From: Bacteroidales bacterium
GTDB taxonomy: Bacteria > Bacteroidota > Bacteroidia > Bacteroidales > 4484-276
Assembly: GCA_035647615.1 (NCBI GenBank)
Contig: DASRND010000013.1
Location: 1 to 64,000, forward strand
DNA length: 64,000 nt
Reading direction: 5' to 3'
Both the position numbers and the translations under genes were made by a program. The notes below the pieces were generated by a model, which saw only the letters and a list, made by a program, of their open reading frames with translations, was not told where the DNA came from and did not search any database. Positions 1-64,000 of the stretch are shown here, piece by piece. Numbering within the stretch: position 1 is the first letter of the stretch; every line of letters starts with the position of its first letter.

Positions 1-50
1 AACTTTACACTGTTCAAATATTAAAAACAAAATAATAAAAAGATAAAACA

Positions 51-914
51 ATGGACAAAAAAACCCTTTACATCGACATGGATGGCGTGCTGGTTGACTT
101 CCAGAGCGGAATTGATCAGTTATCACTTGAAACACAAAAAGAATTCGAAAACAGACTTGATGAAGTACCAGGGATTTTTGATCTGATGAAACCCATGCCA
201 GGTGCCATCGAAGCTTATGAGCGGTTATGTGAAAAATTCGACACCTACATCCTGAGCACTGCGCCCTGGGAAAACCCATCGGCATGGAGCGACAAACTGC
301 TGTGGGTACAAAAACATCTCGGGAAAGTTGCTTACAAGCGGTTGATCCTGTCGCACCACAAAAACCTGCTCAAAGGCCATTTCATCATTGATGATAACAC
401 CAGACGGGGAGTAGACAAATTTCAGGGCGAGCATATTTGCTTCGCCACCGCTAAGTTCCCCGACTGGAAAACGGTGGTAGATTATCTGGAAACAAAGCTT
501 GAAAAGGAGGAAAAACTCAAAGCAGTACCTGTTGGGCCGGATACGGCAATCCTGTTTTCGATCCTGCATTCCATCAATGGCATCGAAGCGCTGTATCAAA
601 TCTGGCAGCAGGACATCTACCGCGCCAACAGCGTCATTTTTCTGAACGAGGATGTTGACGGCATGAGCCAGGAAGCAATTGAAGAGATGGTGAAAAAGGA
701 TACCGTTTATGTAAAAGGATCGGGCACCAGTTTCGCAAAAAGCGATAGCGGCTATACATTCTTTAATTTCAATTTTCAGGATGTTGAGGATGATTTCTCC
801 TTTGACAATGAAGCAGCCCGAAAAGAATCTGACAAAGCTCATAAAAGAGCTGATAGATGGAGAGAAGAGATTGCAAAAAGAGATGAAGGATATAAAAAGC
901 AGCGTCCGGTATAG
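51..914 (+). CDS. 5'(3')-deoxyribonucleotidase-like HAD protein with C-terminal extension
   Basis: The first 150 residues fit the NT5C family of HAD phosphatases, which dephosphorylate (deoxy)nucleoside monophosphates in the cytosol. HAD motif I is DMDGVLVDF with the catalytic aspartates at D9 and D11. Motif II is the serine in YILSTAPW. Motif III is a lysine followed by the metal-binding pair in FIIDDNTRRG. Family members are usually about 180-200 residues, so this 287-residue protein has an extra C-terminal part (about 160-287) that I do not recognise. That part ends in a charged, probably helical tail. The ATG at 51 follows an AT-rich leader with no Shine-Dalgarno sequence. The HAD call is firm; the exact substrate is inferred. 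Confidence 0.8.
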   Translation: MDKKTLYIDMDGVLVDFQSGIDQLSLETQKEFENRLDEVPGIFDLMKPMPGAIEAYERLCEKFDTYILSTAPWENPSAWSDKLLWVQKHLGKVAYKRLILSHHKNLLKGHFIIDDNTRRGVDKFQGEHICFATAKFPDWKTVVDYLETKLEKEEKLKAVPVGPDTAILFSILHSINGIEALYQIWQQDIYRANSVIFLNEDVDGMSQEAIEEMVKKDTVYVKGSGTSFAKSDSGYTFFNFNFQDVEDDFSFDNEAARKESDKAHKRADRWREEIAKRDEGYKKQRPV

Positions 915-960
915 GCACAATCAAAGTAACTATTTAGATGGTAAAATCTAACTCCACATC

Positions 961-1095
961 ACCATGACCCCATCCCCAACCCTTCTCCGCCAGTTGGCGG
1001 AAATGGAGGCCCGCCGCACAAGCCGCATCAGCGGCCAGTGCGTTGGCATTCTCTCCGTCGGCTGACGGAGGAGTTAGAGGGGGTCTCAGGAAGCT
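961..1095. repeat. Three-hairpin intergenic repeat-like element
   Basis: This noncoding stretch is more GC-rich than its surroundings and holds three perfect short palindromes: 986-992 with 995-1001 (TCCGCCA/TGGCGGA), 1022-1026 with 1031-1035 (GCCGC/GCGGC), and 1053-1059 with 1064-1070 (CTCCGTC/GACGGAG). The whole looks like a small dispersed element of the kind common between Bacteroidota genes. No second copy occurs in this window, so repeat status is inferred from structure. Confidence 0.5.
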
Positions 1096-1177
1096 ACCCT
1101 TTTGGTAAGAGCCAATAAGAAGCACCCGAAATAGAAACAATCAAAACAACATTTTCATTTAAAAAAACTTTAACAAA

Positions 1178-1624
1178 ATGGCAGTTCACGCAAAAGACCT
1201 GATCAATATCATTGTTAGTCCTACCTCTGACATCATTACCATCATCATCGACTATGGTAAATTGAAGCAGAAACTACAAAATCCCGAAAGCCATACGTGG
1301 TATTTCAATCAGGGCCTCGAATCTCACCAGGCAAAACTAAGTGACCTAAAAAAGAAATTTGAAAGCTTTCGGAGTGATTTTAACGACTTCGATTTAGACG
1401 AATTAATCAGCAAGTTAAACGAAGTCAAAACCGAAAAAAGCGAGATTCCGAGAAGAATGGGTCTGATTCAACAAATTCATCTGGCATCAGTGCTATCAAG
1501 AATGAAATATCTGGAATCCCTGATAGAGATGAAAAGCAGGATAAGTGAGATGATGCCCATCGATTATTACATCGAAAACGGTGACGCTCTTTTGACAATA
1601 ACCGGCTGGGAAGCTGAGAAATGA
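1178..1624 (+). CDS. Hypothetical protein, helical
   Basis: I do not recognise this 148-residue protein. It has no signal peptide or clear membrane segment. A hydrophobic start (about residues 7-26, rich in I, V and T) is followed by a charged, leucine-spaced stretch (about 55-95) that looks helical or coiled coil, and the C-terminus is acidic. The ATG at 1178 follows an A-rich leader typical of the genes here. It lies between a hairpin element and another small orphan gene, upstream of the DUF2779 nuclease on the same strand. The open frame and codon use look genuine. Confidence 0.6.
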   Translation: MAVHAKDLINIIVSPTSDIITIIIDYGKLKQKLQNPESHTWYFNQGLESHQAKLSDLKKKFESFRSDFNDFDLDELISKLNEVKTEKSEIPRRMGLIQQIHLASVLSRMKYLESLIEMKSRISEMMPIDYYIENGDALLTITGWEAEK

Positions 1625-1648
1625 AAACGAGCAAACCCATAATTTCAG

Positions 1649-1656
1649 TAGCTTTG
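1649..1656 (+). promoter_or_regulatory. TAGCTTTG -7 box
   Basis: A perfect match to the Bacteroidota -7 consensus TAnnTTTG. It sits about 105 nt before the ATG of the small gene at 1761, which implies a long leader. No convincing -33 TTG is spaced correctly. Confidence 0.4.
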
Positions 1657-1760
1657 TGGAAAACATGCGCCATGCAAGCATTTCGATAAAAAGGAAGTGA
1701 TAAAATCAGTGTAGAACCTGTTGGCAATAATTGTAAATCATCAAATAAAACTCCAAAAAA

Positions 1761-2003
1761 ATGCTCAAAACAAAAGAATTCAAACAGATGCTGGACAAAA
1801 CCTCAGCCCTGATTCCCGATCTTTTAGCAGCCTCAACCACGCAACAGGAAGAGGTGGCCGCCTTGGTCGCTTTGCTTACCATTCGGCTGGGCTTGCTCGA
1901 AGACCTCGCCGAAGAAATTACCCATCCCGATTTTGAAGAAAATTTCCGTGTAATGCGGGAGAGCATCTTTGAAGTCGTGCAGCTGATAAATGAGCGGGTT
2001 TGA
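1761..2003 (+). CDS. Hypothetical protein, 80 aa, acidic and helical
   Basis: A small acidic protein of 80 residues without a signal peptide or membrane segment. The middle (about 25-55) is rich in alanine, leucine and glutamate and looks helical. I do not recognise a family. The ATG at 1761 is preceded by an A-rich leader. An overlapping ORF in another frame (1721-1936) is arginine-rich and composition-biased, so this frame was preferred. It ends 86 bp before the DUF2779 nuclease on the same strand, so co-transcription is possible, but nothing in the sequence ties the functions together. Confidence 0.55.
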   Translation: MLKTKEFKQMLDKTSALIPDLLAASTTQQEEVAALVALLTIRLGLLEDLAEEITHPDFEENFRVMRESIFEVVQLINERV

Positions 2004-2089
2004 TATCCGGCACACCGGAGCGCCTGCTAAACCGGGAGATTGTAATTGATAAATGAAAACCTGTGGTATTTTAAGATAAAAAAAACGCT

Positions 2090-4084
2090 ATGAAAAACCC
2101 CCGCTATCTCACCAAGTCCCGTTTTAAGCTGGCGCTGGATTGTGAAACCAAACTTTTTTATACCAACAAAAAGGAATATCCCGACGAGCGCATCGACGAC
2201 GCTTTTCTTGAAGCATTGGCCGAGGGCGGATTCCAGGTTGGCGAACTGGCAAAGATGTATCATCCCGGAGGCATCGAAATCCCTTATGGCTCGTACGATG
2301 ATATGGTAAACGAAACCCTCCGGCTGCTCAACCAGGAGAAAGTGATCATTTACGAAGCCACCATAAAGTTTCAAAACCTGCTCATACGCGTGGATGTGCT
2401 GGTGAAAGATGGAAATACCATCGACCTGATCGAAGTAAAAGCCAAGTCGTTTGAAGGCAATGATTCGTTTGACCTATTAGGTAAAAACGGAGCCTTGGCC
2501 TCAGGATGGAAACCCTACGTATATGATGTTGCGTTTCAGAAGCTCGTGATGACGAAGGCTTTTCCACATTTTAAAATACGTTCGTACTTGTGCCTGGCCA
2601 ATAAGAAAAGCGAGGCTACGGTGGAAGGATTAAATCAAAATTTCCTGTTGGTAAAAAATAATGGACGGACAGGCTGCGTGTGCAAAGCCGGGCTTACAAA
2701 AGCCGATTTGGGTGCGGAAATATTGATCAATGTGGACGTGGATGAAATTCTTGCCAGCATTTATAACCAAAACGATTTCTCGCCAACCCGCGTGCGCTCT
2801 TTTGAAGAATGGGTGTTTTACCTGGCTGATCACTATGCACGGGATGAAAAGATAAAACCAATCATAGCCGGGAAATGTAAGGGCTGCGAATTCAGATGCA
2901 GCGCTGAGGAGGAAAAATCTGGATCAAAGAATGGATTTAAAGAGTGCTGGAAAGAAAGTTTTCGACTTGCCGACAGCGATTTCGATAAACCCGCCATGCT
3001 CGATATTTGGAACTTCCGGCGGAAAGACAAAATGATTGCTGGAGGTAAAATTTTCATGAAAGACGTTACCGAAGACGATCTCAGTGACCGTCCTTATTCC
3101 GGCAATGGAATGTCGCCCAAAGAGCGCCAGTGGCAGCAGATACAAAAGGCTGTGAACAACGATCAGGCGCCTGAAATAGATGCCGCGGGATTAAAAGCTG
3201 AAATGAAAACCTGGAAATATCCGCTTCATTTTATCGACTTCGAAACCACCGCTGTGGCCATTCCCTTCCACAAAGGCATGCGGCCTTACGAGGGTGTCGC
3301 CTTTCAGTATTCGCATCATATAGCCTATGCGGATGGAAGGATAGATCATGCCGGCGAGTACCTGAACACCAAAAAAGGTACGTTCCCGAATTTTGAATTT
3401 GTGCGGCATCTGAAGGCCGAACTTGAGCAGGACGAAGGCACCATCTTCAGATACCACAACCACGAAAACACCTACCTCAACATGATTCACCGGCAACTGT
3501 CCGACGCGGATATCGATGAAGTAAAAGATAAGGTTGAGCTTATGGAGTGGATCAAAACCATCACGCATAGCACCAAATCTTCGGCAGAAAGCTGGACGGG
3601 AGCGCGGGATATGGTGGATTTGTTTCAGATGGTGAAGCGATATTATTACGACCCGCGGATGGGTGGCTCCATCTCACTTAAGGCGGTTCTGCCCGCTGTG
3701 TTGAATTCGAGCAACTATCTAAAAAATAAATATTCACAGCCCATTTATGGTGCCGTTGGCGGGATGAAGAGCCTGAATTTCACTGATCAGATTTGGATAA
3801 AAATGGATGATGACGGCAAGGCAATCAGCCCGTACAAACAATTACCACCCATTTACGAAGCGGTGGATATGGAAGATATTGAGCGTTTAATAAATGGCGA
3901 TCACCTGGCTGATGGTGGCGCTGCCATGACCGCTTATTCCCGCATGCAGTTTACCGAAATGAGCGACCTCGAAAGCCAGGAAGTCCAAAAGGCTTTGCTA
4001 AAATATTGCGAGCTCGACACCCTGGCGATGGTAATGATTTGGGAGTATTGGAAGAAGGAGATCACTGCTTTAGCTCGGAATTAA
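2090..4084 (+). CDS. DUF2779 protein: Cas4-like nuclease fused to DEDD-type exonuclease
   Basis: A two-nuclease fusion of 664 residues. The N-terminal half has a PD-(D/E)XK core: E89, D102 in IRVDVLVKDG, and E115-V-K117 in IDLIEVKAKS. A cysteine cluster at C263, C266, C270 and C286, probably with C18, resembles the iron-sulfur site of Cas4/AddB-type nucleases. The C-terminal half has DEDD exonuclease motifs: FIDFETT with D383 and E385, and a final KYCELDTLAMVMIW carrying the YxxxD of motif III. This arrangement matches proteins annotated DUF2779. DNA processing, repair or defence is inferred; the family role is not settled. Downstream, 83 bp covering motif III is duplicated at 5485-5567, beyond two toxin-antitoxin pairs. 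Confidence 0.8.
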   Translation: MKNPRYLTKSRFKLALDCETKLFYTNKKEYPDERIDDAFLEALAEGGFQVGELAKMYHPGGIEIPYGSYDDMVNETLRLLNQEKVIIYEATIKFQNLLIRVDVLVKDGNTIDLIEVKAKSFEGNDSFDLLGKNGALASGWKPYVYDVAFQKLVMTKAFPHFKIRSYLCLANKKSEATVEGLNQNFLLVKNNGRTGCVCKAGLTKADLGAEILINVDVDEILASIYNQNDFSPTRVRSFEEWVFYLADHYARDEKIKPIIAGKCKGCEFRCSAEEEKSGSKNGFKECWKESFRLADSDFDKPAMLDIWNFRRKDKMIAGGKIFMKDVTEDDLSDRPYSGNGMSPKERQWQQIQKAVNNDQAPEIDAAGLKAEMKTWKYPLHFIDFETTAVAIPFHKGMRPYEGVAFQYSHHIAYADGRIDHAGEYLNTKKGTFPNFEFVRHLKAELEQDEGTIFRYHNHENTYLNMIHRQLSDADIDEVKDKVELMEWIKTITHSTKSSAESWTGARDMVDLFQMVKRYYYDPRMGGSISLKAVLPAVLNSSNYLKNKYSQPIYGAVGGMKSLNFTDQIWIKMDDDGKAISPYKQLPPIYEAVDMEDIERLINGDHLADGGAAMTAYSRMQFTEMSDLESQEVQKALLKYCELDTLAMVMIWEYWKKEITALARN

Positions 4085-4090
4085 TCTGTT

Positions 4091-4184
4091 TCTATTTTTG
4101 CAGGCTAAGCCTGCTTTTCTAGTTATCAGAACAGGCTAAGCTTGTTAAAAAAATGCGGACGAGGTTGTGCCTCGTCCAAACTCC
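4091..4184. repeat. Composite REP-like hairpin element, copy 1
   Basis: It starts 7 bp after the nuclease stop codon. It contains GCAGGCT-A-AGCCTGC (4100-4114), a weaker related palindrome (4130-4146), and a perfect 8-bp stem GGACGAGG/CCTCGTCC with a 5-nt loop (4157-4177). The same two palindromes, in the same relative order, recur inverted at 63656-63716. A degenerate copy of the second palindrome lies at 4788-4808, so the first toxin-antitoxin pair is flanked by these hairpins. Confidence 0.7.
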
Positions 4185-4233
4185 GAAAGCATTAAATTCA
4201 AGCCACTTTAATAAAGGTGGCGTACATTTTCTT

Positions 4234-4241
4234 TATTTTTG
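4234..4241 (+). promoter_or_regulatory. TATTTTTG -7 box of toxin-antitoxin pair 1
   Basis: Matches TAnnTTTG and lies 16 nt before the ATG at 4258. It supports that start over the longer open frame beginning at 4153. Confidence 0.55.
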
Positions 4242-4257
4242 TCAAAAATATTTAGCT

Positions 4258-4491
4258 ATGCAAACAATTCGTTTAAAAGTAAGTGATAAAATCGTCGGTA
4301 ATCTCATGTGGTTTTTGCGTCGGTTCAGTAGCGATGAAATTGAGATACTAAGCGAGAACAACCAATTCCTCTCAGTTCAAGAATATCTGGAAAACGAATT
4401 GTTGGCAATGGAAAGCGGGCAGCCTGATTACATCAATATTGATGAATTGGAAAAGCATCTTGAAAAATCCATTCGAAAGTATGAAGATTAA
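4258..4491 (+). CDS. Putative type II antitoxin (pair 1)
   Basis: A small 77-residue protein. Its N-terminal half begins MQTIRLKVSDKI and looks like a DNA-binding segment; its C-terminal half is acidic and helical, as expected of an antitoxin tail that wraps its toxin. It precedes a RelE/ParE-like toxin with an 11-nt overlap (4481-4491), a classic translational coupling. The frame is open back to 4153, but a -7 box at 4234-4241 and a REP-like hairpin upstream make the ATG at 4258 the likely start. By analogy with other type II systems it should neutralise the toxin and repress its own promoter. The family name is inferred mainly from context. Confidence 0.7.
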   Translation: MQTIRLKVSDKIVGNLMWFLRRFSSDEIEILSENNQFLSVQEYLENELLAMESGQPDYINIDELEKHLEKSIRKYED

Positions 4492-4768
4492 AATCACACC
4501 CATTTTCAGAGATCGGTTGAGTGCGCAGGTTGAATTTATTGCTAAAGATAAACCCACTGCTGCTAGAAACTTCAAAACCGATATTCTTAATTGCATTAAA
4601 GAAATCCCAAAAAGTCCTTATGCATACCGCCGATCCATCTTTTTTAATCGAGCTGATGTAAGAGATATGATTTTTAAAGGATATATCGTGGTTTTTAAAG
4701 TTGATGAAAGTAATCAGATAATTGAGATTTTTGGTTTTTGTAAGTGGCAGGAGAACCCCTCTAAATAA
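4481..4768 (+). CDS. RelE/ParE-family toxin (pair 1)
   Basis: A basic 95-residue protein with the RelE/ParE layout: a beta strand at the start (MKIKITPIFRDRL), two helices (about 10-45), then strands ending in a segment RDMIFKGYIVVFKVD and a final hydrophobic strand with FGFCKW. The family acts as an mRNA interferase (RelE) or gyrase poison (ParE); the sequence alone does not decide between them. The ATG at 4481 lies inside the end of the antitoxin frame. A longer start at 4439 would overlap the antitoxin by 53 nt and is less likely. The pair sits between two GGACGAGG-type hairpins. Confidence 0.75.
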   Translation: MKIKITPIFRDRLSAQVEFIAKDKPTAARNFKTDILNCIKEIPKSPYAYRRSIFFNRADVRDMIFKGYIVVFKVDESNQIIEIFGFCKWQENPSK

Positions 4769-4787
4769 TAAGTTTGAGTAAGAATGA

Positions 4788-4808
4788 GGACGAGGCACAG
4801 CCTCCTCC
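4788..4808. repeat. Degenerate REP-like hairpin downstream of toxin pair 1
   Basis: GGACGAGGC-ACA-GCCTCCTCC is a 9-bp stem with one C/C mismatch. It is related to the perfect stem at 4157-4177, so the two bracket the first toxin-antitoxin pair. Confidence 0.6.
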
Positions 4809-4887
4809 AGTCACCATGATGTTTCTTAACAATCCAGTTACACAAACGCATTTCTCTAACCAACCGGACGGAATTACATATTTTCAG

Positions 4888-4895
4888 TAGTTTTG
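4888..4895 (+). promoter_or_regulatory. TAGTTTTG -7 box of toxin-antitoxin pair 2
   Basis: Matches TAnnTTTG and lies 18 nt before the ATG at 4914. It makes the upstream in-frame ATG at 4893, which overlaps the box, implausible as a start. Confidence 0.55.
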
Positions 4896-4913
4896 TATTT
4901 AAATTTATTCGAG

Positions 4914-5141
4914 ATGACACAAGAAGCAATTAAGTTGGAATTGATTGAGTGGCTGACAAAACTCCAAAGCAACGAAACCATCCATTATTTAAAAATTATC
5001 AAAGATTCGATGAAAGAGGAAAATGATTGGTGGAGCAGCCTGAGCAGCGAACAAATATCCGGGATTGAGCGTGGATTAAAAGATATAGATGAAGGCAGAA
5101 CGATTGCGCATGAAACAGTAAAACAACGTTATGAACTATAG
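4914..5141 (+). CDS. Putative type II antitoxin (pair 2)
   Basis: A 75-residue protein beginning MTQEAIKLELIEWLTKL, with a C-terminal half containing SSEQISGIERGLKDIDEGR. That region resembles the short addiction-module antitoxins paired with ParE-type toxins in Bacteroidota. It overlaps the following toxin gene by 11 nt (5131-5141), exactly as in pair 1. The start was set at 4914 because a -7 box occupies 4888-4895. Neutralisation of the partner and autoregulation are expected from family knowledge and are not shown by the sequence. Confidence 0.75.
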   Translation: MTQEAIKLELIEWLTKLQSNETIHYLKIIKDSMKEENDWWSSLSSEQISGIERGLKDIDEGRTIAHETVKQRYEL

Positions 5142-5430
5142 CTTTCCTGTTATCTGGTCGGAGGAGGCAGTAAGAAATTTGGAAGAAACCCTTGATTATC
5201 TTGTGAACCGATGGACACAGAGGGAGGTAAATAATTTTAAAACAAAACTTTCCCGGCAACTGAATTTAATCTCTCAAAACCCTAAACTATTTCCTGTTTC
5301 AGGCATTCAGCCTCGTTTAAGAAAAGCCGTTTTAAGCAGTCAAACCACCATCTTTTACGAGTTTAAAAACGATTCGGTTTATATCGTTTATCTTTTCAAT
5401 AATGCTAAAAACCCGGATAAAATCAAATAG
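5131..5430 (+). CDS. RelE/ParE-family toxin (pair 2)
   Basis: A 99-residue protein with ParE/RelE features: an N-terminal strand followed by WSEEAVRNLEETLDYL, a helical pair, a central arginine-rich LFPVSGIQPRLRKAVL, and the terminal strands TTIFYEFKNDSVYIVYLFNNAKNP. This order is typical of ParE-like toxins of Bacteroidota. Its ATG lies within the antitoxin frame. It shares little obvious sequence with the toxin of pair 1, so the two pairs look like independent acquisitions and not a tandem duplication. It is followed about 50 bp later by the orphan copy of the DUF2779 3' end. Confidence 0.8.
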   Translation: MNYSFPVIWSEEAVRNLEETLDYLVNRWTQREVNNFKTKLSRQLNLISQNPKLFPVSGIQPRLRKAVLSSQTTIFYEFKNDSVYIVYLFNNAKNPDKIK

Positions 5431-5484
5431 CTTCTTTATCACCTTCTACTAATTTTATCAGAATCAGTCCCTCTAAAAAAGTAC

Positions 5485-5571
5485 GAAGTCCAAAAGGCTT
5501 TGCTAAAATATTGCGAACTCGACACCCTGGCGATGGTAATGATTTGGGAGTATTGGGAGAAGGAAATGTAA
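5485..5571 (+). pseudogene. Duplicated 3' fragment of the DUF2779 nuclease gene
   Basis: Bases 5485-5567 match 3980-4062 at 80 of 83 positions. The fragment reads in frame as the last part of the nuclease, including the DEDD motif III YCELD, but ends WEKEM followed by a stop, where the intact gene continues KKEITALARN. There is no start codon or upstream nuclease sequence, so it is a remnant. The two copies bracket both toxin-antitoxin pairs as direct repeats. The remnant may preserve the ancestral 3' end of the gene before the insertion. Confidence 0.85.
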
Positions 5572-5628
5572 ATTTCTCACCGCTCACCGTTCACCCGCTC
5601 ATCTCTCACCGCTCACCGCTCACTTCCC
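5572..5628. repeat. Quasi-periodic CTCACCG tract
   Basis: A low-complexity run built from imperfect 7-8 nt units (CTCACCG, TTCACCC, CTCATCT). It begins right after the pseudogene stop and overlaps the last codons of the leftward HD gene. Similar but differently worded tracts occur near other gene ends in the window. Confidence 0.6.
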
Positions 5629-6199
5629 CATGCACATAATACATCCCAAACATCCCGATCATGGCATCGAAGCGTCGCAGGTTGTCTTCGCCGTATTTGG
5701 AAAGGTTTTCATAAATCTTGTTGAGCTTCTTGGGCTTTGTCAGGTTGCTGCCCGACTTCGAGAAAAACTTATCGGCATAGCACAGTATTTTTTCTTCCAC
5801 CGTAACGGGCATCATGTCGCGGTGGGGCAGCGGCAGATTGAGACGTATGATCTCTTCGCGCGGGATGCCCGTGCCGGTGTGGCGTTCGGCAAAAAGCGCA
5901 ACTTCTTCGGGCAATCCTTCTCGTTCCAGAATTTCCCGCCCCAGATAGCCGTGGCAGATGTAGGGATGATCGCCAAAGCAGCCGATGTCGGGCGCCGATG
6001 TTTGGATGATGCCAATGTCGTGCAGCATTGCCGCCAGCGCCAGAAGTTCGGTGTCGGGCGCGAGGTGTTTATTTTTAGCTGCGATCTTCAGCGCCAGATC
6101 ACGCACAGCCGTGGAGTGTGCAATCAGAATATTATAAACCAACGTGTCGGGCGGAGCATATTTTTGAAGGATCTTTATGGGATCGAAATCTTGATACAT
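5606..6199 (-). CDS. HD-domain phosphohydrolase
   Basis: A cytosolic metal-dependent hydrolase of 197 residues. The HD signature is MLHDIGII with H60-D61. Further candidate metal ligands are H28, H83 (ICHGYLG) and H107 (ERHTGTG). This spacing fits the HDIG-type nucleotide or phosphate-ester hydrolases. The start was placed at the ATG at 6199 (MYQDFDP), since the longer frame adds only ten residues that read like leader. The last codons lie in a quasi-periodic CTCACCG tract, so the extreme C-terminus may be variable. The substrate cannot be told from the sequence. Confidence 0.8.
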   Translation of the reverse strand: MYQDFDPIKILQKYAPPDTLVYNILIAHSTAVRDLALKIAAKNKHLAPDTELLALAAMLHDIGIIQTSAPDIGCFGDHPYICHGYLGREILEREGLPEEVALFAERHTGTGIPREEIIRLNLPLPHRDMMPVTVEEKILCYADKFFSKSGSNLTKPKKLNKIYENLSKYGEDNLRRFDAMIGMFGMYYVHGEVSGER

Positions 6200-6215
6200 T
6201 TTTAAAAAATTGTTT

Positions 6216-7208
6216 TTAAAACAAGTCAAAAATCAGTCGCAGGTAAACGTAAGCATCGGGGGCAAAATCGCTGTAGCCTTCCAGGTTCACATTTTTCCAG
6301 GCCACCTGCACACCTGGGTCAATCGACACCGACTCGTTGAGGATAAACTTCACGCCGCCATTGAGGAAAATGCCAAAGCCGATGCCGCCCTGGTAAATGT
6401 CGTACTCGTAGGCGTTGCCGCCCGGGCCTGGGATGAAGCCGCTACTACCGTAGCGGTTGATGAGCGAGTATTGCTGTTTGCCAATCTCAATCCGGCTTTC
6501 GAGCACGCGTGTGCTGTTCATCTGCAAACCCGTTTCGATGAAAATACTGGTGTATCCGCCTACCCGGTAAAACTTGCTGATGCCCACATCGATGGTTACC
6601 TGCTCCTGCTTGCCGCGGATGTAACCGGTGCGCAGAGCCGGCTCGCTGAAATAAGTTACCGAATCGATCACCATCTGAAAAACTCCGCTGGCGACCAGTT
6701 TTACATAGTTCGACTGCAGGAAAATTCCCGTGGTGTTATTAAAATTATACTTCACGTAAAAGCCCGGCATGATGGTGGCGTTGTATTTCATGTTGAGCGG
6801 ATAATAAATCCACCAGGCTTTTTCCCCATCGGAAATGCCATACTCCCGCTTCCACTCTTCCAGTGACGAAGACCATTCCGGCGGGATATTATCATCGGTG
6901 GTTCTGTAAATATTATTGCTGTTGAGTTCCTGAAAAATCTCCTCGTACCAATATTTGTTGCTCAGCACATACTCGATGTTGTTTTCGTTGAAACGCTCAC
7001 CGCTAAAGTATTGTGCCGAATAATTATTAGAAAAATACAAGCCCATGTTGATGGCAAAGCGCCAGCCCGTCAGGTCGTATTCCGACCAGTTGCGTTCCTC
7101 GGGGGTAAATCGCGGCATGCGCGCCTGGGCATTGATGTTGGCTGTAGCCAAAAAGGTGATCAACACGAGCATGCCTGCAACGATTATGGCGGGTTTAAGA
7201 TTTTTCAT
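6216..7208 (-). CDS. Putative outer-membrane beta-barrel protein
   Basis: A 330-residue exported protein. A lysine-containing N-terminus and hydrophobic core end at about NAQ/A around residue 28, a good signal peptide. The rest is rich in aromatic and alternating residues with repeated amphipathic strands (for example FYVKYNFNNTTGIFLQSNYV), and it ends YVYLRLIFDLF, with the terminal phenylalanine common in outer-membrane barrels. The start at 7208 was chosen because it begins the signal peptide; upstream codons read as leader. I recognise no specific family. It lies just upstream of the HD gene (16 bp), so the two may be co-transcribed. Confidence 0.65.
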   Translation of the reverse strand: MKNLKPAIIVAGMLVLITFLATANINAQARMPRFTPEERNWSEYDLTGWRFAINMGLYFSNNYSAQYFSGERFNENNIEYVLSNKYWYEEIFQELNSNNIYRTTDDNIPPEWSSSLEEWKREYGISDGEKAWWIYYPLNMKYNATIMPGFYVKYNFNNTTGIFLQSNYVKLVASGVFQMVIDSVTYFSEPALRTGYIRGKQEQVTIDVGISKFYRVGGYTSIFIETGLQMNSTRVLESRIEIGKQQYSLINRYGSSGFIPGPGGNAYEYDIYQGGIGFGIFLNGGVKFILNESVSIDPGVQVAWKNVNLEGYSDFAPDAYVYLRLIFDLF

Positions 7209-7261
7209 AATAGCTTTTATAAAATTCTGAAAAGCAAAAATAGATAAAAACCTTTCGGTAG

Positions 7262-7390
7262 GAAACCGGAAATAACAAATGGCTAACGACAAATCGCAAA
7301 TAGTTAATGACTACTAAAGATGGATTTGGGATTTGTCACCCGGGATTTATTTGTCTTTTCATTTTCGTCTTTTATCTTTCATCTTGCCCC
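7262..7390. repeat. Low-complexity quasi-periodic tracts
   Basis: The gene-free stretch between the barrel protein and HMG-CoA lyase contains two imperfect periodic runs. One is of the AACAAAT/GACAAATC type (about 7262-7310); the other is of the TCTTTTCAT type (about 7350-7386). No ORF, promoter box or hairpin stands out. Confidence 0.4.
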
Positions 7391-7404
7391 ACCATAATCC
7401 TCCC

Positions 7405-8301
7405 TTATTCAAATGCAGGTGCAATGGCGTAGGTTTTCACTGCAGTGGAAAAAGCCTTGTCGAAAGCCGCTCTGTCTATTGTTACCGGAATCTGGTTCTG
7501 GTCGCAATACTCGAGGAGGTGGCGCGTGTTGAGATTTCCCACCAGCTCGTAGCCAGACATCGGGCAGCCGCCCAGTCCGCTCATCACACCATCAAAACGA
7601 CGGCATCCTGACCGGTAAGCAGCGTCCACCTTTTCGAACCAGTTGTGCTCGTGGGTATGCAGATGCAGCCCCACATCGGCACAAAGCAATTCGCTTTTGA
7701 TACGACTGAAAACCTCGCCAACCATTTTACCATCGGCCACGCCAATAATATCCGACAGCGCCACCACGTCGATGTCGCGACGGCAAAGCCAATCCATCCA
7801 TTCTATAATCATGTCGATGCTCCATTTGTCGCCGTAAGGATTTCCAAAAGCCATTGAAAGATAAACAAGTAGCTTTTTATTTTTCTGCTGACATAAATTC
7901 TGCAGCGCCTCCACAGTGGCCTGCGCCTGTAGTAAGGTTGAATTGATATTTAATTTGAGAAAGGTCTCAGAAAACGAAAACGGGAATCCCAGATAGGTCA
8001 CCTCGTCGAATGATGCCGCCATGCGGGCGCCTTTCAGATTGCCAATAATGGCCATCAGCTTCGATTCTGTGTGGCTCATGTCCAGCATGCCAATTACTTC
8101 GGCGGTGTCACGCAACTGCGGAATTGCTTTCGGCGACACAAAACTCCCAAAATCGACAATATCGAAACCCACCTGCAGGATGTCGTTGATCAGCTGCGCC
8201 TTTTGGCGGGTAGGAATAAATCGTTTGATGCCCTGCATGGCATCACGGGGCGCTTCAGTGATTCTGATAGGTGTAGCTAATTTTTGAGTTTTCTCTGACA
8301 T
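7405..8301 (-). CDS. Hydroxymethylglutaryl-CoA lyase family protein
   Basis: A 298-residue TIM-barrel enzyme of the HMG-CoA lyase / re-citrate synthase superfamily. It should cleave 3-hydroxy-3-methylglutaryl-CoA to acetoacetate and acetyl-CoA in leucine breakdown. Visible residues are R19 and D20 in APRDAMQG, the metal ligands H213 and H215 in GLHLHTHEHN, catalytic C246 in GLGGCPMSG, and N256 in VGNLNT. All the key positions are present and the length is normal. No other leucine-degradation gene is in the window, so the pathway role is inferred from the family. It lies 222 bp downstream of the NDP-hexose dehydratase gene, separated by a low-complexity tract. Confidence 0.85.
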   Translation of the reverse strand: MSEKTQKLATPIRITEAPRDAMQGIKRFIPTRQKAQLINDILQVGFDIVDFGSFVSPKAIPQLRDTAEVIGMLDMSHTESKLMAIIGNLKGARMAASFDEVTYLGFPFSFSETFLKLNINSTLLQAQATVEALQNLCQQKNKKLLVYLSMAFGNPYGDKWSIDMIIEWMDWLCRRDIDVVALSDIIGVADGKMVGEVFSRIKSELLCADVGLHLHTHEHNWFEKVDAAYRSGCRRFDGVMSGLGGCPMSGYELVGNLNTRHLLEYCDQNQIPVTIDRAAFDKAFSTAVKTYAIAPAFE

Positions 8302-8382
8302 CCGCTTTACATTTTTCTCTTTAACAACAAATAGGAGTGGGAGGTTTAAATTTTAAAACCGAAAATAGAAACCCGGTGGGAA

Positions 8383-8515
8383 ATTCCAAAAAACAATAAG
8401 ACAAGCTCCAAATGAACTTCAATTATCAAAAATCAAAAAGCTACGTTCTGGGGTATTTGTGATTTGGTTTTTGGAGCTTATTTATGATTTGTCCTTTGAT
8501 TTTTGGAGCTTAATT
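8383..8515. repeat. AT-rich tract with repeated TTTTTGGAGCTTA
   Basis: The gap between HMG-CoA lyase and the dehydratase gene carries two direct copies of TTTTTGGAGCTTA (8468-8480 and 8500-8512), with GATTTG/ATTTGT words between them and an inverted half-copy (AGCTCCAAA) at 8404-8412. It looks like another quasi-periodic intergenic tract. There is no coding signal. Confidence 0.5.
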
Positions 8516-8523
8516 GCAAGCTA

Positions 8524-9960
8524 TTAAATAAACCGAATAGCCGCTATCAGGCTGCGGGCTGCAATATTGAGGTAATTGTTGAAACGGATAAACGTCTTCA
8601 TTTGATTTAATGTAATCCACATGTAATCGTCGGGCACTTCCATGGGGAAATCATCGGCAGCCTCGATGATCATGTTGCGGTTTTGTTCCTGATAGAAACG
8701 CCCTCCTTCTTCGCTTTGGTGGGTGTTGTACCAAATTTGATCTGGCTTAGCGGTGAGCACTTCTTCGAGAAACTGAACGTCGTATTCGTTATAACCTTTG
8801 CGGTAATTGCCGGTGAGACATTGCACCGTGGGCGCCAACTCTACAATGTCGAAGTTGCCGGCTTCGAGCTTGGCCTGCACCAAAAAATGATACACGCCAT
8901 TTATTTTTTTAATAATAAAAGCAATGATACCTTCCTGCGAAGCCTGTATCAGCGGCTGATCCCACGACTGCACCTCGCGGTTCCCGATTTCGACATTCAC
9001 ACCTATCACCGAAAAATATTTCCTGTCCTGATGGTAGATATCTTCTTTATCGATAATCCATTTTTTGACCTCCTTAAGCGGGATGCGTTCCACCTCCAGA
9101 TCGTAGAGCGCTTTTTTGCGGGTAATCCACGATATCACCTGTTCGATGTTGTGCAGATGCCGGTCGCGTTCGAGCATCGAAAGCAACAGCCCGGTTTGCC
9201 GCGGCTTGCTGCCGGCGCTAAAGTTGAGCGTTTCGTAAAAGTCGAGCACATCGGGCGGATATTCCCCGAAAGGGATTCCCGAAATTACGGTGCGCGTATC
9301 CATGTTGATCAGGTTGTCGTGCTGCAGCAGGCTCTTGATCTGACCCAGAGTGAGCCAGCAAAAGTTGTCGTGCATCTCCAGGCTTTCCGTTTCCGGAATT
9401 TCTACGATAACGTTGCGGTTGCGCTTTTTCAGAAAACGCGCTCCCTGCTCCGACTGCAACTGGTCGAGCAAAACCGTGACGGGTTTTTCGCCATTAAAAT
9501 ATTCGAGATACAACGGGCGTCTACCGCCGTGCACCTGGCTGTAGTTGCTCCGGGTAGCCTGCAGCGTAGGCGAAAGCTGCACAATGTTGAGGTTGCCCGG
9601 CTCTATCTTGGCCTGCATCAGAAAATACAAAATGCCGTTGACCTTTCGGGTGATGATTCCCAAAAAACCAACCTCCGGCTGATTGATGATGGGCTGCTCC
9701 CACTCGGGAACCTTGCCCCAGTTGGTGCGCACGCGTATGCCTTCTATCGAGAAAAACCGGCCAGTGTCGTGCACCAGATTTCCAGTGGATTCATCAAAAT
9801 GCCAGTTGCGCATCTCCGTAAAGGGAATCTTATGGATTTTTACATGCACAGCTTCATTTTTCTCTTTCATCCAATGGATAAACTTTCCCGAAGGCATGAG
9901 GTCGTTCTCGGTGGTAAGTGCAGATTTGAGAAAAGCGATATTTTTTTGAGCGGTATCCAT
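8524..9960 (-). CDS. NDP-hexose 2,3-dehydratase family protein
   Basis: A 478-residue protein made of two homologous halves. Each carries the same pattern: (I/V)PF or PLxE, W(x)nD, FFSIEG or YFSVIG, WEQP or WDQP, then FLMQAKIEPGN or FLVQAKLEAGN, followed by VQLSPTLQATR or VELAPTVQCLT. This duplicated architecture is typical of enzymes that remove water from NDP-4-keto-6-deoxyhexose on the way to 2,6-dideoxysugars. The ATG at 9960 gives the usual length; the longer frame runs into pbp1A. It starts 11 bp after the PBP1A stop, so it is almost certainly co-transcribed with it. No other deoxysugar gene is in the window. Confidence 0.85.
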   Translation of the reverse strand: MDTAQKNIAFLKSALTTENDLMPSGKFIHWMKEKNEAVHVKIHKIPFTEMRNWHFDESTGNLVHDTGRFFSIEGIRVRTNWGKVPEWEQPIINQPEVGFLGIITRKVNGILYFLMQAKIEPGNLNIVQLSPTLQATRSNYSQVHGGRRPLYLEYFNGEKPVTVLLDQLQSEQGARFLKKRNRNVIVEIPETESLEMHDNFCWLTLGQIKSLLQHDNLINMDTRTVISGIPFGEYPPDVLDFYETLNFSAGSKPRQTGLLLSMLERDRHLHNIEQVISWITRKKALYDLEVERIPLKEVKKWIIDKEDIYHQDRKYFSVIGVNVEIGNREVQSWDQPLIQASQEGIIAFIIKKINGVYHFLVQAKLEAGNFDIVELAPTVQCLTGNYRKGYNEYDVQFLEEVLTAKPDQIWYNTHQSEEGGRFYQEQNRNMIIEAADDFPMEVPDDYMWITLNQMKTFIRFNNYLNIAARSLIAAIRFI

Positions 9961-9971
9961 AATACTTTTTT

Positions 9972-12326
9972 TTAAAACTCGTCGGAGTTGATAAAGATAT
10001 CCTTCGGCGAGGTTTCTTTTTCCTGATTCTGGCAGTCGAGCGAAACGGTTATGGGTATCGATGGCACCTTGAATGGTGTGGGCAGAATATGTAAAGAAGT
10101 ATCGGCGTAAACTTTTTTCATGTAAATACCCCATACCGGCAACGCCAGTCGCGCCCCCTGCCCCATATCGATGGTGCGAAAATGCACGCTGCGTTCTTCG
10201 GCACCCACCCAAACGCCAGTGCTGAGCTGCGGAGTAAGTCCCATAAACCAGCCGTCAGATTGATTTTGGGTAGTTCCTGTTTTGCCGGCTATCTCGTTGT
10301 TGAGACCATAGTGATAGCGCAAACGGCGTCCGGTGCCGGTTTCTACCACGCCCTGCATCAGGTTGAGCATCAGGTAAGCCGTTTGCTCGTCCATCGCTTC
10401 GTTGCTTTCGGGATGAAACATCTCGACGATGTTGCCATATTTATCTTCGATGTGTGTCATAAAATATGGTGTAATATGGATGCCGTCGTTTACGAAAGTA
10501 TTCATGGCGCCCACCATTTCGAAGAGGGAGATGTCAGGAGTTCCCAAAGCGATGGCCGGTACGGCCGGGATGTCGGAAGTGATGCCCATTTTGCGCGTCA
10601 TCTGAATTACCGCCTGTGGCGAGAAGCGCTTCATCAGATAAGCCGACACCCAGTTGATGGAATGCGCCAACGCATATTTCAGGGTCACCATCTCGCCTTC
10701 GCTTTCGCTGGAAGAGTTGCGCGGCGACCAATAGGTGCCGTCGGGCAGCTCGATGCTCACCTGAATGTTGGGCACTTCGGTGCAAGGCGAAAACTCGCCA
10801 CTGGTAGCGCCCTCCTGCATGGCCAGTGTGTAAAGGAAAGGCTTGAAGGTAGAACCCACCTGCCGCTTACTTTGCACCACATGGTCATATTTAAAATAAC
10901 GATAATCGATGCCGCCCACATAGGCGCGCACCTGTCCGGTAGGCGGGTCGACGGACATGAGGCCGGAGTTGAGAAAAAACTTAAAATAACGGATGCTGTC
11001 CATGGGCGAAAGCACTGTATCGATATCGCCCTTCCACGAGAAGACAGTCATGGGAATGGGCGTGGAAAAAGATTCCCGGATAGAATCATCGCTGGCACCC
11101 GAGCGTTTTAGTCCGCGGTAACGCTCGCTGCGCCGCATGCTTTGCTGCATTATTTTATCGATCTCGTCGGCTATGTTGTTATCAAAAACAAAGGGTGCAT
11201 TATTGCGGCCTTTCCAATGGCTGAAAAACTTAGGCTGCACCTCGCCGCCAATGTGTTCTGTTACGGCTTCTTCGGCATATTTTTGCATGCGCGAGTCGAT
11301 GGTGGTATAGATACGAAGCCCGTCGCGATACAGGTCATAAGGTGCTCCATCAGCTTTGAAATGTGTGGCACACCAGCGCGAAAGCTCGCCACGCAGGTAT
11401 TCTTTGAAATAGGTAGCAGTACCAATATTATGATCTGCGCGCTGGAGCTGCAACTCCAAAGGTTTGTCGAACAAGGTGTCGGCCTGTGCCTGCTCCAGGT
11501 AGCCGTATTTTACCATTTGCCTCAGCACAGTGTTGCGGCGCTTCAGCGTTAGGTCGGGACGGCGCACCGGGTTGTAAAGTGATGGGTTTTTGACCATCCC
11601 TACCAACGTGGCGCTCTGTAGCAAATCGAGGTTGGCAGGAGTGGTGCTGAAATAAATACGTGAAGCCGATTTGATGCCCACAGCCAGATTCAGAAAATCA
11701 AATTTGTCGAGATACATGGTGATGATCTCGTCCTTGCTGTAGTATCGTTCGAGCTTTACAGCAATGACCCATTCTTTGAATTTGCGAAAAGCAAGCTGAA
11801 TGATGTTTTGATTGTCGTCGCGCGGAAAGAGATTTTTGGCGAGCTGCTGGGTGATTGTGCTGCCGCCTCCTTTGTCCTGCGCTGTGATGGCTCCAAAAAA
11901 TACACGCCCCAGCGCCTTTACGTCGATGCCGGAATGTTTGAGGAAACGCACATCCTCGGTAACGATAAGCGCGTCGATGAGCTCAGGTGAGATGTCGCGA
12001 TAATTCACACGCGACCGATTTTCGATGTAATAAGTCCCCAACAGCACCGAGTCGACGGAATAAATTTCGGAGGCAAGGAAAGTCTGTGGGTTTTCCAGTT
12101 CATCGAAAGAAGGCATAAAACCAAACCAGCCCCACGAGAAACCGGCAAACATCAGGATGACAAATAGAATAATCGCTGCCAGAATCCCCCACAATATTTT
12201 TACATATTTCCTGATTTTTTGATGTTCCTGCGGATCGTCCCCCGCGCGGGTGGACGAGTTGTAGTGGGAATTGCTGTCACCGGAGCCGGCTGTCATCGAT
12301 GGGTCGTTGTGTTTGTTGTTATTCAT
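9972..12326 (-). CDS. Penicillin-binding protein 1A (bifunctional)
   Basis: A class A penicillin-binding protein of 784 residues that polymerises and cross-links peptidoglycan in the periplasm. A short cytoplasmic tail and a membrane helix (about 43-66) are followed by a GT51 glycosyltransferase with catalytic E124 in VTEDVRFLKHSG and GGSTITQQLAKNLF. The transpeptidase domain has VGSTFKPFLY (SxxK), SINWVSAYL (SxN) and AGKTGTTQNQSDGWF (KTG). All catalytic motifs are intact. It lies downstream of gldH and upstream of the NDP-hexose dehydratase on the same strand. The gene name varies between annotations (mrcA, pbpA, pbp1a). Confidence 0.93.
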   Translation of the reverse strand: MNNNKHNDPSMTAGSGDSNSHYNSSTRAGDDPQEHQKIRKYVKILWGILAAIILFVILMFAGFSWGWFGFMPSFDELENPQTFLASEIYSVDSVLLGTYYIENRSRVNYRDISPELIDALIVTEDVRFLKHSGIDVKALGRVFFGAITAQDKGGGSTITQQLAKNLFPRDDNQNIIQLAFRKFKEWVIAVKLERYYSKDEIITMYLDKFDFLNLAVGIKSASRIYFSTTPANLDLLQSATLVGMVKNPSLYNPVRRPDLTLKRRNTVLRQMVKYGYLEQAQADTLFDKPLELQLQRADHNIGTATYFKEYLRGELSRWCATHFKADGAPYDLYRDGLRIYTTIDSRMQKYAEEAVTEHIGGEVQPKFFSHWKGRNNAPFVFDNNIADEIDKIMQQSMRRSERYRGLKRSGASDDSIRESFSTPIPMTVFSWKGDIDTVLSPMDSIRYFKFFLNSGLMSVDPPTGQVRAYVGGIDYRYFKYDHVVQSKRQVGSTFKPFLYTLAMQEGATSGEFSPCTEVPNIQVSIELPDGTYWSPRNSSSESEGEMVTLKYALAHSINWVSAYLMKRFSPQAVIQMTRKMGITSDIPAVPAIALGTPDISLFEMVGAMNTFVNDGIHITPYFMTHIEDKYGNIVEMFHPESNEAMDEQTAYLMLNLMQGVVETGTGRRLRYHYGLNNEIAGKTGTTQNQSDGWFMGLTPQLSTGVWVGAEERSVHFRTIDMGQGARLALPVWGIYMKKVYADTSLHILPTPFKVPSIPITVSLDCQNQEKETSPKDIFINSDEF

Positions 12327-12405
12327 TTATTTTTTGCAGATTTCGAGCGCCATGGTAGAAATTGTCAAACGATAAAATCATCGTTTTAATATGATGTCAG
12401 TGGGA

Positions 12406-12885
12406 TTATTCGATACGTATTCCTACATCGGCGACACCTTCGAGCACATCCTGCCGCATAGCCTGCTGTAGCGAGAAGGTGTACCTGCCCGCCAGCGGAA
12501 AGCTAAGATTGCGCCGCACCAGAATCTGATTGTCGTGCAACGCTCCAAAACCTTTGCCCAGCCAGTTGCCCTGCGGGTCGGCCAGAATCAGCTCCAGGGT
12601 GTCGCGCGTGCGGTTGTTGTTGGGCAGGCGTGTGGTAAGAAAAAGGTAAAGGTTGCGATAGGCGTAGTCGTCGTTGTTTCGCACGTTGATGTAGAAATTG
12701 TAAAAAGTGTTGGTGTCGGTAACATCTACTTCAAAAACAGCTGCCGAATCTTTGTGCCAGCCATCTGCATGGATGGCCGCCGATTGATCGTAGAGATGAT
12801 CAGTATCGCAGGCCATCAGCGCAAGCAAAATGACGAATAGCAAACCGGTGTAACAGCAGAGAGTTGTCAGTTTTTTAAAGTTCAT
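12406..12885 (-). CDS. gldH: Gliding motility lipoprotein GldH
   Basis: A lipoprotein of 159 residues. The signal peptide ends in a lipobox LLALMAC with C26 as the lipidation site, and the mature part has the GldH pattern: YNFYINVRNNDDYAYRNLYLF, then LADPQGNWLGKGFG and RYTFSLQQAMR. GldH is needed for gliding and type IX secretion in Flavobacterium, but it is also kept in non-gliding Bacteroidota. The ATG at 12885 was preferred over 12912 because a -7 box TAATTTTG at 12923-12930 places the transcript start close to 12916. It heads a leftward group with pbp1A. Confidence 0.88.
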   Translation of the reverse strand: MNFKKLTTLCCYTGLLFVILLALMACDTDHLYDQSAAIHADGWHKDSAAVFEVDVTDTNTFYNFYINVRNNDDYAYRNLYLFLTTRLPNNNRTRDTLELILADPQGNWLGKGFGALHDNQILVRRNLSFPLAGRYTFSLQQAMRQDVLEGVADVGIRIE

Positions 12886-12922
12886 CCTCGTGCAAGTTTT
12901 ATTTTTGATCATTTAAAGGTGG

Positions 12923-12930
12923 CAAAATTA
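12923..12930 (-). promoter_or_regulatory. TAATTTTG -7 box of gldH
   Basis: On the minus strand this reads TAATTTTG, a full match to TAnnTTTG, about 37 nt before the chosen gldH start. It probably drives gldH, pbp1A and the dehydratase gene. Confidence 0.6.
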
Positions 12931-13165
12931 GCCATAATGTTTATTGCTGTTTGGATAACAATGGCAATTGTTTTTGTTTTTCGGAATTGCCCACCTAACG
13001 GTTAAACACCTATTCCTTTCCCGACCTCCGGAGCTTTATCATTGAGGATTTTTATTTGCCCTGATTCAGCATGTAGAATCATGTTCGAAATGTCATTACC
13101 TCCTTACAAATACCAACTTACGGCCTTCGCCGGAGACAATGCCAACTTTTAAAAACAATGATGTG

Positions 13166-13173
13166 TACCTTTG
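13166..13173 (+). promoter_or_regulatory. TACCTTTG -7 box of rocD
   Basis: A perfect TAnnTTTG match 67 nt upstream of the rocD ATG. It also argues against the upstream in-frame start at 13139. The rest of the 355-bp gldH-rocD intergenic region shows no other feature. Confidence 0.55.
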
Positions 13174-13240
13174 CCTGCAAAGTTTTGATTATTTAAAACA
13201 ATCAGAAATCAATCTATTTATTAATAAAAAAGTAAAATTT

Positions 13241-14464
13241 ATGTCAGAAAAAATCACTGCTCAGATGGCGATGGATTTGGAAGATAAGTATGGTGCACAC
13301 AATTATCATCCGCTACCAGTAGTATTAAATCGTGGCGAAGGCGCCTATGTATGGGACGTTGATGGGAAGCGCTATTTCGATTTTCTGTCGGCTTATTCTG
13401 CCGTCAACCAGGGTCACTGCCATCCGCACATCATCAAGGCACTCACCGATCAGGCAAAAACCCTTACGCTCACTTCACGTGCATTTTACAACGATGCATT
13501 GGGTCCTTACGAAAAATATGTGACCGAATATTTTGGGTACGACAAAGTGTTGCCGATGAACACCGGCGCTGAAGCCGACGAAACAGCCATCAAACTGTGC
13601 CGCAAATGGGCTTATGAAAAGAAAGGCGTAGAAGCCAACAAAGCCAAGATCATCGTTTGCGAAGGAAACTTCCACGGCCGTACCGTGACCATCATCTCCA
13701 TGTCGACCGATCCGGATGCCAGAGGCGGCTTTGGCCCCTACACTCCCGGCTTTGAAGTAATCCCCTACAACGATCTGGAAGCTTTGCGCAAAGCACTGGA
13801 AGATGACAACGTAGCTGGTTTTCTGGTTGAGCCTATTCAGGGCGAAGCAGGAGTGTATGTTCCGGAAGATGGCTATCTGAAAAAAGCTTACGACATGTGC
13901 AAAGAGCGCAACGTGCTTTTTATTGCTGACGAGGTACAAACCGGCCTCGCCCGCACAGGACGCATGCTGGCTTGCGATCACGAAGGTGTTCGCCCCGACA
14001 TTCTTATCCTGGGCAAAGCCCTTTCGGGTGGTACATTCCCCGTTTCGGCAGTACTTTGCGACGACGAAATTATGATGGTGATAAAACCCGGACAGCATGG
14101 CTCTACTTTCGGCGGAAACCCCATAGCTGCTAAGGTAGCAATGGCAGCCCTGGAAGTGATTAAAAACGAAAAACTCTGCGAACGCGCTGAGAAGCTTGGC
14201 AAGATTTTCCGCCAGGAGCTGAAAAATATGAAATCGGACATGATAAGTGTAGTGCGCGGCAAAGGCCTGCTCAACGCTATCATCATAGAACCTAAGAATG
14301 GCAAGGAAGCCTGGGACGTATGTGTGAAGATGGCAGAAAATGGCCTGCTCGCCAAGCCAACACATCAGCACATCATCCGTTTTGCTCCGCCGCTCATCAT
14401 CACCGAAGAGCAACTGCACGAAGCACTCGCTATCATCCGCAAATCGATAGAAAGCTTCGCATAA
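13241..14464 (+). CDS. rocD: Ornithine--oxo-acid aminotransferase
   Basis: A PLP-dependent class III aminotransferase of 407 residues that converts ornithine and a 2-oxo acid to glutamate-5-semialdehyde, linking arginine and proline metabolism. Diagnostic parts are [12 protein letters not shown] near residue 52, [13 protein letters not shown] at 106-118, GNFHGRT near 142, D230 in [15 protein letters not shown], and the PLP lysine K259 in [16 protein letters not shown]. The NTGAEA(D/V)E signature separates ornithine aminotransferases from acetylornithine enzymes fairly well. The ATG at 13241 gives the normal length. Confidence 0.92.
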
Positions 14465-14596
14465 AGTTTTGTAAGCAGGTGTATGGCGTACTAATTTCCG
14501 AGGCCCATCGACGTAACGGCTACATTATCAGCATTAAAAGAATATTAATACAGATATTGTAAGGGAATGGAAAAAAGAACCACTGCAAAACAATGC

Positions 14597-14604
14597 TACT
14601 TTTG
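14597..14604 (+). promoter_or_regulatory. TACTTTTG -7 box of trxA
   Basis: A TAnnTTTG match. The predicted transcript start, about 14611, supports translation from the ATG at 14641 and not the one at 14617. Confidence 0.6.
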
Positions 14605-14640
14605 GCAACAGTTTAAATGGACCTCAAAAACATAATTACG

Positions 14641-14958
14641 ATGGCTTTAGAATTCACAGACGCTAATTTTAACGAACAAGTATTACAATCCAACCAACCT
14701 GTTATTGTTGATTTTTGGGCCGAATGGTGTGGCCCCTGCCGTATGGTAGGCCCCGTAGTGGAAGAAATCGGCAAAGAATACGAAGGTAAAGTAAAAGTTG
14801 GAAAAGTAGATGTCGACAATAACCCGGGTACCGCAGCAAAATTTGGTATCCGCAATATCCCCACCATTTTGTTTTTCAAAGGAGGGCAAATCGTCGATAA
14901 ACAAGTGGGTGCCGTAGCCAAACAAGTTTTGATTAAGAAGCTCGAAGCACACATGTAA
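14641..14958 (+). CDS. trxA: Thioredoxin
   Basis: A 105-residue cytosolic thioredoxin, the general dithiol donor for reductases and protein disulfides. The active site is WAEWCGPCRM with C30 and C33. The cis-proline lies in IRNIPTILFFKGG, and the buried aspartate in VIVDFWAEW. Length and motifs are standard for TrxA. The start at 14641 matches the family N-terminus; an in-frame ATG at 14617 would sit only a few bases past the expected transcript start. A strong terminator follows at 14996-15036, so the gene is probably monocistronic. Confidence 0.95.
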   Translation: MALEFTDANFNEQVLQSNQPVIVDFWAEWCGPCRMVGPVVEEIGKEYEGKVKVGKVDVDNNPGTAAKFGIRNIPTILFFKGGQIVDKQVGAVAKQVLIKKLEAHM

Positions 14959-14995
14959 AATTGTTCTACACCTGCAAGAACGGGTGTCTCAAAGA

Positions 14996-15036
14996 AAACA
15001 GCATGACCTAATATTATGGCCATGCTGTTTTTTTTT
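14996..15036 (+). terminator. Rho-independent terminator after trxA
   Basis: A 10-bp stem AAACAGCATG/CATGCTGTTT with a 15-nt loop, followed by a run of T. Confidence 0.85.
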
Positions 15037-15052
15037 ACTTTATGCTGTAGAA

Positions 15053-15232
15053 AGTCACGCCGTGAATAACTCCAGGCAGAAGTACGAATGTTTGGAATTT
15101 CCGTTTCAGGCTTAACAGAATTCACGGTGTGACTGGTTCGTGCTTTTGATAGTCATGCCGTGAATAACTCCAGGCAGAAGTACGAATGTTTGGAACTTCT
15201 GGTTCTACCCTAAAAGGATTTACCGTGTGACT
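15053..15232. repeat. Two tandem 82-bp inverted-repeat elements
   Basis: Unit 1 (15053-15134) and unit 2 (15151-15232) are each exactly 82 bp, offset by 98 bp. The first 40 or so bases are nearly identical (GTGAATAACTCCAGGCAGAA and GTACGAATGTTTGGAA in both). Each unit begins with AGTCAYGCCGTGAAT and ends with a near reverse complement of it, 14 of 15 paired in unit 1. The middles diverge while the arms stay complementary, which points to a folded or recognised structure. The stretch is noncoding, between the trxA terminator and the DUF58 gene. Confidence 0.75.
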
Positions 15233-15325
15233 GCTCAACGGGAACTAAACTGCCCCGCCCATCGTTTATAGTGAAAGCCGTATGTTTGCTGACAATTATT
15301 TATTAAAATAACCTCATCCTACAAC

Positions 15326-16261
15326 GTGGAAAACACAATAGACATCAACAAGCTGCAGGAGTTTGCCTCGCTCGAGCTGATAGCAAAACAAGTAGTGGAA
15401 GGATTTATCACGGGTCTTCACAAAAGCCCGTTTCATGGCTTCTCGGTAGAGTTTGCCGAACACCGGCTCTACAACACCGGCGAAAGCACCAAGCACATCG
15501 ACTGGAAACTATACGGGCGTACCGACCGCTACTATGTGAAACGATACGAAGAAGAAACCAACCTGCGCTGCCAGATTATCATCGACAACTCCTCATCGAT
15601 GTATTTTCCGCTGGTAGATAATCCCAGCCTGAATAATCCCAATAAAATCGTTTTTTCGATTTATGCCGCCGCTGCCCTGATGAACCTACTCAGAAAACAA
15701 CGCGATGCTGTGGGACTTTCGCTGTTTTCCGACACTGTGGAACAACATACTGCTGCACGCTCCACATCTACTCATATCAAATTTTTGTATGCGGAGCTGG
15801 AACGACTGCTGCATCCTGCTGCTGGAAGCAAACAGAAAAAAACAATGGCCGCCGACGCCATACATCAAATCTCTGAAAATATCCACAAACGCTCGCTGGT
15901 AATCATTTTTTCTGACATGTTTGAGAGCACTGCCCGCAACGAGGAGCTTTTCTCGGCGCTGCAACACTTGCGGCACAACATGCACGAAGTGGTTCTATTT
16001 CATGTTACGGATTATCAAAAAGAAATCGAATTCGACTACGACAACCGCCCCTACAAGTTTATTGATATGGAAGATGGCCGTGAGATAAAAATCCATCCCC
16101 ATGAAGTGCGCGCCCAATATGTGAAATCAACCGGTGAGTTTAGAAAAGAGCTGGAGCTTCGCTGTGGCCAGTATCAGATCGATTTTATTGATGCTGATAT
16201 TCACAAAGGCTTTCGCCAGATACTGATGCCATATCTGCTGAAGCGCGTAAGGATGCACTAA
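15326..16261 (+). CDS. DUF58 domain-containing protein
   Basis: A 311-residue DUF58 protein. It carries the signature HIDWKLYGRTDRYYVKRYEEE (about 57-76), followed by a von Willebrand A-like fold whose metal-site motif reads IIDNSSSM. Such proteins usually sit beside MoxR ATPases and are thought to help assemble or activate periplasmic complexes, but no moxR is next door here. The start is a GTG at 15326; no earlier ATG is in frame. Upstream lies a pair of 82-bp palindromic elements. The family call is firm; the role is not known. Confidence 0.85.
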   Translation: MENTIDINKLQEFASLELIAKQVVEGFITGLHKSPFHGFSVEFAEHRLYNTGESTKHIDWKLYGRTDRYYVKRYEEETNLRCQIIIDNSSSMYFPLVDNPSLNNPNKIVFSIYAAAALMNLLRKQRDAVGLSLFSDTVEQHTAARSTSTHIKFLYAELERLLHPAAGSKQKKTMAADAIHQISENIHKRSLVIIFSDMFESTARNEELFSALQHLRHNMHEVVLFHVTDYQKEIEFDYDNRPYKFIDMEDGREIKIHPHEVRAQYVKSTGEFRKELELRCGQYQIDFIDADIHKGFRQILMPYLLKRVRMH

Positions 16262-16400
16262 ATATTTGGAAGAAATTTTAAAAGGCAATAATTCAAAATC
16301 CAAAGTGTCTCCTTGATTTTGAAAACACTTTTGTGACTAGTGTTAAAACTCAATTTTTCAAAAAAGTACTATTGACCTGTACTGCGGAGCTGATTCCCTT

Positions 16401-16937
16401 CTATCGTCTCAACTTAATTTTTCCCGTTTTAAAAGTAAAATACCGCTGAAAAAGATAGCTGTAAATGACCACAACAACAGCGGTAAAGGTCTTGGCAATG
16501 GTAGGCCAAAAATGCAAAACCTCCACAAAAAGTTTTAATAAAACATAGTTGAGCAACACCGAACCGCCCACCGACAAAGCGTATCGTACCAGCTGCACGC
16601 GGCCGCGCAGCGTGGAAGCCGTGAAGGTAATGTAGCGAGCAAGCAAAAACCCGGTAACAAAAGTGATAGGGAAAACGATGAGAAAAGCAGCAATGTACGG
16701 GCTGATGGCTACAAAACCTAAATGAACCACCTGCTGATCAAGAACGAAGTTGTAGATAACGAAATAAAGAAAAATATCGAGCACCAGATTGGCGCCACCT
16801 GTTACCGCATAGCGAAATGTTTCAGGCGGGATTAGCCGTCGGAAAGGCACGTAAAACCAATCGATCAGTGAACGTATTGCATCCCATAGCGTCGCAGGTT
16901 TTTTGTTTATCAAATTATCGGCTTGTTGCTTTTTCAT
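16401..16937 (-). CDS. GtrA-like membrane protein
   Basis: A 178-residue inner-membrane protein with four hydrophobic segments (about 45-62, 72-95, 110-128 and 140-160 from the chosen start). The GtrA family pattern is visible in FRYAVTGGANLVLDIFLYF near residue 40 and in ARYITF and QRYFTFK. GtrA proteins are linked to flipping or transfer of lipid-linked sugars in cell-surface polysaccharide modification. The start at 16937 (MKKQQADN) was preferred because the upstream extension contains an unrelated cysteine-rich hydrophobic leader. No glycosyltransferase partner is adjacent, so the substrate is unknown. Confidence 0.8.
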   Translation of the reverse strand: MKKQQADNLINKKPATLWDAIRSLIDWFYVPFRRLIPPETFRYAVTGGANLVLDIFLYFVIYNFVLDQQVVHLGFVAISPYIAAFLIVFPITFVTGFLLARYITFTASTLRGRVQLVRYALSVGGSVLLNYVLLKLFVEVLHFWPTIAKTFTAVVVVIYSYLFQRYFTFKTGKIKLRR

Positions 16938-17043
16938 ATTCAATTTGCAAAAATAACAGCTTTGTGACAGCCTGGCAAAGATAAATGGAAAACAAACCAC
17001 AGCTCCGACCCCAACACTCATTCGCCAATTGAAGATAACGAAC

Positions 17044-17074
17044 AAAAAAAGCCTGCTCCACGAATGGAACAGGC
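17044..17074 (-). terminator. Terminator downstream of the OmpA/TPR lipoprotein 1 gene
   Basis: Read on the minus strand, a 10-bp stem with one wobble (GCCTGTTCCA/TGGAGCAGGC), with a TTCG tetraloop, is followed by seven T. It lies 30 bp past the stop codon of the 17105-19009 gene. Confidence 0.85.
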
Positions 17075-17104
17075 CTTTTACTTAGATAGATTTTACCGGA
17101 ATTG

Positions 17105-19009
17105 TTATTGAACAATCACCATAAAATCAGAATTGGAGTAGTATTTTATGAATTCCCTGTCGCCTTTGGCCACTGACTTCATTGCTGGATCAGCTTTGAT
17201 GGCTTTTTTCAGGTTGGTATTCATCATGCTGGAATCACCAGTACGTGCACCTACGATGGCCATCAGATAATAGGTCTTGGCATTTTTGCGGGCACATTCC
17301 AAATTGGTAGCTGCTGCAGAGTTGTTGCCCGACAGCACCTGAGCCAGCGCCAGGTTGTAGTTGCATTTGGTGTTGCCGAATTTGGTGATAGCAGTTTTGT
17401 AGCTTCCTTTATGCATATCAATGAGTGCCAGGTTGTAGTTGTTGTCGACACCCATTTTGTTGGCATTCATAAAATGCGTTTCAGCTTCGTTCCAGTTGTT
17501 GTTGTAAGCATACACAACTCCCAGGTTATTCATTACCATCCCATTGTTGGCATTGAGCTGATTGGCTTTATTGAAGAAAGTCATGGCCTCATCGGTTTTT
17601 CCCATTTTCAGAGCTACCACACCGGCGTTGTTGTTAGCTGCCCAGCTTTGTGGATAGTTTTGAACGGTGGATTTATAGATAGCGTATTGTGTATTCCAGT
17701 CGTCGGTTAGTGTAGCGGCATAAAGCAACTCTTCGTTGCTGAGTTCATTAGGTTCGGAGGTGCTCATGCGGGCGATTTGGTCGTCGGTTTTCTTAGGTTC
17801 AAAAGCATTTATCTTAATCTCTGCGTGACGCAGCGGAGGCAAAATATGATCTTCGAGTTCAGGATAAATCATGATCATGTTGCGTATTTCCTGTTCGCGT
17901 TTTTCAGGATCTGACGATTTTACAACGTTAAGAATAGGCCGCTTGTCCTGGATGGTTGACGCTTCAACTTCTTGCAAAAATCCGTTCCAATCTGGCCCAT
18001 GTCCCATACGTTTAAGATTGATGTCGGTTTTTGGATTTTTAAAGCTTAACTGCGAATCTTTTTTACGCAACAGCTTCTGGAAGTTATCGAAAACTACGTT
18101 GGTAGCGGTGATAGCACGACGCTCCGAAAGTCCTTCGTTATAGGTTTCCTCGCCTTCGGGTGATGCCCAGCCATCAATTTCCATGTCGCGGATGTCCCAG
18201 CCTTGAGCAACAAAATTATTCAGGTTTTCGAGTTGTTGCATCACATCTTTTTTCTTGTTCCAGTTGTGATTAGGCAGCCATTTGTCGATGTTTTTCGGGA
18301 AGTAGATGTTAGCCATTTCGGTGATAATGGTTACTTTTTCGTAGCCGTGAGGAGCCAGATAAAGCATATCCACATCATATTCGGGAGTTACCTGATAGGC
18401 ATCCATGCGGATATTCCCACTGGCATCTTTCTGCGGATTTTCATCACCAATCTGAATGGTTCCGCGTACTTCGTTCTGCACGTCGATGCGGGTGCTGGTG
18501 GCAATAACGCCATCGGCAAGTTTCGCTTCTCCCAGGTTAATAGCTTTGGGCATTTTCATGGCATCAGCCATTGTCAACCCACTGCTAACATCGCCTTTGG
18601 GTTGAAAGGCCATTGCACTTACCATCAGCTCCGACTGATTCATAGCTGGGCTGTATGGAAACTCCTGCGAATAGGTAAAAGTGCCGCCATTGGCGTAGCT
18701 AACCGTTGTTCCGTCGCCGTTCACTTTCTCGCCTTTGAGTATTACCGGAGCGAACTGTAGTTCGCCGTCTTCGTAGGTAAGTACCGGCTGGACAAGAACC
18801 GCTGCTTTTTTATTGAAATACTTTGATGGGATAGTTCCTTTAACCGTAAAATTTACTTTCCCACCATTGGCCTCGAGAACCTCCGGTGTAACTTCGTAGT
18901 TTACGTTGTTGTAATTTTTGGCCATCTTTTTAAGCCCGTTACAGCTTACCAGAGTGACAGCCAAAATCAGCATCCCTGCAAATTTAAAGAATGTAGCTTT
19001 TTTCATCAT
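17105..19009 (-). CDS. OmpA-like/TPR lipoprotein, paralog 1
   Basis: A 634-residue predicted lipoprotein (lipobox VTLVSC, C23). After an N-terminal beta-rich domain (about 35-230), residues about 262-315 resemble an OmpA-type peptidoglycan-binding motif (DGWASPEGEETYNEGLSERR). The C-terminus is a run of tetratricopeptide-like repeats rich in asparagine (about 430-600). It ends with a conserved EFIKYYSNSDFMVIVQ. The next gene upstream is a full-length paralog with the same cysteine position and the same tail. The family seems to be a Bacteroidales envelope protein without an established function; anchoring between outer membrane and cell wall is inferred. Confidence 0.7.
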   Translation of the reverse strand: MMKKATFFKFAGMLILAVTLVSCNGLKKMAKNYNNVNYEVTPEVLEANGGKVNFTVKGTIPSKYFNKKAAVLVQPVLTYEDGELQFAPVILKGEKVNGDGTTVSYANGGTFTYSQEFPYSPAMNQSELMVSAMAFQPKGDVSSGLTMADAMKMPKAINLGEAKLADGVIATSTRIDVQNEVRGTIQIGDENPQKDASGNIRMDAYQVTPEYDVDMLYLAPHGYEKVTIITEMANIYFPKNIDKWLPNHNWNKKKDVMQQLENLNNFVAQGWDIRDMEIDGWASPEGEETYNEGLSERRAITATNVVFDNFQKLLRKKDSQLSFKNPKTDINLKRMGHGPDWNGFLQEVEASTIQDKRPILNVVKSSDPEKREQEIRNMIMIYPELEDHILPPLRHAEIKINAFEPKKTDDQIARMSTSEPNELSNEELLYAATLTDDWNTQYAIYKSTVQNYPQSWAANNNAGVVALKMGKTDEAMTFFNKANQLNANNGMVMNNLGVVYAYNNNWNEAETHFMNANKMGVDNNYNLALIDMHKGSYKTAITKFGNTKCNYNLALAQVLSGNNSAAATNLECARKNAKTYYLMAIVGARTGDSSMMNTNLKKAIKADPAMKSVAKGDREFIKYYSNSDFMVIVQ

Positions 19010-19055
19010 TTTATCATTTAGTTAATATTAATTCTTCAGTAAACAAATTTGAGTG

Positions 19056-19063
19056 CAAATATA
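19056..19063 (-). promoter_or_regulatory. TATATTTG -7 box of lipoprotein paralog 1
   Basis: On the minus strand this reads TATATTTGC, about 47 nt before the start codon. An identical box precedes paralog 2. Confidence 0.6.
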
Positions 19064-19130
19064 AAAACAAACAGACGTACGAACACTTTTTTTTAACATC
19101 TCATAATCTTTTAAAATCAACACCCAAAGC

Positions 19131-19158
19131 AAAAAAAATTCCCGGCTTACCGGGAATT
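19131..19158 (-). terminator. Terminator downstream of lipoprotein paralog 2
   Basis: A perfect 9-bp stem AATTCCCGG/CCGGGAATT with a 4-nt loop. On the minus strand it is followed by T-rich sequence. It separates the two paralogs into two transcripts. Confidence 0.85.
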
Positions 19159-19185
19159 TTTATGATTTTTTATACTTAAGCTGAT

Positions 19186-21213
19186 TTATTGAACGATTCT
19201 TACAAACTCAGCATCCTCATAATACTTCATAAATTCGCGGTCTTTTGCCGCTGTGGCGCGGTATGTAGGATTATCGTCGATAGCTTTCTGCAGGTTGTTG
19301 TACATCATCGTCTGGTTTTTGGTGCGTGCACCAACTACTGCGAGCAGATAGAAAGTAGCGGCAGTTTTGGGAGCACACTCCAGATTTTTAGCAGCATCGC
19401 TTTCTTTGCCGGCCATCAATTGTGCCAGCGCCAAGTTGTAGTCGCAGGTTTTGCCACGCATCATGTCGATGCTCTTGTTGTATTCGCCTTTAGGAATCAT
19501 CAGCACGCCCATGTTATAATCCTGTGAGATACCCAAATCCTGCGATTTTTTGAAATAACCTTCAGCCTGTTCATAGTCGCGGTTGAGGGCAGCCATTACG
19601 CCAAGGTTATTCAAAATAATACCGTTTGCCGGATCGATGCCTTTGGCTTCTTCAAGGTAAGAGGAGGCTTCCTCTACGTTGCCAAGTTTGAGCTCAGCAT
19701 AGGCGGCATTGTTATATCCGCGCCAGTCGTTGGGATAAATGCGTGTAGCCGACTTGTAGATGTTGAGCTGTGTTTTGAGGTTGTTAGTGAGCGTAGCTGA
19801 ATAAAGCAGCTCTTTGTCGTTTAGCTCGTTGGGTGTGGTTGTGGAAAGACGGGCGATATCTTCGTCAGAAAGCTTGGGCTCGAAAGCGGTAACTTTTATC
19901 TCGCTGCGGCGCAATGTAGGAAGAATATCTTCTTCCATGGTTTCGTAAATCAAAATCATGTTGCGGATCTCGGTCTCACGTTTATCTTGTCCCGACGATT
20001 TTATCACGTTCATAATGGCGCGTTTGTCGTCGAGGTTAGAGTTATCAACTTTATCCACAAACCCGTTCCAGTCTGGACCATGAGCTGTAGTTTTCCAATC
20101 CACATCATTTTTTGGCTCTTTAAATTTCACCTTAGTGGGATTTTTCTTTGCCATCGTCTTCATCTCGTCCAGCAGGTATTGCTTGGCAGCATTGGCGCGG
20201 CGTTCGCTAAGGCCTTCGTTAAAAGATTCTTCGCCTTCGGGTGAAGCCCAGCCATCGACGGTAATATCTTTAATCTCCCAGCCCTGCAGGATAAAATCAT
20301 TGAGGCTGTTGAGTTGCTGCTTAACATTATTAGCCTTATTTTCTGGCAGATTCCAGTTGAGGGCATGAAGGTTTTTGGCAAAATAAATAGAAGCTTCTTT
20401 GGCGATGAGAGTTTGTTTTTCGTAGCCTGATTTTGCCAGCAAAAGCTCACCCAAACCATAGCGGTTGCCCATGTCGTTGGAATACATCATGCGATTGGCT
20501 TCGAGGCCGCTTCGTGTAGAAGTGCTCCAGGAATTGATGTCGCGGGGCATTCCGTTTTCGTCAAGATTCCAGCGGAAGTTGGTCAGGTTGTCAGCAGCTT
20601 CCAAGCGCATGCCGGTGTAAATAACACCGTCGGCAATTTTCACCGACCCCAGCGGAAGCTGTGATTTGCTATCGACCATCGTAAGTTCCTGGTCTTGTTT
20701 CACGACTTTATTTTTGCCCGAAACATTACCAGCCATCATCAGCTCCGATTCGTTGTAATCGTGAATGTAGTCGAGTGTAGAAGAATAGGTGAATGAGCCA
20801 CCTGATTTGAAAGGAATGGTGCGATCAAGCACATCTTTCGTAGGAACCACCTTATTGTCGCCGGTCAGGTCTTTAAAATTAAACTCTACGTTTTTAGATT
20901 CGGCGCGGCGAATTTTTTTGGCTACTTTTTCACCCACGTGCATCACCGGCTCCAGCTCCAGACGTTCGGTACCATCGTTATAAACAAGCACCGGGCGTAG
21001 CTCAACAACAGCCTTTTTCTTGAAGTATTTGGGCGGATAAGTGCCTTTGATAGTGAAATCTATCTCTCCCGCATCAGTGCGAAGCACCTCAGGGGTAACT
21101 TCAAATTTGACCTTCTCGTAATTGGTAATCATCTTTTTTACACCACAGCTTCCAAGCATCATGCTCATGGCCAAAGCAATGGATAAAAATTTAAAGTTGA
21201 TTTTCATTTTCAT
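19186..21213 (-). CDS. OmpA-like/TPR lipoprotein, paralog 2
   Basis: A 675-residue paralog of the 17105-19009 product, with lipobox MMLGSC (C23), the same N-terminal phrase YEKVKFEVTPEVL, an OmpA-like motif DGWASPEGEESFNEGLSERR (about 305-325), TPR-like repeats (about 490-620) and the tail EFMKYYEDAEFVRIVQ. It is about 40 residues longer, mainly from an insertion in the N-terminal region (around 85-120, charged). The clear divergence between the paralogs means the duplication is old. Each gene keeps its own promoter and terminator, so they may be expressed under different conditions. No specific function is recognised. Confidence 0.7.
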   Translation of the reverse strand: MKMKINFKFLSIALAMSMMLGSCGVKKMITNYEKVKFEVTPEVLRTDAGEIDFTIKGTYPPKYFKKKAVVELRPVLVYNDGTERLELEPVMHVGEKVAKKIRRAESKNVEFNFKDLTGDNKVVPTKDVLDRTIPFKSGGSFTYSSTLDYIHDYNESELMMAGNVSGKNKVVKQDQELTMVDSKSQLPLGSVKIADGVIYTGMRLEAADNLTNFRWNLDENGMPRDINSWSTSTRSGLEANRMMYSNDMGNRYGLGELLLAKSGYEKQTLIAKEASIYFAKNLHALNWNLPENKANNVKQQLNSLNDFILQGWEIKDITVDGWASPEGEESFNEGLSERRANAAKQYLLDEMKTMAKKNPTKVKFKEPKNDVDWKTTAHGPDWNGFVDKVDNSNLDDKRAIMNVIKSSGQDKRETEIRNMILIYETMEEDILPTLRRSEIKVTAFEPKLSDEDIARLSTTTPNELNDKELLYSATLTNNLKTQLNIYKSATRIYPNDWRGYNNAAYAELKLGNVEEASSYLEEAKGIDPANGIILNNLGVMAALNRDYEQAEGYFKKSQDLGISQDYNMGVLMIPKGEYNKSIDMMRGKTCDYNLALAQLMAGKESDAAKNLECAPKTAATFYLLAVVGARTKNQTMMYNNLQKAIDDNPTYRATAAKDREFMKYYEDAEFVRIVQ

Positions 21214-21289
21214 AGTTCAGTTATTAATGTCAGTAAAAAAATTCAAAGTGTAAGAATTGCATGAGTTTAACCCTCAACAAAACTGTTGG

Positions 21290-21297
21290 CAAATATA
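21290..21297 (-). promoter_or_regulatory. TATATTTG -7 box of lipoprotein paralog 2
   Basis: On the minus strand this reads TATATTTGCCAAC, about 77 nt before the start codon. The box is the same as that of paralog 1. Confidence 0.6.
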
Positions 21298-21346
21298 CTG
21301 TAATTTTAGGAAAATTAGCAGCTTGCAAAGCCATTGAAAGATTTTT

Positions 21347-21883
21347 TTAAGAAATGTTATCATATCTCCCAAAAACCTCCCAAATCACAATGCCGGCACA
21401 GACAGAAATATTGAGTGAATGCTTGGTGCCGTATTGTTCTATCTCGATGCAGCCATGGCAGGCATCCACTACTTCCTGGCTTACCCCATGCACCTCGTGA
21501 CCAAATACCAGCGCAATCTTTTCCCCTTTCGCAATTTTTAATTCCTTTAGCGGAATACTATCGGTGGTTTGTTCGATGCCATAAATTCTGTACCCCTCGG
21601 CTTTCAATATTCGGAGCGCTTCCAGCGTGTCATCAAAATATTTCCACTCTACCGACTCGGTGGCACCCAGTGCGGTTTTATGAATTTCACGATGTGGCGG
21701 CGTGGCAGTGATTCCACACAGATAAATGGCCTGCATCCTAAAAGCATCGGCAGTGCGAAACACCGACCCGATGTTGTGCTGACTCCTGATATTGTCGAGC
21801 ACCACAATGCAAGACAATTTTTCTAATTGTTTGTAAGATTCGGTATCCGGGCGATTAAGTTCGCTGTTGAGTAGTTTGCGCAT
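21347..21883 (-). CDS. TrmH/SpoU family RNA 2'-O-methyltransferase
   Basis: A 178-residue SPOUT-fold enzyme that should methylate a ribose 2'-OH in tRNA or rRNA using S-adenosylmethionine. The three SpoU motifs are present: [20 protein letters not shown] (motif 1, near residue 30), [18 protein letters not shown] (motif 2) and [19 protein letters not shown] (motif 3). It lacks the extra N-terminal substrate-binding domain of RlmB-type proteins, so the target is not clear. The ATG at 21883 begins [10 protein letters not shown]; the longer frame overlaps upstream sequence of the divergent mutS. It is transcribed away from mutS. Confidence 0.88.
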
Positions 21884-22013
21884 GACGGCATTATTATTAT
21901 TAAAAAAACAAAAGTACACTCTCGCGGCAAACCAGGATCACTCAGATTTCAATGTATCTGAGATGGCGAAGATGAAGATAAGAATGGAAATTGGAATAAC
22001 ATTGAATGTTGCG

Positions 22014-22047
22014 TTTGGGCGACAAAAGGGATTAAATCCTATTTTTG
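22014..22047 (+). promoter_or_regulatory. mutS promoter (TTTG ... TATTTTTG)
   Basis: A -33 TTTG at 22014-22017 and a -7 TATTTTTG at 22040-22047, separated by 22 bp. This is close to the Bacteroidota consensus. It predicts a transcript start near 22054, only 17 nt before the TTG at 22071. Confidence 0.6.
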
Positions 22048-22070
22048 CACATATCAAAACCCAAAAAGCA

Positions 22071-24695
22071 TTGGCCGACAAAACTCCCATCGAAAAAGTA
22101 GAAACCCCGCTGATGAAGCAATACAATGCCATCAAGGCGAAATATCCTGATGCACTGCTGCTTTTTAGAGTGGGCGATTTCTACGAGACGTTCGGCAGCG
22201 ATGCTATCAAAACCTCCAATATTCTGGGCATCGTGCTTACTCGTCGTGCCAACGGAGCGGCTTCGTATGTGGAACTGGCGGGTTTTCCGCACCACGCCCT
22301 CGACACCTACCTGCCCAAGCTGGTGCGTGCCGGTCAGCGCGTAGCCATCTGCGACCAACTGGAAGATCCAAAGCTTACCAAGAAAATTGTAAAGCGAGGC
22401 GTAACCGAGCTGGTGACGCCCGGAGTTTCTTACAACGACAAAGTACTCGAACACCGCGAAAACAACTTCCTGGCAAGCGTGCATCTGCTTCCGCGCTACT
22501 CAGGCATCGCCTTTCTGGATGTTTCTACCGGCGAATTTTATGCTACCCAGGGCAGCACGGAGTATATCGACAAGCTGTTGCAAAGTTTTAAGCCCAGCGA
22601 AATCATCATCCAAAAAACCAAACGCCGCCAATTTACCGATCTCTTTGGCGAAAAGCATTACATGAATACCTTCGACGACTGGGTGTTTACCGAAGATTTC
22701 TCTAAAGAATTATTGCTGCGTCATTTCAATACAACCTCGCTCAAAGGGTTTGGTGTGGAGGATATCCCCAATGGCGTGATAGCTGCCGGGGCAGCCATGC
22801 ACTATCTGGCCGAAACACACCACGACAAGGTGAGCCACATTTGCAAAATTTCGCGCATCGAGGAAGAAAAACACGTGTGGCTCGACAAATTCACTATCCG
22901 CAACCTGGAGCTGCTGCAAACGCCCAACGAAAATGCCGCCACGCTGCTCGACATCATCGATCGTACCACCACACCCATGGGCTCACGCATGATTCGGAAA
23001 TGGATTTCGCTTCCGCTAAAAATAAAAAAACCTATCGAGGAACGCCTCGACATCACGGGTTTCCTAATCGACGGCACGCAAATTTCCGGTCAGCTTCAGC
23101 AGCATCTCAAAGTAACCGGCGATCTGGAACGGCTCATCACCAAAGCAGCCACCGGGCGCATCAACCCGCGCGAGCTCGTGCAGGTTATGCGCTCCTTGTA
23201 TGCTGTGGATAACATCCGGGGCATTTGCGCCGCTGCCTCCTGCGAACCCCTGCAAAAAATTGCCGACCAGATTAATCCCTGCCATTTAATCCGCAACAAG
23301 ATTGAGCAGGAACTCCACGAAGAGCCGCCGGCCATGATCAACAAAGGGCATGTAATAAAACCCGGCGTATCGGAAGAACTCGACAGCCTCCGCGAATTGC
23401 TCTATTCGGGCAAGGATTATCTTGAAAAAATACGCTTACGCGAAATCGGAATAACCGGCATCAGCAGTTTGAAAATCAGCTTCAACAATGTTTTTGGCTA
23501 CTATCTCGAAGTTACCAATGCGCACAAAGACAAAGTCCCCGAAACCTGGGAACGGCGACAGACGCTGGTAAATTCAGAGCGCTACATCACCGCCGAGCTT
23601 AAAATCTACGAAGAAAAAATCCTGGGCGCCGAAGAAAAAATCCTCGACATTGAAACAAGGCTTTTCAACGATCTGGTGCTTAGCCTGGCCGATTACATCG
23701 AACCCGTGCAACTCGACGCCAGCCTCATCGCCCGACTCGATTGCCTGTTGTCGTTTGCAACTATCGCCATCCAAAATAAATACGTGCGTCCGCAAATCAA
23801 CGACGGCTACAAACTCGACATCCGGCAGGGACGCCATCCGGTTATCGAAAGCCAGATGCCCCCTGGCGAAAGCTACATTCCCAACGATGTTTTTCTGGAT
23901 ACCAAAAAGCAGCAGATCGTCATCATTACCGGCCCTAATATGTCGGGCAAGTCGGCGCTGCTGCGACAAACAGCGCTCATCGTACTGATGGCACAAATGG
24001 GCTGCTACGTCCCTGCCGCTTCTGCTGAGATAGGATTGGTTGATAAGATTTTTACGCGGGTGGGTGCCTCCGACAACATCTCTTCAGGCGAATCCACGTT
24101 TATGGTGGAGATGAACGAAACGGCCAGCATCCTCAACAATATTTCCAACCGCAGCCTGATCATCCTCGACGAGATAGGCCGCGGCACCTCCACCTACGAC
24201 GGCATTTCTATCGCCTGGTCGATAGCCGAATACCTGCACGAGCACCCGATGTTTCGACCCAAAGTACTTTTTGCCACGCATTATCACGAGCTCAACGAAA
24301 TGGCCTCCTCGATGAAACGCATTAAAAATTATCACGTTTCCGTAAAGGAGATCAAAAACAAAGTGATCTTTCTGCGCAAGCTTGTGCCCGGCGGCACTGA
24401 ACACAGTTTTGGAATTCATGTGGCAAGAATGGCGGGCATGCCTGCACAGGTAGTTGCCAAAGCTGAAAACCTGCTCAAGACACTCGAGAAAACGCATAGC
24501 CATGAAGAGATCAACAAAAATCTGAAGAGTGCCAGCAGAGGCAAGGACGATTTTCAGCTAAGTTTTATCCAACTCGACGACCCGCTGCTCCTGCAAATCA
24601 AAGAAGATATCGTCAACACCGACATCAATACACTCACGCCCGTGGAGGCGCTGATGAAACTAAATCAGATTAAGAACTTGCTGCGCAAAGGGTAG
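22071..24695 (+). CDS. mutS: DNA mismatch repair protein MutS
   Basis: The mismatch-recognition ATPase of methyl-independent repair. The N-terminal mismatch-binding domain has [16 protein letters not shown], with the Phe-x-Glu (F-Y-E) wedge. The ATPase has Walker [15 protein letters not shown] and Walker [17 protein letters not shown], followed by FATHYHEL. The open frame reaches back to 21867, but the family starts close to [18 protein letters not shown] promoter with its -7 box at 22040-22047 fits a TTG start at 22071, giving 874 residues, normal for the Bacteroidota MutS. Upstream ATGs at 21963 and 21972 would lie before that promoter. No mutL is adjacent. Confidence 0.92.
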
Positions 24696-24800
24696 AAAAC
24701 GTTCGGCAGTCCCCAGTCGGCAAGCAAAAGGCATTTTTAAAATATTGGTTTTGACTTTATCAAGATTTAATAAAGACCTTTTTATTAACAAAGAAAAACA

Positions 24801-27284
24801 ATGACGGATCACCAAAACATAGTACCTCCGTCTTCCCGGCGGTCTGCACTACGCACAGCAGTATATTTTTTTATTTTCGGATTTCTCTGGGTAACGCTTT
24901 CCGATACGCTGGTAAATCGTTTCGCGCCAGGTTTCGACCAGATGCGCCATCTACAGGCCATCAAGGGTTGGTTTTTTATCGTAGCAACCGCCGTGTTGAT
25001 TTATCTGCTGGTGAAGCAACAGATGGACAAAATAAAGGAACTGGCCAAAAAGTACGAGCAATCGCGACTACAGTACAAACAAATCTTGGATGTAAGCCAC
25101 GATTTGATATGGGCTACCGACATAGACGGCAAAATCATTTACATCAACAATGCCAGCACAGAAGTTTATGGCTACAAGCCGCACGAAATGACCGGCAAGA
25201 ATTTTAATGAATTTGTTGACAAAGAACAGTTTGATAAAAATCAAAAGATATTTTTCGAAGCAATAGAACAAGGTAGGAAAACTGTGGATTTCGACACCGA
25301 AATTTCCGACCGCAATGGCCTGCGCAAAATGTTGCGCGACCGGGTCACCTTATCCTACGACAACGACGGCAAACCAAACATGCTCGTGGGTGCTTCGATG
25401 GACATTACCGGCTACAAAATTTTTGAAAAAAAACTACTCAACAACAACGAGCGCCTGGAATTGGCGATGCATGGCGGAGGCATAGGGTTGTGGGATTACT
25501 GGTATCAATCACAGAAACTCATCGTCAACGAACACTTTAAAAAGATCAGCGGAACGGACGTGCAGGGCGACGTAATCAGCATCAAAAAATTAACTCCTGT
25601 CATCCATCCCGACGATCGCGCTGCATTTATTCAGTCCTTCACTCCACAGAATGTATCCGAAGAATTTATGGATGCTGAGTTCAGAATCAAAAACCCTGAA
25701 GGAAAATATCGTTGGGTGAGCAGCCGCGGCAAAATTACCGAGCGCGACAGCAATGGCTTGCCAACGCGCATGATAGGCGCCGTTACCGACGTTACACAAA
25801 CCAAAGAACTGGAGTTACAGCTAAAAGATCTTGTAGAAATTTACAGCAGCTTTATCAGCTATTCGAGCGAAGGCATCTATTTGTATGAAATGACCCAGCC
25901 CATGTCTGTCGACCTTCCGGTAGATGAGCAAATCCAACTGATGTATCATTCCGGCTACCTGCGCACCTGCAACGATGCCTATGCCCAAATGTACGGGCAT
26001 AAAAGTGCCTCCGCCATGGAAGGCCTCGACCTGGCCTCCATTCACGGCAGCGACGACAACCCCGACAACATCGCCTTTTTACGGGACTTTATCACGAGCG
26101 GCTATCGCATTTTGAACATGGTTACCAAAGAAATCGACAAAAACGGAAACGCCCTCTACATCAGCAACAATGTGGTGGGCATTACCGAAAACGGAAAACT
26201 GTTGCGCAGCTGGGGAAGTCAAAGCAACATCACCCGCCAGGTGCTTGTGCAGGAGCGTATCGAAGAATCAGAAAAGAGATATCGAATGATTTTTAAAACC
26301 AACCCGGTGCCTTTGCTCATTTTCAAAATCGACGATCTCACAATCCTTGATATTAATCAGGCTGCCTGCAAGCTGTTTGGCTACACGCAACAAGAACTCA
26401 CAAGTTTAAATGTTGGCAGCTTACGCGATAGCAACACTACCACCACCGACCATGAACGCATTGTTATGCTGATGGAAGAGCCGACGCATACCATGGAAAT
26501 GATGCTGAAAGCGAAATCGGGCGCACTTATTCCCGCTGATGTAAAAATCGACAAAATTGAATATCGCGACACACCGGCATTCCTGGTGGCTATCACCGAT
26601 CTGACTGCCGTGAAAAATGCCGAAAAAATGGTGATCCAGTCGCTGATAGAAGGCGGCGACACAGAACGCATTCGCGTAGCAAAAGAAATTCACGACAGCC
26701 TGGGGCAAAACCTAACGGCTGTGAGCCTCAACCTTAACTCCATAGAAAATCCACCGCAGGTAATGGGCGAGAAAAATGCTGAAAGATTTGCCCGCGGACT
26801 CCGGTTTCTGAAAGTTGCCATCGAAGAAAGCCGTAACATAGCACACAACCTCATGCCTAAAGCCATCGAGGATTTTGGCCTGGTGCTTTCGCTCCACTCC
26901 TTATTTAATCAAATAGAAAAAACCTCTGGCCTGAAAATCGATTTTTACCAAAATATGGACAACGAGACAAGGCTGGATAAACAAATTGAGCTCAACCTTT
27001 ACCGAATTACTCAGGAAGCCCTCAACAACGTATTGAAACATGCCGATGCCACCGAAGTTTTTGTTCAACTGATCCTGCATTCCGCCGAGATCATATTTAC
27101 CTTTGAAGACAATGGAAAAGGTTTTGATTCAAAAGATACCAACACCGGCAGAAAGGGCATCGGACTCAAAAGCATCGCCAACAGAGCCATCGCTATGTCA
27201 GGATATGCCGACATCGATAGCAACCCGGGGCACGGCACCATCATCACCATCGTAATACCCAAAACAGCCGGCAGTCCTCAGTAG
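24801..27284 (+). CDS. Multi-PAS membrane histidine kinase (HisKA_3 type)
   Basis: An 827-residue sensor kinase. Two membrane helices (about 20-38 and 55-71) are followed by four PAS-like domains, at about 85-205, 215-335, 345-480 and 490-605. The third is the least canonical. The dimerisation domain has the phosphoacceptor H631 in AKEIHDSLGQNLTA, typical of kinases that pair with NarL-type regulators. The ATPase domain shows ITQEALNNVLKHA (N box), DNGKGFD and GIGLKSIANRA. A NarL-type regulator starts 99 bp downstream and is the obvious partner. The periplasmic loop between the helices is short, so sensing is probably by the cytosolic PAS domains; the ligand is unknown. Confidence 0.9.
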   Translation: MTDHQNIVPPSSRRSALRTAVYFFIFGFLWVTLSDTLVNRFAPGFDQMRHLQAIKGWFFIVATAVLIYLLVKQQMDKIKELAKKYEQSRLQYKQILDVSHDLIWATDIDGKIIYINNASTEVYGYKPHEMTGKNFNEFVDKEQFDKNQKIFFEAIEQGRKTVDFDTEISDRNGLRKMLRDRVTLSYDNDGKPNMLVGASMDITGYKIFEKKLLNNNERLELAMHGGGIGLWDYWYQSQKLIVNEHFKKISGTDVQGDVISIKKLTPVIHPDDRAAFIQSFTPQNVSEEFMDAEFRIKNPEGKYRWVSSRGKITERDSNGLPTRMIGAVTDVTQTKELELQLKDLVEIYSSFISYSSEGIYLYEMTQPMSVDLPVDEQIQLMYHSGYLRTCNDAYAQMYGHKSASAMEGLDLASIHGSDDNPDNIAFLRDFITSGYRILNMVTKEIDKNGNALYISNNVVGITENGKLLRSWGSQSNITRQVLVQERIEESEKRYRMIFKTNPVPLLIFKIDDLTILDINQAACKLFGYTQQELTSLNVGSLRDSNTTTTDHERIVMLMEEPTHTMEMMLKAKSGALIPADVKIDKIEYRDTPAFLVAITDLTAVKNAEKMVIQSLIEGGDTERIRVAKEIHDSLGQNLTAVSLNLNSIENPPQVMGEKNAERFARGLRFLKVAIEESRNIAHNLMPKAIEDFGLVLSLHSLFNQIEKTSGLKIDFYQNMDNETRLDKQIELNLYRITQEALNNVLKHADATEVFVQLILHSAEIIFTFEDNGKGFDSKDTNTGRKGIGLKSIANRAIAMSGYADIDSNPGHGTIITIVIPKTAGSPQ

Positions 27285-27356
27285 GAAGTTCTCATTAGTT
27301 AGTCGCAGGCTGGCATAATAATGCTGAGGATGGCATTATTTCGATTATTAAAACAG

Positions 27357-27364
27357 TATCTTTG
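27357..27364 (+). promoter_or_regulatory. TATCTTTG -7 box of the NarL-type regulator
   Basis: A TAnnTTTG match 19 nt before the ATG at 27384, so the regulator can be expressed apart from the kinase. Confidence 0.55.
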
Positions 27365-27383
27365 ACAGATCATTCATAAACCT

Positions 27384-28049
27384 ATGAATACCCAGGGAAA
27401 AAAAATTAGGCTGCTCATCGCCGACGATCATCAGATTGTGCGCGATGGTATTGTGGCGCTGCTGCAAAGCGACCAACACTTTGTAATAGCAGGCAAAGCC
27501 TGCAACGGGAAAATGGCGCTGGAGCTTGCCGGAGAACTACACCCCGATTTGGTAATTATGGATGTGAGCATGCCGGTGATGGACGGCATCACCAGTACCC
27601 GGCTGATCCGCGAAAAATATCCTGAAATTAAAGTGCTGGCCCTTACCATGACCAACGAGCTGGAACATATCAAAAACATGGTAGATGCCGGCGCCGGTGG
27701 ATATCTGTTGAAAAATTCAGGCAAGGAAGAGCTTATCACCGCCATAAACGAAGTCCTGGCCGGACACGAATATTTTAGCGGAGAGGTAAAAGATGCAATC
27801 GTGCGCGAGATGATGAAGAAAAAGACAACCAACGACCGGCTGGCCGGAGAACCCATTCCACTCACACGACGCGAAAAGGACGTGCTCTTGTTAATTGTTC
27901 AGGAATTTACCAATTCCGAAATAGCCGAAAAGCTATTTATCAGCGTGCGCACGGTCGACGCTCATCGCCGCAACCTGCTCGAAAAAACAGGCGCCCGCAA
28001 CACCGCCGGCCTTGTAAAATATGCCATCGACAATCAGCTCGATGAATAG
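27384..28049 (+). CDS. NarL/FixJ-type response regulator
   Basis: A 221-residue transcription regulator. The receiver domain has the acidic pair D14-D15 (LLIADDHQIVRDG), phosphoacceptor D60 (LVIMDVSMPVMDG), a Thr near residue 88 and K110 (GGYLLKNSG), so all switch residues are present. The C-terminus is a LuxR-type helix-turn-helix: LTRREKDVLLLI, then TNSEIAEKLFISVRTVDAHR. It follows a HisKA_3 kinase and has its own -7 box. Likely targets are the two downstream promoters sharing ATAGG-N8-CCTAT, since a palindrome of that size suits a LuxR-type dimer; this link is inferred. Confidence 0.92.
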   Translation: MNTQGKKIRLLIADDHQIVRDGIVALLQSDQHFVIAGKACNGKMALELAGELHPDLVIMDVSMPVMDGITSTRLIREKYPEIKVLALTMTNELEHIKNMVDAGAGGYLLKNSGKEELITAINEVLAGHEYFSGEVKDAIVREMMKKKTTNDRLAGEPIPLTRREKDVLLLIVQEFTNSEIAEKLFISVRTVDAHRRNLLEKTGARNTAGLVKYAIDNQLDE

Positions 28050-28112
28050 AATTCGATGACGTACGGAATACAGAGGCATACGGCCATATTTCTCTCAATT
28101 CCAAAATTGCTA

Positions 28113-28145
28113 ATAGGCGTTTCTACCTATTAAAATTAGGCCTTT
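28113..28145. promoter_or_regulatory. Candidate operator ATAGG-N8-CCTAT, copy 1
   Basis: ATAGG (28113-28117) and CCTAT (28126-28130) form an inverted repeat with an 8-nt spacer, followed by ATTAAAATTAGGCCTTT. The same arrangement recurs at 28620-28656. The palindrome is centred about 53 bp upstream of the -7 box, a position typical for an activator. Confidence 0.6.
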
Positions 28146-28174
28146 CCCCCATAGGCATCGCCACTTGTTGCAGC

Positions 28175-28182
28175 TACTTTTG
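28175..28182 (+). promoter_or_regulatory. TACTTTTG -7 box of the receiver-only gene
   Basis: A TAnnTTTG match 19 nt before the ATG at 28202. There is no recognisable -33 element, which fits an activator-dependent promoter. Confidence 0.6.
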
Positions 28183-28201
28183 TACTCTATATTACGGAAC
28201 A

Positions 28202-28594
28202 ATGAATGCCCTGATAATTGGTAAGAATGAGATAGTAAAACAAGCCATTGGCGGCTTACTCGAGAATGAGTTCGATTTTAATATCGACTACATCGATGTT
28301 ACCAATCCACAGCTTACCTATTATGAATACCAGTTGCAAAATGTCAACTTTATCATACTCGATCTCACCACATTAGACGATCAGGGGCGAAATATCATCA
28401 AAGAAATTAAGCTCCTGGCTCCCGATGCGCGCATCATTGCCATGCATTACTACACGCAGAAAAATCTGGTGGATGCTTATATCGAAGCGGGTGCCAAAGG
28501 GTATCTGCTGATCGACACCAACCGCGCCGAACTTATCAAAGCCATGCAGTATTTACTGGACGGAGAGGTGTACATCAGCCCGGGCATTAACTGA
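28202..28594 (+). CDS. Receiver-domain-only protein with degenerate switch residues
   Basis: A 130-residue protein with the response-regulator receiver layout. It resembles the N-terminal half of a NarL-type regulator and stops where the linker to a helix-turn-helix would begin (GEVYISPG). A candidate phosphoacceptor D54 is present in IILDLTTLD. The usual acidic pair is replaced by GKNE (7-10), and the conserved lysine of the YLLK motif is replaced by isoleucine in GYLLIDTN. It is therefore probably a pseudo-receiver that acts by protein contact, though weak phosphorylation cannot be excluded. Its promoter carries the ATAGG-N8-CCTAT element, suggesting control by the adjacent regulator. Confidence 0.75.
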   Translation: MNALIIGKNEIVKQAIGGLLENEFDFNIDYIDVTNPQLTYYEYQLQNVNFIILDLTTLDDQGRNIIKEIKLLAPDARIIAMHYYTQKNLVDAYIEAGAKGYLLIDTNRAELIKAMQYLLDGEVYISPGIN

Positions 28595-28619
28595 TGCCTA
28601 ATAAGTAATTTTAGCGCGG

Positions 28620-28656
28620 ATAGGCATAAACACCTATTTATTAAAATAAGCCTTTT
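28620..28656. promoter_or_regulatory. Candidate operator ATAGG-N8-CCTAT, copy 2
   Basis: ATAGG (28620-28624) and CCTAT (28633-28637), again with an 8-nt spacer, followed by ATTAAAATAAGCCTTTT. Spacing to the following -7 box is 47 nt, against 44 nt for copy 1. Confidence 0.6.
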
Positions 28657-28684
28657 ATGGGAGTATCAGAATGCTGGGCGCTCT

Positions 28685-28692
28685 TACTTTTG
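28685..28692 (+). promoter_or_regulatory. TACTTTTG -7 box with no annotated gene behind it
   Basis: An octamer identical to that of the receiver gene promoter, at nearly the same distance from the palindrome. Transcription from here would run through 28700-29225 to the terminator at 29226-29258. Confidence 0.55.
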
Positions 28693-28729
28693 TAATTGTT
28701 TTAGAAAGTGATCGGAATGGTTGAGATAA

Positions 28730-28942
28730 CATTTTAGAATCCGATACTTAAAAAACAATAGTTCTTTACCGAGGAAAATATCTAAAATAAACACTGATAA
28801 ATCACTCGAATTTCTTGACAATCAAATCTTAAAAGATCCTGCGATGGTTCCCAACCTGATTCTGCTTAAGGGGAAAATTGAACAATTTAACAGCTGGGAT
28901 TTTATTGCACATCTCGATAAGACGACTGACCAAAACTGCTAA
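28730..28942 (+). other. Possible short coding remnant or small protein
   Basis: This frame is open from 28730 to a TAA at 28940. It reads like real protein over its last 50 codons (for example KSLEFLDNQILKDPAMVPN), with charged and hydrophobic residues alternating. The only ATG is at 28844, which would give a 32-residue peptide; a longer product would need a non-ATG start. It lies between a promoter and a terminator. It may be a small protein or the leftover of a larger gene; an RNA product is equally possible. Beyond 28942 to 29225 I see nothing coding. Confidence 0.3.
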
Positions 28943-29225
28943 CATTACTACACGATAACTACTCGTAACATCATCGCAGTTCTTTTAAGATTTACTATTT
29001 AGTTCTTTGAATTTTGATTTTGAATTTTTTTCATGAGGTTTTCATAATGACTGGGTTTTTAGGTTAATAGATGCCGGAGTGAGTCTGTTTTTGAAGAAAG
29101 GTGATTTTTTTAACTGACTTGTAATTTTTTAATTGACTTGTAATTCTCCATACAGACACACGCGAAAGCAATTCCTAAACGAAATCTTTTTATCAAAAAG
29201 GGCGAAAAGGATTTTCGGTATTTAT

Positions 29226-29258
29226 AAAGGCTGTCAATTAGTTTTGGCAGCCTTTTTT
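29226..29258 (+). terminator. Rho-independent terminator before the C1 peptidase gene
   Basis: An 8-bp stem AAAGGCTG/CAGCCTTT with a short loop, followed by T7. It would end the transcript starting near 28699. Confidence 0.75.
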
Positions 29259-29310
29259 TATTGACATTTGCACCGTGATACTTATTCATCAAAACAAAAA
29301 TTTATAAAAC

Positions 29311-30513
29311 ATGCGCACATTACAAACTTTAGTACTGGCAGGTTTACTGCTTGTGTTGATGCCGGGAACCTATGCCCAGCAAAGCGTCGAGAAAACGACG
29401 GGTTACAAATTTACAGATCAGATCAGGCTCAAAACTACGCCTGTGAAGAATCAATACCGCTCGGGCACATGCTGGAGCTACGGCGGATTGTCATTTTTGG
29501 AGTCGGAGCTGCTAAACAACGGCAAAGGCGAATACGATCTTTCGGAGGCTTTCGTGATTCGCAACACATACAAACGCAAAGCTGACCAATACGTCCGCTG
29601 GCAGGGAAACATTAACTTTTCCGGTGGGGGTGCCTTCCACGATGTTACGGAAGTAGTGGCCAATGAAGGCATCGTACCCGAGCAGGCTTATTCAGGCCTG
29701 GTAACTGATGACGAGTTTTTTGTACATGGCGAAATGGACAACAATTTTGCTGCCTACGTAGAAGCCGTTACCAAAAACAAAAACGGGCGTCTTTCTCCCG
29801 CATGGAGGAACGGTTTCAACGGATTGCTCGACGCTTACCTTGGCGAAGTTCCTGAACAATTCACCTACAAAGGTCGCAGCTACACACCCAAAACTTTTGC
29901 TGAATCCCTCGGCCTTAACTTCAGCGACTACGTGGAGATTGGCTCTTTCACACACCATCCGTTTTACGAGAATTTTATTATCGAAATCCCCGACAACTGG
30001 ATGCTTCACGGCATATACAATGTGCCGCTGGATGAGATGATTGAAATTATCGATCGTTCGCTCGAACAAGGACATACCGTGGCTTGGGGAACCGACGTGA
30101 GCGAAAAAGGCTTCTCGTGGAGCAATGGCCTGGCCGTAGTGCCCGACGAAGACAAAACCGACCTCTCAGGAACCGAAAAAGAAAAATGGGAAAAACTTAC
30201 CCCCGTCGAGAGAAAGAAGATGCTTTACAGCTTTGACGAACCGGTAAAAGAAAAAATCATCACGCAGGAGATGCGCCAGGAGGCATTCGACAATTATTCA
30301 ACCACCGACGACCACGGGATGGAAATAGTGGGTAGCGCTACCGACCAAAATGGAAATAAATATTACATCGTAAAAAACTCCTGGGGTACCGAAGGCCACA
30401 TCTACGACGGTTACTTTTATGCTTCGGAGGCTTTTGTTCGTTACAAAACCATCGATGTGATGGTAAACAAAAAGGTAATCCCCCAGCCCATACGTAAAAA
30501 GTTGGGAATTTAG
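29311..30513 (+). CDS. Exported C1-family (bleomycin hydrolase-like) cysteine aminopeptidase
   Basis: A 400-residue papain-fold peptidase of the PepC/bleomycin hydrolase group, unusual in having a signal peptide (cleavage after TYAQ, about residue 23) that sends it to the periplasm. The catalytic residues are Q48 and C54 in VKNQYRSGTCWSYGG, H335 in TTDDHGMEIVG, and N356 in VKNSWGTEG. All are intact. Exported versions are common in Bacteroidota. It is the first of a run of exported proteins on this strand, though the gaps suggest separate transcripts. Peptide trimming in the periplasm is inferred from the family. Confidence 0.9.
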   Translation: MRTLQTLVLAGLLLVLMPGTYAQQSVEKTTGYKFTDQIRLKTTPVKNQYRSGTCWSYGGLSFLESELLNNGKGEYDLSEAFVIRNTYKRKADQYVRWQGNINFSGGGAFHDVTEVVANEGIVPEQAYSGLVTDDEFFVHGEMDNNFAAYVEAVTKNKNGRLSPAWRNGFNGLLDAYLGEVPEQFTYKGRSYTPKTFAESLGLNFSDYVEIGSFTHHPFYENFIIEIPDNWMLHGIYNVPLDEMIEIIDRSLEQGHTVAWGTDVSEKGFSWSNGLAVVPDEDKTDLSGTEKEKWEKLTPVERKKMLYSFDEPVKEKIITQEMRQEAFDNYSTTDDHGMEIVGSATDQNGNKYYIVKNSWGTEGHIYDGYFYASEAFVRYKTIDVMVNKKVIPQPIRKKLGI

Positions 30514-30686
30514 AAATTGATAACATTTAAGGATGAAATAATAAGATACGGGCTCCGTTCATAGGTGCACCAGCGCTATGACGCTTTACGGCTGCCACAG
30601 CAAATAAAAATCATTGTCTGAAATACGTTATCAGTTCTTTTATTTTTTAAATCATTGATTAAATCTAAACATTAAACCGGATTACT

Positions 30687-31349
30687 ATGAAAAGGATTAT
30701 CGGAACAACTATTACCTCCCGGCTGCTAATGCTGCTGCTGGTAGTTGCCGTTGTCGGCGGTTTTTCGAGTTGTAAAAGCTCGAAGAAACTTGCCGCACAG
30801 AAAGCTGCCGCCGAGCGTGCCGCCCTAATTGAACAAGCCAAGCAAGACCTGCTGTTGATTATCAACGACCAGGGAAATATGACCGTTGGCCAAAAAGAAG
30901 ATAAAGTAGCCACCATCGTGGCTATGGATCTGCACGACAGCGAGGTGGATGCTTTGATAGAGCGTGCACAGCAAGCCATCGAGCAGCAAAAAGCCGAACT
31001 GAAAAGGCAGGAAGAAGAGCGCTTAAGAAAAGAACGCGAGGCGCTGCAACAACAGGAAGAGCAAAAATTTGACAAACTCGAAGACATCTTCGACCGCGTG
31101 GCCGCCTCCAAATCAGTAGAGATGAGCAACCGCAGCATCGAAGAAGCGCTTCGTTTCTTCTCATCGCCCGACGTGCCCGTGCTGATCATCGTATACATCG
31201 ACAGTGAGATCACCGACTACGACAAGCCTACCACCATCCGCAAATACCTCGAGTATCTAAAGGATCAGGGCAAAAATCCCAACGACATCCACAATGTGAA
31301 GTTTGATGCTAATGGTAAAATAAATGAGTTGGAACTTATCAAAAAGTAA
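30687..31349 (+). CDS. Coiled-coil lipoprotein, unknown function
   Basis: A 220-residue predicted lipoprotein: a basic N-terminus, a hydrophobic stretch and a lipobox GGFSSC with C29. A helical region follows, with a strong glutamate/glutamine/lysine-rich coiled coil at about 95-135 (QKAELKRQEEERLRKER). The last 70 residues form a separate domain with LIIVYIDSEITDYDKPTTI. The family is not recognised. The next gene begins 6 bp downstream, so the two are an operon, and its exported product may be a partner. Confidence 0.7.
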   Translation: MKRIIGTTITSRLLMLLLVVAVVGGFSSCKSSKKLAAQKAAAERAALIEQAKQDLLLIINDQGNMTVGQKEDKVATIVAMDLHDSEVDALIERAQQAIEQQKAELKRQEEERLRKEREALQQQEEQKFDKLEDIFDRVAASKSVEMSNRSIEEALRFFSSPDVPVLIIVYIDSEITDYDKPTTIRKYLEYLKDQGKNPNDIHNVKFDANGKINELELIKK

Positions 31350-31355
31350 TAGATC

Positions 31356-31931
31356 ATGAAAACATTCAAAAATATTATTCTCGTAGCGATGATGCTTGCC
31401 ATGAGCATCAACACCTTTGCGCAGGACAATGTAAGCCCCGAACGCAAACATGCCATCGACAGCCTGGCACTCGAAAAAGTGCGCGACCTGAGCAAATACA
31501 TAAGCATCATTGGCGACAAGCAAACACCGTGGTCGGAAGCTAATCGTGTGATCGAACGCACCCTGGAGCTCTTTATAGAAGGAGCACAAATGGGTGTATC
31601 CTCGCTGGCCACTCAGGAAGTGGAATATTACGGCATACGCACGTATCTGGAGCGACTGATGGCTTTGAATTATGACAAAGTAAAAATCGAGTGGTTCAAC
31701 ATCGAATACATCAGCGACCTTGAACGCCAGCCTGACGGACGCTACGTGGGCGTCATCACCATCTATCAGCGCTTCGAGGGCAGCTCCGGCGACAATATGA
31801 AATATGTTGACACAACCAAAAAAGACATTACGGTTTACGTAGAACGCAAGCAGACCCAAATCGGTGGCCGTCTCATCGGCTTCTGGGACGTGTTGCTCGG
31901 TGATGTGCGCGTAGCTGAAACAATGCCTTAA
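31356..31931 (+). CDS. Exported protein of unknown function
   Basis: A 191-residue protein with a signal peptide cleaved near residue 22 (NTFAQ). The remainder is a single domain: a helix with YGIRTYLERL near residue 90, then alternating strands KVKIEWFNIEYI, YVGVITIYQRFEG and DITVYVERK, ending FWDVLLGDVRVAETMP. The order resembles the N-terminal domain of the leucine-rich-repeat protein encoded at 33002-35620. No named family is recognised. It follows the coiled-coil lipoprotein by 6 bp and is closed by a strong terminator. Confidence 0.7.
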   Translation: MKTFKNIILVAMMLAMSINTFAQDNVSPERKHAIDSLALEKVRDLSKYISIIGDKQTPWSEANRVIERTLELFIEGAQMGVSSLATQEVEYYGIRTYLERLMALNYDKVKIEWFNIEYISDLERQPDGRYVGVITIYQRFEGSSGDNMKYVDTTKKDITVYVERKQTQIGGRLIGFWDVLLGDVRVAETMP

Positions 31932-31947
31932 TTTTTATTATGCTAAA

Positions 31948-31994
31948 AAAAAATCCGCCGCCGGTAGAAAGCCTTCTTTTGCGGCGGATTTTTT
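31948..31994 (+). terminator. Rho-independent terminator
   Basis: An 11-bp stem AAATCCGCCGC/GCGGCGGATTT followed by T6. It ends the lipoprotein operon. Confidence 0.9.
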
Positions 31995-32102
31995 AAAATT
32001 TCCTTCCTGCATCAATTAATTTTTAATGATTTAGTAATTATTGACCCTGTCAAAAATAAATTCACCTCCCAAAATTTTCCATCCGCCGCGACAATCTCTA
32101 CT

Positions 32103-32110
32103 TAGTTTTG
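32103..32110 (+). promoter_or_regulatory. TAGTTTTG -7 box of the leucine-rich-repeat operon
   Basis: A TAnnTTTG match 25 nt before the ATG at 32136, just after the terminator of the preceding operon. Confidence 0.6.
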
Positions 32111-32135
32111 TTTTAAATCTGAATATTAAAATCTG

Positions 32136-32987
32136 ATGATGCAACAAAAGATTATTGTTTTTGTGTGGCTGATGATGGCGGCAACAGAAATATTTGCCCA
32201 AAGCAGTGAATTAACCCCAAACAATCGCGGACGCTATCAATACGAAGAGGCATCGTTTTTTGCCGAAACCAAGCAAGTAAATCAATTTTTCAGGCGCTTC
32301 AATGGCGATGAAGATATGCGTGGTGCCCGAATGGCCGCCGACGACCCGCAATATCGCGATACCGATCTGCGCCGTCGGTATATCAATGGATTGTTTGACG
32401 AACAAAGCGACAACATACCATCGATGCTCAAGCGCGCTTTTGTGGCGGATGTTACGGGCGATGAAGCCAAATATCTCGACTTTCATGGCGGTGAATGGTT
32501 TGGCGAAACAACGGTGCGCTTTACGCGCAATGGCAAAGAGGTGTTTCTCACTTTGTTTATGCAGCTTGTTCCCGACAACCTCGGCTCTAAATGGGTAATC
32601 GACGAGGTGAAACATTATCCCTACGATAACCTTTATCACCGCGACGATCAGTCGTCCTCCCGTTTTTTGCACCCGCTGAGCCACGAGCTCGACTTCATGA
32701 ACCTCGACCGGGTGTTTGCCTCCGACGAACACATAGGCGATTATTTCAAAAAAGGGTTTGCGCCCGACAAACTCTCCATTTTTCTTTACGAACTTCGCAA
32801 CGGCACCCTGAAGTTCAATTACGTTTCCGGAGTCAAGTTTCACTTCTTCCAGGTAGACGGATGGTATTTTGAGATCAGCGAATTCAACCGCCCGGGCAAC
32901 AACCGTGGCTGGCTCATTTCCAACCTTATCAGGCTGGAAAAAGGACAGGAGAATAGTCTTAAAAATTTTATTTATAATCTCGATTAG
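32136..32987 (+). CDS. Exported protein of unknown function
   Basis: A 283-residue protein with a signal peptide (cleavage after IFAQ, about residue 22). The mature part is hydrophilic, with a segment FNGDEDMRGARMAADDPQYR near 55 and two clusters rich in aromatic residues toward the end (LKFNYVSGVKFHFFQVDGWYF). It lacks cysteines and lipobox. I recognise no family. It is the first gene of an operon with the leucine-rich-repeat protein, which begins 14 bp after its stop, and the two products probably work at the same site. Confidence 0.65.
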   Translation: MMQQKIIVFVWLMMAATEIFAQSSELTPNNRGRYQYEEASFFAETKQVNQFFRRFNGDEDMRGARMAADDPQYRDTDLRRRYINGLFDEQSDNIPSMLKRAFVADVTGDEAKYLDFHGGEWFGETTVRFTRNGKEVFLTLFMQLVPDNLGSKWVIDEVKHYPYDNLYHRDDQSSSRFLHPLSHELDFMNLDRVFASDEHIGDYFKKGFAPDKLSIFLYELRNGTLKFNYVSGVKFHFFQVDGWYFEISEFNRPGNNRGWLISNLIRLEKGQENSLKNFIYNLD

Positions 32988-33001
32988 CAACCAAAACATT
33001 A

Positions 33002-35620
33002 ATGAAAACCCTATCGATAAAGTTGGCGGTTCTTTTTACTGCACTTATCATTTACACAGTTCCGGCAACAGCTCAAACGAAGCTCACTCCAGAGGAAGTT
33101 GAGCGCTACAGCGAGGATGCCCGCAAAATGGTTTCCTATCTCGAAACAACTTTTAATACACTCGGCAATCCCAAGGTGTCGGTGAAGGAAAAAGATATCA
33201 TCATCAACCAAAGTTGGGCAAAGATTTTTGTAAATAGCAAAGTGCAAATAGAAGACGACCTGGACGAAAACCGTGAGATACCCATCCATAAAGACGTTCA
33301 GGCTTATCTCAAAGACATCGATTTCTTTTTTAAAAAAGTAGCCTTTAAGTTTGATGTCGAAAAAATAGAGCATCAGATCAACGAGAAAAACGAACTCTTT
33401 TTCAAAATTACGCTCAACCGAAACCTGAGCGGCACCACCATCGAAGGCGACAGCGTGAGCAGCAACCAGCTGCGCTTTATCGAGATAAATCTTACCGACA
33501 CAGATAAAGACCTGAAGGTAGCAAGCATTTACACCACCCTTCTCAACGAAAAAGAAGAGCTGCGCAACTGGTGGAATGAGCTGCCCCTGGCCTGGAAAGA
33601 TTTTTTCGGCTGCCACATCACCCTGGCCGAAAATCTGCTTCTGAAAGAAATCTTTTACTACGACGATAGCCTGGCGCAGCTCCGAACGAAAGTAGAACGC
33701 CGCATGAGCCGCGACACACTGAGCCTCGCTGTGAACGACGATACTCTTACCATGCCGCTCAGCAACGGCGCCCCTGTTACTGCGGCTTTTATCGACCGGC
33801 AGATCAAGAAAATTTTAAATCTCGACACCATTAACATTTCGGGCAATACGCACATCCTTTCGCTGGAGCCACTCTCCAAGCTCACTTCGCTGCGGCGCAT
33901 CGACTGCAGCCGCACCTTTGTAGAAGACCTGATGCCGTTGCGCAATAATATTCAACTCGAATATCTCAACTGTGGCAGCACTTCGGTGAATAGCCTGGAC
34001 CCATTAAAATATACAACCCGCCTCGAAATACTTCTGCTCAACAATACCCTTGTAGATAACCTGGAGGCGGTAAAGAATTTTAAACAACTGCGTCAGCTCA
34101 ATTTCAGCAACACGCCGGTAGCCGACATGTCGGTTATTTCCGGGTTGCCAAAACTTAATGAGCTGGAGCTGATAGCCACCCAGGTAAATACGCTCGCACC
34201 GCTTCAGACTGTTACTTCGCTTGAACGCCTCGATTTCTCTGAGACCTCCATCACCGATCTTTCTCCCCTAAAAGGTTTGAATAATCTTCGTTTCCTAAAG
34301 TTCGACCGCACACAGGTGAGGGATTTGTCGCCATTGAAAACAACGGAAAGCTTGCAAATTCTTTTTGCCGACCAGACTGCTGTTAGCGAGCTTGAGTCAC
34401 TTGCAGATCTACCACGTCTCAGCCGCATTTATTGCGACCAATCAGGCGTGACGCGCGCTGATGCAATAGCATTTATGAAAAATAAACCGGAAGTGCTGGT
34501 GATATATGAGTCGGCAAATCTTGAAAACTGGTGGAAAACGATGGCCCCTGCCTGGAAGCGCATTTTTAAAGATGCTATCGGACTGCAACAGGAACCTGCC
34601 AAAGAAGAGCTGCATCAAATGTCGCGCATAAAAAAACTTTCTATTGCCAACAATGCATCGATCCATTCGCTGGAACCACTCTCTGCCCTGCCAATGCTTT
34701 ACTGCCTCAATGCTCAGGGAACCGGCATCTCTTCGCTGGAACCGCTAGCCAACCTCGGAGATTTACATGAACTAAACTTTTCGGATACACCTGTAGAGGA
34801 TATACTGCCGCTCCAAAATCTGACAAAACTTGAGAAGCTCTCGTTCGACCGCACCCCGGTGAAAAGCATCGTTCCGCTGATGCCGCTTGAGCTACTCACC
34901 TTGGTATATGCCGACAACACGAGCGTACTCGACGAAGAAATGGTCGAATTCACTTACCGGCATCCCAAAGCGCTGGTGGTGTACCAAACATCTGAGCTGA
35001 TGCTGTGGTGGGAAAAGCTTCCTGACGTTTGGAAACTGCTGGCCGAGAAGTTTATCCATAGCGACGAAACTCTCACGCGTGAACAGTTGCAAACGCTGGT
35101 CAACCTGCGTCGCATCCGCCTGAGCGACGTACCCGCACTCGAAAGTAAAAGCATCGAAATCCGTAGTCTCGAGTTTATTGATAAGCTATTGTTTTTGGAA
35201 GAGCTAAGTTTCAGCAACACCAGCATCACCAGCCTGGAACCGTTGCGTGGCATGGTATCGCTGCGAATCCTGATATGTCCCAACAACCCCATCGGTAGCC
35301 TGGAACCACTCTCGGAAGTTCCTAATCTGGAAGTGCTGGACGTGCAAAATACGCCTGTCGAAAGCCTCGAATATCTTGCACCGCTTGCGCAAATGAAAAA
35401 AATCAACTGTTCGGGAACCATGATTAAAAAACTAAAAGGTTTACAGAATTTACAAAACCTTGAGCAGCTCGACTGCTTTAATACAAGCATTCGTAAATTA
35501 AACGAGGTAGAAGGTTTGCCGGAGTTGAAGTTGGTGCGTTGCTACAACACGCGCATCAACCAGCGTAGTATCGATAAATTCAAAGATAAAAACCCGCAGG
35601 TGGAAGTGGTTTATTATTAA
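33002..35620 (+). CDS. Exported modular leucine-rich-repeat protein
   Basis: An 872-residue exported protein (signal peptide to about residue 24). An N-terminal domain (about 28-185) precedes three modules. Each module opens with a WW...WK block (W190-W191, W510-W511, W669-W670; for example NWWNELPLAWKDFF), continues with leucine-rich repeats of about 22-23 residues (pattern L..L..L..NTPV..L.PL), and closes with a cap ending VxVxY (to 502, 661 and 872). Leucine-rich repeats usually bind proteins; the ligand is unknown. The modular repetition suggests internal duplication. It is co-transcribed with the gene at 32136. Confidence 0.85.
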   Translation: MKTLSIKLAVLFTALIIYTVPATAQTKLTPEEVERYSEDARKMVSYLETTFNTLGNPKVSVKEKDIIINQSWAKIFVNSKVQIEDDLDENREIPIHKDVQAYLKDIDFFFKKVAFKFDVEKIEHQINEKNELFFKITLNRNLSGTTIEGDSVSSNQLRFIEINLTDTDKDLKVASIYTTLLNEKEELRNWWNELPLAWKDFFGCHITLAENLLLKEIFYYDDSLAQLRTKVERRMSRDTLSLAVNDDTLTMPLSNGAPVTAAFIDRQIKKILNLDTINISGNTHILSLEPLSKLTSLRRIDCSRTFVEDLMPLRNNIQLEYLNCGSTSVNSLDPLKYTTRLEILLLNNTLVDNLEAVKNFKQLRQLNFSNTPVADMSVISGLPKLNELELIATQVNTLAPLQTVTSLERLDFSETSITDLSPLKGLNNLRFLKFDRTQVRDLSPLKTTESLQILFADQTAVSELESLADLPRLSRIYCDQSGVTRADAIAFMKNKPEVLVIYESANLENWWKTMAPAWKRIFKDAIGLQQEPAKEELHQMSRIKKLSIANNASIHSLEPLSALPMLYCLNAQGTGISSLEPLANLGDLHELNFSDTPVEDILPLQNLTKLEKLSFDRTPVKSIVPLMPLELLTLVYADNTSVLDEEMVEFTYRHPKALVVYQTSELMLWWEKLPDVWKLLAEKFIHSDETLTREQLQTLVNLRRIRLSDVPALESKSIEIRSLEFIDKLLFLEELSFSNTSITSLEPLRGMVSLRILICPNNPIGSLEPLSEVPNLEVLDVQNTPVESLEYLAPLAQMKKINCSGTMIKKLKGLQNLQNLEQLDCFNTSIRKLNEVEGLPELKLVRCYNTRINQRSIDKFKDKNPQVEVVYY

Positions 35621-35867
35621 GGGGGCATCGTAGCGTCGATACGTTGCCGGTGGTGGTGTTTTCGGAAGTGGCTCTATCGCTGCGAACTTCTGACGCCTCA
35701 GGTATTTCCATTCTAAACTTTTCGTGTGCCTGACTGATAATAAATAATTCGATTGAAATTATTCCTATTTTTGGCTTCCAATCGCTGATGAAGAAGTTGC
35801 GTTGATAAATTAATCGCCTTCAGCTTTCGCGATGAGTTTTAGTTTTAATAACTCAAATTATGATCCT

Positions 35868-37028
35868 ATGAAAAAGGTTCTTTGGGTATTGTTTTTTACA
35901 GTCCTTTCTTCCATCGCAATTGGTCAGGTGGAAAATATCGAAAGTCTGATGACGCGTAAGTATATTTCGTGCGAGGATATTCGGATCAACGCCACCAATC
36001 TCATTCCCGAATATTACCAGAAAGGCGCAAAGGATACCGCCTACGCAATTCTGGATTATTGGGATAAACAATGTATGGGTGTCGAAATGATTGCCTGCTG
36101 CAGGATTTTATTTGCCATCGATAGCGGCAACTTTACTGAAAGAACGTATAGCAGCAACATCACCCAGCAGTTGTTTGCTAATGGAAACCATCTCTATTTT
36201 AAATATGATTATGAAGGTGATTTTTACTATTCTCGCTGGGATAACTTCAGGATCCAACCCGACGCACTGGATAAATTTACCACCGACCTTGCCGGGGAAC
36301 TCTTGAAACGAGACAACTTAACGCCCACTGAAATATTTTTCCTGAAATTCTACTCAAAGGATTATGAGCATGTGTTTGCAATGCTGCAGACAGATGCATT
36401 TAATGGAACCCTTATCCAAAAACTCTATTATGCTGAAGTGCAACGTTACATCAAGCAAGTGATATTTCATGGCGATTTTCTCTATGGCGTCTGGATTCCG
36501 CAGGACAACCTACAAACAATCGGCACGCACCTATCGCTGGGTTTTCGCGGAGGCATACAATTCAAGCGACTGACTGCAGATGCTTCCATGATATTTCGCG
36601 TCGGAAAGGCGCCCGAAGTTTATCAGGTGTATAAAAATGATTCCATCTGGAACACCGACCACCATATTGGAGGCTACCTGGGATTGGATGCAGGATTTGA
36701 AATGTTCAGATTAAAAAGGAGCAGCTTCAACCTCATTGGTGGAGTTGCGGTGGATTTAATTGACGTTTTGAACATTAAAGACGCAAATTGCACCAATGAA
36801 ATTACCAAGACCCTAACCTCTTTAAATTTGAATTTTGGATTGGGTTACAGATATTATCTGAATCAATTCAGCTATCTGGGTTTGGATTTTAAATATAATG
36901 CAGTCGATTTCAAAAATCCTTCCGGAACTAATTTGGATGGAAATGTCTGGACCATCAATTTTCTTTACGGCTTTACCGGAAATCGCTACAATGCGGCCAG
37001 ATTAAAAGAACTGGATTACAAGCAATAA
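35868..37028 (+). CDS. Putative outer-membrane protein
   Basis: A 386-residue exported protein. The start at 35868 (MKKVLWVLFF) begins a good signal peptide ending near SIAIGQ. The N-terminal half is helical and charged. The second half (about 210-386) alternates polar and hydrophobic residues in strand-like stretches with aromatic girdles (GTHLSLGFRGGIQFKRL, NFGLGYRYYLNQFSYLGLDF), suggesting a beta barrel. It ends NAARLKELDYKQ, not with the usual aromatic residue, so insertion in the outer membrane is uncertain. No family is recognised. The 247 bp upstream hold one possible -7 box, TATTTTTG at 35766-35773. Confidence 0.6.
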   Translation: MKKVLWVLFFTVLSSIAIGQVENIESLMTRKYISCEDIRINATNLIPEYYQKGAKDTAYAILDYWDKQCMGVEMIACCRILFAIDSGNFTERTYSSNITQQLFANGNHLYFKYDYEGDFYYSRWDNFRIQPDALDKFTTDLAGELLKRDNLTPTEIFFLKFYSKDYEHVFAMLQTDAFNGTLIQKLYYAEVQRYIKQVIFHGDFLYGVWIPQDNLQTIGTHLSLGFRGGIQFKRLTADASMIFRVGKAPEVYQVYKNDSIWNTDHHIGGYLGLDAGFEMFRLKRSSFNLIGGVAVDLIDVLNIKDANCTNEITKTLTSLNLNFGLGYRYYLNQFSYLGLDFKYNAVDFKNPSGTNLDGNVWTINFLYGFTGNRYNAARLKELDYKQ

Positions 37029-37201
37029 TATAACAAGGATTCGTTCCGATACCCGGCTTCCAATTAATGTATTTCGGTAACCAATCATCATTTTGAATTT
37101 TTCAAAAAACCTTAAATGGTTCCATTATTACAAGACCCTCACTTCTTAGTTACGGGAATTTTTCTATTTTAGCCCCATCTAACATTTAAAAACTTAACGT
37201 A

Positions 37202-37477
37202 ATGGAAAACACAAACGCAACAACAAATTATCAAAACAGCTATGCACCGCCGGTACAGCCTGCGGTAACCGTCGGCGACTGGGTGCTAACCCTTCTTATC
37301 ACGGCTATTCCAATCGTGGGGATAATTATGCTTTTTGTATGGGCATTTTCGGGCGGCAATAACGTAAGCAAAGCCAACTGGGCCAAGGCCGCGTTGATAT
37401 GGATGCTGGTGGGTCTGGTGCTTGGAGTACTGTTTTGGGGAGCTATCGGCTCGATGCTTATGGGTGCTTTTTATTAA
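37202..37477 (+). CDS. Small membrane protein
   Basis: A 91-residue protein with a polar N-terminal tail rich in N, T and P (1-24) and two membrane helices (about 28-48 and 63-88) with a short positively charged loop between. This layout is common among small Bacteroidota proteins of unknown function. The ATG at 37202 follows an A-rich leader, and a weak -7 box TATTTTAG lies at 37165-37172. No partner is evident; the next gene is convergent and ends 10 bp away. Confidence 0.65.
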   Translation: MENTNATTNYQNSYAPPVQPAVTVGDWVLTLLITAIPIVGIIMLFVWAFSGGNNVSKANWAKAALIWMLVGLVLGVLFWGAIGSMLMGAFY

Positions 37478-37486
37478 AACGCATCG

Positions 37487-37933
37487 TTAGTTATCTTCGG
37501 CAAACCATTCGGTATAGGAGGTAACGGTTTCCCAAAGTTTCAGGTGGTGGAGTTTCACATTGGCGGGCAAAGCGGCCTGGATGCGGGCTGCAAAATCGAT
37601 AATCAGATTTTCGCTCGTCGGCTGATACTCCACCACTACTATTCGATCGTAATGCTGTTTCATCATTTGCAGAAGCTGAGCCGGCGTGTCCTTACGCAAT
37701 ATCAGCGAATGATCCAGAGCATCAGTAATCAATCCTTTGATGATCCTTTTTAAATCTTTAAAGTCGATAACCATACCATATTTGGGTGAGGAAGGGTCGT
37801 CAACCGGCTCGCCGATAAGCGTTACCAACAATTCGTAGGAATGTCCGTGAATGTTGCTGCACAACCCGTCGTGACCGGGCAATGCGTGCGCCATATCGAA
37901 TTTATAGGCTTTGGTAATTCTAATCTTTGCCAT
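37487..37933 (-). CDS. queD: 6-carboxytetrahydropterin synthase (QueD/PTPS family)
   Basis: A 148-residue tunnel-fold enzyme. In queuosine biosynthesis it converts dihydroneopterin triphosphate to 6-carboxy-tetrahydropterin. Zinc ligands are H16, H29 and H31 in MAHALPGHDG and NIHGHSY, and the catalytic cysteine is C25. The substrate-binding glutamate lies in LKLWETVTSY. The sequence between them has VIDFKDLKRI, and DHSLIL carries the catalytic aspartate-histidine. No other que gene is in the window. PTPS homologues can also serve in tetrahydrobiopterin synthesis, so the queuosine role is the likely but not certain one. Confidence 0.88.
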   Translation of the reverse strand: MAKIRITKAYKFDMAHALPGHDGLCSNIHGHSYELLVTLIGEPVDDPSSPKYGMVIDFKDLKRIIKGLITDALDHSLILRKDTPAQLLQMMKQHYDRIVVVEYQPTSENLIIDFAARIQAALPANVKLHHLKLWETVTSYTEWFAEDN

Positions 37934-37952
37934 GTGTTAATTGGTTTTTGTA

Positions 37953-39020
37953 TTAATGGAATATCTTATAATTAATACTTTTTCGCGAAGCCTGATCCGT
38001 AATGTGCAGCAGATAAAAGCCGTGGGGCAATTCCGTCAGGCTAATGCTGTTCAGCTTTTGGCCGTCGGCTTGTACTGTGGTAATGATGCGGCCGGTTGCA
38101 TCCGAGAGCGAATATATGAGCGGTTGCTGCGTCACCTCCAGCGTACTGTTGATGTAAAGAATATCTGCGGTGGGATTTGGATAAACCGAAAAGTCGGAAG
38201 CACTAAAATACGGCTCGTCGATACCGCTGGGATCAAACCAAACGATTTCCACAAATTCAGGATGATCGATGTAGGGATTGCGATTGTTCTGAATGGCGTA
38301 TACCGCGTTGTTGCGAGCTATCTCTTTGGCGCTCACCGGATCATCCTGGTGCCAGGAGTGCAGAAGCTGCAATGCCCAGCTTTTGGGCTGCGAACCATTT
38401 ACCATCGGGCTGCCCGGCCAGTTGCTGTCTTCGCCTAAGTAACGGGTCGCCATATAAAAATAGGTGCGGGCAAAATCGCCTTTATAAGCATCGATAGGTT
38501 CAAACACCACGCTGGAGTATCCGGGTGTGATGCTGGTTCCGAGCTTGCTGCCGTTGAGCGACGTCCAGCTGGCAGTTCCCACTTCTCCGTAAGGATAATT
38601 GTCGCGTTTACCGTTTACGTAGCCATCGGTAGGATAGATATGAAAAAGATCGGTGTTCATAGGTGCCACAGTGCCGCCAAACCAGCTTCGCGGAAACGAA
38701 TGTTCACGGTTGTAGCAGTCGCCTTCGCTGTTGTAGTTGCCACACTGATCAGAGAAAAAGGTGTACTGATATGGAGGCGTTCCACCAGGAACATCCGAAT
38801 ACATATCCCAAACTTTGCCATTGGCTTTTTTGTCGGTATTCTCAAAAGAATTCCAAAGGGCGCTGTAACTGATGGCGTTGTGACCTTTGATGATAGTATG
38901 AAGCGCCTGCTGCATGGCGGTGCCTTCCAGCCCTATGGCACTGTTGTAATAACCGGCAGGCTCCTGCGCTGCAGCAGTAAGGAATACAAAAAGAAAGTAC
39001 GAAAAATAGAGTTTCTTCAT
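37953..39020 (-). CDS. Secreted endonuclease I with T9SS sorting domain
   Basis: A 355-residue secreted nuclease of the endonuclease I (Vvn/EndA) family. It has a signal peptide (to about residue 18) and the beta-beta-alpha-metal motif NREHSFPRSWFG near residue 105, in which the histidine is the expected general base, followed by FHIYPTDGYVNGKRDNYPYG. The C-terminal 80 or so residues (from FSVYPNPTADILYINS) are a type A sorting domain that directs export by the type IX system. The family degrades DNA and RNA outside the cell, for nutrients or biofilm turnover. The domain calls are strong. Confidence 0.9.
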   Translation of the reverse strand: MKKLYFSYFLFVFLTAAAQEPAGYYNSAIGLEGTAMQQALHTIIKGHNAISYSALWNSFENTDKKANGKVWDMYSDVPGGTPPYQYTFFSDQCGNYNSEGDCYNREHSFPRSWFGGTVAPMNTDLFHIYPTDGYVNGKRDNYPYGEVGTASWTSLNGSKLGTSITPGYSSVVFEPIDAYKGDFARTYFYMATRYLGEDSNWPGSPMVNGSQPKSWALQLLHSWHQDDPVSAKEIARNNAVYAIQNNRNPYIDHPEFVEIVWFDPSGIDEPYFSASDFSVYPNPTADILYINSTLEVTQQPLIYSLSDATGRIITTVQADGQKLNSISLTELPHGFYLLHITDQASRKSINYKIFH

Positions 39021-39028
39021 CCTAAGAT

Positions 39029-39592
39029 TTATAAAATATTAAAATATTTAAGGATTAAAAATATGCCAATACCCATCACCAATGCGCCACCCGCAAGCAA
39101 TATGCGCATCGCCAGCAGAAATCGGTGGCTCATGCGGCCAAAGAAAAAAGCAACCGTTACCACAATCGCAAAAACAACAGCAACAGCGATAAGCGTTTCG
39201 TTAAAAGAGGCGGAAAGGAAAGGCAAAATGACTCCGAGCATGAAAATATTGATACCCACCGCCGCAGCATAGCCAAGCATCACCGGTGTGCTTGTGAGTT
39301 CCCAGACCATCTCATTAAACTTAGGGTTGAAAGATTTGATTACAATTTTTAGCCCCAGCAAAAGCAAAATAGCCGGAGCTACCACTTGCATGCTGTCGCT
39401 GATGAGTGAGCGTAGCCAAAGTCCACCCGAAAAACCGAGCCAGACATAGGCCATATTTATTAATACAATGCTAATCGCGATTTTAAAAACAAAACGCTTG
39501 CGTGCTTCTTTGAGAAAGCCATTTAGATAAATGGTGGCAAAAGTGTCGGTGGCCATGCCCACAAAGATCAAAATCAGCAATATGCTATTCAA
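39029..39592 (-). CDS. MntP-like (DUF204) membrane protein
   Basis: A 187-residue integral membrane protein with five or six hydrophobic helices. It resembles the MntP manganese exporter family: the first helix has ATDTFA with D16, and two similar halves follow (LLGLKIVIKSFNP, then the second-half entry AAVGINIFMLGV). The second conserved aspartate of MntP is replaced by asparagine (N in GIN), so metal export is not assured. It lies 8 bp before the endonuclease I gene on the same strand. It may belong to a divergent subfamily. Confidence 0.55.
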   Translation of the reverse strand: MNSILLILIFVGMATDTFATIYLNGFLKEARKRFVFKIAISIVLINMAYVWLGFSGGLWLRSLISDSMQVVAPAILLLLGLKIVIKSFNPKFNEMVWELTSTPVMLGYAAAVGINIFMLGVILPFLSASFNETLIAVAVVFAIVVTVAFFFGRMSHRFLLAMRILLAGGALVMGIGIFLILKYFNIL

Positions 39593-39792
39593 AATCAGAC
39601 GAGTATTAGTATGAAAATAAAGAGACCAAAAGTATCAAAAAAACTGCTTTCACTCGCTTTCGATACCTTACATGGCACGAGGCTGCTTGTTAGTTGCATG
39701 TTTTGGCTCTGCTATAAATTCCAAAAAGCAGTAAAACAAATCATAATATTCAAGACTTTTTCAGCCCATCTCTACCAAACTTCTATCCTCTT

Positions 39793-40251
39793 TCAAACAA
39801 GCGCCACAATTTTTTCGAGCCACTGCGCATCGGTGTCGTCGAAGGAGGCAAGGTCGGCGCAATCCACATCGAGCACGCCATAAATATGTCCGCCCTCATC
39901 GCGCAGTGGAACTACTATTTCGGAGCGCGAGCGCGAGTCGCAGGCAATGTGTCCGGGAAATTGATGCACGTCAGCAACCACAATAGTTTCGCCGTGGTTG
40001 ATAGCTTTCCAACAAACGCCAATATTTTTCTTTAGCACCTGGCAGGCCACAGGCCCCTGGTAGCTGCGCACGATAAGCTCACCCTGATCGAGGCAATAGA
40101 ATCCCGTCCAAAAGAAATAATCCATCTTATGGTGCAGCACAGCGACAATGGTTGCCATGCGTGCTTCGCGGTTGCGGGTGGCGGTTAGCAGCTCTTTCAG
40201 TTGTGTGTAGAGCCGTTGGTAACGCCCCGCCTTTTTCTTTTCGTCCATCAT
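39793..40251 (-). CDS. Free methionine-(R)-sulfoxide reductase, GAF type
   Basis: A 152-residue GAF-domain enzyme that reduces free methionine-R-sulfoxide in the cytosol, part of oxidative-damage repair. The three cysteines of the family are present at C70 (YQGPVAC), C80 (IGVCW) and C104 (HIACDSRSRSEIVVP), with the order and context found in E. coli fRMsr (MsrC). The length is typical. The first ATG at 40251 is used. Upstream (40252-40364) and downstream (39593-39792) gaps show no other feature. Confidence 0.9.
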   Translation of the reverse strand: MMDEKKKAGRYQRLYTQLKELLTATRNREARMATIVAVLHHKMDYFFWTGFYCLDQGELIVRSYQGPVACQVLKKNIGVCWKAINHGETIVVADVHQFPGHIACDSRSRSEIVVPLRDEGGHIYGVLDVDCADLASFDDTDAQWLEKIVALV

Positions 40252-40364
40252 AAATTTATTTTAAATGGCTTAACGCAATGTGCCGGCGAATGTTTTGGCC
40301 GGACGACACCACTTGTCTTCATGGAATATTTCGGAATAAAAAACTGTCCGCGGACTTTTAAACT

Positions 40365-44195
<3,831 letters not shown>

Positions 44196-44215
44196 TTATC
44201 AGAGTTTATTTTACG

Positions 44216-45589
44216 CTAATAGGTACTGCTGATGCCAAAAACCGGTTTGCGTTTTATCCAGCGTCCGCGGGTAAAGTCGGGGAAATCCTGTGGCTCGCTG
44301 CCATTGGCGATGGAGCGTTCCGAGAGCGGCGTGATGACGCTCCAGGCTGCCGCATCATACACATCGAGTGGCGGAGTAATGCCGCGTTTGATTGATTCGA
44401 CAAAAGCGTTCATCACAAAAAAATCCATGCCACCGTGGCCTGATCCTTCGGCCAGACTTTCGTAAGTTTTCCATAGGGGGTGATCGTACTTATCGATGTA
44501 AGGCTTCGAATCCTCCCAGCGATGCGATTGACTGGTCCCTTCGATATAAATCTGGTTGCCGTCATTCATCCACAAGCCTTTGGTTCCCTGCACGCGGAAG
44601 CCCAGCGAGTAAGGTCGTGGCAGCGTGGTGTCGTGAAGCACGATAATCGATTCGCCGTTGGTAGTTGTAATGGTGGTGGTGATAATGTCACCCATTTTCC
44701 ATTCCAGGCGCGCATTGGGATGGTCGGCGCCTCCCTTTTCGACGATATAATTGTTGATGCCACGTGCTTTGGTAGCAGTGGATGTGAGCGACAAAAAGCG
44801 GTTGCCGCGGTTTATGTCAAGCATGTTGGCAATGGGGCCGACACCATGTGTGGGATAGACGTCGCCGTTGCGTTTCAGGTAATGTTCGGTACGCCAGCGT
44901 GCTTCCGAATAACCTGCTTCGCCAAATTCCACTCCGCCGCCATAGGCCTGCGTACCGTCGTTGAACAAAACGTCGCGCAGGTCGTGCTGGTAGCCGCAAT
45001 GGCAGTGTAGCAATTCGCCAAAAATTCCTTGTTTCACCATGTTGTGGATGGCCATGATATCGCGGCGGTAGCACACATTTTCGAGAATCATGCAATGGCT
45101 GCCACTGCTTTCGGAAGCATTCACCATGTCCCAGCAATCTTCGATGGTGTTGGCTGCCGACACTTCCAAACCCGTATATTTACCGGCTTTCATGGTATCC
45201 ACCGCCATGACGGGATGCCAAAGCCACGGCGTAGAAATGACCACGCCCTGAACTTCGGGCAACCGCAACATATCGCGGTAAGCGTATTCGCTGCCGGTAA
45301 AAGTGGTCGGCTCGCGATGGCCTGCCTCGCGGATCATTTTCAAAGCTTTGTTGAGCATCTGTCCATCCACATCGCAGATAGCGCTAATTTCTATGTCGTC
45401 GCGCTGAAGCAAGTTGAAAAGATGATTTTGCCCACGCAGCCCGGTGCCTATTAGGGCAATATTAACTTTGGAGGGTTTCAGCGGATTACCAAAAACCAGA
45501 GTGGGGGCAGCAGCTATTGCCAGTCCTGCAATTGACGCTGTTTTTAAAAAAGCCCGTCGTGAGAAATCGTTTTTCATGGAATTTTTCAT
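44216..45589 (-). CDS. Gfo/Idh/MocA family protein, GH109-like
   Basis: A 457-residue protein with a twin-arginine-style leader (SRRAFLKTASIAGLAIAAAP) and an NAD-binding Rossmann fold (IALIGTGLRGQNH near residue 43, then ICDVDG). The C-terminal part, with GGMDFFVMNAFVESIKRG and LDVYDAAAWSVITPLSE, is typical of GH109 proteins. That family uses NAD in a redox-assisted cleavage of alpha-N-acetylgalactosamine. It could also be another sugar dehydrogenase of the same superfamily. It lies between the ROK regulator (32 bp) and the GH2 gene (29 bp), which supports a sugar-release role. Export by Tat as a folded NAD-bound protein is plausible. Confidence 0.8.
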   Translation of the reverse strand: MKNSMKNDFSRRAFLKTASIAGLAIAAAPTLVFGNPLKPSKVNIALIGTGLRGQNHLFNLLQRDDIEISAICDVDGQMLNKALKMIREAGHREPTTFTGSEYAYRDMLRLPEVQGVVISTPWLWHPVMAVDTMKAGKYTGLEVSAANTIEDCWDMVNASESSGSHCMILENVCYRRDIMAIHNMVKQGIFGELLHCHCGYQHDLRDVLFNDGTQAYGGGVEFGEAGYSEARWRTEHYLKRNGDVYPTHGVGPIANMLDINRGNRFLSLTSTATKARGINNYIVEKGGADHPNARLEWKMGDIITTTITTTNGESIIVLHDTTLPRPYSLGFRVQGTKGLWMNDGNQIYIEGTSQSHRWEDSKPYIDKYDHPLWKTYESLAEGSGHGGMDFFVMNAFVESIKRGITPPLDVYDAAAWSVITPLSERSIANGSEPQDFPDFTRGRWIKRKPVFGISSTY

Positions 45590-45621
45590 TCGTCAGATTG
45601 AGAAATATTATTTTGAAAAAA

Positions 45622-46878
45622 TCAATTATAGTTTAAATCTTCAAAAACATGTTCCATCACCAGCGCCAGGGCGCCCATCACGGCAGCTTTTTCACCCAGC
45701 GTGGAAGTAACCAAACGGGTTGCGTTCTTTATCTGGCCAATGGTGTATTTGTTAAGCGTTTGATGCACCGGGTCGAGCAAAAACTGCTGCGCACGCGACA
45801 TGTGACCTCCCAGGATAATGGTCTCCGGATTGAAAAGATGGATGAGTGTAGAGAGTCCCTTGCCAAGGAAATTACCTATCTGGGCAATAAGGCCGATGGC
45901 TTCCTGATCGCCTTGAAGTGCTGCATCAATAATGGTATTGCAGTCCATATCGAATGTATGCTGGGATAATATGGTAGCTTTTCCGGCAGCCACCGTTGCC
46001 AGAGCCATGCGCGTAAGGGCGTCGCCCGAAGCCACCGTTTCCAGACAGCCATGTTTTCCGCACATGCACAACAGGCCATCTTCCTGAATCTTGATATGCC
46101 CAAATTCCCCGGCAAAGCCGGAATGTCCCTGGTAAAGCCTTCCGTTGAGGATCATGCCCATCCCAATGCCGGAACCAATGTTGATGCACAACACATTCTC
46201 CTGGCCGGCAGCACTCCCAAACACATATTCGCCCAGCGCCATCAGACGGGCATCATTGTCGGTAAATACAGGCTTGCCAAATTTTTCTTCAAATAAAACT
46301 CTCACCGATTTCTCGGAAAAATTAAGATGTGAATAGCTCGAACCCGAGCGGGGATCGTTCAGTCCGGTGATGGCGATGCCAATCCCAAGCACATGATCAA
46401 GCTCAACATTTGCTGTAGCTAAAACCCGCATTACCTCCTGATGAACTTCATCGACGAAAGTCTGCGTATTCTCAAGCTGCCGTTTGAATATTTGAATTTT
46501 ACCAAGCAACTGATTGCTAAGATTAAAAACGCCAATTTCGGTGGAGCTCAGGCTGATGTTGATGCCCACTACGAACCGTGCCGGAGCATTGATACCAAAC
46601 ATCAGCGGACGGCGTCCCCCGATACTTTGGCCGATGCCTTCTTCGCGTACCAGACTTTCTCCGATAAGTTCTTTGAGGAGTTTTTGTATGGATGGCGAGC
46701 TCATGTTGGTGAGTTTACAGATTTCAGGATTCGACAACTTTCCTTTGTTGTAGAGGTGGTACAGAATGCGCTTTTTCTGCAGATAACGCTTTCGTGAGAG
46801 GTTGGTAAAAGTGGCCAGATTCCCGTTTTGCATAAACACCGGGTCGTGGCTTACATGGGTAGAGATAATTTCGTTCAT
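45622..46878 (-). CDS. ROK-family transcriptional regulator
   Basis: A 418-residue NagC/XylR-type repressor. Residues about 25-85 form a winged helix-turn-helix (GKLSNPEICKLTNMSSPSIQKLLKEL); the rest is a ROK sugar-kinase fold. It includes GIGIAITG, FTDNDARLMALGEY, NIGSGIGMGMI and the zinc motif CMCGKHGCLETVASG, with the metal histidine in GEFGHIKI. ROK proteins with both parts act as sugar-responsive repressors, and kinase activity is usually lost. It is the first gene of the GH109/GH2 operon and very likely controls it. A palindrome overlapping its own promoter (46914-46929) is the obvious operator. Confidence 0.88.
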   Translation of the reverse strand: MNEIISTHVSHDPVFMQNGNLATFTNLSRKRYLQKKRILYHLYNKGKLSNPEICKLTNMSSPSIQKLLKELIGESLVREEGIGQSIGGRRPLMFGINAPARFVVGINISLSSTEIGVFNLSNQLLGKIQIFKRQLENTQTFVDEVHQEVMRVLATANVELDHVLGIGIAITGLNDPRSGSSYSHLNFSEKSVRVLFEEKFGKPVFTDNDARLMALGEYVFGSAAGQENVLCINIGSGIGMGMILNGRLYQGHSGFAGEFGHIKIQEDGLLCMCGKHGCLETVASGDALTRMALATVAAGKATILSQHTFDMDCNTIIDAALQGDQEAIGLIAQIGNFLGKGLSTLIHLFNPETIILGGHMSRAQQFLLDPVHQTLNKYTIGQIKNATRLVTSTLGEKAAVMGALALVMEHVFEDLNYN

Positions 46879-46908
46879 TGTCCGTTCTTTTTTTGGAAGC
46901 CGCTAAAT

Positions 46909-46929
46909 TAAAGATAGTTAACGAACTAT
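46909..46929 (-). promoter_or_regulatory. Promoter and palindromic operator of the ROK operon
   Basis: A perfect palindrome ATAGTT-AACG-AACTAT (46914-46929) overlaps, on the minus strand, a -7-like box TATCTTTA (46909-46916), 31-38 nt before the ROK start codon. A repressor bound here would block the polymerase. The remaining gap (46930-47244) shows nothing else. Confidence 0.6.
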
Positions 46930-47244
46930 TTACTAATGTTTCGTGAATTTTTAAAGGTGGAGGTGTAGAAGGTTGTAAATGTGGTGATTATAATATGAAA
47001 AATTTCTGGTCCCATGGTGTAGAAATTACAAATCACTCCATTTTGAACCCATCATTTTGATAATAACATGACCCAACGCAGCGAATTTCAGAAATTAATT
47101 GGGAAACGTCATACACGAATTACAATTTGTCTTGAACGTCAGAAATCTAAGGGAAATCAAATAATACGTTTTCACAAAATCTGCAGACATCTCGCAGATG
47201 CTTGCACAACATCACCTTCTTTTGAAAACCGACTGGAACGACAG

Positions 47245-48132
47245 CTACCTCAACGCTTCGGCGCCACTTACGATCTCCAATATTTCGTTGGTGATGGCTG
47301 CCTGACGGGCTTTGTTGTAGGATAGCCTGAGGCTTTTGATGAGCTCGTCGGCGTTGTCGGTGGCTTTGTGCATGGCAGTCATGCGGGCACCGTGTTCAGA
47401 AGCGGCCGAGTCGAGCAGCGCCTTGTATAATTGTATGGTCAAGGCTTTTGGGATGAGTTGGAGGAGAATTTCTTCCTTGGATGGCTCGAAGAGGTAATAG
47501 ATATTGCTTTTCTCTTTGGCGGAATCCGATATTGATTCCTGCGGCGCTATGGGCAGAAGTTGCTCAATGGTTAGCAACTGGACAGCAGCATTTTTAAACT
47601 GATTGTAAACGATATCGATGCGATCGTACTTTCCATCGGCAAATTCTTTCTGCAGCATTTGAGCCAAAGCTTCCACGTTTTCGAACGACAGATCGTCGAG
47701 CAGTTGATCGTTTCGACGTGCCACATCAATTTTTCTTGATTTGAGAAATTCGAATACTCTTTTGCCAATGGTAAAGATATCTACCTGTCCGGCTTCAAAT
47801 TGTGGTCTGTAATTTTGGAGTAGGTGTTCCATTGCCTCTTTGGCCACGTTAGCATTAAAGGGGCCTGATAGTCCCCGATTGGAGGCAATTGCCACGATTA
47901 ATACTTTTTCGGGTGCCCGCTGCTCCGTGTAAATGCTCCCAATGTTCTCGCCCAGGCTGGCACTGATGTGATCCACAATCTCAGTCAATTTTAAAGCATA
48001 AGGACGCATGTTGTGCAAGGCTCTTTGCGCTTTGCGCAACTTGGCCGCCGATACCATCTTCATGGCGCTGGTAATTTGCTTGGTAGAATTTACCGAATCA
48101 ATGCGTGAACGTACTTCCTTTAAATTGGCCAT
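47245..48132 (-). CDS. atpG: ATP synthase subunit gamma
   Basis: A 295-residue central-stalk subunit of the F1 part that turns inside the alpha/beta ring. The N-terminal helix MANLKEVRSRIDSVNSTKQI TSAMKMVSAAKLRKAQ and the C-terminal helix with ASEHGARMTAMHKATDNADELI are the family signatures; the central GLSGPFNAN fits GGLCG(x)N of other gammas loosely. It is the last gene of the leftward operon, 69 bp after atpA. I see no convincing terminator after it. Confidence 0.95.
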   Translation of the reverse strand: MANLKEVRSRIDSVNSTKQITSAMKMVSAAKLRKAQRALHNMRPYALKLTEIVDHISASLGENIGSIYTEQRAPEKVLIVAIASNRGLSGPFNANVAKEAMEHLLQNYRPQFEAGQVDIFTIGKRVFEFLKSRKIDVARRNDQLLDDLSFENVEALAQMLQKEFADGKYDRIDIVYNQFKNAAVQLLTIEQLLPIAPQESISDSAKEKSNIYYLFEPSKEEILLQLIPKALTIQLYKALLDSAASEHGARMTAMHKATDNADELIKSLRLSYNKARQAAITNEILEIVSGAEALR

Positions 48133-48201
48133 TGTATTATTAAAATATCAAAACTAAAAATGCTGATGCAATAATCATTTACCCGACAACCTTTTTCTTT
48201 G

Positions 48202-49788
48202 TTACTGTTTCGCGTATTTACCAGCAACTTCACGTGCTACTTTTTCGAGTGTCTCGGCATCATCGTCCAGCAGCTTGCCGTCACGCAAATTTTTAAGAAG
48301 ATTACTGTGTTGAACTTCGAGCTGGTGCAGAAATTCTATTTCAAAGTCGCGAATGCTGTTCAATGGCACTCTGCGCAGAAGTCCGCGGACGCCGCAAAAG
48401 ATGATGGCAACCTGTTGCTCTACCGACATAGGAGAATATTGTGGCTGCTTAAGTATCTCCACATTACGGCGACCTTTTTCGAGCACATTCATGGTAGCAG
48501 CATCCAGGTCGGAGCCAAATTTGGCGAAAGCTTCCAGTTCGCGAAACTGTGCCTGGTCAAGCTTTAGCGTGCCTGCTACTTTCTTCATCGATTTGATCTG
48601 GGCATTACCACCCACCCTCGACACCGAGATACCCACATTGATAGCCGGACGGATACCTGCGTTGAACAGGTTCGACTCGAGGAATATTTGTCCGTCGGTA
48701 ATAGAAATAACGTTGGTAGGAATGTAGGCAGAAACGTCGCCGGCCTGTGTTTCGATGATGGGTAAAGCTGTGAGTGAACCACCGCCTTTTACCATGTGCC
48801 GGATGGAATCGGGCAGGTCGTTCATCTGACGAGCTATGTCGTCGTTGTCGATAATTTTGGCAGCGCGTTCGAGCAGGCGAGAGTGCAGATAAAAAACGTC
48901 GCCGGGATAAGCTTCGCGGCCAGGCGGACGGCGCAACAGCAACGACACTTCGCGGTAAGCTACTGCCTGCTTCGACAAGTCGTCGAAAATGACGAGTGCC
49001 GGACGACCGGTGTCGCGGAAAAATTCGCCGATAGCGGCGCCGGCAAAGGGCGCATAAAATTGCATGGCAGCCGGATCGCTGGCGGTGGCTGTAACGATGA
49101 CGGTGTATGGCAGCGCACCTTTGTCTTCGAGTATTTTTACAATGTTGGCCACCGTGGATCCTTTTTGTCCGGAAGCCACATAGATGCAATACACAGGTTC
49201 GCCTTTGTCGAAAAATTCTTTTTGGTTAATGATGGTGTCAATAGCAATGGCTGTTTTCCCCGTCTGGCGGTCGCCGATAATTAGCTCGCGCTGGCCCCGG
49301 CCAATAGGAATCATGGCATCCACAGCTTTAAGTCCTGTCTGCAGCGGCTCGTTTACCGGCTGCCGGTAGATTACTCCCGGTGCTTTGCGCTCCAGGGGCA
49401 GCTCCCACGTCTCGCCTTGTATCTCGCCTTTGCCGTCGATGGGCTGACCCAGCGTGTTGATGACACGCCCCAGCAATCCCATTCCTACATTAATGGACGC
49501 GATACGTCCGGTACGTTTCACTGTGTCGCCCTCTTTCACATCACGCACCTCGCCCAGCAACACAATTCCTACGTTGTCCTGTTCCAGATTGAGAACGATA
49601 CCTTTTAAATTTCCTTTTTCAAATTCTACCAGCTCGCCCGACTCAGCATTGCTCAATCCATACACACGGGCAATGCCGTCGCCTATCGTAAGCACCGAAC
49701 CGGTTTCTTCGAGCTCGCTCTCGGTCTTGAAACCGGCAAGTTCCTGACGTAATATTTCCGATACTTCGGCGGGTCTTATCTGTGACAT
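48202..49788 (-). CDS. atpA: ATP synthase subunit alpha
   Basis: A 528-residue non-catalytic nucleotide-binding subunit of F1. The P-loop is [13 protein letters not shown] near residue 172. Also present are [14 protein letters not shown]-type motifs ([20 protein letters not shown]) and the ATP synthase signature [14 protein letters not shown]. Length and order are standard. It lies between atpH and atpG in the same transcript. The start at 49788 gives [17 protein letters not shown], the normal N-terminus. Confidence 0.96.
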
Positions 49789-49827
49789 ATCTCGTGTTGT
49801 TGTTAATTCATTTTTTTTAATAAAAAT

Positions 49828-50385
49828 CTAAAATCCTTTGACGTATGGGTTCTCCTCGAATGTCTTATGAAGTCTGTCGAGTTTGCGCCGTATGCTGGCG
49901 TCGTATTTCTTGTTGTCGAAATTGAGCACAAAACCACCGATCACCTCAGGGTCAATGTGCTCGATGAGTTCTATTTTATGATCCAAATCCTTGTGGAGCA
50001 TCTCCAATAGGTTTTTGCGTGTCTCTTCGTCAAGTGGCGCCGAGGTGGTAAGCTTCACGGGGAGGATGCGGTGGTGTTTTTTGTAAATAACAACAAAAGC
50101 ATCTGCGATCTCCTTCAGGAACACCTCACGTTCTTTGCGGGTTATTAGCTGCAGAAAGCGCATGGTAAGCTCGTCGAGATGCCGGCCGAAAACACCATTA
50201 ATAATACGGGTTTTTTTACCATCAGACACAACAGGGCTGCTCAACAACCTGCGGAAATGTGGATTTTCAGCAACCACTTCCTGTATCAGTTTCACATCAT
50301 CATTGATACGCTCCAGCCGGTTCATCTCCAGTGACAGATTGAAAAGTGCCTGCGCATATCGTTTTGAAATGATGGCTAAATCCAT
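49828..50385 (-). CDS. atpH: ATP synthase subunit delta
   Basis: A 185-residue peripheral-stalk subunit that fixes F1 to subunit b. It has the conserved N-terminus ISKRYAQALFNLSLE, a helical N-terminal domain, and the C-terminal signature IDPEVIGGFVLNFDNKKYDASIRRKLDRL. It sits 12 bp after atpF and 39 bp before atpA. The length is typical. Confidence 0.94.
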   Translation of the reverse strand: MDLAIISKRYAQALFNLSLEMNRLERINDDVKLIQEVVAENPHFRRLLSSPVVSDGKKTRIINGVFGRHLDELTMRFLQLITRKEREVFLKEIADAFVVIYKKHHRILPVKLTTSAPLDEETRKNLLEMLHKDLDHKIELIEHIDPEVIGGFVLNFDNKKYDASIRRKLDRLHKTFEENPYVKGF

Positions 50386-50397
50386 GGTTGCAGCGGT

Positions 50398-50892
50398 TTA
50401 GTTAAGGCTTGTTTTACGAATGAGTTCTCCGGCATATTCGTTCTGCTTTTCTTTGTTGTCGAGTTCGCGTTTCAAAACCTTCTCAGCAATCTCTATGGAA
50501 AGCAGGGCAATCTGATTTCTCAAATCCACCATGGCGGCTTTCTTATCGTTTTCGATGGTCTCGCGGGCACTCTCGATGATGCGGTTAGCTTCATCAGTAC
50601 CTTTTTGGCGTGCCTCTTCGATGATTTTTTCTTTTATCACCCTTGCCTGTTGCAGCAAAGCATCCCGCTCTTCTTTGGCTTCGGCCAGCATTTGCTCGTT
50701 GCTAAACTTCATATCCAGCATTTCCTGACGTGCCTTGTCGGCCTGATGCAAAGCATCATCAATAGAGTCTTCTCGTTCTGACAAAGACTTCATGATAGGC
50801 TTCCAGGCAAAGCGTCCCAGGATGTAAAGTAAGACACCAAAAGCCAGCGTCATCCAGAAGATTAGCCCTAATCCGGGGGTAACTAATTCCAT
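50398..50892 (-). CDS. atpF: ATP synthase subunit b
   Basis: A 164-residue peripheral-stalk subunit with one N-terminal membrane helix (about 8-28) and a long charged helix (30-155) that forms the dimeric stalk. ILGRFAWKPIMKSLSERE after the helix is typical of subunit b. It is separated from atpE by 94 bp containing a terminator-like hairpin, so its level may be set below that of the c subunit. Confidence 0.94.
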   Translation of the reverse strand: MELVTPGLGLIFWMTLAFGVLLYILGRFAWKPIMKSLSEREDSIDDALHQADKARQEMLDMKFSNEQMLAEAKEERDALLQQARVIKEKIIEEARQKGTDEANRIIESARETIENDKKAAMVDLRNQIALLSIEIAEKVLKRELDNKEKQNEYAGELIRKTSLN

Positions 50893-50937
50893 AACTTATC
50901 AAGCATTATTTTGATTCGGAATCATAAAATTCATTTA

Positions 50938-50978
50938 ATAAAAATCCTGCCTCCCGGTCATACACCGGGTTGCAGGAT
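50938..50978 (-). terminator. Hairpin with T-run between atpE and atpF
   Basis: ATCCTGC (50944-50950) pairs with GCAGGAT (50972-50978), and inside it CCGGT pairs with ACCGG. On the minus strand the stem is followed by TTTTTATTAAA. It has the look of a partial terminator or an mRNA 3'-end protector just after atpE. Confidence 0.65.
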
Positions 50979-50986
50979 CTGTTTTG

Positions 50987-51247
50987 CTACAGTATCACAA
51001 TGAGCAGGCACACTACACCAGCAAAGAAGGTAACACCTTCGATGAGTGCCGCAGACACAATCATGCTGGAGCGAATGTCGCCGGCAGCTTCCGGTTGACG
51101 GGCAATGGCTTCGACGGCAGCACGGCCTATCCCTCCGATGCCGAAGGCGGCTGCAATTGCTGCTACTCCAGCACCGAAAGCGGCGCCTATTTTTGCGTAA
51201 GGTGCAAAATCAGTTGCTACCTGTAATAAGATGGTTAAAAATTCCAT
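50987..51247 (-). CDS. atpE: ATP synthase subunit c
   Basis: An 86-residue proteolipid of two membrane helices joined by a polar loop IARQPEAAGDIRSS, whose RQP contacts gamma and epsilon. Helix 1 has the glycine motif (GAGVAAIAAAFGIGG). The ion-binding carboxylate is the glutamate in ALIEGVTFFAG. The residues after it (G-V-T) and the absence of a helix-1 glutamine do not match the sodium-binding pattern, so proton coupling is predicted. It lies 79 bp after atpB and is followed by a hairpin that may raise its mRNA level. Confidence 0.96.
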   Translation of the reverse strand: MEFLTILLQVATDFAPYAKIGAAFGAGVAAIAAAFGIGGIGRAAVEAIARQPEAAGDIRSSMIVSAALIEGVTFFAGVVCLLIVIL

Positions 51248-51326
51248 AATGTTTGTAATATTAAAATGTGATTACTTAAAATGCTTTTATTCGATCATTT
51301 ATTAATAAAAAATTGCAATTCAAAAC

Positions 51327-52493
51327 TCAATGTCCGTCGTCGACAGCCATACCAAAATATATTGCCGAGAGGAGCGTGAATACATACGCCTGGATAAAGG
51401 CTACCAACAACTCAAGCATATTCATAAATATTGAGAACATTACCGAAACCACCGAGATACTGTAGCCTGCGGCAGCACCCATCTCACCAAAAATAAATAT
51501 CAGACTGAAAAAGCCCATCACGATGATGTGGCCGGCAGTCATATTGGCAAAAAGTCGCACCATCAGTACCAAAGGCTTGGTGAACACACCGAGAAGTTCC
51601 ACGACGGGCATAAGCGGTATGGGTATCTTGAGCCACCATGGCACGCTGGGCGTGTTAAAAATATGCACCCAATAACTGCGTTCAGCGCCCAAATTAGTGA
51701 CGAAAAAGGTAAATAAAGCAAGCACCCCTGTCACAGCAATATTTCCGGTTACATTGGCGCCACCCGGAAAAATGGGCACCAGACCCAGCAGGTTGTTAAA
51801 AAAAATGAAAAAGAACAAGGTCAGCAAAAACGGCATGAAACGGTCATATTTTTTTTCGCCAATAGATGCTTTCGCGATGTCGTCGCGAACAAAAAGGATG
51901 AGTGGCTCCAGTATCGACTGTATTCCTTTGGGAGCCTTACCGCTTCGACGGCGGTAGGTACGTGCTATCGAAACGAAAAGCCAGGTCAATAATATGCCGC
52001 TGATGAAAATGGCAAGGACATTTTTGGTAATGGAGAAATCAAGTGGCAGCTCCTCGTTTTCAACGGTGGTGATGAGTCCATCGTCCTGATTACGCGAAGT
52101 AATCATCTCTACAATTTTGCCTTTGTTATCCCCTTCCCGGGGAATAGCGAAACCTTTGTATTGCGAATGTCCGTGGTTGAAGCGGCCCGACATAAAAACA
52201 TGCAACGCACCCTTGTGCCACAAAATGATGGGCAATGGCAGGGTAAGATCAAAATTACCCAGAGTCAGGATGTGCCACTCGTGGGCATCGATGATGTGAT
52301 CTATAATAAAATCGCCGGCTTTGAAAGGCTCTTTAGGAGCCGAATCCTGCAGGTTTTTCTGGTGTACATCAACCTGTGGATTCTCTGTTTGTCCGCCCAG
52401 CGACATCACCTGAAAAACTGCAAACAGCAACAAACCGCCAAAGATCAACAGTTTGCGCCGGAAGCCTGATTTTATATGGAAACGTTTATTCAT
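51327..52493 (-). CDS. atpB: ATP synthase subunit a, long Bacteroidota form
   Basis: A proton-channel subunit of 388 residues from the ATG at 52493 (MNKRFHIKSG); an in-frame ATG at 52502 is also possible. It is much longer than the 270 residues usual elsewhere. The extra N-terminus (to about 150) has a signal-like hydrophobic segment and a domain with HIIDAHEWHILTLGNFDLTLPLP, a form common in Bacteroidota. The essential arginine lies in KPLVLMVRLFANMTAGHII. Spacing to atpC is about 10-19 bp, and no atpI/atpZ-like gene lies between them. Confidence 0.93.
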   Translation of the reverse strand: MNKRFHIKSGFRRKLLIFGGLLLFAVFQVMSLGGQTENPQVDVHQKNLQDSAPKEPFKAGDFIIDHIIDAHEWHILTLGNFDLTLPLPIILWHKGALHVFMSGRFNHGHSQYKGFAIPREGDNKGKIVEMITSRNQDDGLITTVENEELPLDFSITKNVLAIFISGILLTWLFVSIARTYRRRSGKAPKGIQSILEPLILFVRDDIAKASIGEKKYDRFMPFLLTLFFFIFFNNLLGLVPIFPGGANVTGNIAVTGVLALFTFFVTNLGAERSYWVHIFNTPSVPWWLKIPIPLMPVVELLGVFTKPLVLMVRLFANMTAGHIIVMGFFSLIFIFGEMGAAAGYSISVVSVMFSIFMNMLELLVAFIQAYVFTLLSAIYFGMAVDDGH

Positions 52494-52512
52494 GCTTTTC
52501 ACAATTCATTTT

Positions 52513-52749
52513 TTACCCTACCAACACCAGCACATTATTATCCATCACTTCCACTACGCCACCGGTAATTTCGTAATAAGAAACAACATCGGAAGCATCT
52601 TTTATTCTAACTTTTCCAGCCTCCAGCATTGCGATGAGTGGAGCGTGGTTGTGCAAAATCGCGAACAAACCACAGACTCCCGGCAACTGCACCAGCTTGC
52701 CTTCTCCGGAGAATATTGTTTTTTCGGGTGTTATGATTTCAATTTTCAT
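52513..52749 (-). CDS. atpC: ATP synthase subunit epsilon, short form
   Basis: A 78-residue epsilon subunit consisting only of the N-terminal beta-sandwich (MKIEIITPEKTIFSGE, LPGVCGLFAILHNHAPLIAML, GGVVEVMDNNVLVLVG). The C-terminal helical hairpin that inhibits ATP hydrolysis in E. coli and Bacillus is missing, so any inhibition must work another way. Short forms are normal in Bacteroidota. It follows atpD by 14 bp. Confidence 0.94.
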   Translation of the reverse strand: MKIEIITPEKTIFSGEGKLVQLPGVCGLFAILHNHAPLIAMLEAGKVRIKDASDVVSYYEITGGVVEVMDNNVLVLVG

Positions 52750-52763
52750 GGTTAAAAAAATGC

Positions 52764-54299
<1,536 letters not shown>

Positions 54300-54313
54300 C
54301 TAAAAATAGAGGG

Positions 54314-54321
54314 CAAAGATA
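54314..54321 (-). promoter_or_regulatory. TATCTTTG -7 box of the ATP synthase operon
   Basis: On the minus strand this reads GGGCTATCTTTGCCC, with the octamer a full TAnnTTTG match, about 38 nt before the atpD start. The remaining gap up to 54762 shows no other clear feature. Confidence 0.65.
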
Positions 54322-54762
54322 GCCCTATCTTTTTTTGAATTGTTGCATGTTAGCAATTATTAAAAAAACCACCAGCGTTTAAAAAGCCAATATGATTGAC
54401 TTGGTAAACTAATAGTTTAAAAGATGACTTGCCCAGCTGACAGCGTTTCTGACGCTATTGGCCTCTTACAAAACTCACGTTGCTCCGGATTTTGCAGAGA
54501 TTTTGAAAACAGAATTCAAGAAATCCATGCTTGGTATTGTAAGCATTGATGCAATTGTTGGGTTGAGGAAGAGGTTGTCGGGTTTTCGGATTGACAAGCC
54601 AATAATTTGAAATTTTACCATCAAATTGAAGGATGAAAAACCTTATTTGAACTTCTATCCTGGTTTTAATTCCATCCTCTCCTAAATCCTATTGTTAGAA
54701 CTGTGTTGTTCATCACCCGTTTATCTTTTTGCGATCTTTGCCAGCAATTAATATCCCGTAAA

Positions 54763-55515
54763 ATGAAAAACGAAAATGAGAAGATCTGGCAAGACACTTT
54801 TTATATCAACTGGCACGAGACTGACTTGAGTGGTGCTGTGTCGCCTGAAACCATTTGTAACTTTTTGGGGGAGTCGGCCGGACGCCATGCCGACGCATTG
54901 GGTTTTGGTTTCGACGATGCGCTGCCCCTCAACCAGCTATGGGTGGTGCTGCGCTGGTATGTGCGTATGATTCGTTATCCGCAATGGAAGCAAACCCTCG
55001 CAGTGCAAACCTGGCCACGGAAGCCCGAACGCTATTATGCTTACCGCGACTACATGCTCAAAAGCACCGAGGGTGAACTTCTGGGATCCGTTACCTCAAC
55101 CTGGATGGTGCTTGATGCAATCACGCGTCGTCCTCAAAGCCTGGAGCTGGTAAAAGAACTGCAAATTCGTGCACTCGACAAGCACGCTCTGGGCGAAAAT
55201 GCCGCCAGGGTGGAGATACCGGAACATTCCAATAAATCAGAAATGCAAAGCGTAAAGTTCAGCGACCTCGACCAAAACGGACACGTTACCAATGCGCGCT
55301 ACATGCAGTGGGCGCTCGACATGTACACCGAAGATTTCCATCGACATCATCTTCTCGAGGCCTGGCAAATTAATTTCCTCTACGAATGTACCTTCGGCGA
55401 TCGCATGCAGATGAGTATTTATAAACCAGAACCCATGCGGCACATCATAGCTGCCATACACCAGGAATCCGGAAAAAATATTTTCGCTGTTGAATTGTTT
55501 TGGAAGAAGAAATAA
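54763..55515 (+). CDS. Acyl-ACP thioesterase
   Basis: A 250-residue double hot-dog enzyme of the FatA/FatB family that releases fatty acids from acyl carrier protein. The N-terminal repeat has WHETDLSGAVSPETICNFLGESA and the second has VKFSDLDQNGHVTNARYMQWALD, which holds the catalytic Asp-Asn-His region (DLDQNGHV). WMVLDAITRRPQ between them is typical. The ATG at 54763 was chosen because the 20 residues before it read as leader. It stands alone on this strand, without other fatty-acid genes. Confidence 0.88.
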   Translation: MKNENEKIWQDTFYINWHETDLSGAVSPETICNFLGESAGRHADALGFGFDDALPLNQLWVVLRWYVRMIRYPQWKQTLAVQTWPRKPERYYAYRDYMLKSTEGELLGSVTSTWMVLDAITRRPQSLELVKELQIRALDKHALGENAARVEIPEHSNKSEMQSVKFSDLDQNGHVTNARYMQWALDMYTEDFHRHHLLEAWQINFLYECTFGDRMQMSIYKPEPMRHIIAAIHQESGKNIFAVELFWKKK

Positions 55516-55544
55516 CACGCAGGGCGCTTGGCGCAAAACAAGGA

Positions 55545-55640
55545 GTTGTTTTTCTGCTACTTTCTATTTACTACCAACTTTTTCTCATCGCTCATCTCTA
55601 CCTACTAATTACTACCTACTTCCTGGTCATCTCTCACTAC
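55545..55640. repeat. Quasi-periodic CTACTAATTACTACC tract
   Basis: The stretch after the thioesterase stop contains imperfect repeats of TACTACCTACTT and CATCGCTCATCTC type. They run into the 3' end of the convergent methyltransferase gene, whose last codons (near 55605-55640) fall inside it. Confidence 0.5.
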
Positions 55641-56789
55641 TTTCCTGCTCCCGCGGTACATCTGGTATTGCACGTAGCGGCATTCGAGTGGCCCGTTGAA
55701 GAGGATGATTTTACGTGAGGTTCGCAGCCCGACTGATTTCAAAGCCCCAAAGTCGCTGGTGATGAGCCAGGCAGTATATCCTGCAAAGTTTTTTTTGAGC
55801 ACGTCACCAATCATGCGATAAAAGTCGTTGAGATCGGATTTTTGGATGCGTTCGCCGTAAGGCGGATTGGTGATAATCATGCCGGGTTTGTCGGACGGTG
55901 GTGAGCTGTCTTCGAAAGCAACCTGCTTGAGAACAATTATTTTGTCGAAGCCGGTGTTTTTAAACACTTCGTCGGCCTGCGCCAGCACACGCTGATTGAC
56001 GTCGGCACCAAAGAGGCGGCACTGGGCGGGTTGTATGCGGGCATTTTCGACTTCAACAATCTGCGCCCAAAGTTCGGGCTGATAATCGGGCCACGACATA
56101 AAACCGAATTTCTTTCTAAAATATCCTGAAGGCATTTTTTGCGCAATCATAGCTGCCTCGCTAAGTATAGTGCCGGTGCCGCACATCGGGTCGAGCAGAT
56201 CGGTGGCAGCGTCCCAGCCCGAGAGCAGCACCATGCCGGCGGCCAGCACCTCGTTGATGGGCGCCAAACCCTGCCCGCGCCGATAGCCGCGCTTGTGCAG
56301 CGAGTCGCCGGAGCTATCGAGCAGCACTGTTCCCTGGCTACCACTAATGTGAATATGAATGCGCATGTCGGGATCGTCGGTATCTACATTGGGACGACTG
56401 CCCTTCACTTCGCGGAACTTATCCACCACGGCATCTTTTACCTTGAGCGCCACATATTGCGCATGGGTCATTTCGCTGCGGCTCACATTGGCGTTTACCG
56501 CAAAAGTGCCCTCCACAGGAAAAATATCGGGCCAGTCGAGTTTGTAAATCTCACGATAAAGCTCATTTTCATCATTTGCCTGAAATTCTGTAATGAGCCG
56601 AAGCACACGCAACGCTGTGCGACACGTGTAATTGATACGATACATCGTGGCGGTGTCGGCCTGGCAGCGTACTGCCCGCACCAGCAACTGCACTTCACGG
56701 CCACCGGCTGCCGTTACTTCGTCGGCCAGAAGCTGCTCCAGTCCGGCATGCGTTTTTATTATCAGAGAAAAATCGTTTTTATTATTCAA
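55605..56789 (-). CDS. THUMP-domain RNA guanine-N2 methyltransferase (RlmL-like)
   Basis: A 394-residue class I methyltransferase. An N-terminal THUMP domain (about 40-155, with RSEMTHAQYVALKVKDAVVD) precedes the SAM-binding fold with LLDPMCGTGTILSEAAMIA (motif I) and the catalytic IITNPPYGERIQ. The target is probably a guanine N2 in 23S rRNA, as for E. coli RlmL, though TrmN/Trm14-type tRNA enzymes share this design. It matches the RlmL N-terminal half only; the RlmK half is absent, as is normal in Bacteroidota. The extreme C-terminus lies in a quasi-periodic tract. Confidence 0.88.
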   Translation of the reverse strand: MNNKNDFSLIIKTHAGLEQLLADEVTAAGGREVQLLVRAVRCQADTATMYRINYTCRTALRVLRLITEFQANDENELYREIYKLDWPDIFPVEGTFAVNANVSRSEMTHAQYVALKVKDAVVDKFREVKGSRPNVDTDDPDMRIHIHISGSQGTVLLDSSGDSLHKRGYRRGQGLAPINEVLAAGMVLLSGWDAATDLLDPMCGTGTILSEAAMIAQKMPSGYFRKKFGFMSWPDYQPELWAQIVEVENARIQPAQCRLFGADVNQRVLAQADEVFKNTGFDKIIVLKQVAFEDSSPPSDKPGMIITNPPYGERIQKSDLNDFYRMIGDVLKKNFAGYTAWLITSDFGALKSVGLRTSRKIILFNGPLECRYVQYQMYRGSRKVVRDDQEVGSN

Positions 56790-56845
56790 AATTAGTTGGA
56801 GATTATTGGTTTACTCTTTTGTGATTTGCTTGTTTCTTTTGTAAA

Positions 56846-57997
56846 TTATTTATGATTTCTCTTTTTGTCAATTGTTACTTCTAAGTTTTGATCCGTATTT
56901 TTAAAACCCAAAAACTTCTTGATGGTGTCGATACGTTTTTGCAATGAGCCACCTTCGGGCTGAGCCAGCAGAAAAGCAATGGGTTTGGTTGATTCGTAGT
57001 TCTCGAAGATAATTTTAAGACTTGCAATTAAAGGGATGGCCAGCAACATACCTGCCACGCCCCACACCATGCTACCTGCGACGAGGCTGAGGATGGTGAT
57101 AAATGGATTTAATTTTACATAGCCGCCCGTAATGTTGGGCGTGAGTATGTTGTTTTCGGTAAACTGTATCAGCACAAAAAGTGCCAGCACCCACAGGGCA
57201 AGATTGGCAGAGTCGCCGGTGAGCAGCGCAAACATAAGCGGAAAGAAGGCCCCGATCCAGGTACCAAAATACGGAATGATATTGAAAAATGCTGAGATTA
57301 CACCAAACAGAATTGCATATTTTAGCCCAATGATCCATAGCCCAAGCGAATTGATAACCGAGAGGATGATCACCACGACGAAAGCGCCTCCTAGGTAACG
57401 CTGCGATACAAAGGAAATCTCCTTAAGAATTTTGTCGGCACGGCCTTTTTCTTTTGCAGGCACAATGCGGCGCACAAATTCATTAAAGCGCTCGCGGTAG
57501 TAAAGGAGAAAAAAAACATACACCGGCATGATAAACAGTTTGAAAAGTGTTCCGGTGGTAGCCTGGAACACATTGTTAAGCAAATCACTACCTGAAGTGA
57601 AGAGCTGACTAACCTGATCGTCGATAATTTCCTTCTGACGGGACATTTTTAAACCAAAGTTATCTTCTATAAATTGAGAAACTTCGTTGATGTTGGCGAG
57701 TGCTTTTTCCTTCAAAGTGGGAAAATCACCTACAAGCTTTGAAATTTCAGAACCAAAAAATATGGATAACCCCGTCATGACCGCAATCATTAAAATGATG
57801 GTGATAAAGATGGAAAGCCCTTTGGGCACGCCCAGCTTACAAACCCAGTGGCAGATCGGAAAAATCAATGAGCTGATCAACAGCCCGAAAACCAGCGTCA
57901 CCAGGAAGTCTTTGGCAATGATGACAATGAATGCAAAGGCGATGATAAAAACGAGGAGATAGGTACTCCTGACGATGAAAGAAGATCTGCCTGACAT
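56846..57997 (-). CDS. AI-2E family transporter, copy 1
   Basis: A 383-residue integral membrane protein with about eight helices, a cytosolic helical stretch (about 70-150) and the family signature FFNIIPYFGTWIGAFFP near residue 240, followed by NNILTPNITGGYVKLNPFITIL. The AI-2E/PerM family includes putative exporters and sodium/proton exchangers; the name does not prove autoinducer transport. A second member lies at 61105-62199. The C-terminal tail (350-383) is hydrophilic. Confidence 0.85.
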   Translation of the reverse strand: MSGRSSFIVRSTYLLVFIIAFAFIVIIAKDFLVTLVFGLLISSLIFPICHWVCKLGVPKGLSIFITIILMIAVMTGLSIFFGSEISKLVGDFPTLKEKALANINEVSQFIEDNFGLKMSRQKEIIDDQVSQLFTSGSDLLNNVFQATTGTLFKLFIMPVYVFFLLYYRERFNEFVRRIVPAKEKGRADKILKEISFVSQRYLGGAFVVVIILSVINSLGLWIIGLKYAILFGVISAFFNIIPYFGTWIGAFFPLMFALLTGDSANLALWVLALFVLIQFTENNILTPNITGGYVKLNPFITILSLVAGSMVWGVAGMLLAIPLIASLKIIFENYESTKPIAFLLAQPEGGSLQKRIDTIKKFLGFKNTDQNLEVTIDKKRNHK

Positions 57998-58077
57998 ATT
58001 TTTATTTTTTTAATTGATAACTAAAACAAGAGCTTGAAAGGAACGGCTGTAAACTTATAACTATAACAGGCAATGCG

Positions 58078-58085
58078 TAGATTTG
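58078..58085 (+). promoter_or_regulatory. TAGATTTG -7 box of the MazG-like gene
   Basis: A TAnnTTTG match 17 nt before the ATG at 58103. Confidence 0.55.
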
Positions 58086-58102
58086 CCAACAAATTTTAAC
58101 GA

Positions 58103-58432
58103 ATGACACTCCAACAAGCACAGCAAACCGTGGATGCGTGGATCACCACCACGGGCGTTCGCTATTTCAGCGAACTGACCAACATGGCCATCCTCACCGA
58201 AGAGGTGGGCGAGGTGGCGCGCATCATGGCGCGTCGCTATGGCGACCAATCCGAAAAACCAACCGACACGCAGCACGACCTTGCCGATGAGCTGGCCGAC
58301 GTGCTTTGGGTGGTAATTTGTCTGGCCAACCAAACCGGCATCGACCTCACCGAAGCTTTCGCAAAAAACCTTGAGAAGAAAAACCTCCGCGATGCGGATA
58401 GGCACCGGAATAATCCAAAGCTGAAAGGATAG
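58103..58432 (+). CDS. MazG-like nucleotide pyrophosphohydrolase
   Basis: A compact 109-residue all-alpha NTP pyrophosphohydrolase of the MazG/dCTPase superfamily. It should hydrolyse a nucleoside triphosphate to the monophosphate and pyrophosphate to clean the pool. The metal-binding acidic residues are in ILTEEVGEVARIM and DLADELADVLWVV, with the following basic stretch KNLEKKNLRDADRHR. The single-domain size separates it from full-length MazG. The actual nucleotide is unknown. Confidence 0.85.
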   Translation: MTLQQAQQTVDAWITTTGVRYFSELTNMAILTEEVGEVARIMARRYGDQSEKPTDTQHDLADELADVLWVVICLANQTGIDLTEAFAKNLEKKNLRDADRHRNNPKLKG

Positions 58433-58558
58433 GAAGGCGGCAGGCTTGAGGCAGCAGATATTGAAATTTGGAACCTGACGGAAGAAGCTAAAAAAGGTTT
58501 TAAAGATCAGCACTATTTTATTCATTCTCCCAGCTTCGCAACAGGAAGTTTTGTTTTT

Positions 58559-61024
58559 TTGCATTACAGAACTTTGTCATTTTTTAAAAAAAATACTTTG
58601 GCTTTCCGACGTAAAATATTGCTTTTTGCTTTTTGCCTGTTCGTGATGGCTTTTGGCTACAGCCAATCCCACACCATCAGCGGGCGGGTGTTCGATAGCC
58701 AGAGTGGCCAAACGCTGGCATTTGTAAATATTGTGGCCAACAACAGCCGTGCGGGCACCTCCACCGACATCGACGGGCGCTTCACGCTCACCGCCAGCCA
58801 AGAGATTGAGTTTTTGCGACTTTCGTATGTTGGCTATGCACCGGCAACTTTTTATCCGCAAGGCAAGGCAAAGGTGGAAATAATGATGGAGCCGCTGCCC
58901 GTGACGCTTGACATCGTGGAGATCGTGGCTGGCGAAAATCCGGCAAACCGTATCATCCGAAACGTAATTGCTAACCGCGACGCCAACGATCCTGAAAAGC
59001 TCGCTTCGTTTTCATATACTTCCTACGACAAGATGGTGTTTACGGTTGACACGCTCGAAATGCCGGCGCCTGACAGCATAGCAAAAGATTCGTCTGCTTT
59101 CCGTTTGCGGCATTTCCTGAAAGACAAAGATTTTTTTATGATGGAAACGGTGTCGGAGCGCAAGTTTATGGCACCCGACAAAAGTTACGAAAAGGTGATC
59201 GCCTCACGTATCTCCGGCATGCGCGATCCGGTGCTGCTGTTTCTTAGCTCGCAGTTGCAGTCGTCAACTTTTTATCAGGATTTTATTAGAATTGGCGACA
59301 AGAATTACATCAACCCTATTTCTTTGGGCAGCTTGCGCAAATATTATTTCCAGCTCATGGACACCACCTACACCGCCGCCGGCGACACGGTATTTATGAT
59401 TTATTACCGTCCGCGGAAAGATACCAACTTCGACGGCCTGAGCGGCGTGCTCTCCATCAACACGCACGGCTGGGCCATACAAAGTGTGCAGGCCGAGCCA
59501 GCGCGAAACGAAAGCGGAATGACCATCCGCATCCAGCATCTCTACACCCTCATCGACGGCAAACATTGGTTTCCATCCCAACTGAATACCGATATTATTT
59601 TTAAAAATGTAATAGTTAATAATGTGGCGCCTATTGGACGTGGCAAAAGCTACATCCGCGATGTGGTGCTGGAACCGGAACTGGTGCGGCGACAGTTTAA
59701 TCATATCGCCATCGATTACGACCCGCGCGCCGGAAGCCGCAGCGAAGAGTTCTGGCAGCAATTTCGTACCGACAGCCTCTCGCAACGCGAGCAACGCACC
59801 TACATTTTTATGGATAGCGTGGGAAAAGAGATAGATCTCGACGCCAAAGCTGCCACTCTGAAAGCGTTGTTTAACAACCGTCTGCCAATTGGAGTTGTGG
59901 ATATTGACCTGAGCAAGATTATCAAATACAACGATTACCAGGGATTGTACCTGGGACTGGGGCTGATCACCAACGCAAAACTGTCGCAGACTTTCGATGC
60001 CGAAGCTTTCTGGGGCTATGGCTTTGGCAACAAGCGTTCTCAATATGGCGGACGCCTCGGCGTAGTCATCGACAAATACCGCGACTTACGGTTTGATGCA
60101 ATGTATTACGACTTTGTAACCGAAACCGGCGCCACCGAGCCCAACGACGACGACCGACAGAACCTGCTCAACCCGGCCAACTTCCGCTACTTTCTGATAC
60201 GCCGCATGAATCCTACCCAACGCATCAGAGCAGCAGTGGGCTTCAGGGCGCTGCGCTATGCGTCCGTTAATCTTGCGATAAACAGAGATGTAAAACAGAC
60301 CACGGGAGAGTACAGCTTTTTGCCGGAAGGCAATGCCGGCGATGCACAGCGTGAGTTTACCTTTACGGAATTACAAGCTTCGGTGCGGTATGCCTACAAA
60401 GAAAAGTTTATGCAGATGCCCGATAGTAAGATTTCGCTGGGCACACGCTATCCAATCATAAATCTAACCTACGCCCGCGGGCTGAACGATGTGCTGGAAG
60501 GCGATTATTTTTATAATAAAGTGGATTTAAAAATTGCGAAGAAGTTTTATTTCCGATATGTGGGCGAGTCGTCGCTTACGCTAATGGCCGGAGCCATCGA
60601 CCGCCCGCTGCCCGAAAGCAACCTCTACAACGGACGCGGTTCCTTTCGCACATTCACACTCTATGCGCCGCAATCTTTTGCCACACAGCACATGAATGAA
60701 TTTCTGAACGACCGCTATCTTTTCCTGTTTTATACGCACAACTTTGGCAAACTACTTTGGCGCACCAACAAGTTCAATCCCGAATTTGCCATAGCTACAA
60801 ATGCGGGTGTGGGAAGCTTGCAACATCCCGAATATCATCAGGGAATAGTAGCACAACCGATGGATAATCTCTATCTGGAATCGGGTTTGCTGATTAACAA
60901 CATGCTCAATGTGGTGGGCATTTACTCGCTTGGCATTGGCGTTTTTTATCGCTACGGCTATTATGAACTACCCGATACCTTTGATAACCTCGCTTTTAAA
61001 TTATCGATGGTATTTTCATTTTGA
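58559..61024 (+). CDS. DUF5686-type outer-membrane protein with carboxypeptidase-like domain
   Basis: An 821-residue outer-membrane protein. A signal peptide (ending near FGYSQ) is followed by a carboxypeptidase-regulatory-like beta domain (about 38-112, ISGRVFDSQSGQTLAFVNI and RFTLTA). A long strand-rich part, matching DUF5686 by its layout, ends with an aromatic residue (LAFKLSMVFSF). Members sit in the outer membrane and are often found near TonB-type systems; the function is unknown. No ATG starts the frame: TTG at 58559 is the earliest and TTG at 58598 (before AFRRKILLF) is also credible. The ATG at 58646 would cut the signal peptide. Confidence 0.8.
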   Translation: MHYRTLSFFKKNTLAFRRKILLFAFCLFVMAFGYSQSHTISGRVFDSQSGQTLAFVNIVANNSRAGTSTDIDGRFTLTASQEIEFLRLSYVGYAPATFYPQGKAKVEIMMEPLPVTLDIVEIVAGENPANRIIRNVIANRDANDPEKLASFSYTSYDKMVFTVDTLEMPAPDSIAKDSSAFRLRHFLKDKDFFMMETVSERKFMAPDKSYEKVIASRISGMRDPVLLFLSSQLQSSTFYQDFIRIGDKNYINPISLGSLRKYYFQLMDTTYTAAGDTVFMIYYRPRKDTNFDGLSGVLSINTHGWAIQSVQAEPARNESGMTIRIQHLYTLIDGKHWFPSQLNTDIIFKNVIVNNVAPIGRGKSYIRDVVLEPELVRRQFNHIAIDYDPRAGSRSEEFWQQFRTDSLSQREQRTYIFMDSVGKEIDLDAKAATLKALFNNRLPIGVVDIDLSKIIKYNDYQGLYLGLGLITNAKLSQTFDAEAFWGYGFGNKRSQYGGRLGVVIDKYRDLRFDAMYYDFVTETGATEPNDDDRQNLLNPANFRYFLIRRMNPTQRIRAAVGFRALRYASVNLAINRDVKQTTGEYSFLPEGNAGDAQREFTFTELQASVRYAYKEKFMQMPDSKISLGTRYPIINLTYARGLNDVLEGDYFYNKVDLKIAKKFYFRYVGESSLTLMAGAIDRPLPESNLYNGRGSFRTFTLYAPQSFATQHMNEFLNDRYLFLFYTHNFGKLLWRTNKFNPEFAIATNAGVGSLQHPEYHQGIVAQPMDNLYLESGLLINNMLNVVGIYSLGIGVFYRYGYYELPDTFDNLAFKLSMVFSF

Positions 61025-61104
61025 TCTTTTTTTTTATTTAACTTCGCTGCGTAATGATTTTCACACCACTTTTGTAGCGAAATATTTTTTATAAAAAAGG
61101 CTCC

Positions 61105-62199
61105 ATGAACAGAGTTTTACGCATTCTCGGTGGTATTTTGATTGGCGTTTTAGCGCTTTACCTGATTTGGCGCTTTGCCAACATCATCACTTATCTGGCC
61201 ATTGCCATCTTATTATCGTTGATTGGCAGGCCATTGGTGAAGCGTTTCAATGCCATGCGTATCGGACGATTTCATATTCCAAATGCCCTTAGCGCGTTGC
61301 TGGCTTTGTTGGTTATTATCCTGGTCGTACTTTCGTTTGTAGGGATTTTTGTGCCGCTGATTGCTTCACAGGCACGCCTGGTGAACGACATCGACTTTGA
61401 TCTGATAGGAAGCTCCATGCAAAAACCCATCGCCGACGTGGAGATTTTTCTGCGGCAATACAACATCCTCACACGCGAGGAGACCATCCGCCAGCTTTTT
61501 GCGCAGCAGATTGACTCTATTCTTAATTTCGCTTCTTTTTCTAAAACACTCGCTTCCGTTGTCGGCGTCACCGGATCAATGTTTCTCGCTGTATTTGCAA
61601 TTCTTTTTCTCACTTATTTCTTTATGAAAGATTCCTACCTAATTGACGAATTGGTAGATACTCTCACGCCTATCAATTATCAAAACGAAGTGCAGAGCGT
61701 GCTCACACAGTCGAAGCGATTGTTGAGCCGTTATTTTATTGGTTTGATGATAGAACTCACCACCATGATCACTTTGCTAAGCCTTGGACTCACCTTGTTT
61801 GGAATAGAAAACGCCTTGCTGATAGGGTTTTTTGGCGGGCTGATGAATGTGATTCCCTATCTGGGACCTATCATCGGAGCTGCGCTAGGCATAATACTTA
61901 CAATATTTACAGCCCTAAGCACGGGGATGATAAGCGATCTTTTCTCGTCGATATTGATCGTTCTTGGGGTATTTGCTGTGAGCAATCTCCTCGACAATGT
62001 GGTGCTTCAGCCGCTCATTTATTCCAACAGTGTAAAGGCTCATCCGGTCGAAATTTTTCTGGTCATCCTCATTGCAGGAAGCATGGCCGGCATTCCCGGA
62101 ATGATACTGGCCGTTCCTACCTACACGGTTTTGCGCGTGATTGCTAAAGAATTTTTAAGCCAGGTAAAAGTGGTGCAACAGCTCACCAAAAACATTTAA
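61105..62199 (+). CDS. AI-2E family transporter, copy 2
   Basis: A 364-residue paralog of the protein at 56846-57997, with the same layout: two N-terminal helices, a cytosolic helical segment (about 70-150), and five or six further helices. The signature is LMNVIPYLGPIIGAALG near residue 250, and the end LDNVVLQPLIYSNSVKAHPVEIFL matches the family. The two copies in this window differ clearly, so the duplication is old. It precedes the YtxH/holin-like trio on the same strand with a 70-bp gap holding a separate promoter. Confidence 0.85.
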   Translation: MNRVLRILGGILIGVLALYLIWRFANIITYLAIAILLSLIGRPLVKRFNAMRIGRFHIPNALSALLALLVIILVVLSFVGIFVPLIASQARLVNDIDFDLIGSSMQKPIADVEIFLRQYNILTREETIRQLFAQQIDSILNFASFSKTLASVVGVTGSMFLAVFAILFLTYFFMKDSYLIDELVDTLTPINYQNEVQSVLTQSKRLLSRYFIGLMIELTTMITLLSLGLTLFGIENALLIGFFGGLMNVIPYLGPIIGAALGIILTIFTALSTGMISDLFSSILIVLGVFAVSNLLDNVVLQPLIYSNSVKAHPVEIFLVILIAGSMAGIPGMILAVPTYTVLRVIAKEFLSQVKVVQQLTKNI

Positions 62200-62234
62200 C
62201 ACCTTTTATAGTAGTGGATGTAAACGGATTAGTG

Positions 62235-62242
62235 TATATTTG
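62235..62242 (+). promoter_or_regulatory. TATATTTG -7 box of the YtxH-like gene
   Basis: A TAnnTTTG match 27 nt before the ATG at 62270. Confidence 0.6.
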
Positions 62243-62269
62243 TAAGCTTACATTTAAAAACTTAACAAA

Positions 62270-62542
62270 ATGAAAAATTCAACAGGTAGTTTTATTTTTG
62301 GATTATTAAGCGGTGCAGCCCTGGGCGCAGCGCTCGGCATCTTGTATGCCCCCGACAAAGGCGACGTCACCAGAGACAAACTCACTAAAAAAGCCAACGA
62401 TTTGAAAGAAGATTTCGACGACAAATTCGACGATTTGAAGGATTACGTCAACGAAGCTTTGGGCGATATGAAAGAGAGACTGGCCGACGTGAAGGAAAAA
62501 GTTTCGGACGTAAAAGAAAAAGTTCAGAAAAAAGAAGTCTAA
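62270..62542 (+). CDS. YtxH-domain protein
   Basis: A 90-residue protein with a glycine/alanine-rich membrane segment (about 5-27, FIFGLLSGAALGAALGILYAP) followed by a highly charged helix in which DVKEK repeats (DVKEKVSDVKEKVQ). This is the YtxH layout: an inner-membrane anchor with a cytosolic helical tail. Family members are often induced by envelope or stationary-phase stress; nothing here proves it. It begins a trio with the two following small genes. Confidence 0.8.
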   Translation: MKNSTGSFIFGLLSGAALGAALGILYAPDKGDVTRDKLTKKANDLKEDFDDKFDDLKDYVNEALGDMKERLADVKEKVSDVKEKVQKKEV

Positions 62543-62641
62543 TCTATTAGCCCTCCAGCGTCCTGAAAAATTAACGGAATTGTCCGATAAATCCATCAGC
62601 GATTTGAGGACAATTCCTTTTTCATTTTTAACCCACCGGAT

Positions 62642-63043
62642 ATGAATAAGCAAACCTTCGATGCACACCTCAGGAAAATCACCCGAAGCATCAAACAATA
62701 CCTTCAGCTCAAAACCGAACTTTACAGCCTGATCGTAGTGGAGCGTCTTGCCCGAATTTATTCCCATTTCATTGCGGCGCTCATATTTACATTTTTCATC
62801 TTTTTCTTCACCTTGTTTCTCTCGCTGGGTTTCGTTAGTTGGTTTACAGCAATGACAGGCAGAACATTTTTGGGATATCTCATCGTAGCTGCATTTTATT
62901 TGTTGATGGCGCTAATTGTACACGTTTTCAGACGCCGTATCTTTTTCGATCCGATGGTGAAAACGCTTACCAAAACGATCTTTGAAAAAGAGGATGAGCT
63001 TGGCAAAGAACAAATAATGGAGGATCCTTATGAAGAAGATTAA
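62642..63043 (+). CDS. Holin-like (YqjE-type) membrane protein
   Basis: A 133-residue protein with two membrane helices (about 45-70 and 76-98), a helical N-terminus (HLRKITRSIKQYLQLKTELYSLI) and an acidic C-terminal tail. The layout matches the YqjE/phage-holin-superfamily proteins that follow DUF883 or YtxH genes in many bacteria. There is no phage gene in the neighbourhood, so a holin role is unlikely. Its last 14 nt overlap the next gene. Confidence 0.7.
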   Translation: MNKQTFDAHLRKITRSIKQYLQLKTELYSLIVVERLARIYSHFIAALIFTFFIFFFTLFLSLGFVSWFTAMTGRTFLGYLIVAAFYLLMALIVHVFRRRIFFDPMVKTLTKTIFEKEDELGKEQIMEDPYEED

Positions 63044-63296
63044 ATGTCACTCCGATCTGCGTTATCGCAAGCTCTGGCTGCGCAGCGAGATAAGAATAAA
63101 AGAACACCAGATTGTCAGTCAAGTGAGTAATCTGCGCAACGACATCAGCACTGTCAATGTCCGACAGGATGTAGTTAATAATATTGTCAACAACCCGGCA
63201 ACCCTTATCAATACGGCCAAAATCACCTTCGGGTTCATCACCGCTTTGCGCAAGCTTCGCCAGCGCAAGAAAGAAAAGAAACTGAAATCCAAATAA
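63030..63296 (+). CDS. Small basic protein of unknown function (YqjK-like position)
   Basis: An 88-residue strongly basic protein (many K and R in the first 25 and last 15 residues) with a hydrophobic middle (about 50-70: NNPATLINTAKITFGFITAL). It begins within the end of the holin-like gene, which suggests translational coupling. In Enterobacteria the gene after YqjE is YqjK; similarity here is positional only. I recognise no domain. Confidence 0.65.
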   Translation: MKKIKCHSDLRYRKLWLRSEIRIKEHQIVSQVSNLRNDISTVNVRQDVVNNIVNNPATLINTAKITFGFITALRKLRQRKKEKKLKSK

Positions 63297-63322
63297 ATTT
63301 AAACCAATTTCCCGAAAGACTT

Positions 63323-63565
63323 ATGACTCCCATTACCAAAGAAATTTATATCGAAGAGCTGGTGAGTGATTACCCATTTTCAGTTCGTTTCCTCTCGGAG
63401 CGAGGCGTAAAATGCATTGCCTGTGGCGAGCCTATCTGGGGCACACTCGAAGAAGCAGCCCGCGAAAAAGGCTTCGACGACGCAGCCATCGACGAATTGG
63501 TTAATGATCTTCGTGCAATGGACGAAGCAGGAAAACAGGAAGATATGAGTGGTGAAAAAAAGTAG
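63323..63565 (+). CDS. DUF1858 domain protein
   Basis: An 80-residue protein matching DUF1858: an N-terminal ISKEIY-like start (MTPITKEIYIEELVSDYP) followed by FLSERGVKCIACGEPIWGTLEEAA, with C31 and C34 as a CxxC pair. Such domains occur as stand-alone proteins or fused to redox and hydroxylamine-related enzymes, and may bind metal or act in electron transfer. It follows the trio by 26 bp and may be in the same transcript. The role is unknown. Confidence 0.82.
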   Translation: MTPITKEIYIEELVSDYPFSVRFLSERGVKCIACGEPIWGTLEEAAREKGFDDAAIDELVNDLRAMDEAGKQEDMSGEKK

Positions 63566-63569
63566 GTAG

Positions 63570-63645
63570 AAAGTAGCAGAAAAAAAAGCAGAGGCGACTG
63601 CCTGCAAAAGACTGAAGACTGCGAACTGAAAACTGAAGACTTTTT
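63570..63645. repeat. Quasi-periodic ACTGAAGACTG tract
   Basis: A low-complexity run after the DUF1858 stop with imperfect 7-8 nt units (AGACTGAAG, ACTGCGA, ACTGAAA). Confidence 0.5.
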
Positions 63646-63655
63646 TCATTGAATG

Positions 63656-63716
63656 GGTTTGGACGAGGCTGCTCCTCGTCCTGTTTATTTTTACAGGCTC
63701 AGCCTGCAAAAATAGA
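63656..63716. repeat. Composite REP-like hairpin element, copy 2 (inverted)
   Basis: GGACGAGG/CCTCGTCC (63661-63668 with 63674-63681, 5-nt loop) and CAGGCT-C-AGCCTG (63694-63706) occur close together. Read on the minus strand, the order and flanks (CTATTTTTGCAGGCT first, CCTCGTCCAAAC last) match the element at 4091-4184. Confidence 0.7.
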
Positions 63717-63751
63717 TTCAGGAACTGCTGTGAGAAAAACCTGAGAACTCC

Positions 63752-64000
63752 CTACCACCCGACATATCCTGTAAAATCCCCCTCCAGATGCCGCATTTGT
63801 CCATATTCGCGGTAGACTTTGCAACTAAAATTCGCGGTAAATTTCAACAGATTTTCTTCGATGTTCCCTGTATTAATCTCAATCATTTCGGTGATGATGA
63901 GGCTGCTTCCCTCCTGGCCGCGGGCCGTGTCGGAGGTGGTCCATGGAATGAAATAATAGTCAGGGTCGTGGATGATGATCTCGAAACCATCGGCGGCAAA
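63752..64000 (-). CDS. 3' end of a protein gene running off the window
   Basis: The minus strand is open from the window edge (64000) to a TAG at 63752-63754, giving the last 82 residues of a protein. The sequence looks like real protein: IIIHDPDYYFIPWTTSDTA, ARGQEGSSLIITEM, then FTANFSCKVYREYGQMRHLEG and a final GYVGW. It has many aromatic residues and no obvious family. The start lies beyond the window. Confidence 0.6.
   Translation of the reverse strand, partial: FAADGFEIIIHDPDYYFIPWTTSDTARGQEGSSLIITEMIEINTGNIEENLLKFTANFSCKVYREYGQMRHLEGDFTGYVGW

Follow-up and report, generated by a model that had tools for sequence, protein, structure and literature searches.

The window analyzed here is a 64-kb stretch of a 38-contig draft genome of 3.75 Mb (designated as G000). 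On its plus strand, at positions 2090–4084, it carries an intact gene coding for a DUF2779 nuclease of 664 aa (PF11074, E = 6.5e-24). The N-terminal part of the protein is Cas4/RecB-like and contains a four-Cys cluster, and its sequence suggests an Fe-S/Cas4-like identity. The C-terminal part is a DEDD-type exonuclease domain with a YCELD motif; the exonuclease reading follows PMC3985635, and the YCxLD end motif is conserved in the homologues compared.

A direct repeat of the nuclease gene end

The end of this gene is present twice. An 83-bp segment of the intact gene (copy 1, positions 3980–4062, plus strand), which ends 22 bp before the end of the gene, recurs in the same orientation at 5485–5567 (copy 2) with three mismatches (96.4% identity). 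The original prediction described this repeat as carrying YCELD in the frame of the DUF2779 gene, and repeat and BLAST comparisons (E = 3e-32) confirmed the description and placed the pair at the top of the near-exact direct repeats in the window. The edges of the repeat are sharp, with similarity ending abruptly at either side, and no third copy was found when the whole assembly was searched with positions 3960–5600.

Copy 2, a fragment of 27 codons from the gene end, is untranslated, and the sequence immediately downstream of it is aaatttctcaccgctc. It reads WEKEM-stop, and its frame holds no ORF of at least 40 aa. Given that copy 2 is untranslated and is preceded by DNA unrelated to the gene, WEKEM-stop does not function as the end of a gene. 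The original prediction had thus read the last codons correctly but had wrongly taken them for a gene end; its proposal of a regenerated or captured 3' end is not supported, on the same grounds. Where copy 1 has K (WEYWKKE), motif-sharing homologues have K, N, Q, G or R, except for a few that are aligned differently, and E, which copy 2 has at this position, was not seen among those compared. The missing E fits a copy 2 that may be drifting.

Contents of the block between the copies

The block between the copies begins (4063–4182, plus strand) with the last 22 bp of the gene, which read ITALARN-stop, and a multi-hairpin dispersed palindromic repeat. These are followed by two TA gene pairs on the plus strand, in each of which a short ORF overlaps the start of a ParE-type toxin gene by 11 bp. 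In pair 1, the putative antitoxin (77 aa, 4258–4491) has no Pfam or NCBIfam match, and its homologues sit ahead of toxin-1 homologues in other genomes. Toxin 1 (95 aa, 4481–4768) belongs to the ParE/RelE superfamily (PF05016, E = 9.5e-9, 36.2 bits) and has homologues with 48–56% identity in 6 of the 58 other relatives searched. A lone hairpin, an inverted repeat at 4788–4808 that resembles the last hairpin of the dispersed repeat, separates pair 1 from pair 2, whose putative antitoxin (75 aa, 4914–5141) has no Pfam match. Toxin 2 (99 aa, 5131–5430) is of the same superfamily (PF05016, E = 2.4e-6, 28.5 bits) and has homologues with up to 73% identity in the same family. Both toxins score above the curated PF05016 cut-off of 23 bits, and the two pairs are predicted to be ordinary type II TA operons of the ParE/RelE superfamily. 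The ORFs, the PF05016 matches and the inverted repeats agree with the earlier view that two TA pairs and hairpins fill the interval.

The G+C content of the insert is 36%, versus 47% upstream. ORF and Pfam searches showed no integrase, recombinase or transposase gene between the copies, as the original prediction had held for an integrase; the two TA pairs are the only genes there, and none of the ORFs is transposase-sized. A site-specific integrative element was rejected because an integrase or recombinase gene is absent between the copies. An IS or a composite transposon was rejected because the ends of the insert show no significant inverted repeats (p 0.09 to 0.96) and it holds no transposase-sized ORF. 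No RNA family was found in 1500–6300. The suggestion that the island is a defense unit was dropped, since PADLOC gave no match for seven proteins.

The hairpins just 3' of the DUF2779 gene (about 4082–4182) are one member of a palindromic repeat family that is scattered through the genome in tens of copies; the best match elsewhere has 76% identity over 100 bp. Members of the family are intergenic, contain several G+C-rich hairpins and end in GGACGAGG....CCTCGTCC, and in some of them the first hairpin encloses other short repeats. The similarity is clear from 4082 on, and the possibility that this palindrome set the edge of the 83-bp repeat was rejected because the fit at 4063–4081 was not significant (p 0.06 to 0.17).

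Bracketed TA loci in the same genome

Three other TA loci of G000, which a ParE-family search identified, also lie between direct repeats. On contig C36, a YefM/YoeB-like pair is located between 137-bp copies (96% identity) of the 3'-terminal part of a DUF3575 gene, and the repeat terminates exactly at the stop codon of this gene. On C21, a pair related to pair 2 is bracketed by 58-bp repeats (88%) in a leader sequence, and on C2, a ParE pair is bracketed, weakly, by 45-bp repeats (82%) located where a short ORF begins. Each of these repeats, like that of the window, has exactly two copies in the genome, and their lengths vary from locus to locus (45, 58, 83 and 137 bp). The fifth TA site, on C27, has no bracketing repeat.

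Brackets were thus present at four of the five TA sites, the window included, versus 3 of 286 control probes; with the window left out, the comparison was 3/4 versus 3/286 probes over 194 kb (p 2e-5). Of the three control brackets, two consist of low-complexity repeats flanking a protease gene; a repeat of 76% identity between neighboring paralogous kinase-like genes was not scored as a bracket. Because most TA pairs found in G000 lie between local copies, the copies look like scars of selfish gene pairs that insert with no known transposase.

The nuclease itself does not account for the duplication. A second gene end was found at none of the 45 DUF2779 loci of other genomes, indicating that the duplication is not a property of the nuclease; the duplicated end goes with the TA pairs, and DUF2779 is ruled out as a component of the unit. 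The tie between island and nuclease gene that had been proposed is therefore abandoned. A search related to the one suggested with the original prediction, for gene-end repeats around cargo at other loci, was positive for TA cargo and negative for DUF2779.

TA loci in other genomes

In the first test of generality, which covered relatives of TA pairs 1 and 2 alone, 5 of 25 loci were bracketed, the window included, versus 7 of 197 probes; this excess is weak, and most of the relatives elsewhere are unbracketed. So that the choice of loci would not depend on inspection, ParE-family loci were then collected by searching 22 genomes with Pfam, and direct repeats within 5 kb were scored as a bracket if they had a length of 45 bp or more and an identity of 75% or more. 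Nine of these 33 loci were bracketed, compared with none of 30 control mid-points (Fisher p 0.002) and 1 of 169 control probes (3e-7, a value to be read with the non-independence of probes within one region in mind). The brackets at three loci of other genomes (L194, L202 and L211) are not taken as target duplications because they look like dispersed non-coding repeats instead.

Two genomes show gene fragments next to TA genes, and the gene identities given here are our reading of their sequences. In G435, a pair related to toxin 1 lies between a copy of the 3' end of a putative sugar-nucleotide dehydrogenase gene (66 residues; 198 bp, 78%) and the intact gene. Next to the dehydrogenase 3'-end copy, this region (L190/L191, G435:C34, 18.7–23.3 kb) holds two TA pairs plus an unpaired antitoxin, and an 85-bp palindromic repeat occurs in it about seven times. 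In G443 (C12, about 76.7 to 95.5 kb; L188 and L189), the roughly 17 kb after a wzm-like gene hold TA and other small accessory genes, among which about a dozen partial copies of the 5' region of a wzt-like (ABC ATPase) gene are interspersed. Several of these copies have a one-base frameshift in common, which suggests that they arose by copying from each other.

At another locus (L138, G444:C49), a TA pair related to pair 2 is found between 223-bp copies (5449–5670 and 6548–6770, 95% identity). This repeat matched no gene, and its copies were counted at that locus.

The locus in related genomes

The DUF2779 gene of the window is absent from the same-genus genomes examined. In one of them, G002, the HD gene region is 88% identical to the window from position 5623 onward; DUF2779 and the TA pairs are missing at the matching region, and there is no collinearity to the left of 5623. 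The edge of collinearity coincides with a low-complexity CTCACCGCTCACCG repeat at 5572–5623, a tract of which G002 has several instances close to its own matching region. In G000, the orthologue of the gene next to HD in G002 is on a different contig, and the locus is rearranged in G002.

In a second related genome, G001, the upstream genes (window 45–911 and 1752–1988) are conserved (L252/L253, G001:C80, 20.1–24.4 kb), and an HsdR-like gene occupies the position of DUF2779. There, the halves of the window gene at 51–914 form two genes of their own, and a truncated antitoxin-1-like gene lies between them. Upstream of DUF2779, the window has a decayed promoter and the start of a second antitoxin-1-like gene (1638–1707, plus strand; 1669–1707 is 85% identical to 4255–4293), a remnant that was found with E = 2e-4 in a whole-genome search. 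The truncated gene of G001 and this remnant imply that antitoxin-1-type modules have been present at three different positions of the locus. For the other TA sites, 18 chance-sampled contigs of G001 and G002 contained no orthologue that could serve as an empty site.

Origin of the repeat

Taken together, we consider it probable that TA operons insert with long target duplications of variable length and that the block in the window came to lie at the 3' end of DUF2779 in this manner. An insertion at the gene end had been part of the original prediction, and this part is supported by the same layout at other TA loci, whereas the link to the nuclease is not. A block of about 1.4 kb with two type II TA operons would have entered the 3' end of the gene, and about 83 bp of the target would have been duplicated in the event. 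The DUF2779 gene would have stayed whole, while copy 2 would be the leftover end beside the old downstream DNA, now drifting. Neither a fixed-footprint transposase nor a site-specific integrase fits the variable repeat lengths, the differing targets and the absence of clear terminal inverted repeats; the mechanism that we consider most likely is the joining of TA-bearing DNA at widely staggered breaks, followed by fill-in. Post-segregational killing by the toxin would favor cells that keep the insert, and gene ends may be tolerated targets because the gene survives the insertion. Since no empty site was found among the genomes examined, we infer insertion, direction included, as the origin of the repeat, and likewise that no dedicated transposase would be involved.

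Homology-facilitated illegitimate recombination would produce a similar arrangement. DNA of a related strain, in which the TA pairs were already located 3' of DUF2779, would cross over inside the gene, its other end would join by chance 83 bp before the end of the recipient gene, and the recipient's own end (WEKEM) would stay as copy 2. The 96% identity, the differing last codons and the absent integrase are all accounted for in this way. The differences between copies, pooled over the window and C36 loci, number eight; all are transitions and four are silent. The silent share speaks for such recombination, and the pattern is compatible with the drift of one copy but also with allelic divergence. 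However, the scenario requires a donor with TA pairs already beside the same gene and must recur with different genes at the three other bracketed TA loci of G000, and we regard it as unlikely.

A tandem duplication running from the gene end through the TA block, with most of the second unit then deleted and an 83-bp stub left, seems quite improbable to us. Unrelated sequence does cut copy 2 on both sides, and the upstream antitoxin remnant shows that related modules occurred twice at the locus. On the other hand, neither copy 2 nor the C36 copy is followed by a remnant of a second TA unit, and at every bracketed locus the deletion would have to end near the edge of the repeat. Chance, an assembly artifact or an unrelated gene-end fragment brought in by rearrangement would suit a 38-contig draft and a locus at a breakpoint relative to G002 beside low-complexity repeats, but is very improbable, as brackets recur at TA loci far above the controls, and copies that differ by three bases are not one sequence doubled by assembly.

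Insertion of TA operons with long target duplication, if this is what the repeats record, bears on how small TA operons change their chromosomal site without a mobile element. If long target duplications are left behind, the sites, order and age of insertions would be readable from sequence, empty sites would offer a test of TA mobility, and it would be plausible that addictive gene pairs share a common route. A broader and more doubtful proposal, which we put forward tentatively, is that the TA operons of Bacteroidota are mobile units, moved by an undescribed process, mostly to gene ends, with 45 to about 140 bp duplicated and sometimes repeatedly at one site, as in G443; if true, TA history could be read from gene-end scars.

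Comparison with known systems

The arrangement shares features with several known systems. In super-integrons, TA cassettes likewise present TA operons with their own promoter between repeats; here, in contrast, the repeat is the end of a protein-coding gene and not an attC-like site, and no integrase is seen. Integrative elements whose attachment sites are gene 3' ends resemble the locus in that their cargo, too, lies between direct repeats of such an end and leaves the gene whole, but here there is no integrase gene, the repeat length differs by locus, and other loci are at 5' ends or leaders.

A closer parallel is found in Microcystis aeruginosa, in which a ParE/ParD-like TA module downstream of an orthocaspase gene is fenced by 152-bp direct repeats (PMC7935541). 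There, as in the window, a RelE/ParE-type pair lies just 3' of another gene and between long direct repeats. In Microcystis, however, the two repeats are identical, they begin 14 bp beyond the stop codon of the gene, and an inverted repeat lies within them, whereas the repeat in the window is part of the gene; the text of that paper mentions neither transposition nor mobility. The literature searched, with subscription papers mostly outside its scope, contained no general description of TA operons with long target duplications or flanking repeats, which is weak evidence.

Restriction-modification genes have been described to insert with long target duplication, the duplicated segments being on the order of 100 bp (Nobusato 2000 and Furuta 2010, as cited in PMC3874152, PMC3031569 and PMC1643837). 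As far as these citing accounts convey, both cases involve an addictive unit at chromosomal sites, with long, variable target repeats and no linked transposase. They differ in that the cargo here consists of type II TA operons, and in that the original description rested on empty-site strains, while ours rests on the repeats.

Follow-up and report, generated by a model that had tools for sequence, protein, structure and literature searches.

A locus carried by a 64,000-nucleotide stretch of Bacteroidales DNA (contig DASRND010000013.1, positions 1 to 64,000; hereafter the window) is probably a self-contained regulatory module in which a histidine kinase controls a NarL-type regulator, and this regulator in turn controls two dyad promoters, whose products would be the lone receiver REC1 and a structured RNA acting in trans. 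In the mechanism that we propose, the PAS histidine kinase would phosphorylate the adjoining regulator, and the phosphorylated dimer would bind TAGGT-N6-ACCTA at about -68 together with a second block at about -43, the latter either directly or cooperatively. The bound regulator would then recruit RNA polymerase to two promoters which lack a -33 element and have only a -7 box, so that we infer activation rather than repression. Transcription from promoter 1 would give REC1, a pseudo-receiver which may tune the kinase or the regulator, and transcription from promoter 2 a structured RNA of ~190-230 nt with a 5' leader, in relatives often along with a second receiver. This RNA would display the repeated motif ACUUGUAAU in a large loop closed by a helix and would act in trans, most simply through an RNA-binding protein. 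All of the evidence comes from sequence comparison, and the comparative data set consists of fragmented, mostly uncultured genomes. What the sequences show directly is the promoter architecture, its restriction to this locus in 11 genomes, the terminator and the covariation of the RNA structure. The features of the locus are collected in Table 1.

Table 1. Features of the kinase-regulator-RNA locus, with positions in the window.
Feature	Position	Strand	Basis or remark
Histidine kinase: hydrophobic N-terminal segments (by eye), several PAS domains, HisKA_3 and HATPase_c	24801..27284	+	Pfam; synteny where contig reaches
NarL/FixJ-type response regulator, canonical receiver and GerE; proposed activator of both promoters	27384..28049	+	Pfam
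Promoter 1 dyad ATAGG-N8-CCTAT, ATAGGCGTTTCTACCTAT	28113..28130	.	centre about -65
Promoter 1 second block TAGGCCTTT	28137..28145	+	fits family pattern
Promoter 1 Bacteroidota -7 box TACTTTTG	28175..28182	+	
Lone receiver REC1, 130 aa	28202..28594	+	Pfam; alignment
Promoter 2 dyad ATAGG-N8-CCTAT, ATAGGCATAAACACCTAT	28620..28637	.	centre about -68
Promoter 2 A+T-rich linker TTTATTAAAA, consensus TTTTGAAAAA	28637..28646	+	1.46 bits per column, 9 genomes
Promoter 2 second block TAAGCCTTTTATGGG, consensus TACGCTTTTTA	28647..28661	+	centre about -43; 1.45 bits per column
Promoter 2 -7 box TACTTTTG	28685..28692	+	64 nt from dyad start in 9/11 genomes
Predicted promoter 2 transcript, ~560 nt	28697..29262	+	start inferred from -7 box placement
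REC2 remnant (second receiver gene)	28769..28915	+	tblastn 38% identity, E 4e-8
Structured RNA core, covariance model R1	29036..29226	+	186.5 bits; covariation
First repeat ACTTGTAAT	29117..29125	+	predicted mostly unpaired
Second repeat ACTTGTAATTCT	29136..29147	+	sole occurrence in genome
Intrinsic terminator stem-loop, then T run	29226..29255	+	

Gene order, regulator and receivers

Wherever the contigs extend far enough, the order of the locus is mutS, kinase, regulator, receiver 1, an optional receiver 2 and RNA, and the locus is retained in eleven genomes of the same family. The regulator matches Response_reg (3.7e-28) and GerE (1.9e-16) in Pfam, and its HTH is near-invariant among nine genomes. 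In the family alignment the acidic pair of REC1 is replaced by GKN-like residues and Thr/Ser by His, and the active-site Lys is missing, which makes it a pseudo-receiver according to the definition given in PMC12632262. The second receiver gene, REC2, is intact in G001, G004, G007 and G008 and is reduced to a remnant in G000 and G002. Intact REC2 of the relatives has Glu at the position of the phospho-acceptor Asp, so REC2 is likewise a pseudo-receiver. Downstream of the locus secreted or lipoprotein-like genes follow one another, one of them encoding a large leucine-rich-repeat protein (33002-35620), and the three genes which precede it (30687-32987) have no Pfam match.

The two promoters

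The first-pass annotation of the window described two ATAGG-N8-CCTAT dyads followed by identical octamers, and both are found exactly in the window sequence, with TACTTTTG beginning 44 and 47 nt past the dyad ends. The string ATTAAAATnAG.CCTTT, also described as shared, is indeed present in both promoters but does not stand at quite the same distance from the dyad in each, the difference being a few nt; what was overlooked is that 'ATTAAAAT..CCTTT' is a piece of the conserved linker and second block. The octamer agrees with the -7 box of Bacteroidota sigma-A promoters, the consensus of which is TAnnTTTG, placed at -12 to -5 (PMC9723704), and the positions of the dyad centres and second blocks were computed with the -7 box set there. 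The -33 element of such promoters is missing, as had already been noticed: TTG is absent from the expected distance in both promoters, and no such motif is present in the family alignment either. A scan for sigma-70 promoters gave matches at chance level only.

Pattern searches of the whole 3.75-Mb genome, a check which had been suggested along with the description of the dyads, found the exact dyad in three copies, the third within a vWA-domain-like coding gene, and the composite pattern solely at the kinase-NarL locus. The idea of a genome-wide regulon was dropped, there being just three exact dyads in this genome with one of these coding. In first-order Markov sequence the dyad turns up 0.35-0.7 times per Mb on each strand, and 20 Mb of such sequence, with the same dinucleotide make-up, contained no dyad with a -7 box at the right spacing, against two such pairs in 0.6 kb here. 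With two mismatches allowed, the window contained 13 dyads where 17 were expected, which is no enrichment, so the two exact copies stand outside any diffuse background. By far the stronger evidence, in comparison with these within-window statistics, is conservation in 11 related genomes.

These eleven genomes of the same family share a conserved block of ~41 bp, made up of the dyad TAGGT-N6-ACCTA, the linker TTTTGAAAAA and the second block TACGCTTTTTA. At promoter 2 nine genomes can be aligned gap-free over the whole region that begins with the dyad and ends with the -7 box, and mean information there is 1.57 bits per column for the dyad, 1.46 for the linker, 1.45 for the second block and 1.78 for the -7 box, while flanks and spacer have 0.42-0.63 bits per column. 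Nine of the eleven genomes have 64 nt between the starts of the dyad and of the -7 box at promoter 2, the other two 63 and 62 nt; at promoter 1 the interval is 61-63 nt in the genomes in which it was measured. The pattern of dyad and second block has matches in all but one of the 12 family genomes, either one or two per genome and all of them at the kinase-NarL locus, and the genome without a match is only 64% complete. A composite site with only one or two copies per genome, none of them away from this locus, makes a global regulator unlikely. It also lends comparative support, short of proof, to the earlier proposal that the adjoining kinase and NarL-type regulator act here. The second block possesses weak symmetry and a second dimer may bind there.

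The first-pass annotation further supposed that a LuxR-type dimer acts as the activator, and this is in accordance with the 16-18-bp dyad, the -33-less promoters, the sites at ~-68 and ~-43 and the near-invariant spacing to the -7 box. It could also be that the dyads are bound by some other regulator, for example the NarL-type regulator at C32 or a factor which is not of the NarL type, or that the adjoining NarL regulator represses, and we regard this as unlikely. None of 26 close homologues of the regulator, taken from among the closest outside the family, has the dyad within ~1.5 kb, a result that would suit such a reading and which indicates that association with the dyad is not general for this type of regulator. 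However, only a single further full-length NarL-type regulator came to light in the genome, the one at C32; it is 43% identical, is paired with a kinase of its own and has no dyad near it, and each composite site in the family is situated at the kinase-regulator locus described here. As for repression, a pair of sites at about -68 and -43 in front of a promoter that lacks a -33 element is what activators typically have.

A predicted structured RNA downstream of promoter 2

The first-pass annotation also overlooked what promoter 2 probably delivers, namely a predicted structured non-coding RNA. The predicted promoter 2 transcript of the window contains no intact gene and ends at an intrinsic terminator. 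The consensus fold has two helices, one outer and one inner, together with a small hairpin, and 14 of its 28 pairs have changes on both sides in alignment A4, which was fitted to the model, so that these pair counts tilt toward structure. The covariation score was reached by none of 500 shuffles and structures slid along the alignment scored far lower; RNAalifold on an independent MAFFT alignment (A1) agrees, with 15 of 38 pairs, the terminator included. The covariance model, built on six sequences from six genomes, retrieves two RNAs that had no part in training, those of G006 (E 3e-11) and G007 (8e-11); in G005 it picks up an incomplete copy at the end of a contig (E 3e-4). G004 and G008 have a diverged version of the RNA with the same ACTTGTAAT repeats, which the model misses. 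No convincing second copy was found with the model in any genome searched, and in 393 genomes of the order, with strict filters and E 0.01, only members of the family gave matches. Rfam returned no match above the gathering score (sub-threshold hits only, E 0.11-0.48), and we found no report of the dyad or of the RNA in the open-access literature. The RNA, as predicted from these alignments, is a covariation-supported family without an Rfam entry and previously undescribed.

In G003, G010 and G011 there is no coding gene between promoter 2 and the RNA, and the predicted transcript runs to roughly 340 nt; in G001 and G007 a receiver-2 gene, here intact, comes before the RNA. The latter arrangement, found with the diverged form in G004 and G008, could be attributed to a cis element. 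Such an element might stabilise the receiver-2 mRNA from its 3' UTR or, since a C1-peptidase gene follows the terminator of the RNA in most genomes, serve as a leader or attenuator of the downstream gene. We consider a cis function not very likely, because the RNA is conserved where no coding gene is present (G003, G010, G011) and where only a receiver-2 remnant is left (G000, G002). The downstream gene also varies, belonging to another protein family in G003 and being lipoprotein-like in G004 and G008, and in several genomes a -7-like box is situated between the terminator and the next gene. That the essential output of the locus is the RNA is, in our view, best suggested by G006, where receiver 1 is degraded and promoter 1 lost and where kinase, regulator, promoter 2 and RNA are all retained.

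In several genomes the RNA core opens with ATG ACT GGG TTT TTA GGT TAA or close variants (29045-29065). The conserved ATG at the opening of the core (CATAATGA) would allow that a small peptide is made from the conserved ATGACTGGG... in place of a functional RNA, which seems to us very improbable: the reading frame has 6 codons in G000, G002, G005 and G007 and about 16-19 codons of other sequence elsewhere (T5 versus T6 runs). This means that the frame of the conserved ATG is not kept and coding is unlikely, and the base-pair covariation favours RNA.

In the trans-acting RNA which we prefer, the two ACTTGTAAT repeats sit in the large loop and are predicted to be mostly more unpaired than average; in G006 they are degenerate. 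The repeated motif is ACUUGUAAU and not GGA, and no binding protein is known for it. A perfect complement of the 12-mer repeat is absent from G000, and in the other genomes there is hardly any besides the RNA itself; the RNA may pair with mRNAs via shorter seeds. It could also act by sequestering a protein, a possibility about which we are doubtful. CsrA was dropped as a candidate partner, its domain PF02599 being absent in 12 family genomes while control genomes were positive.

Known systems and occurrence beyond the family

In classical promoters activated by NarL/FixJ-type regulators the sites lie at ~-68 and ~-43 and the promoter has no -35-type element. Site positions in the window are the same, and the differences concern the half-site sequence and the RNA output. 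The locus is also similar to GacS/GacA-RsmX/Y/Z and BarA/UvrY-CsrB/C in having a NarL/FixJ-type regulator, with a kinase that is cognate by adjacency only, and very few genomic targets. The GacA/UvrY box is an inverted repeat of 18 nt, TGTAAG-N6-CTTACA, and in csrB/C there is a second contact near -35 (PMC4682653); ATAGGT-N6-ACCTAT of the window has the same 6-6-6 geometry and is likewise accompanied by a second contact, here a predicted one at the second block. The output of Gac/Rsm is a non-coding RNA with a repeated unpaired motif (PMC2375449); the predicted window RNA has repeats of another motif, mostly unpaired in the prediction. Unlike in Gac/Rsm, the half-site here is ATAGGT and the TGTAAG-N6-CTTACA box is absent, a CsrA/RsmA gene is missing in the 12 family genomes, the repeat is ACUUGUAAU instead of GGA, the regulator and the RNA are genetically linked, and the locus also possesses a promoter for a pseudo-receiver and the Bacteroidota -7 box. 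The differing box, the absence of CsrA and the non-GGA repeat indicate that this circuit is not a member of Gac/Rsm. It is only tentatively that we suggest a Csr/Rsm-like circuit which evolved independently in Bacteroidales and in which a dedicated NarL regulator, an RNA sequestering a ACUUGUAAU-recognising protein and feedback by the pseudo-receivers would be combined.

Small RNAs of the same phylum are Rfp18 of Flavobacterium and the RbpB-linked sRNAs of Bacteroides (PMC9723704, PMC11697453); the window RNA is set apart from these by their descriptions only, and the two papers describe neither this RNA nor a NarL-type activator with this dyad. Taken as a whole, the comparison suggests that these Bacteroidales may have evolved their own circuit in which a sensor turns on a regulatory RNA, as is the case in Pseudomonas and E. 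coli. To our knowledge, few transcription-factor sites have been established in Bacteroidota and links from a regulator to an RNA are even fewer. The locus offers a proposed operator which is defined precisely (TAGGT-N6-ACCTA with its second block, at 64 nt from the -7 box), together with a candidate regulator and an RNA family. If our reading is true, the design leading from a two-component system to a regulatory RNA came about in bacteria that lack CsrA, its usual protein partner, and the RNA might serve as bait for a protein partner of its own.

Genomes of the order and of the class were searched with the pattern TAGGT-N6-ACCTA, 43-50 nt, TAnnTTTG, the reversed pattern serving as control. 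The 393 genomes of the order gave 24 matches outside the family versus 10 control matches, and the 390 genomes of the class gave 5 versus 21, that is, no enrichment outside the order, for which reason the motif was dropped as a class-wide feature. Four of the order matches immediately precede a lone receiver gene, and in three of the four, in three genomes, a NarL-type regulator comes immediately before the dyad, an arrangement which favours control by the neighbouring regulator. The predicted promoter architecture is thus one that recurs in other Bacteroidales but is not general. Two order matches precede hydrogenase-subunit-like genes.

One genome outside the order (G639) contains, at ~1500 of L062 and L064, two near-copies of a TAGGTCTTCTTACCTA site and then TACGTATTTATACGTA-type repeats; the TACGTATTTATACGTA repeats look like an element of another regulator and were set aside. 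Two near-identical promoters, TAGGTTT..AAACCTACGGAAAAA, with a common stem TGCGTCTGAAAGACGC before TATCTTTG, were noticed in G322 (L094 and L116, 1501-1571) and have a different architecture. That related modules might sense hydrogen or redox is hinted at by L102 (1501-2531), L099 (1501-2574) and L103 (1391-1982) of other Bacteroidales families, where the same dyad promoter is followed by one or two lone receivers and then by NuoE/HydC-like or iron-sulfur protein genes.
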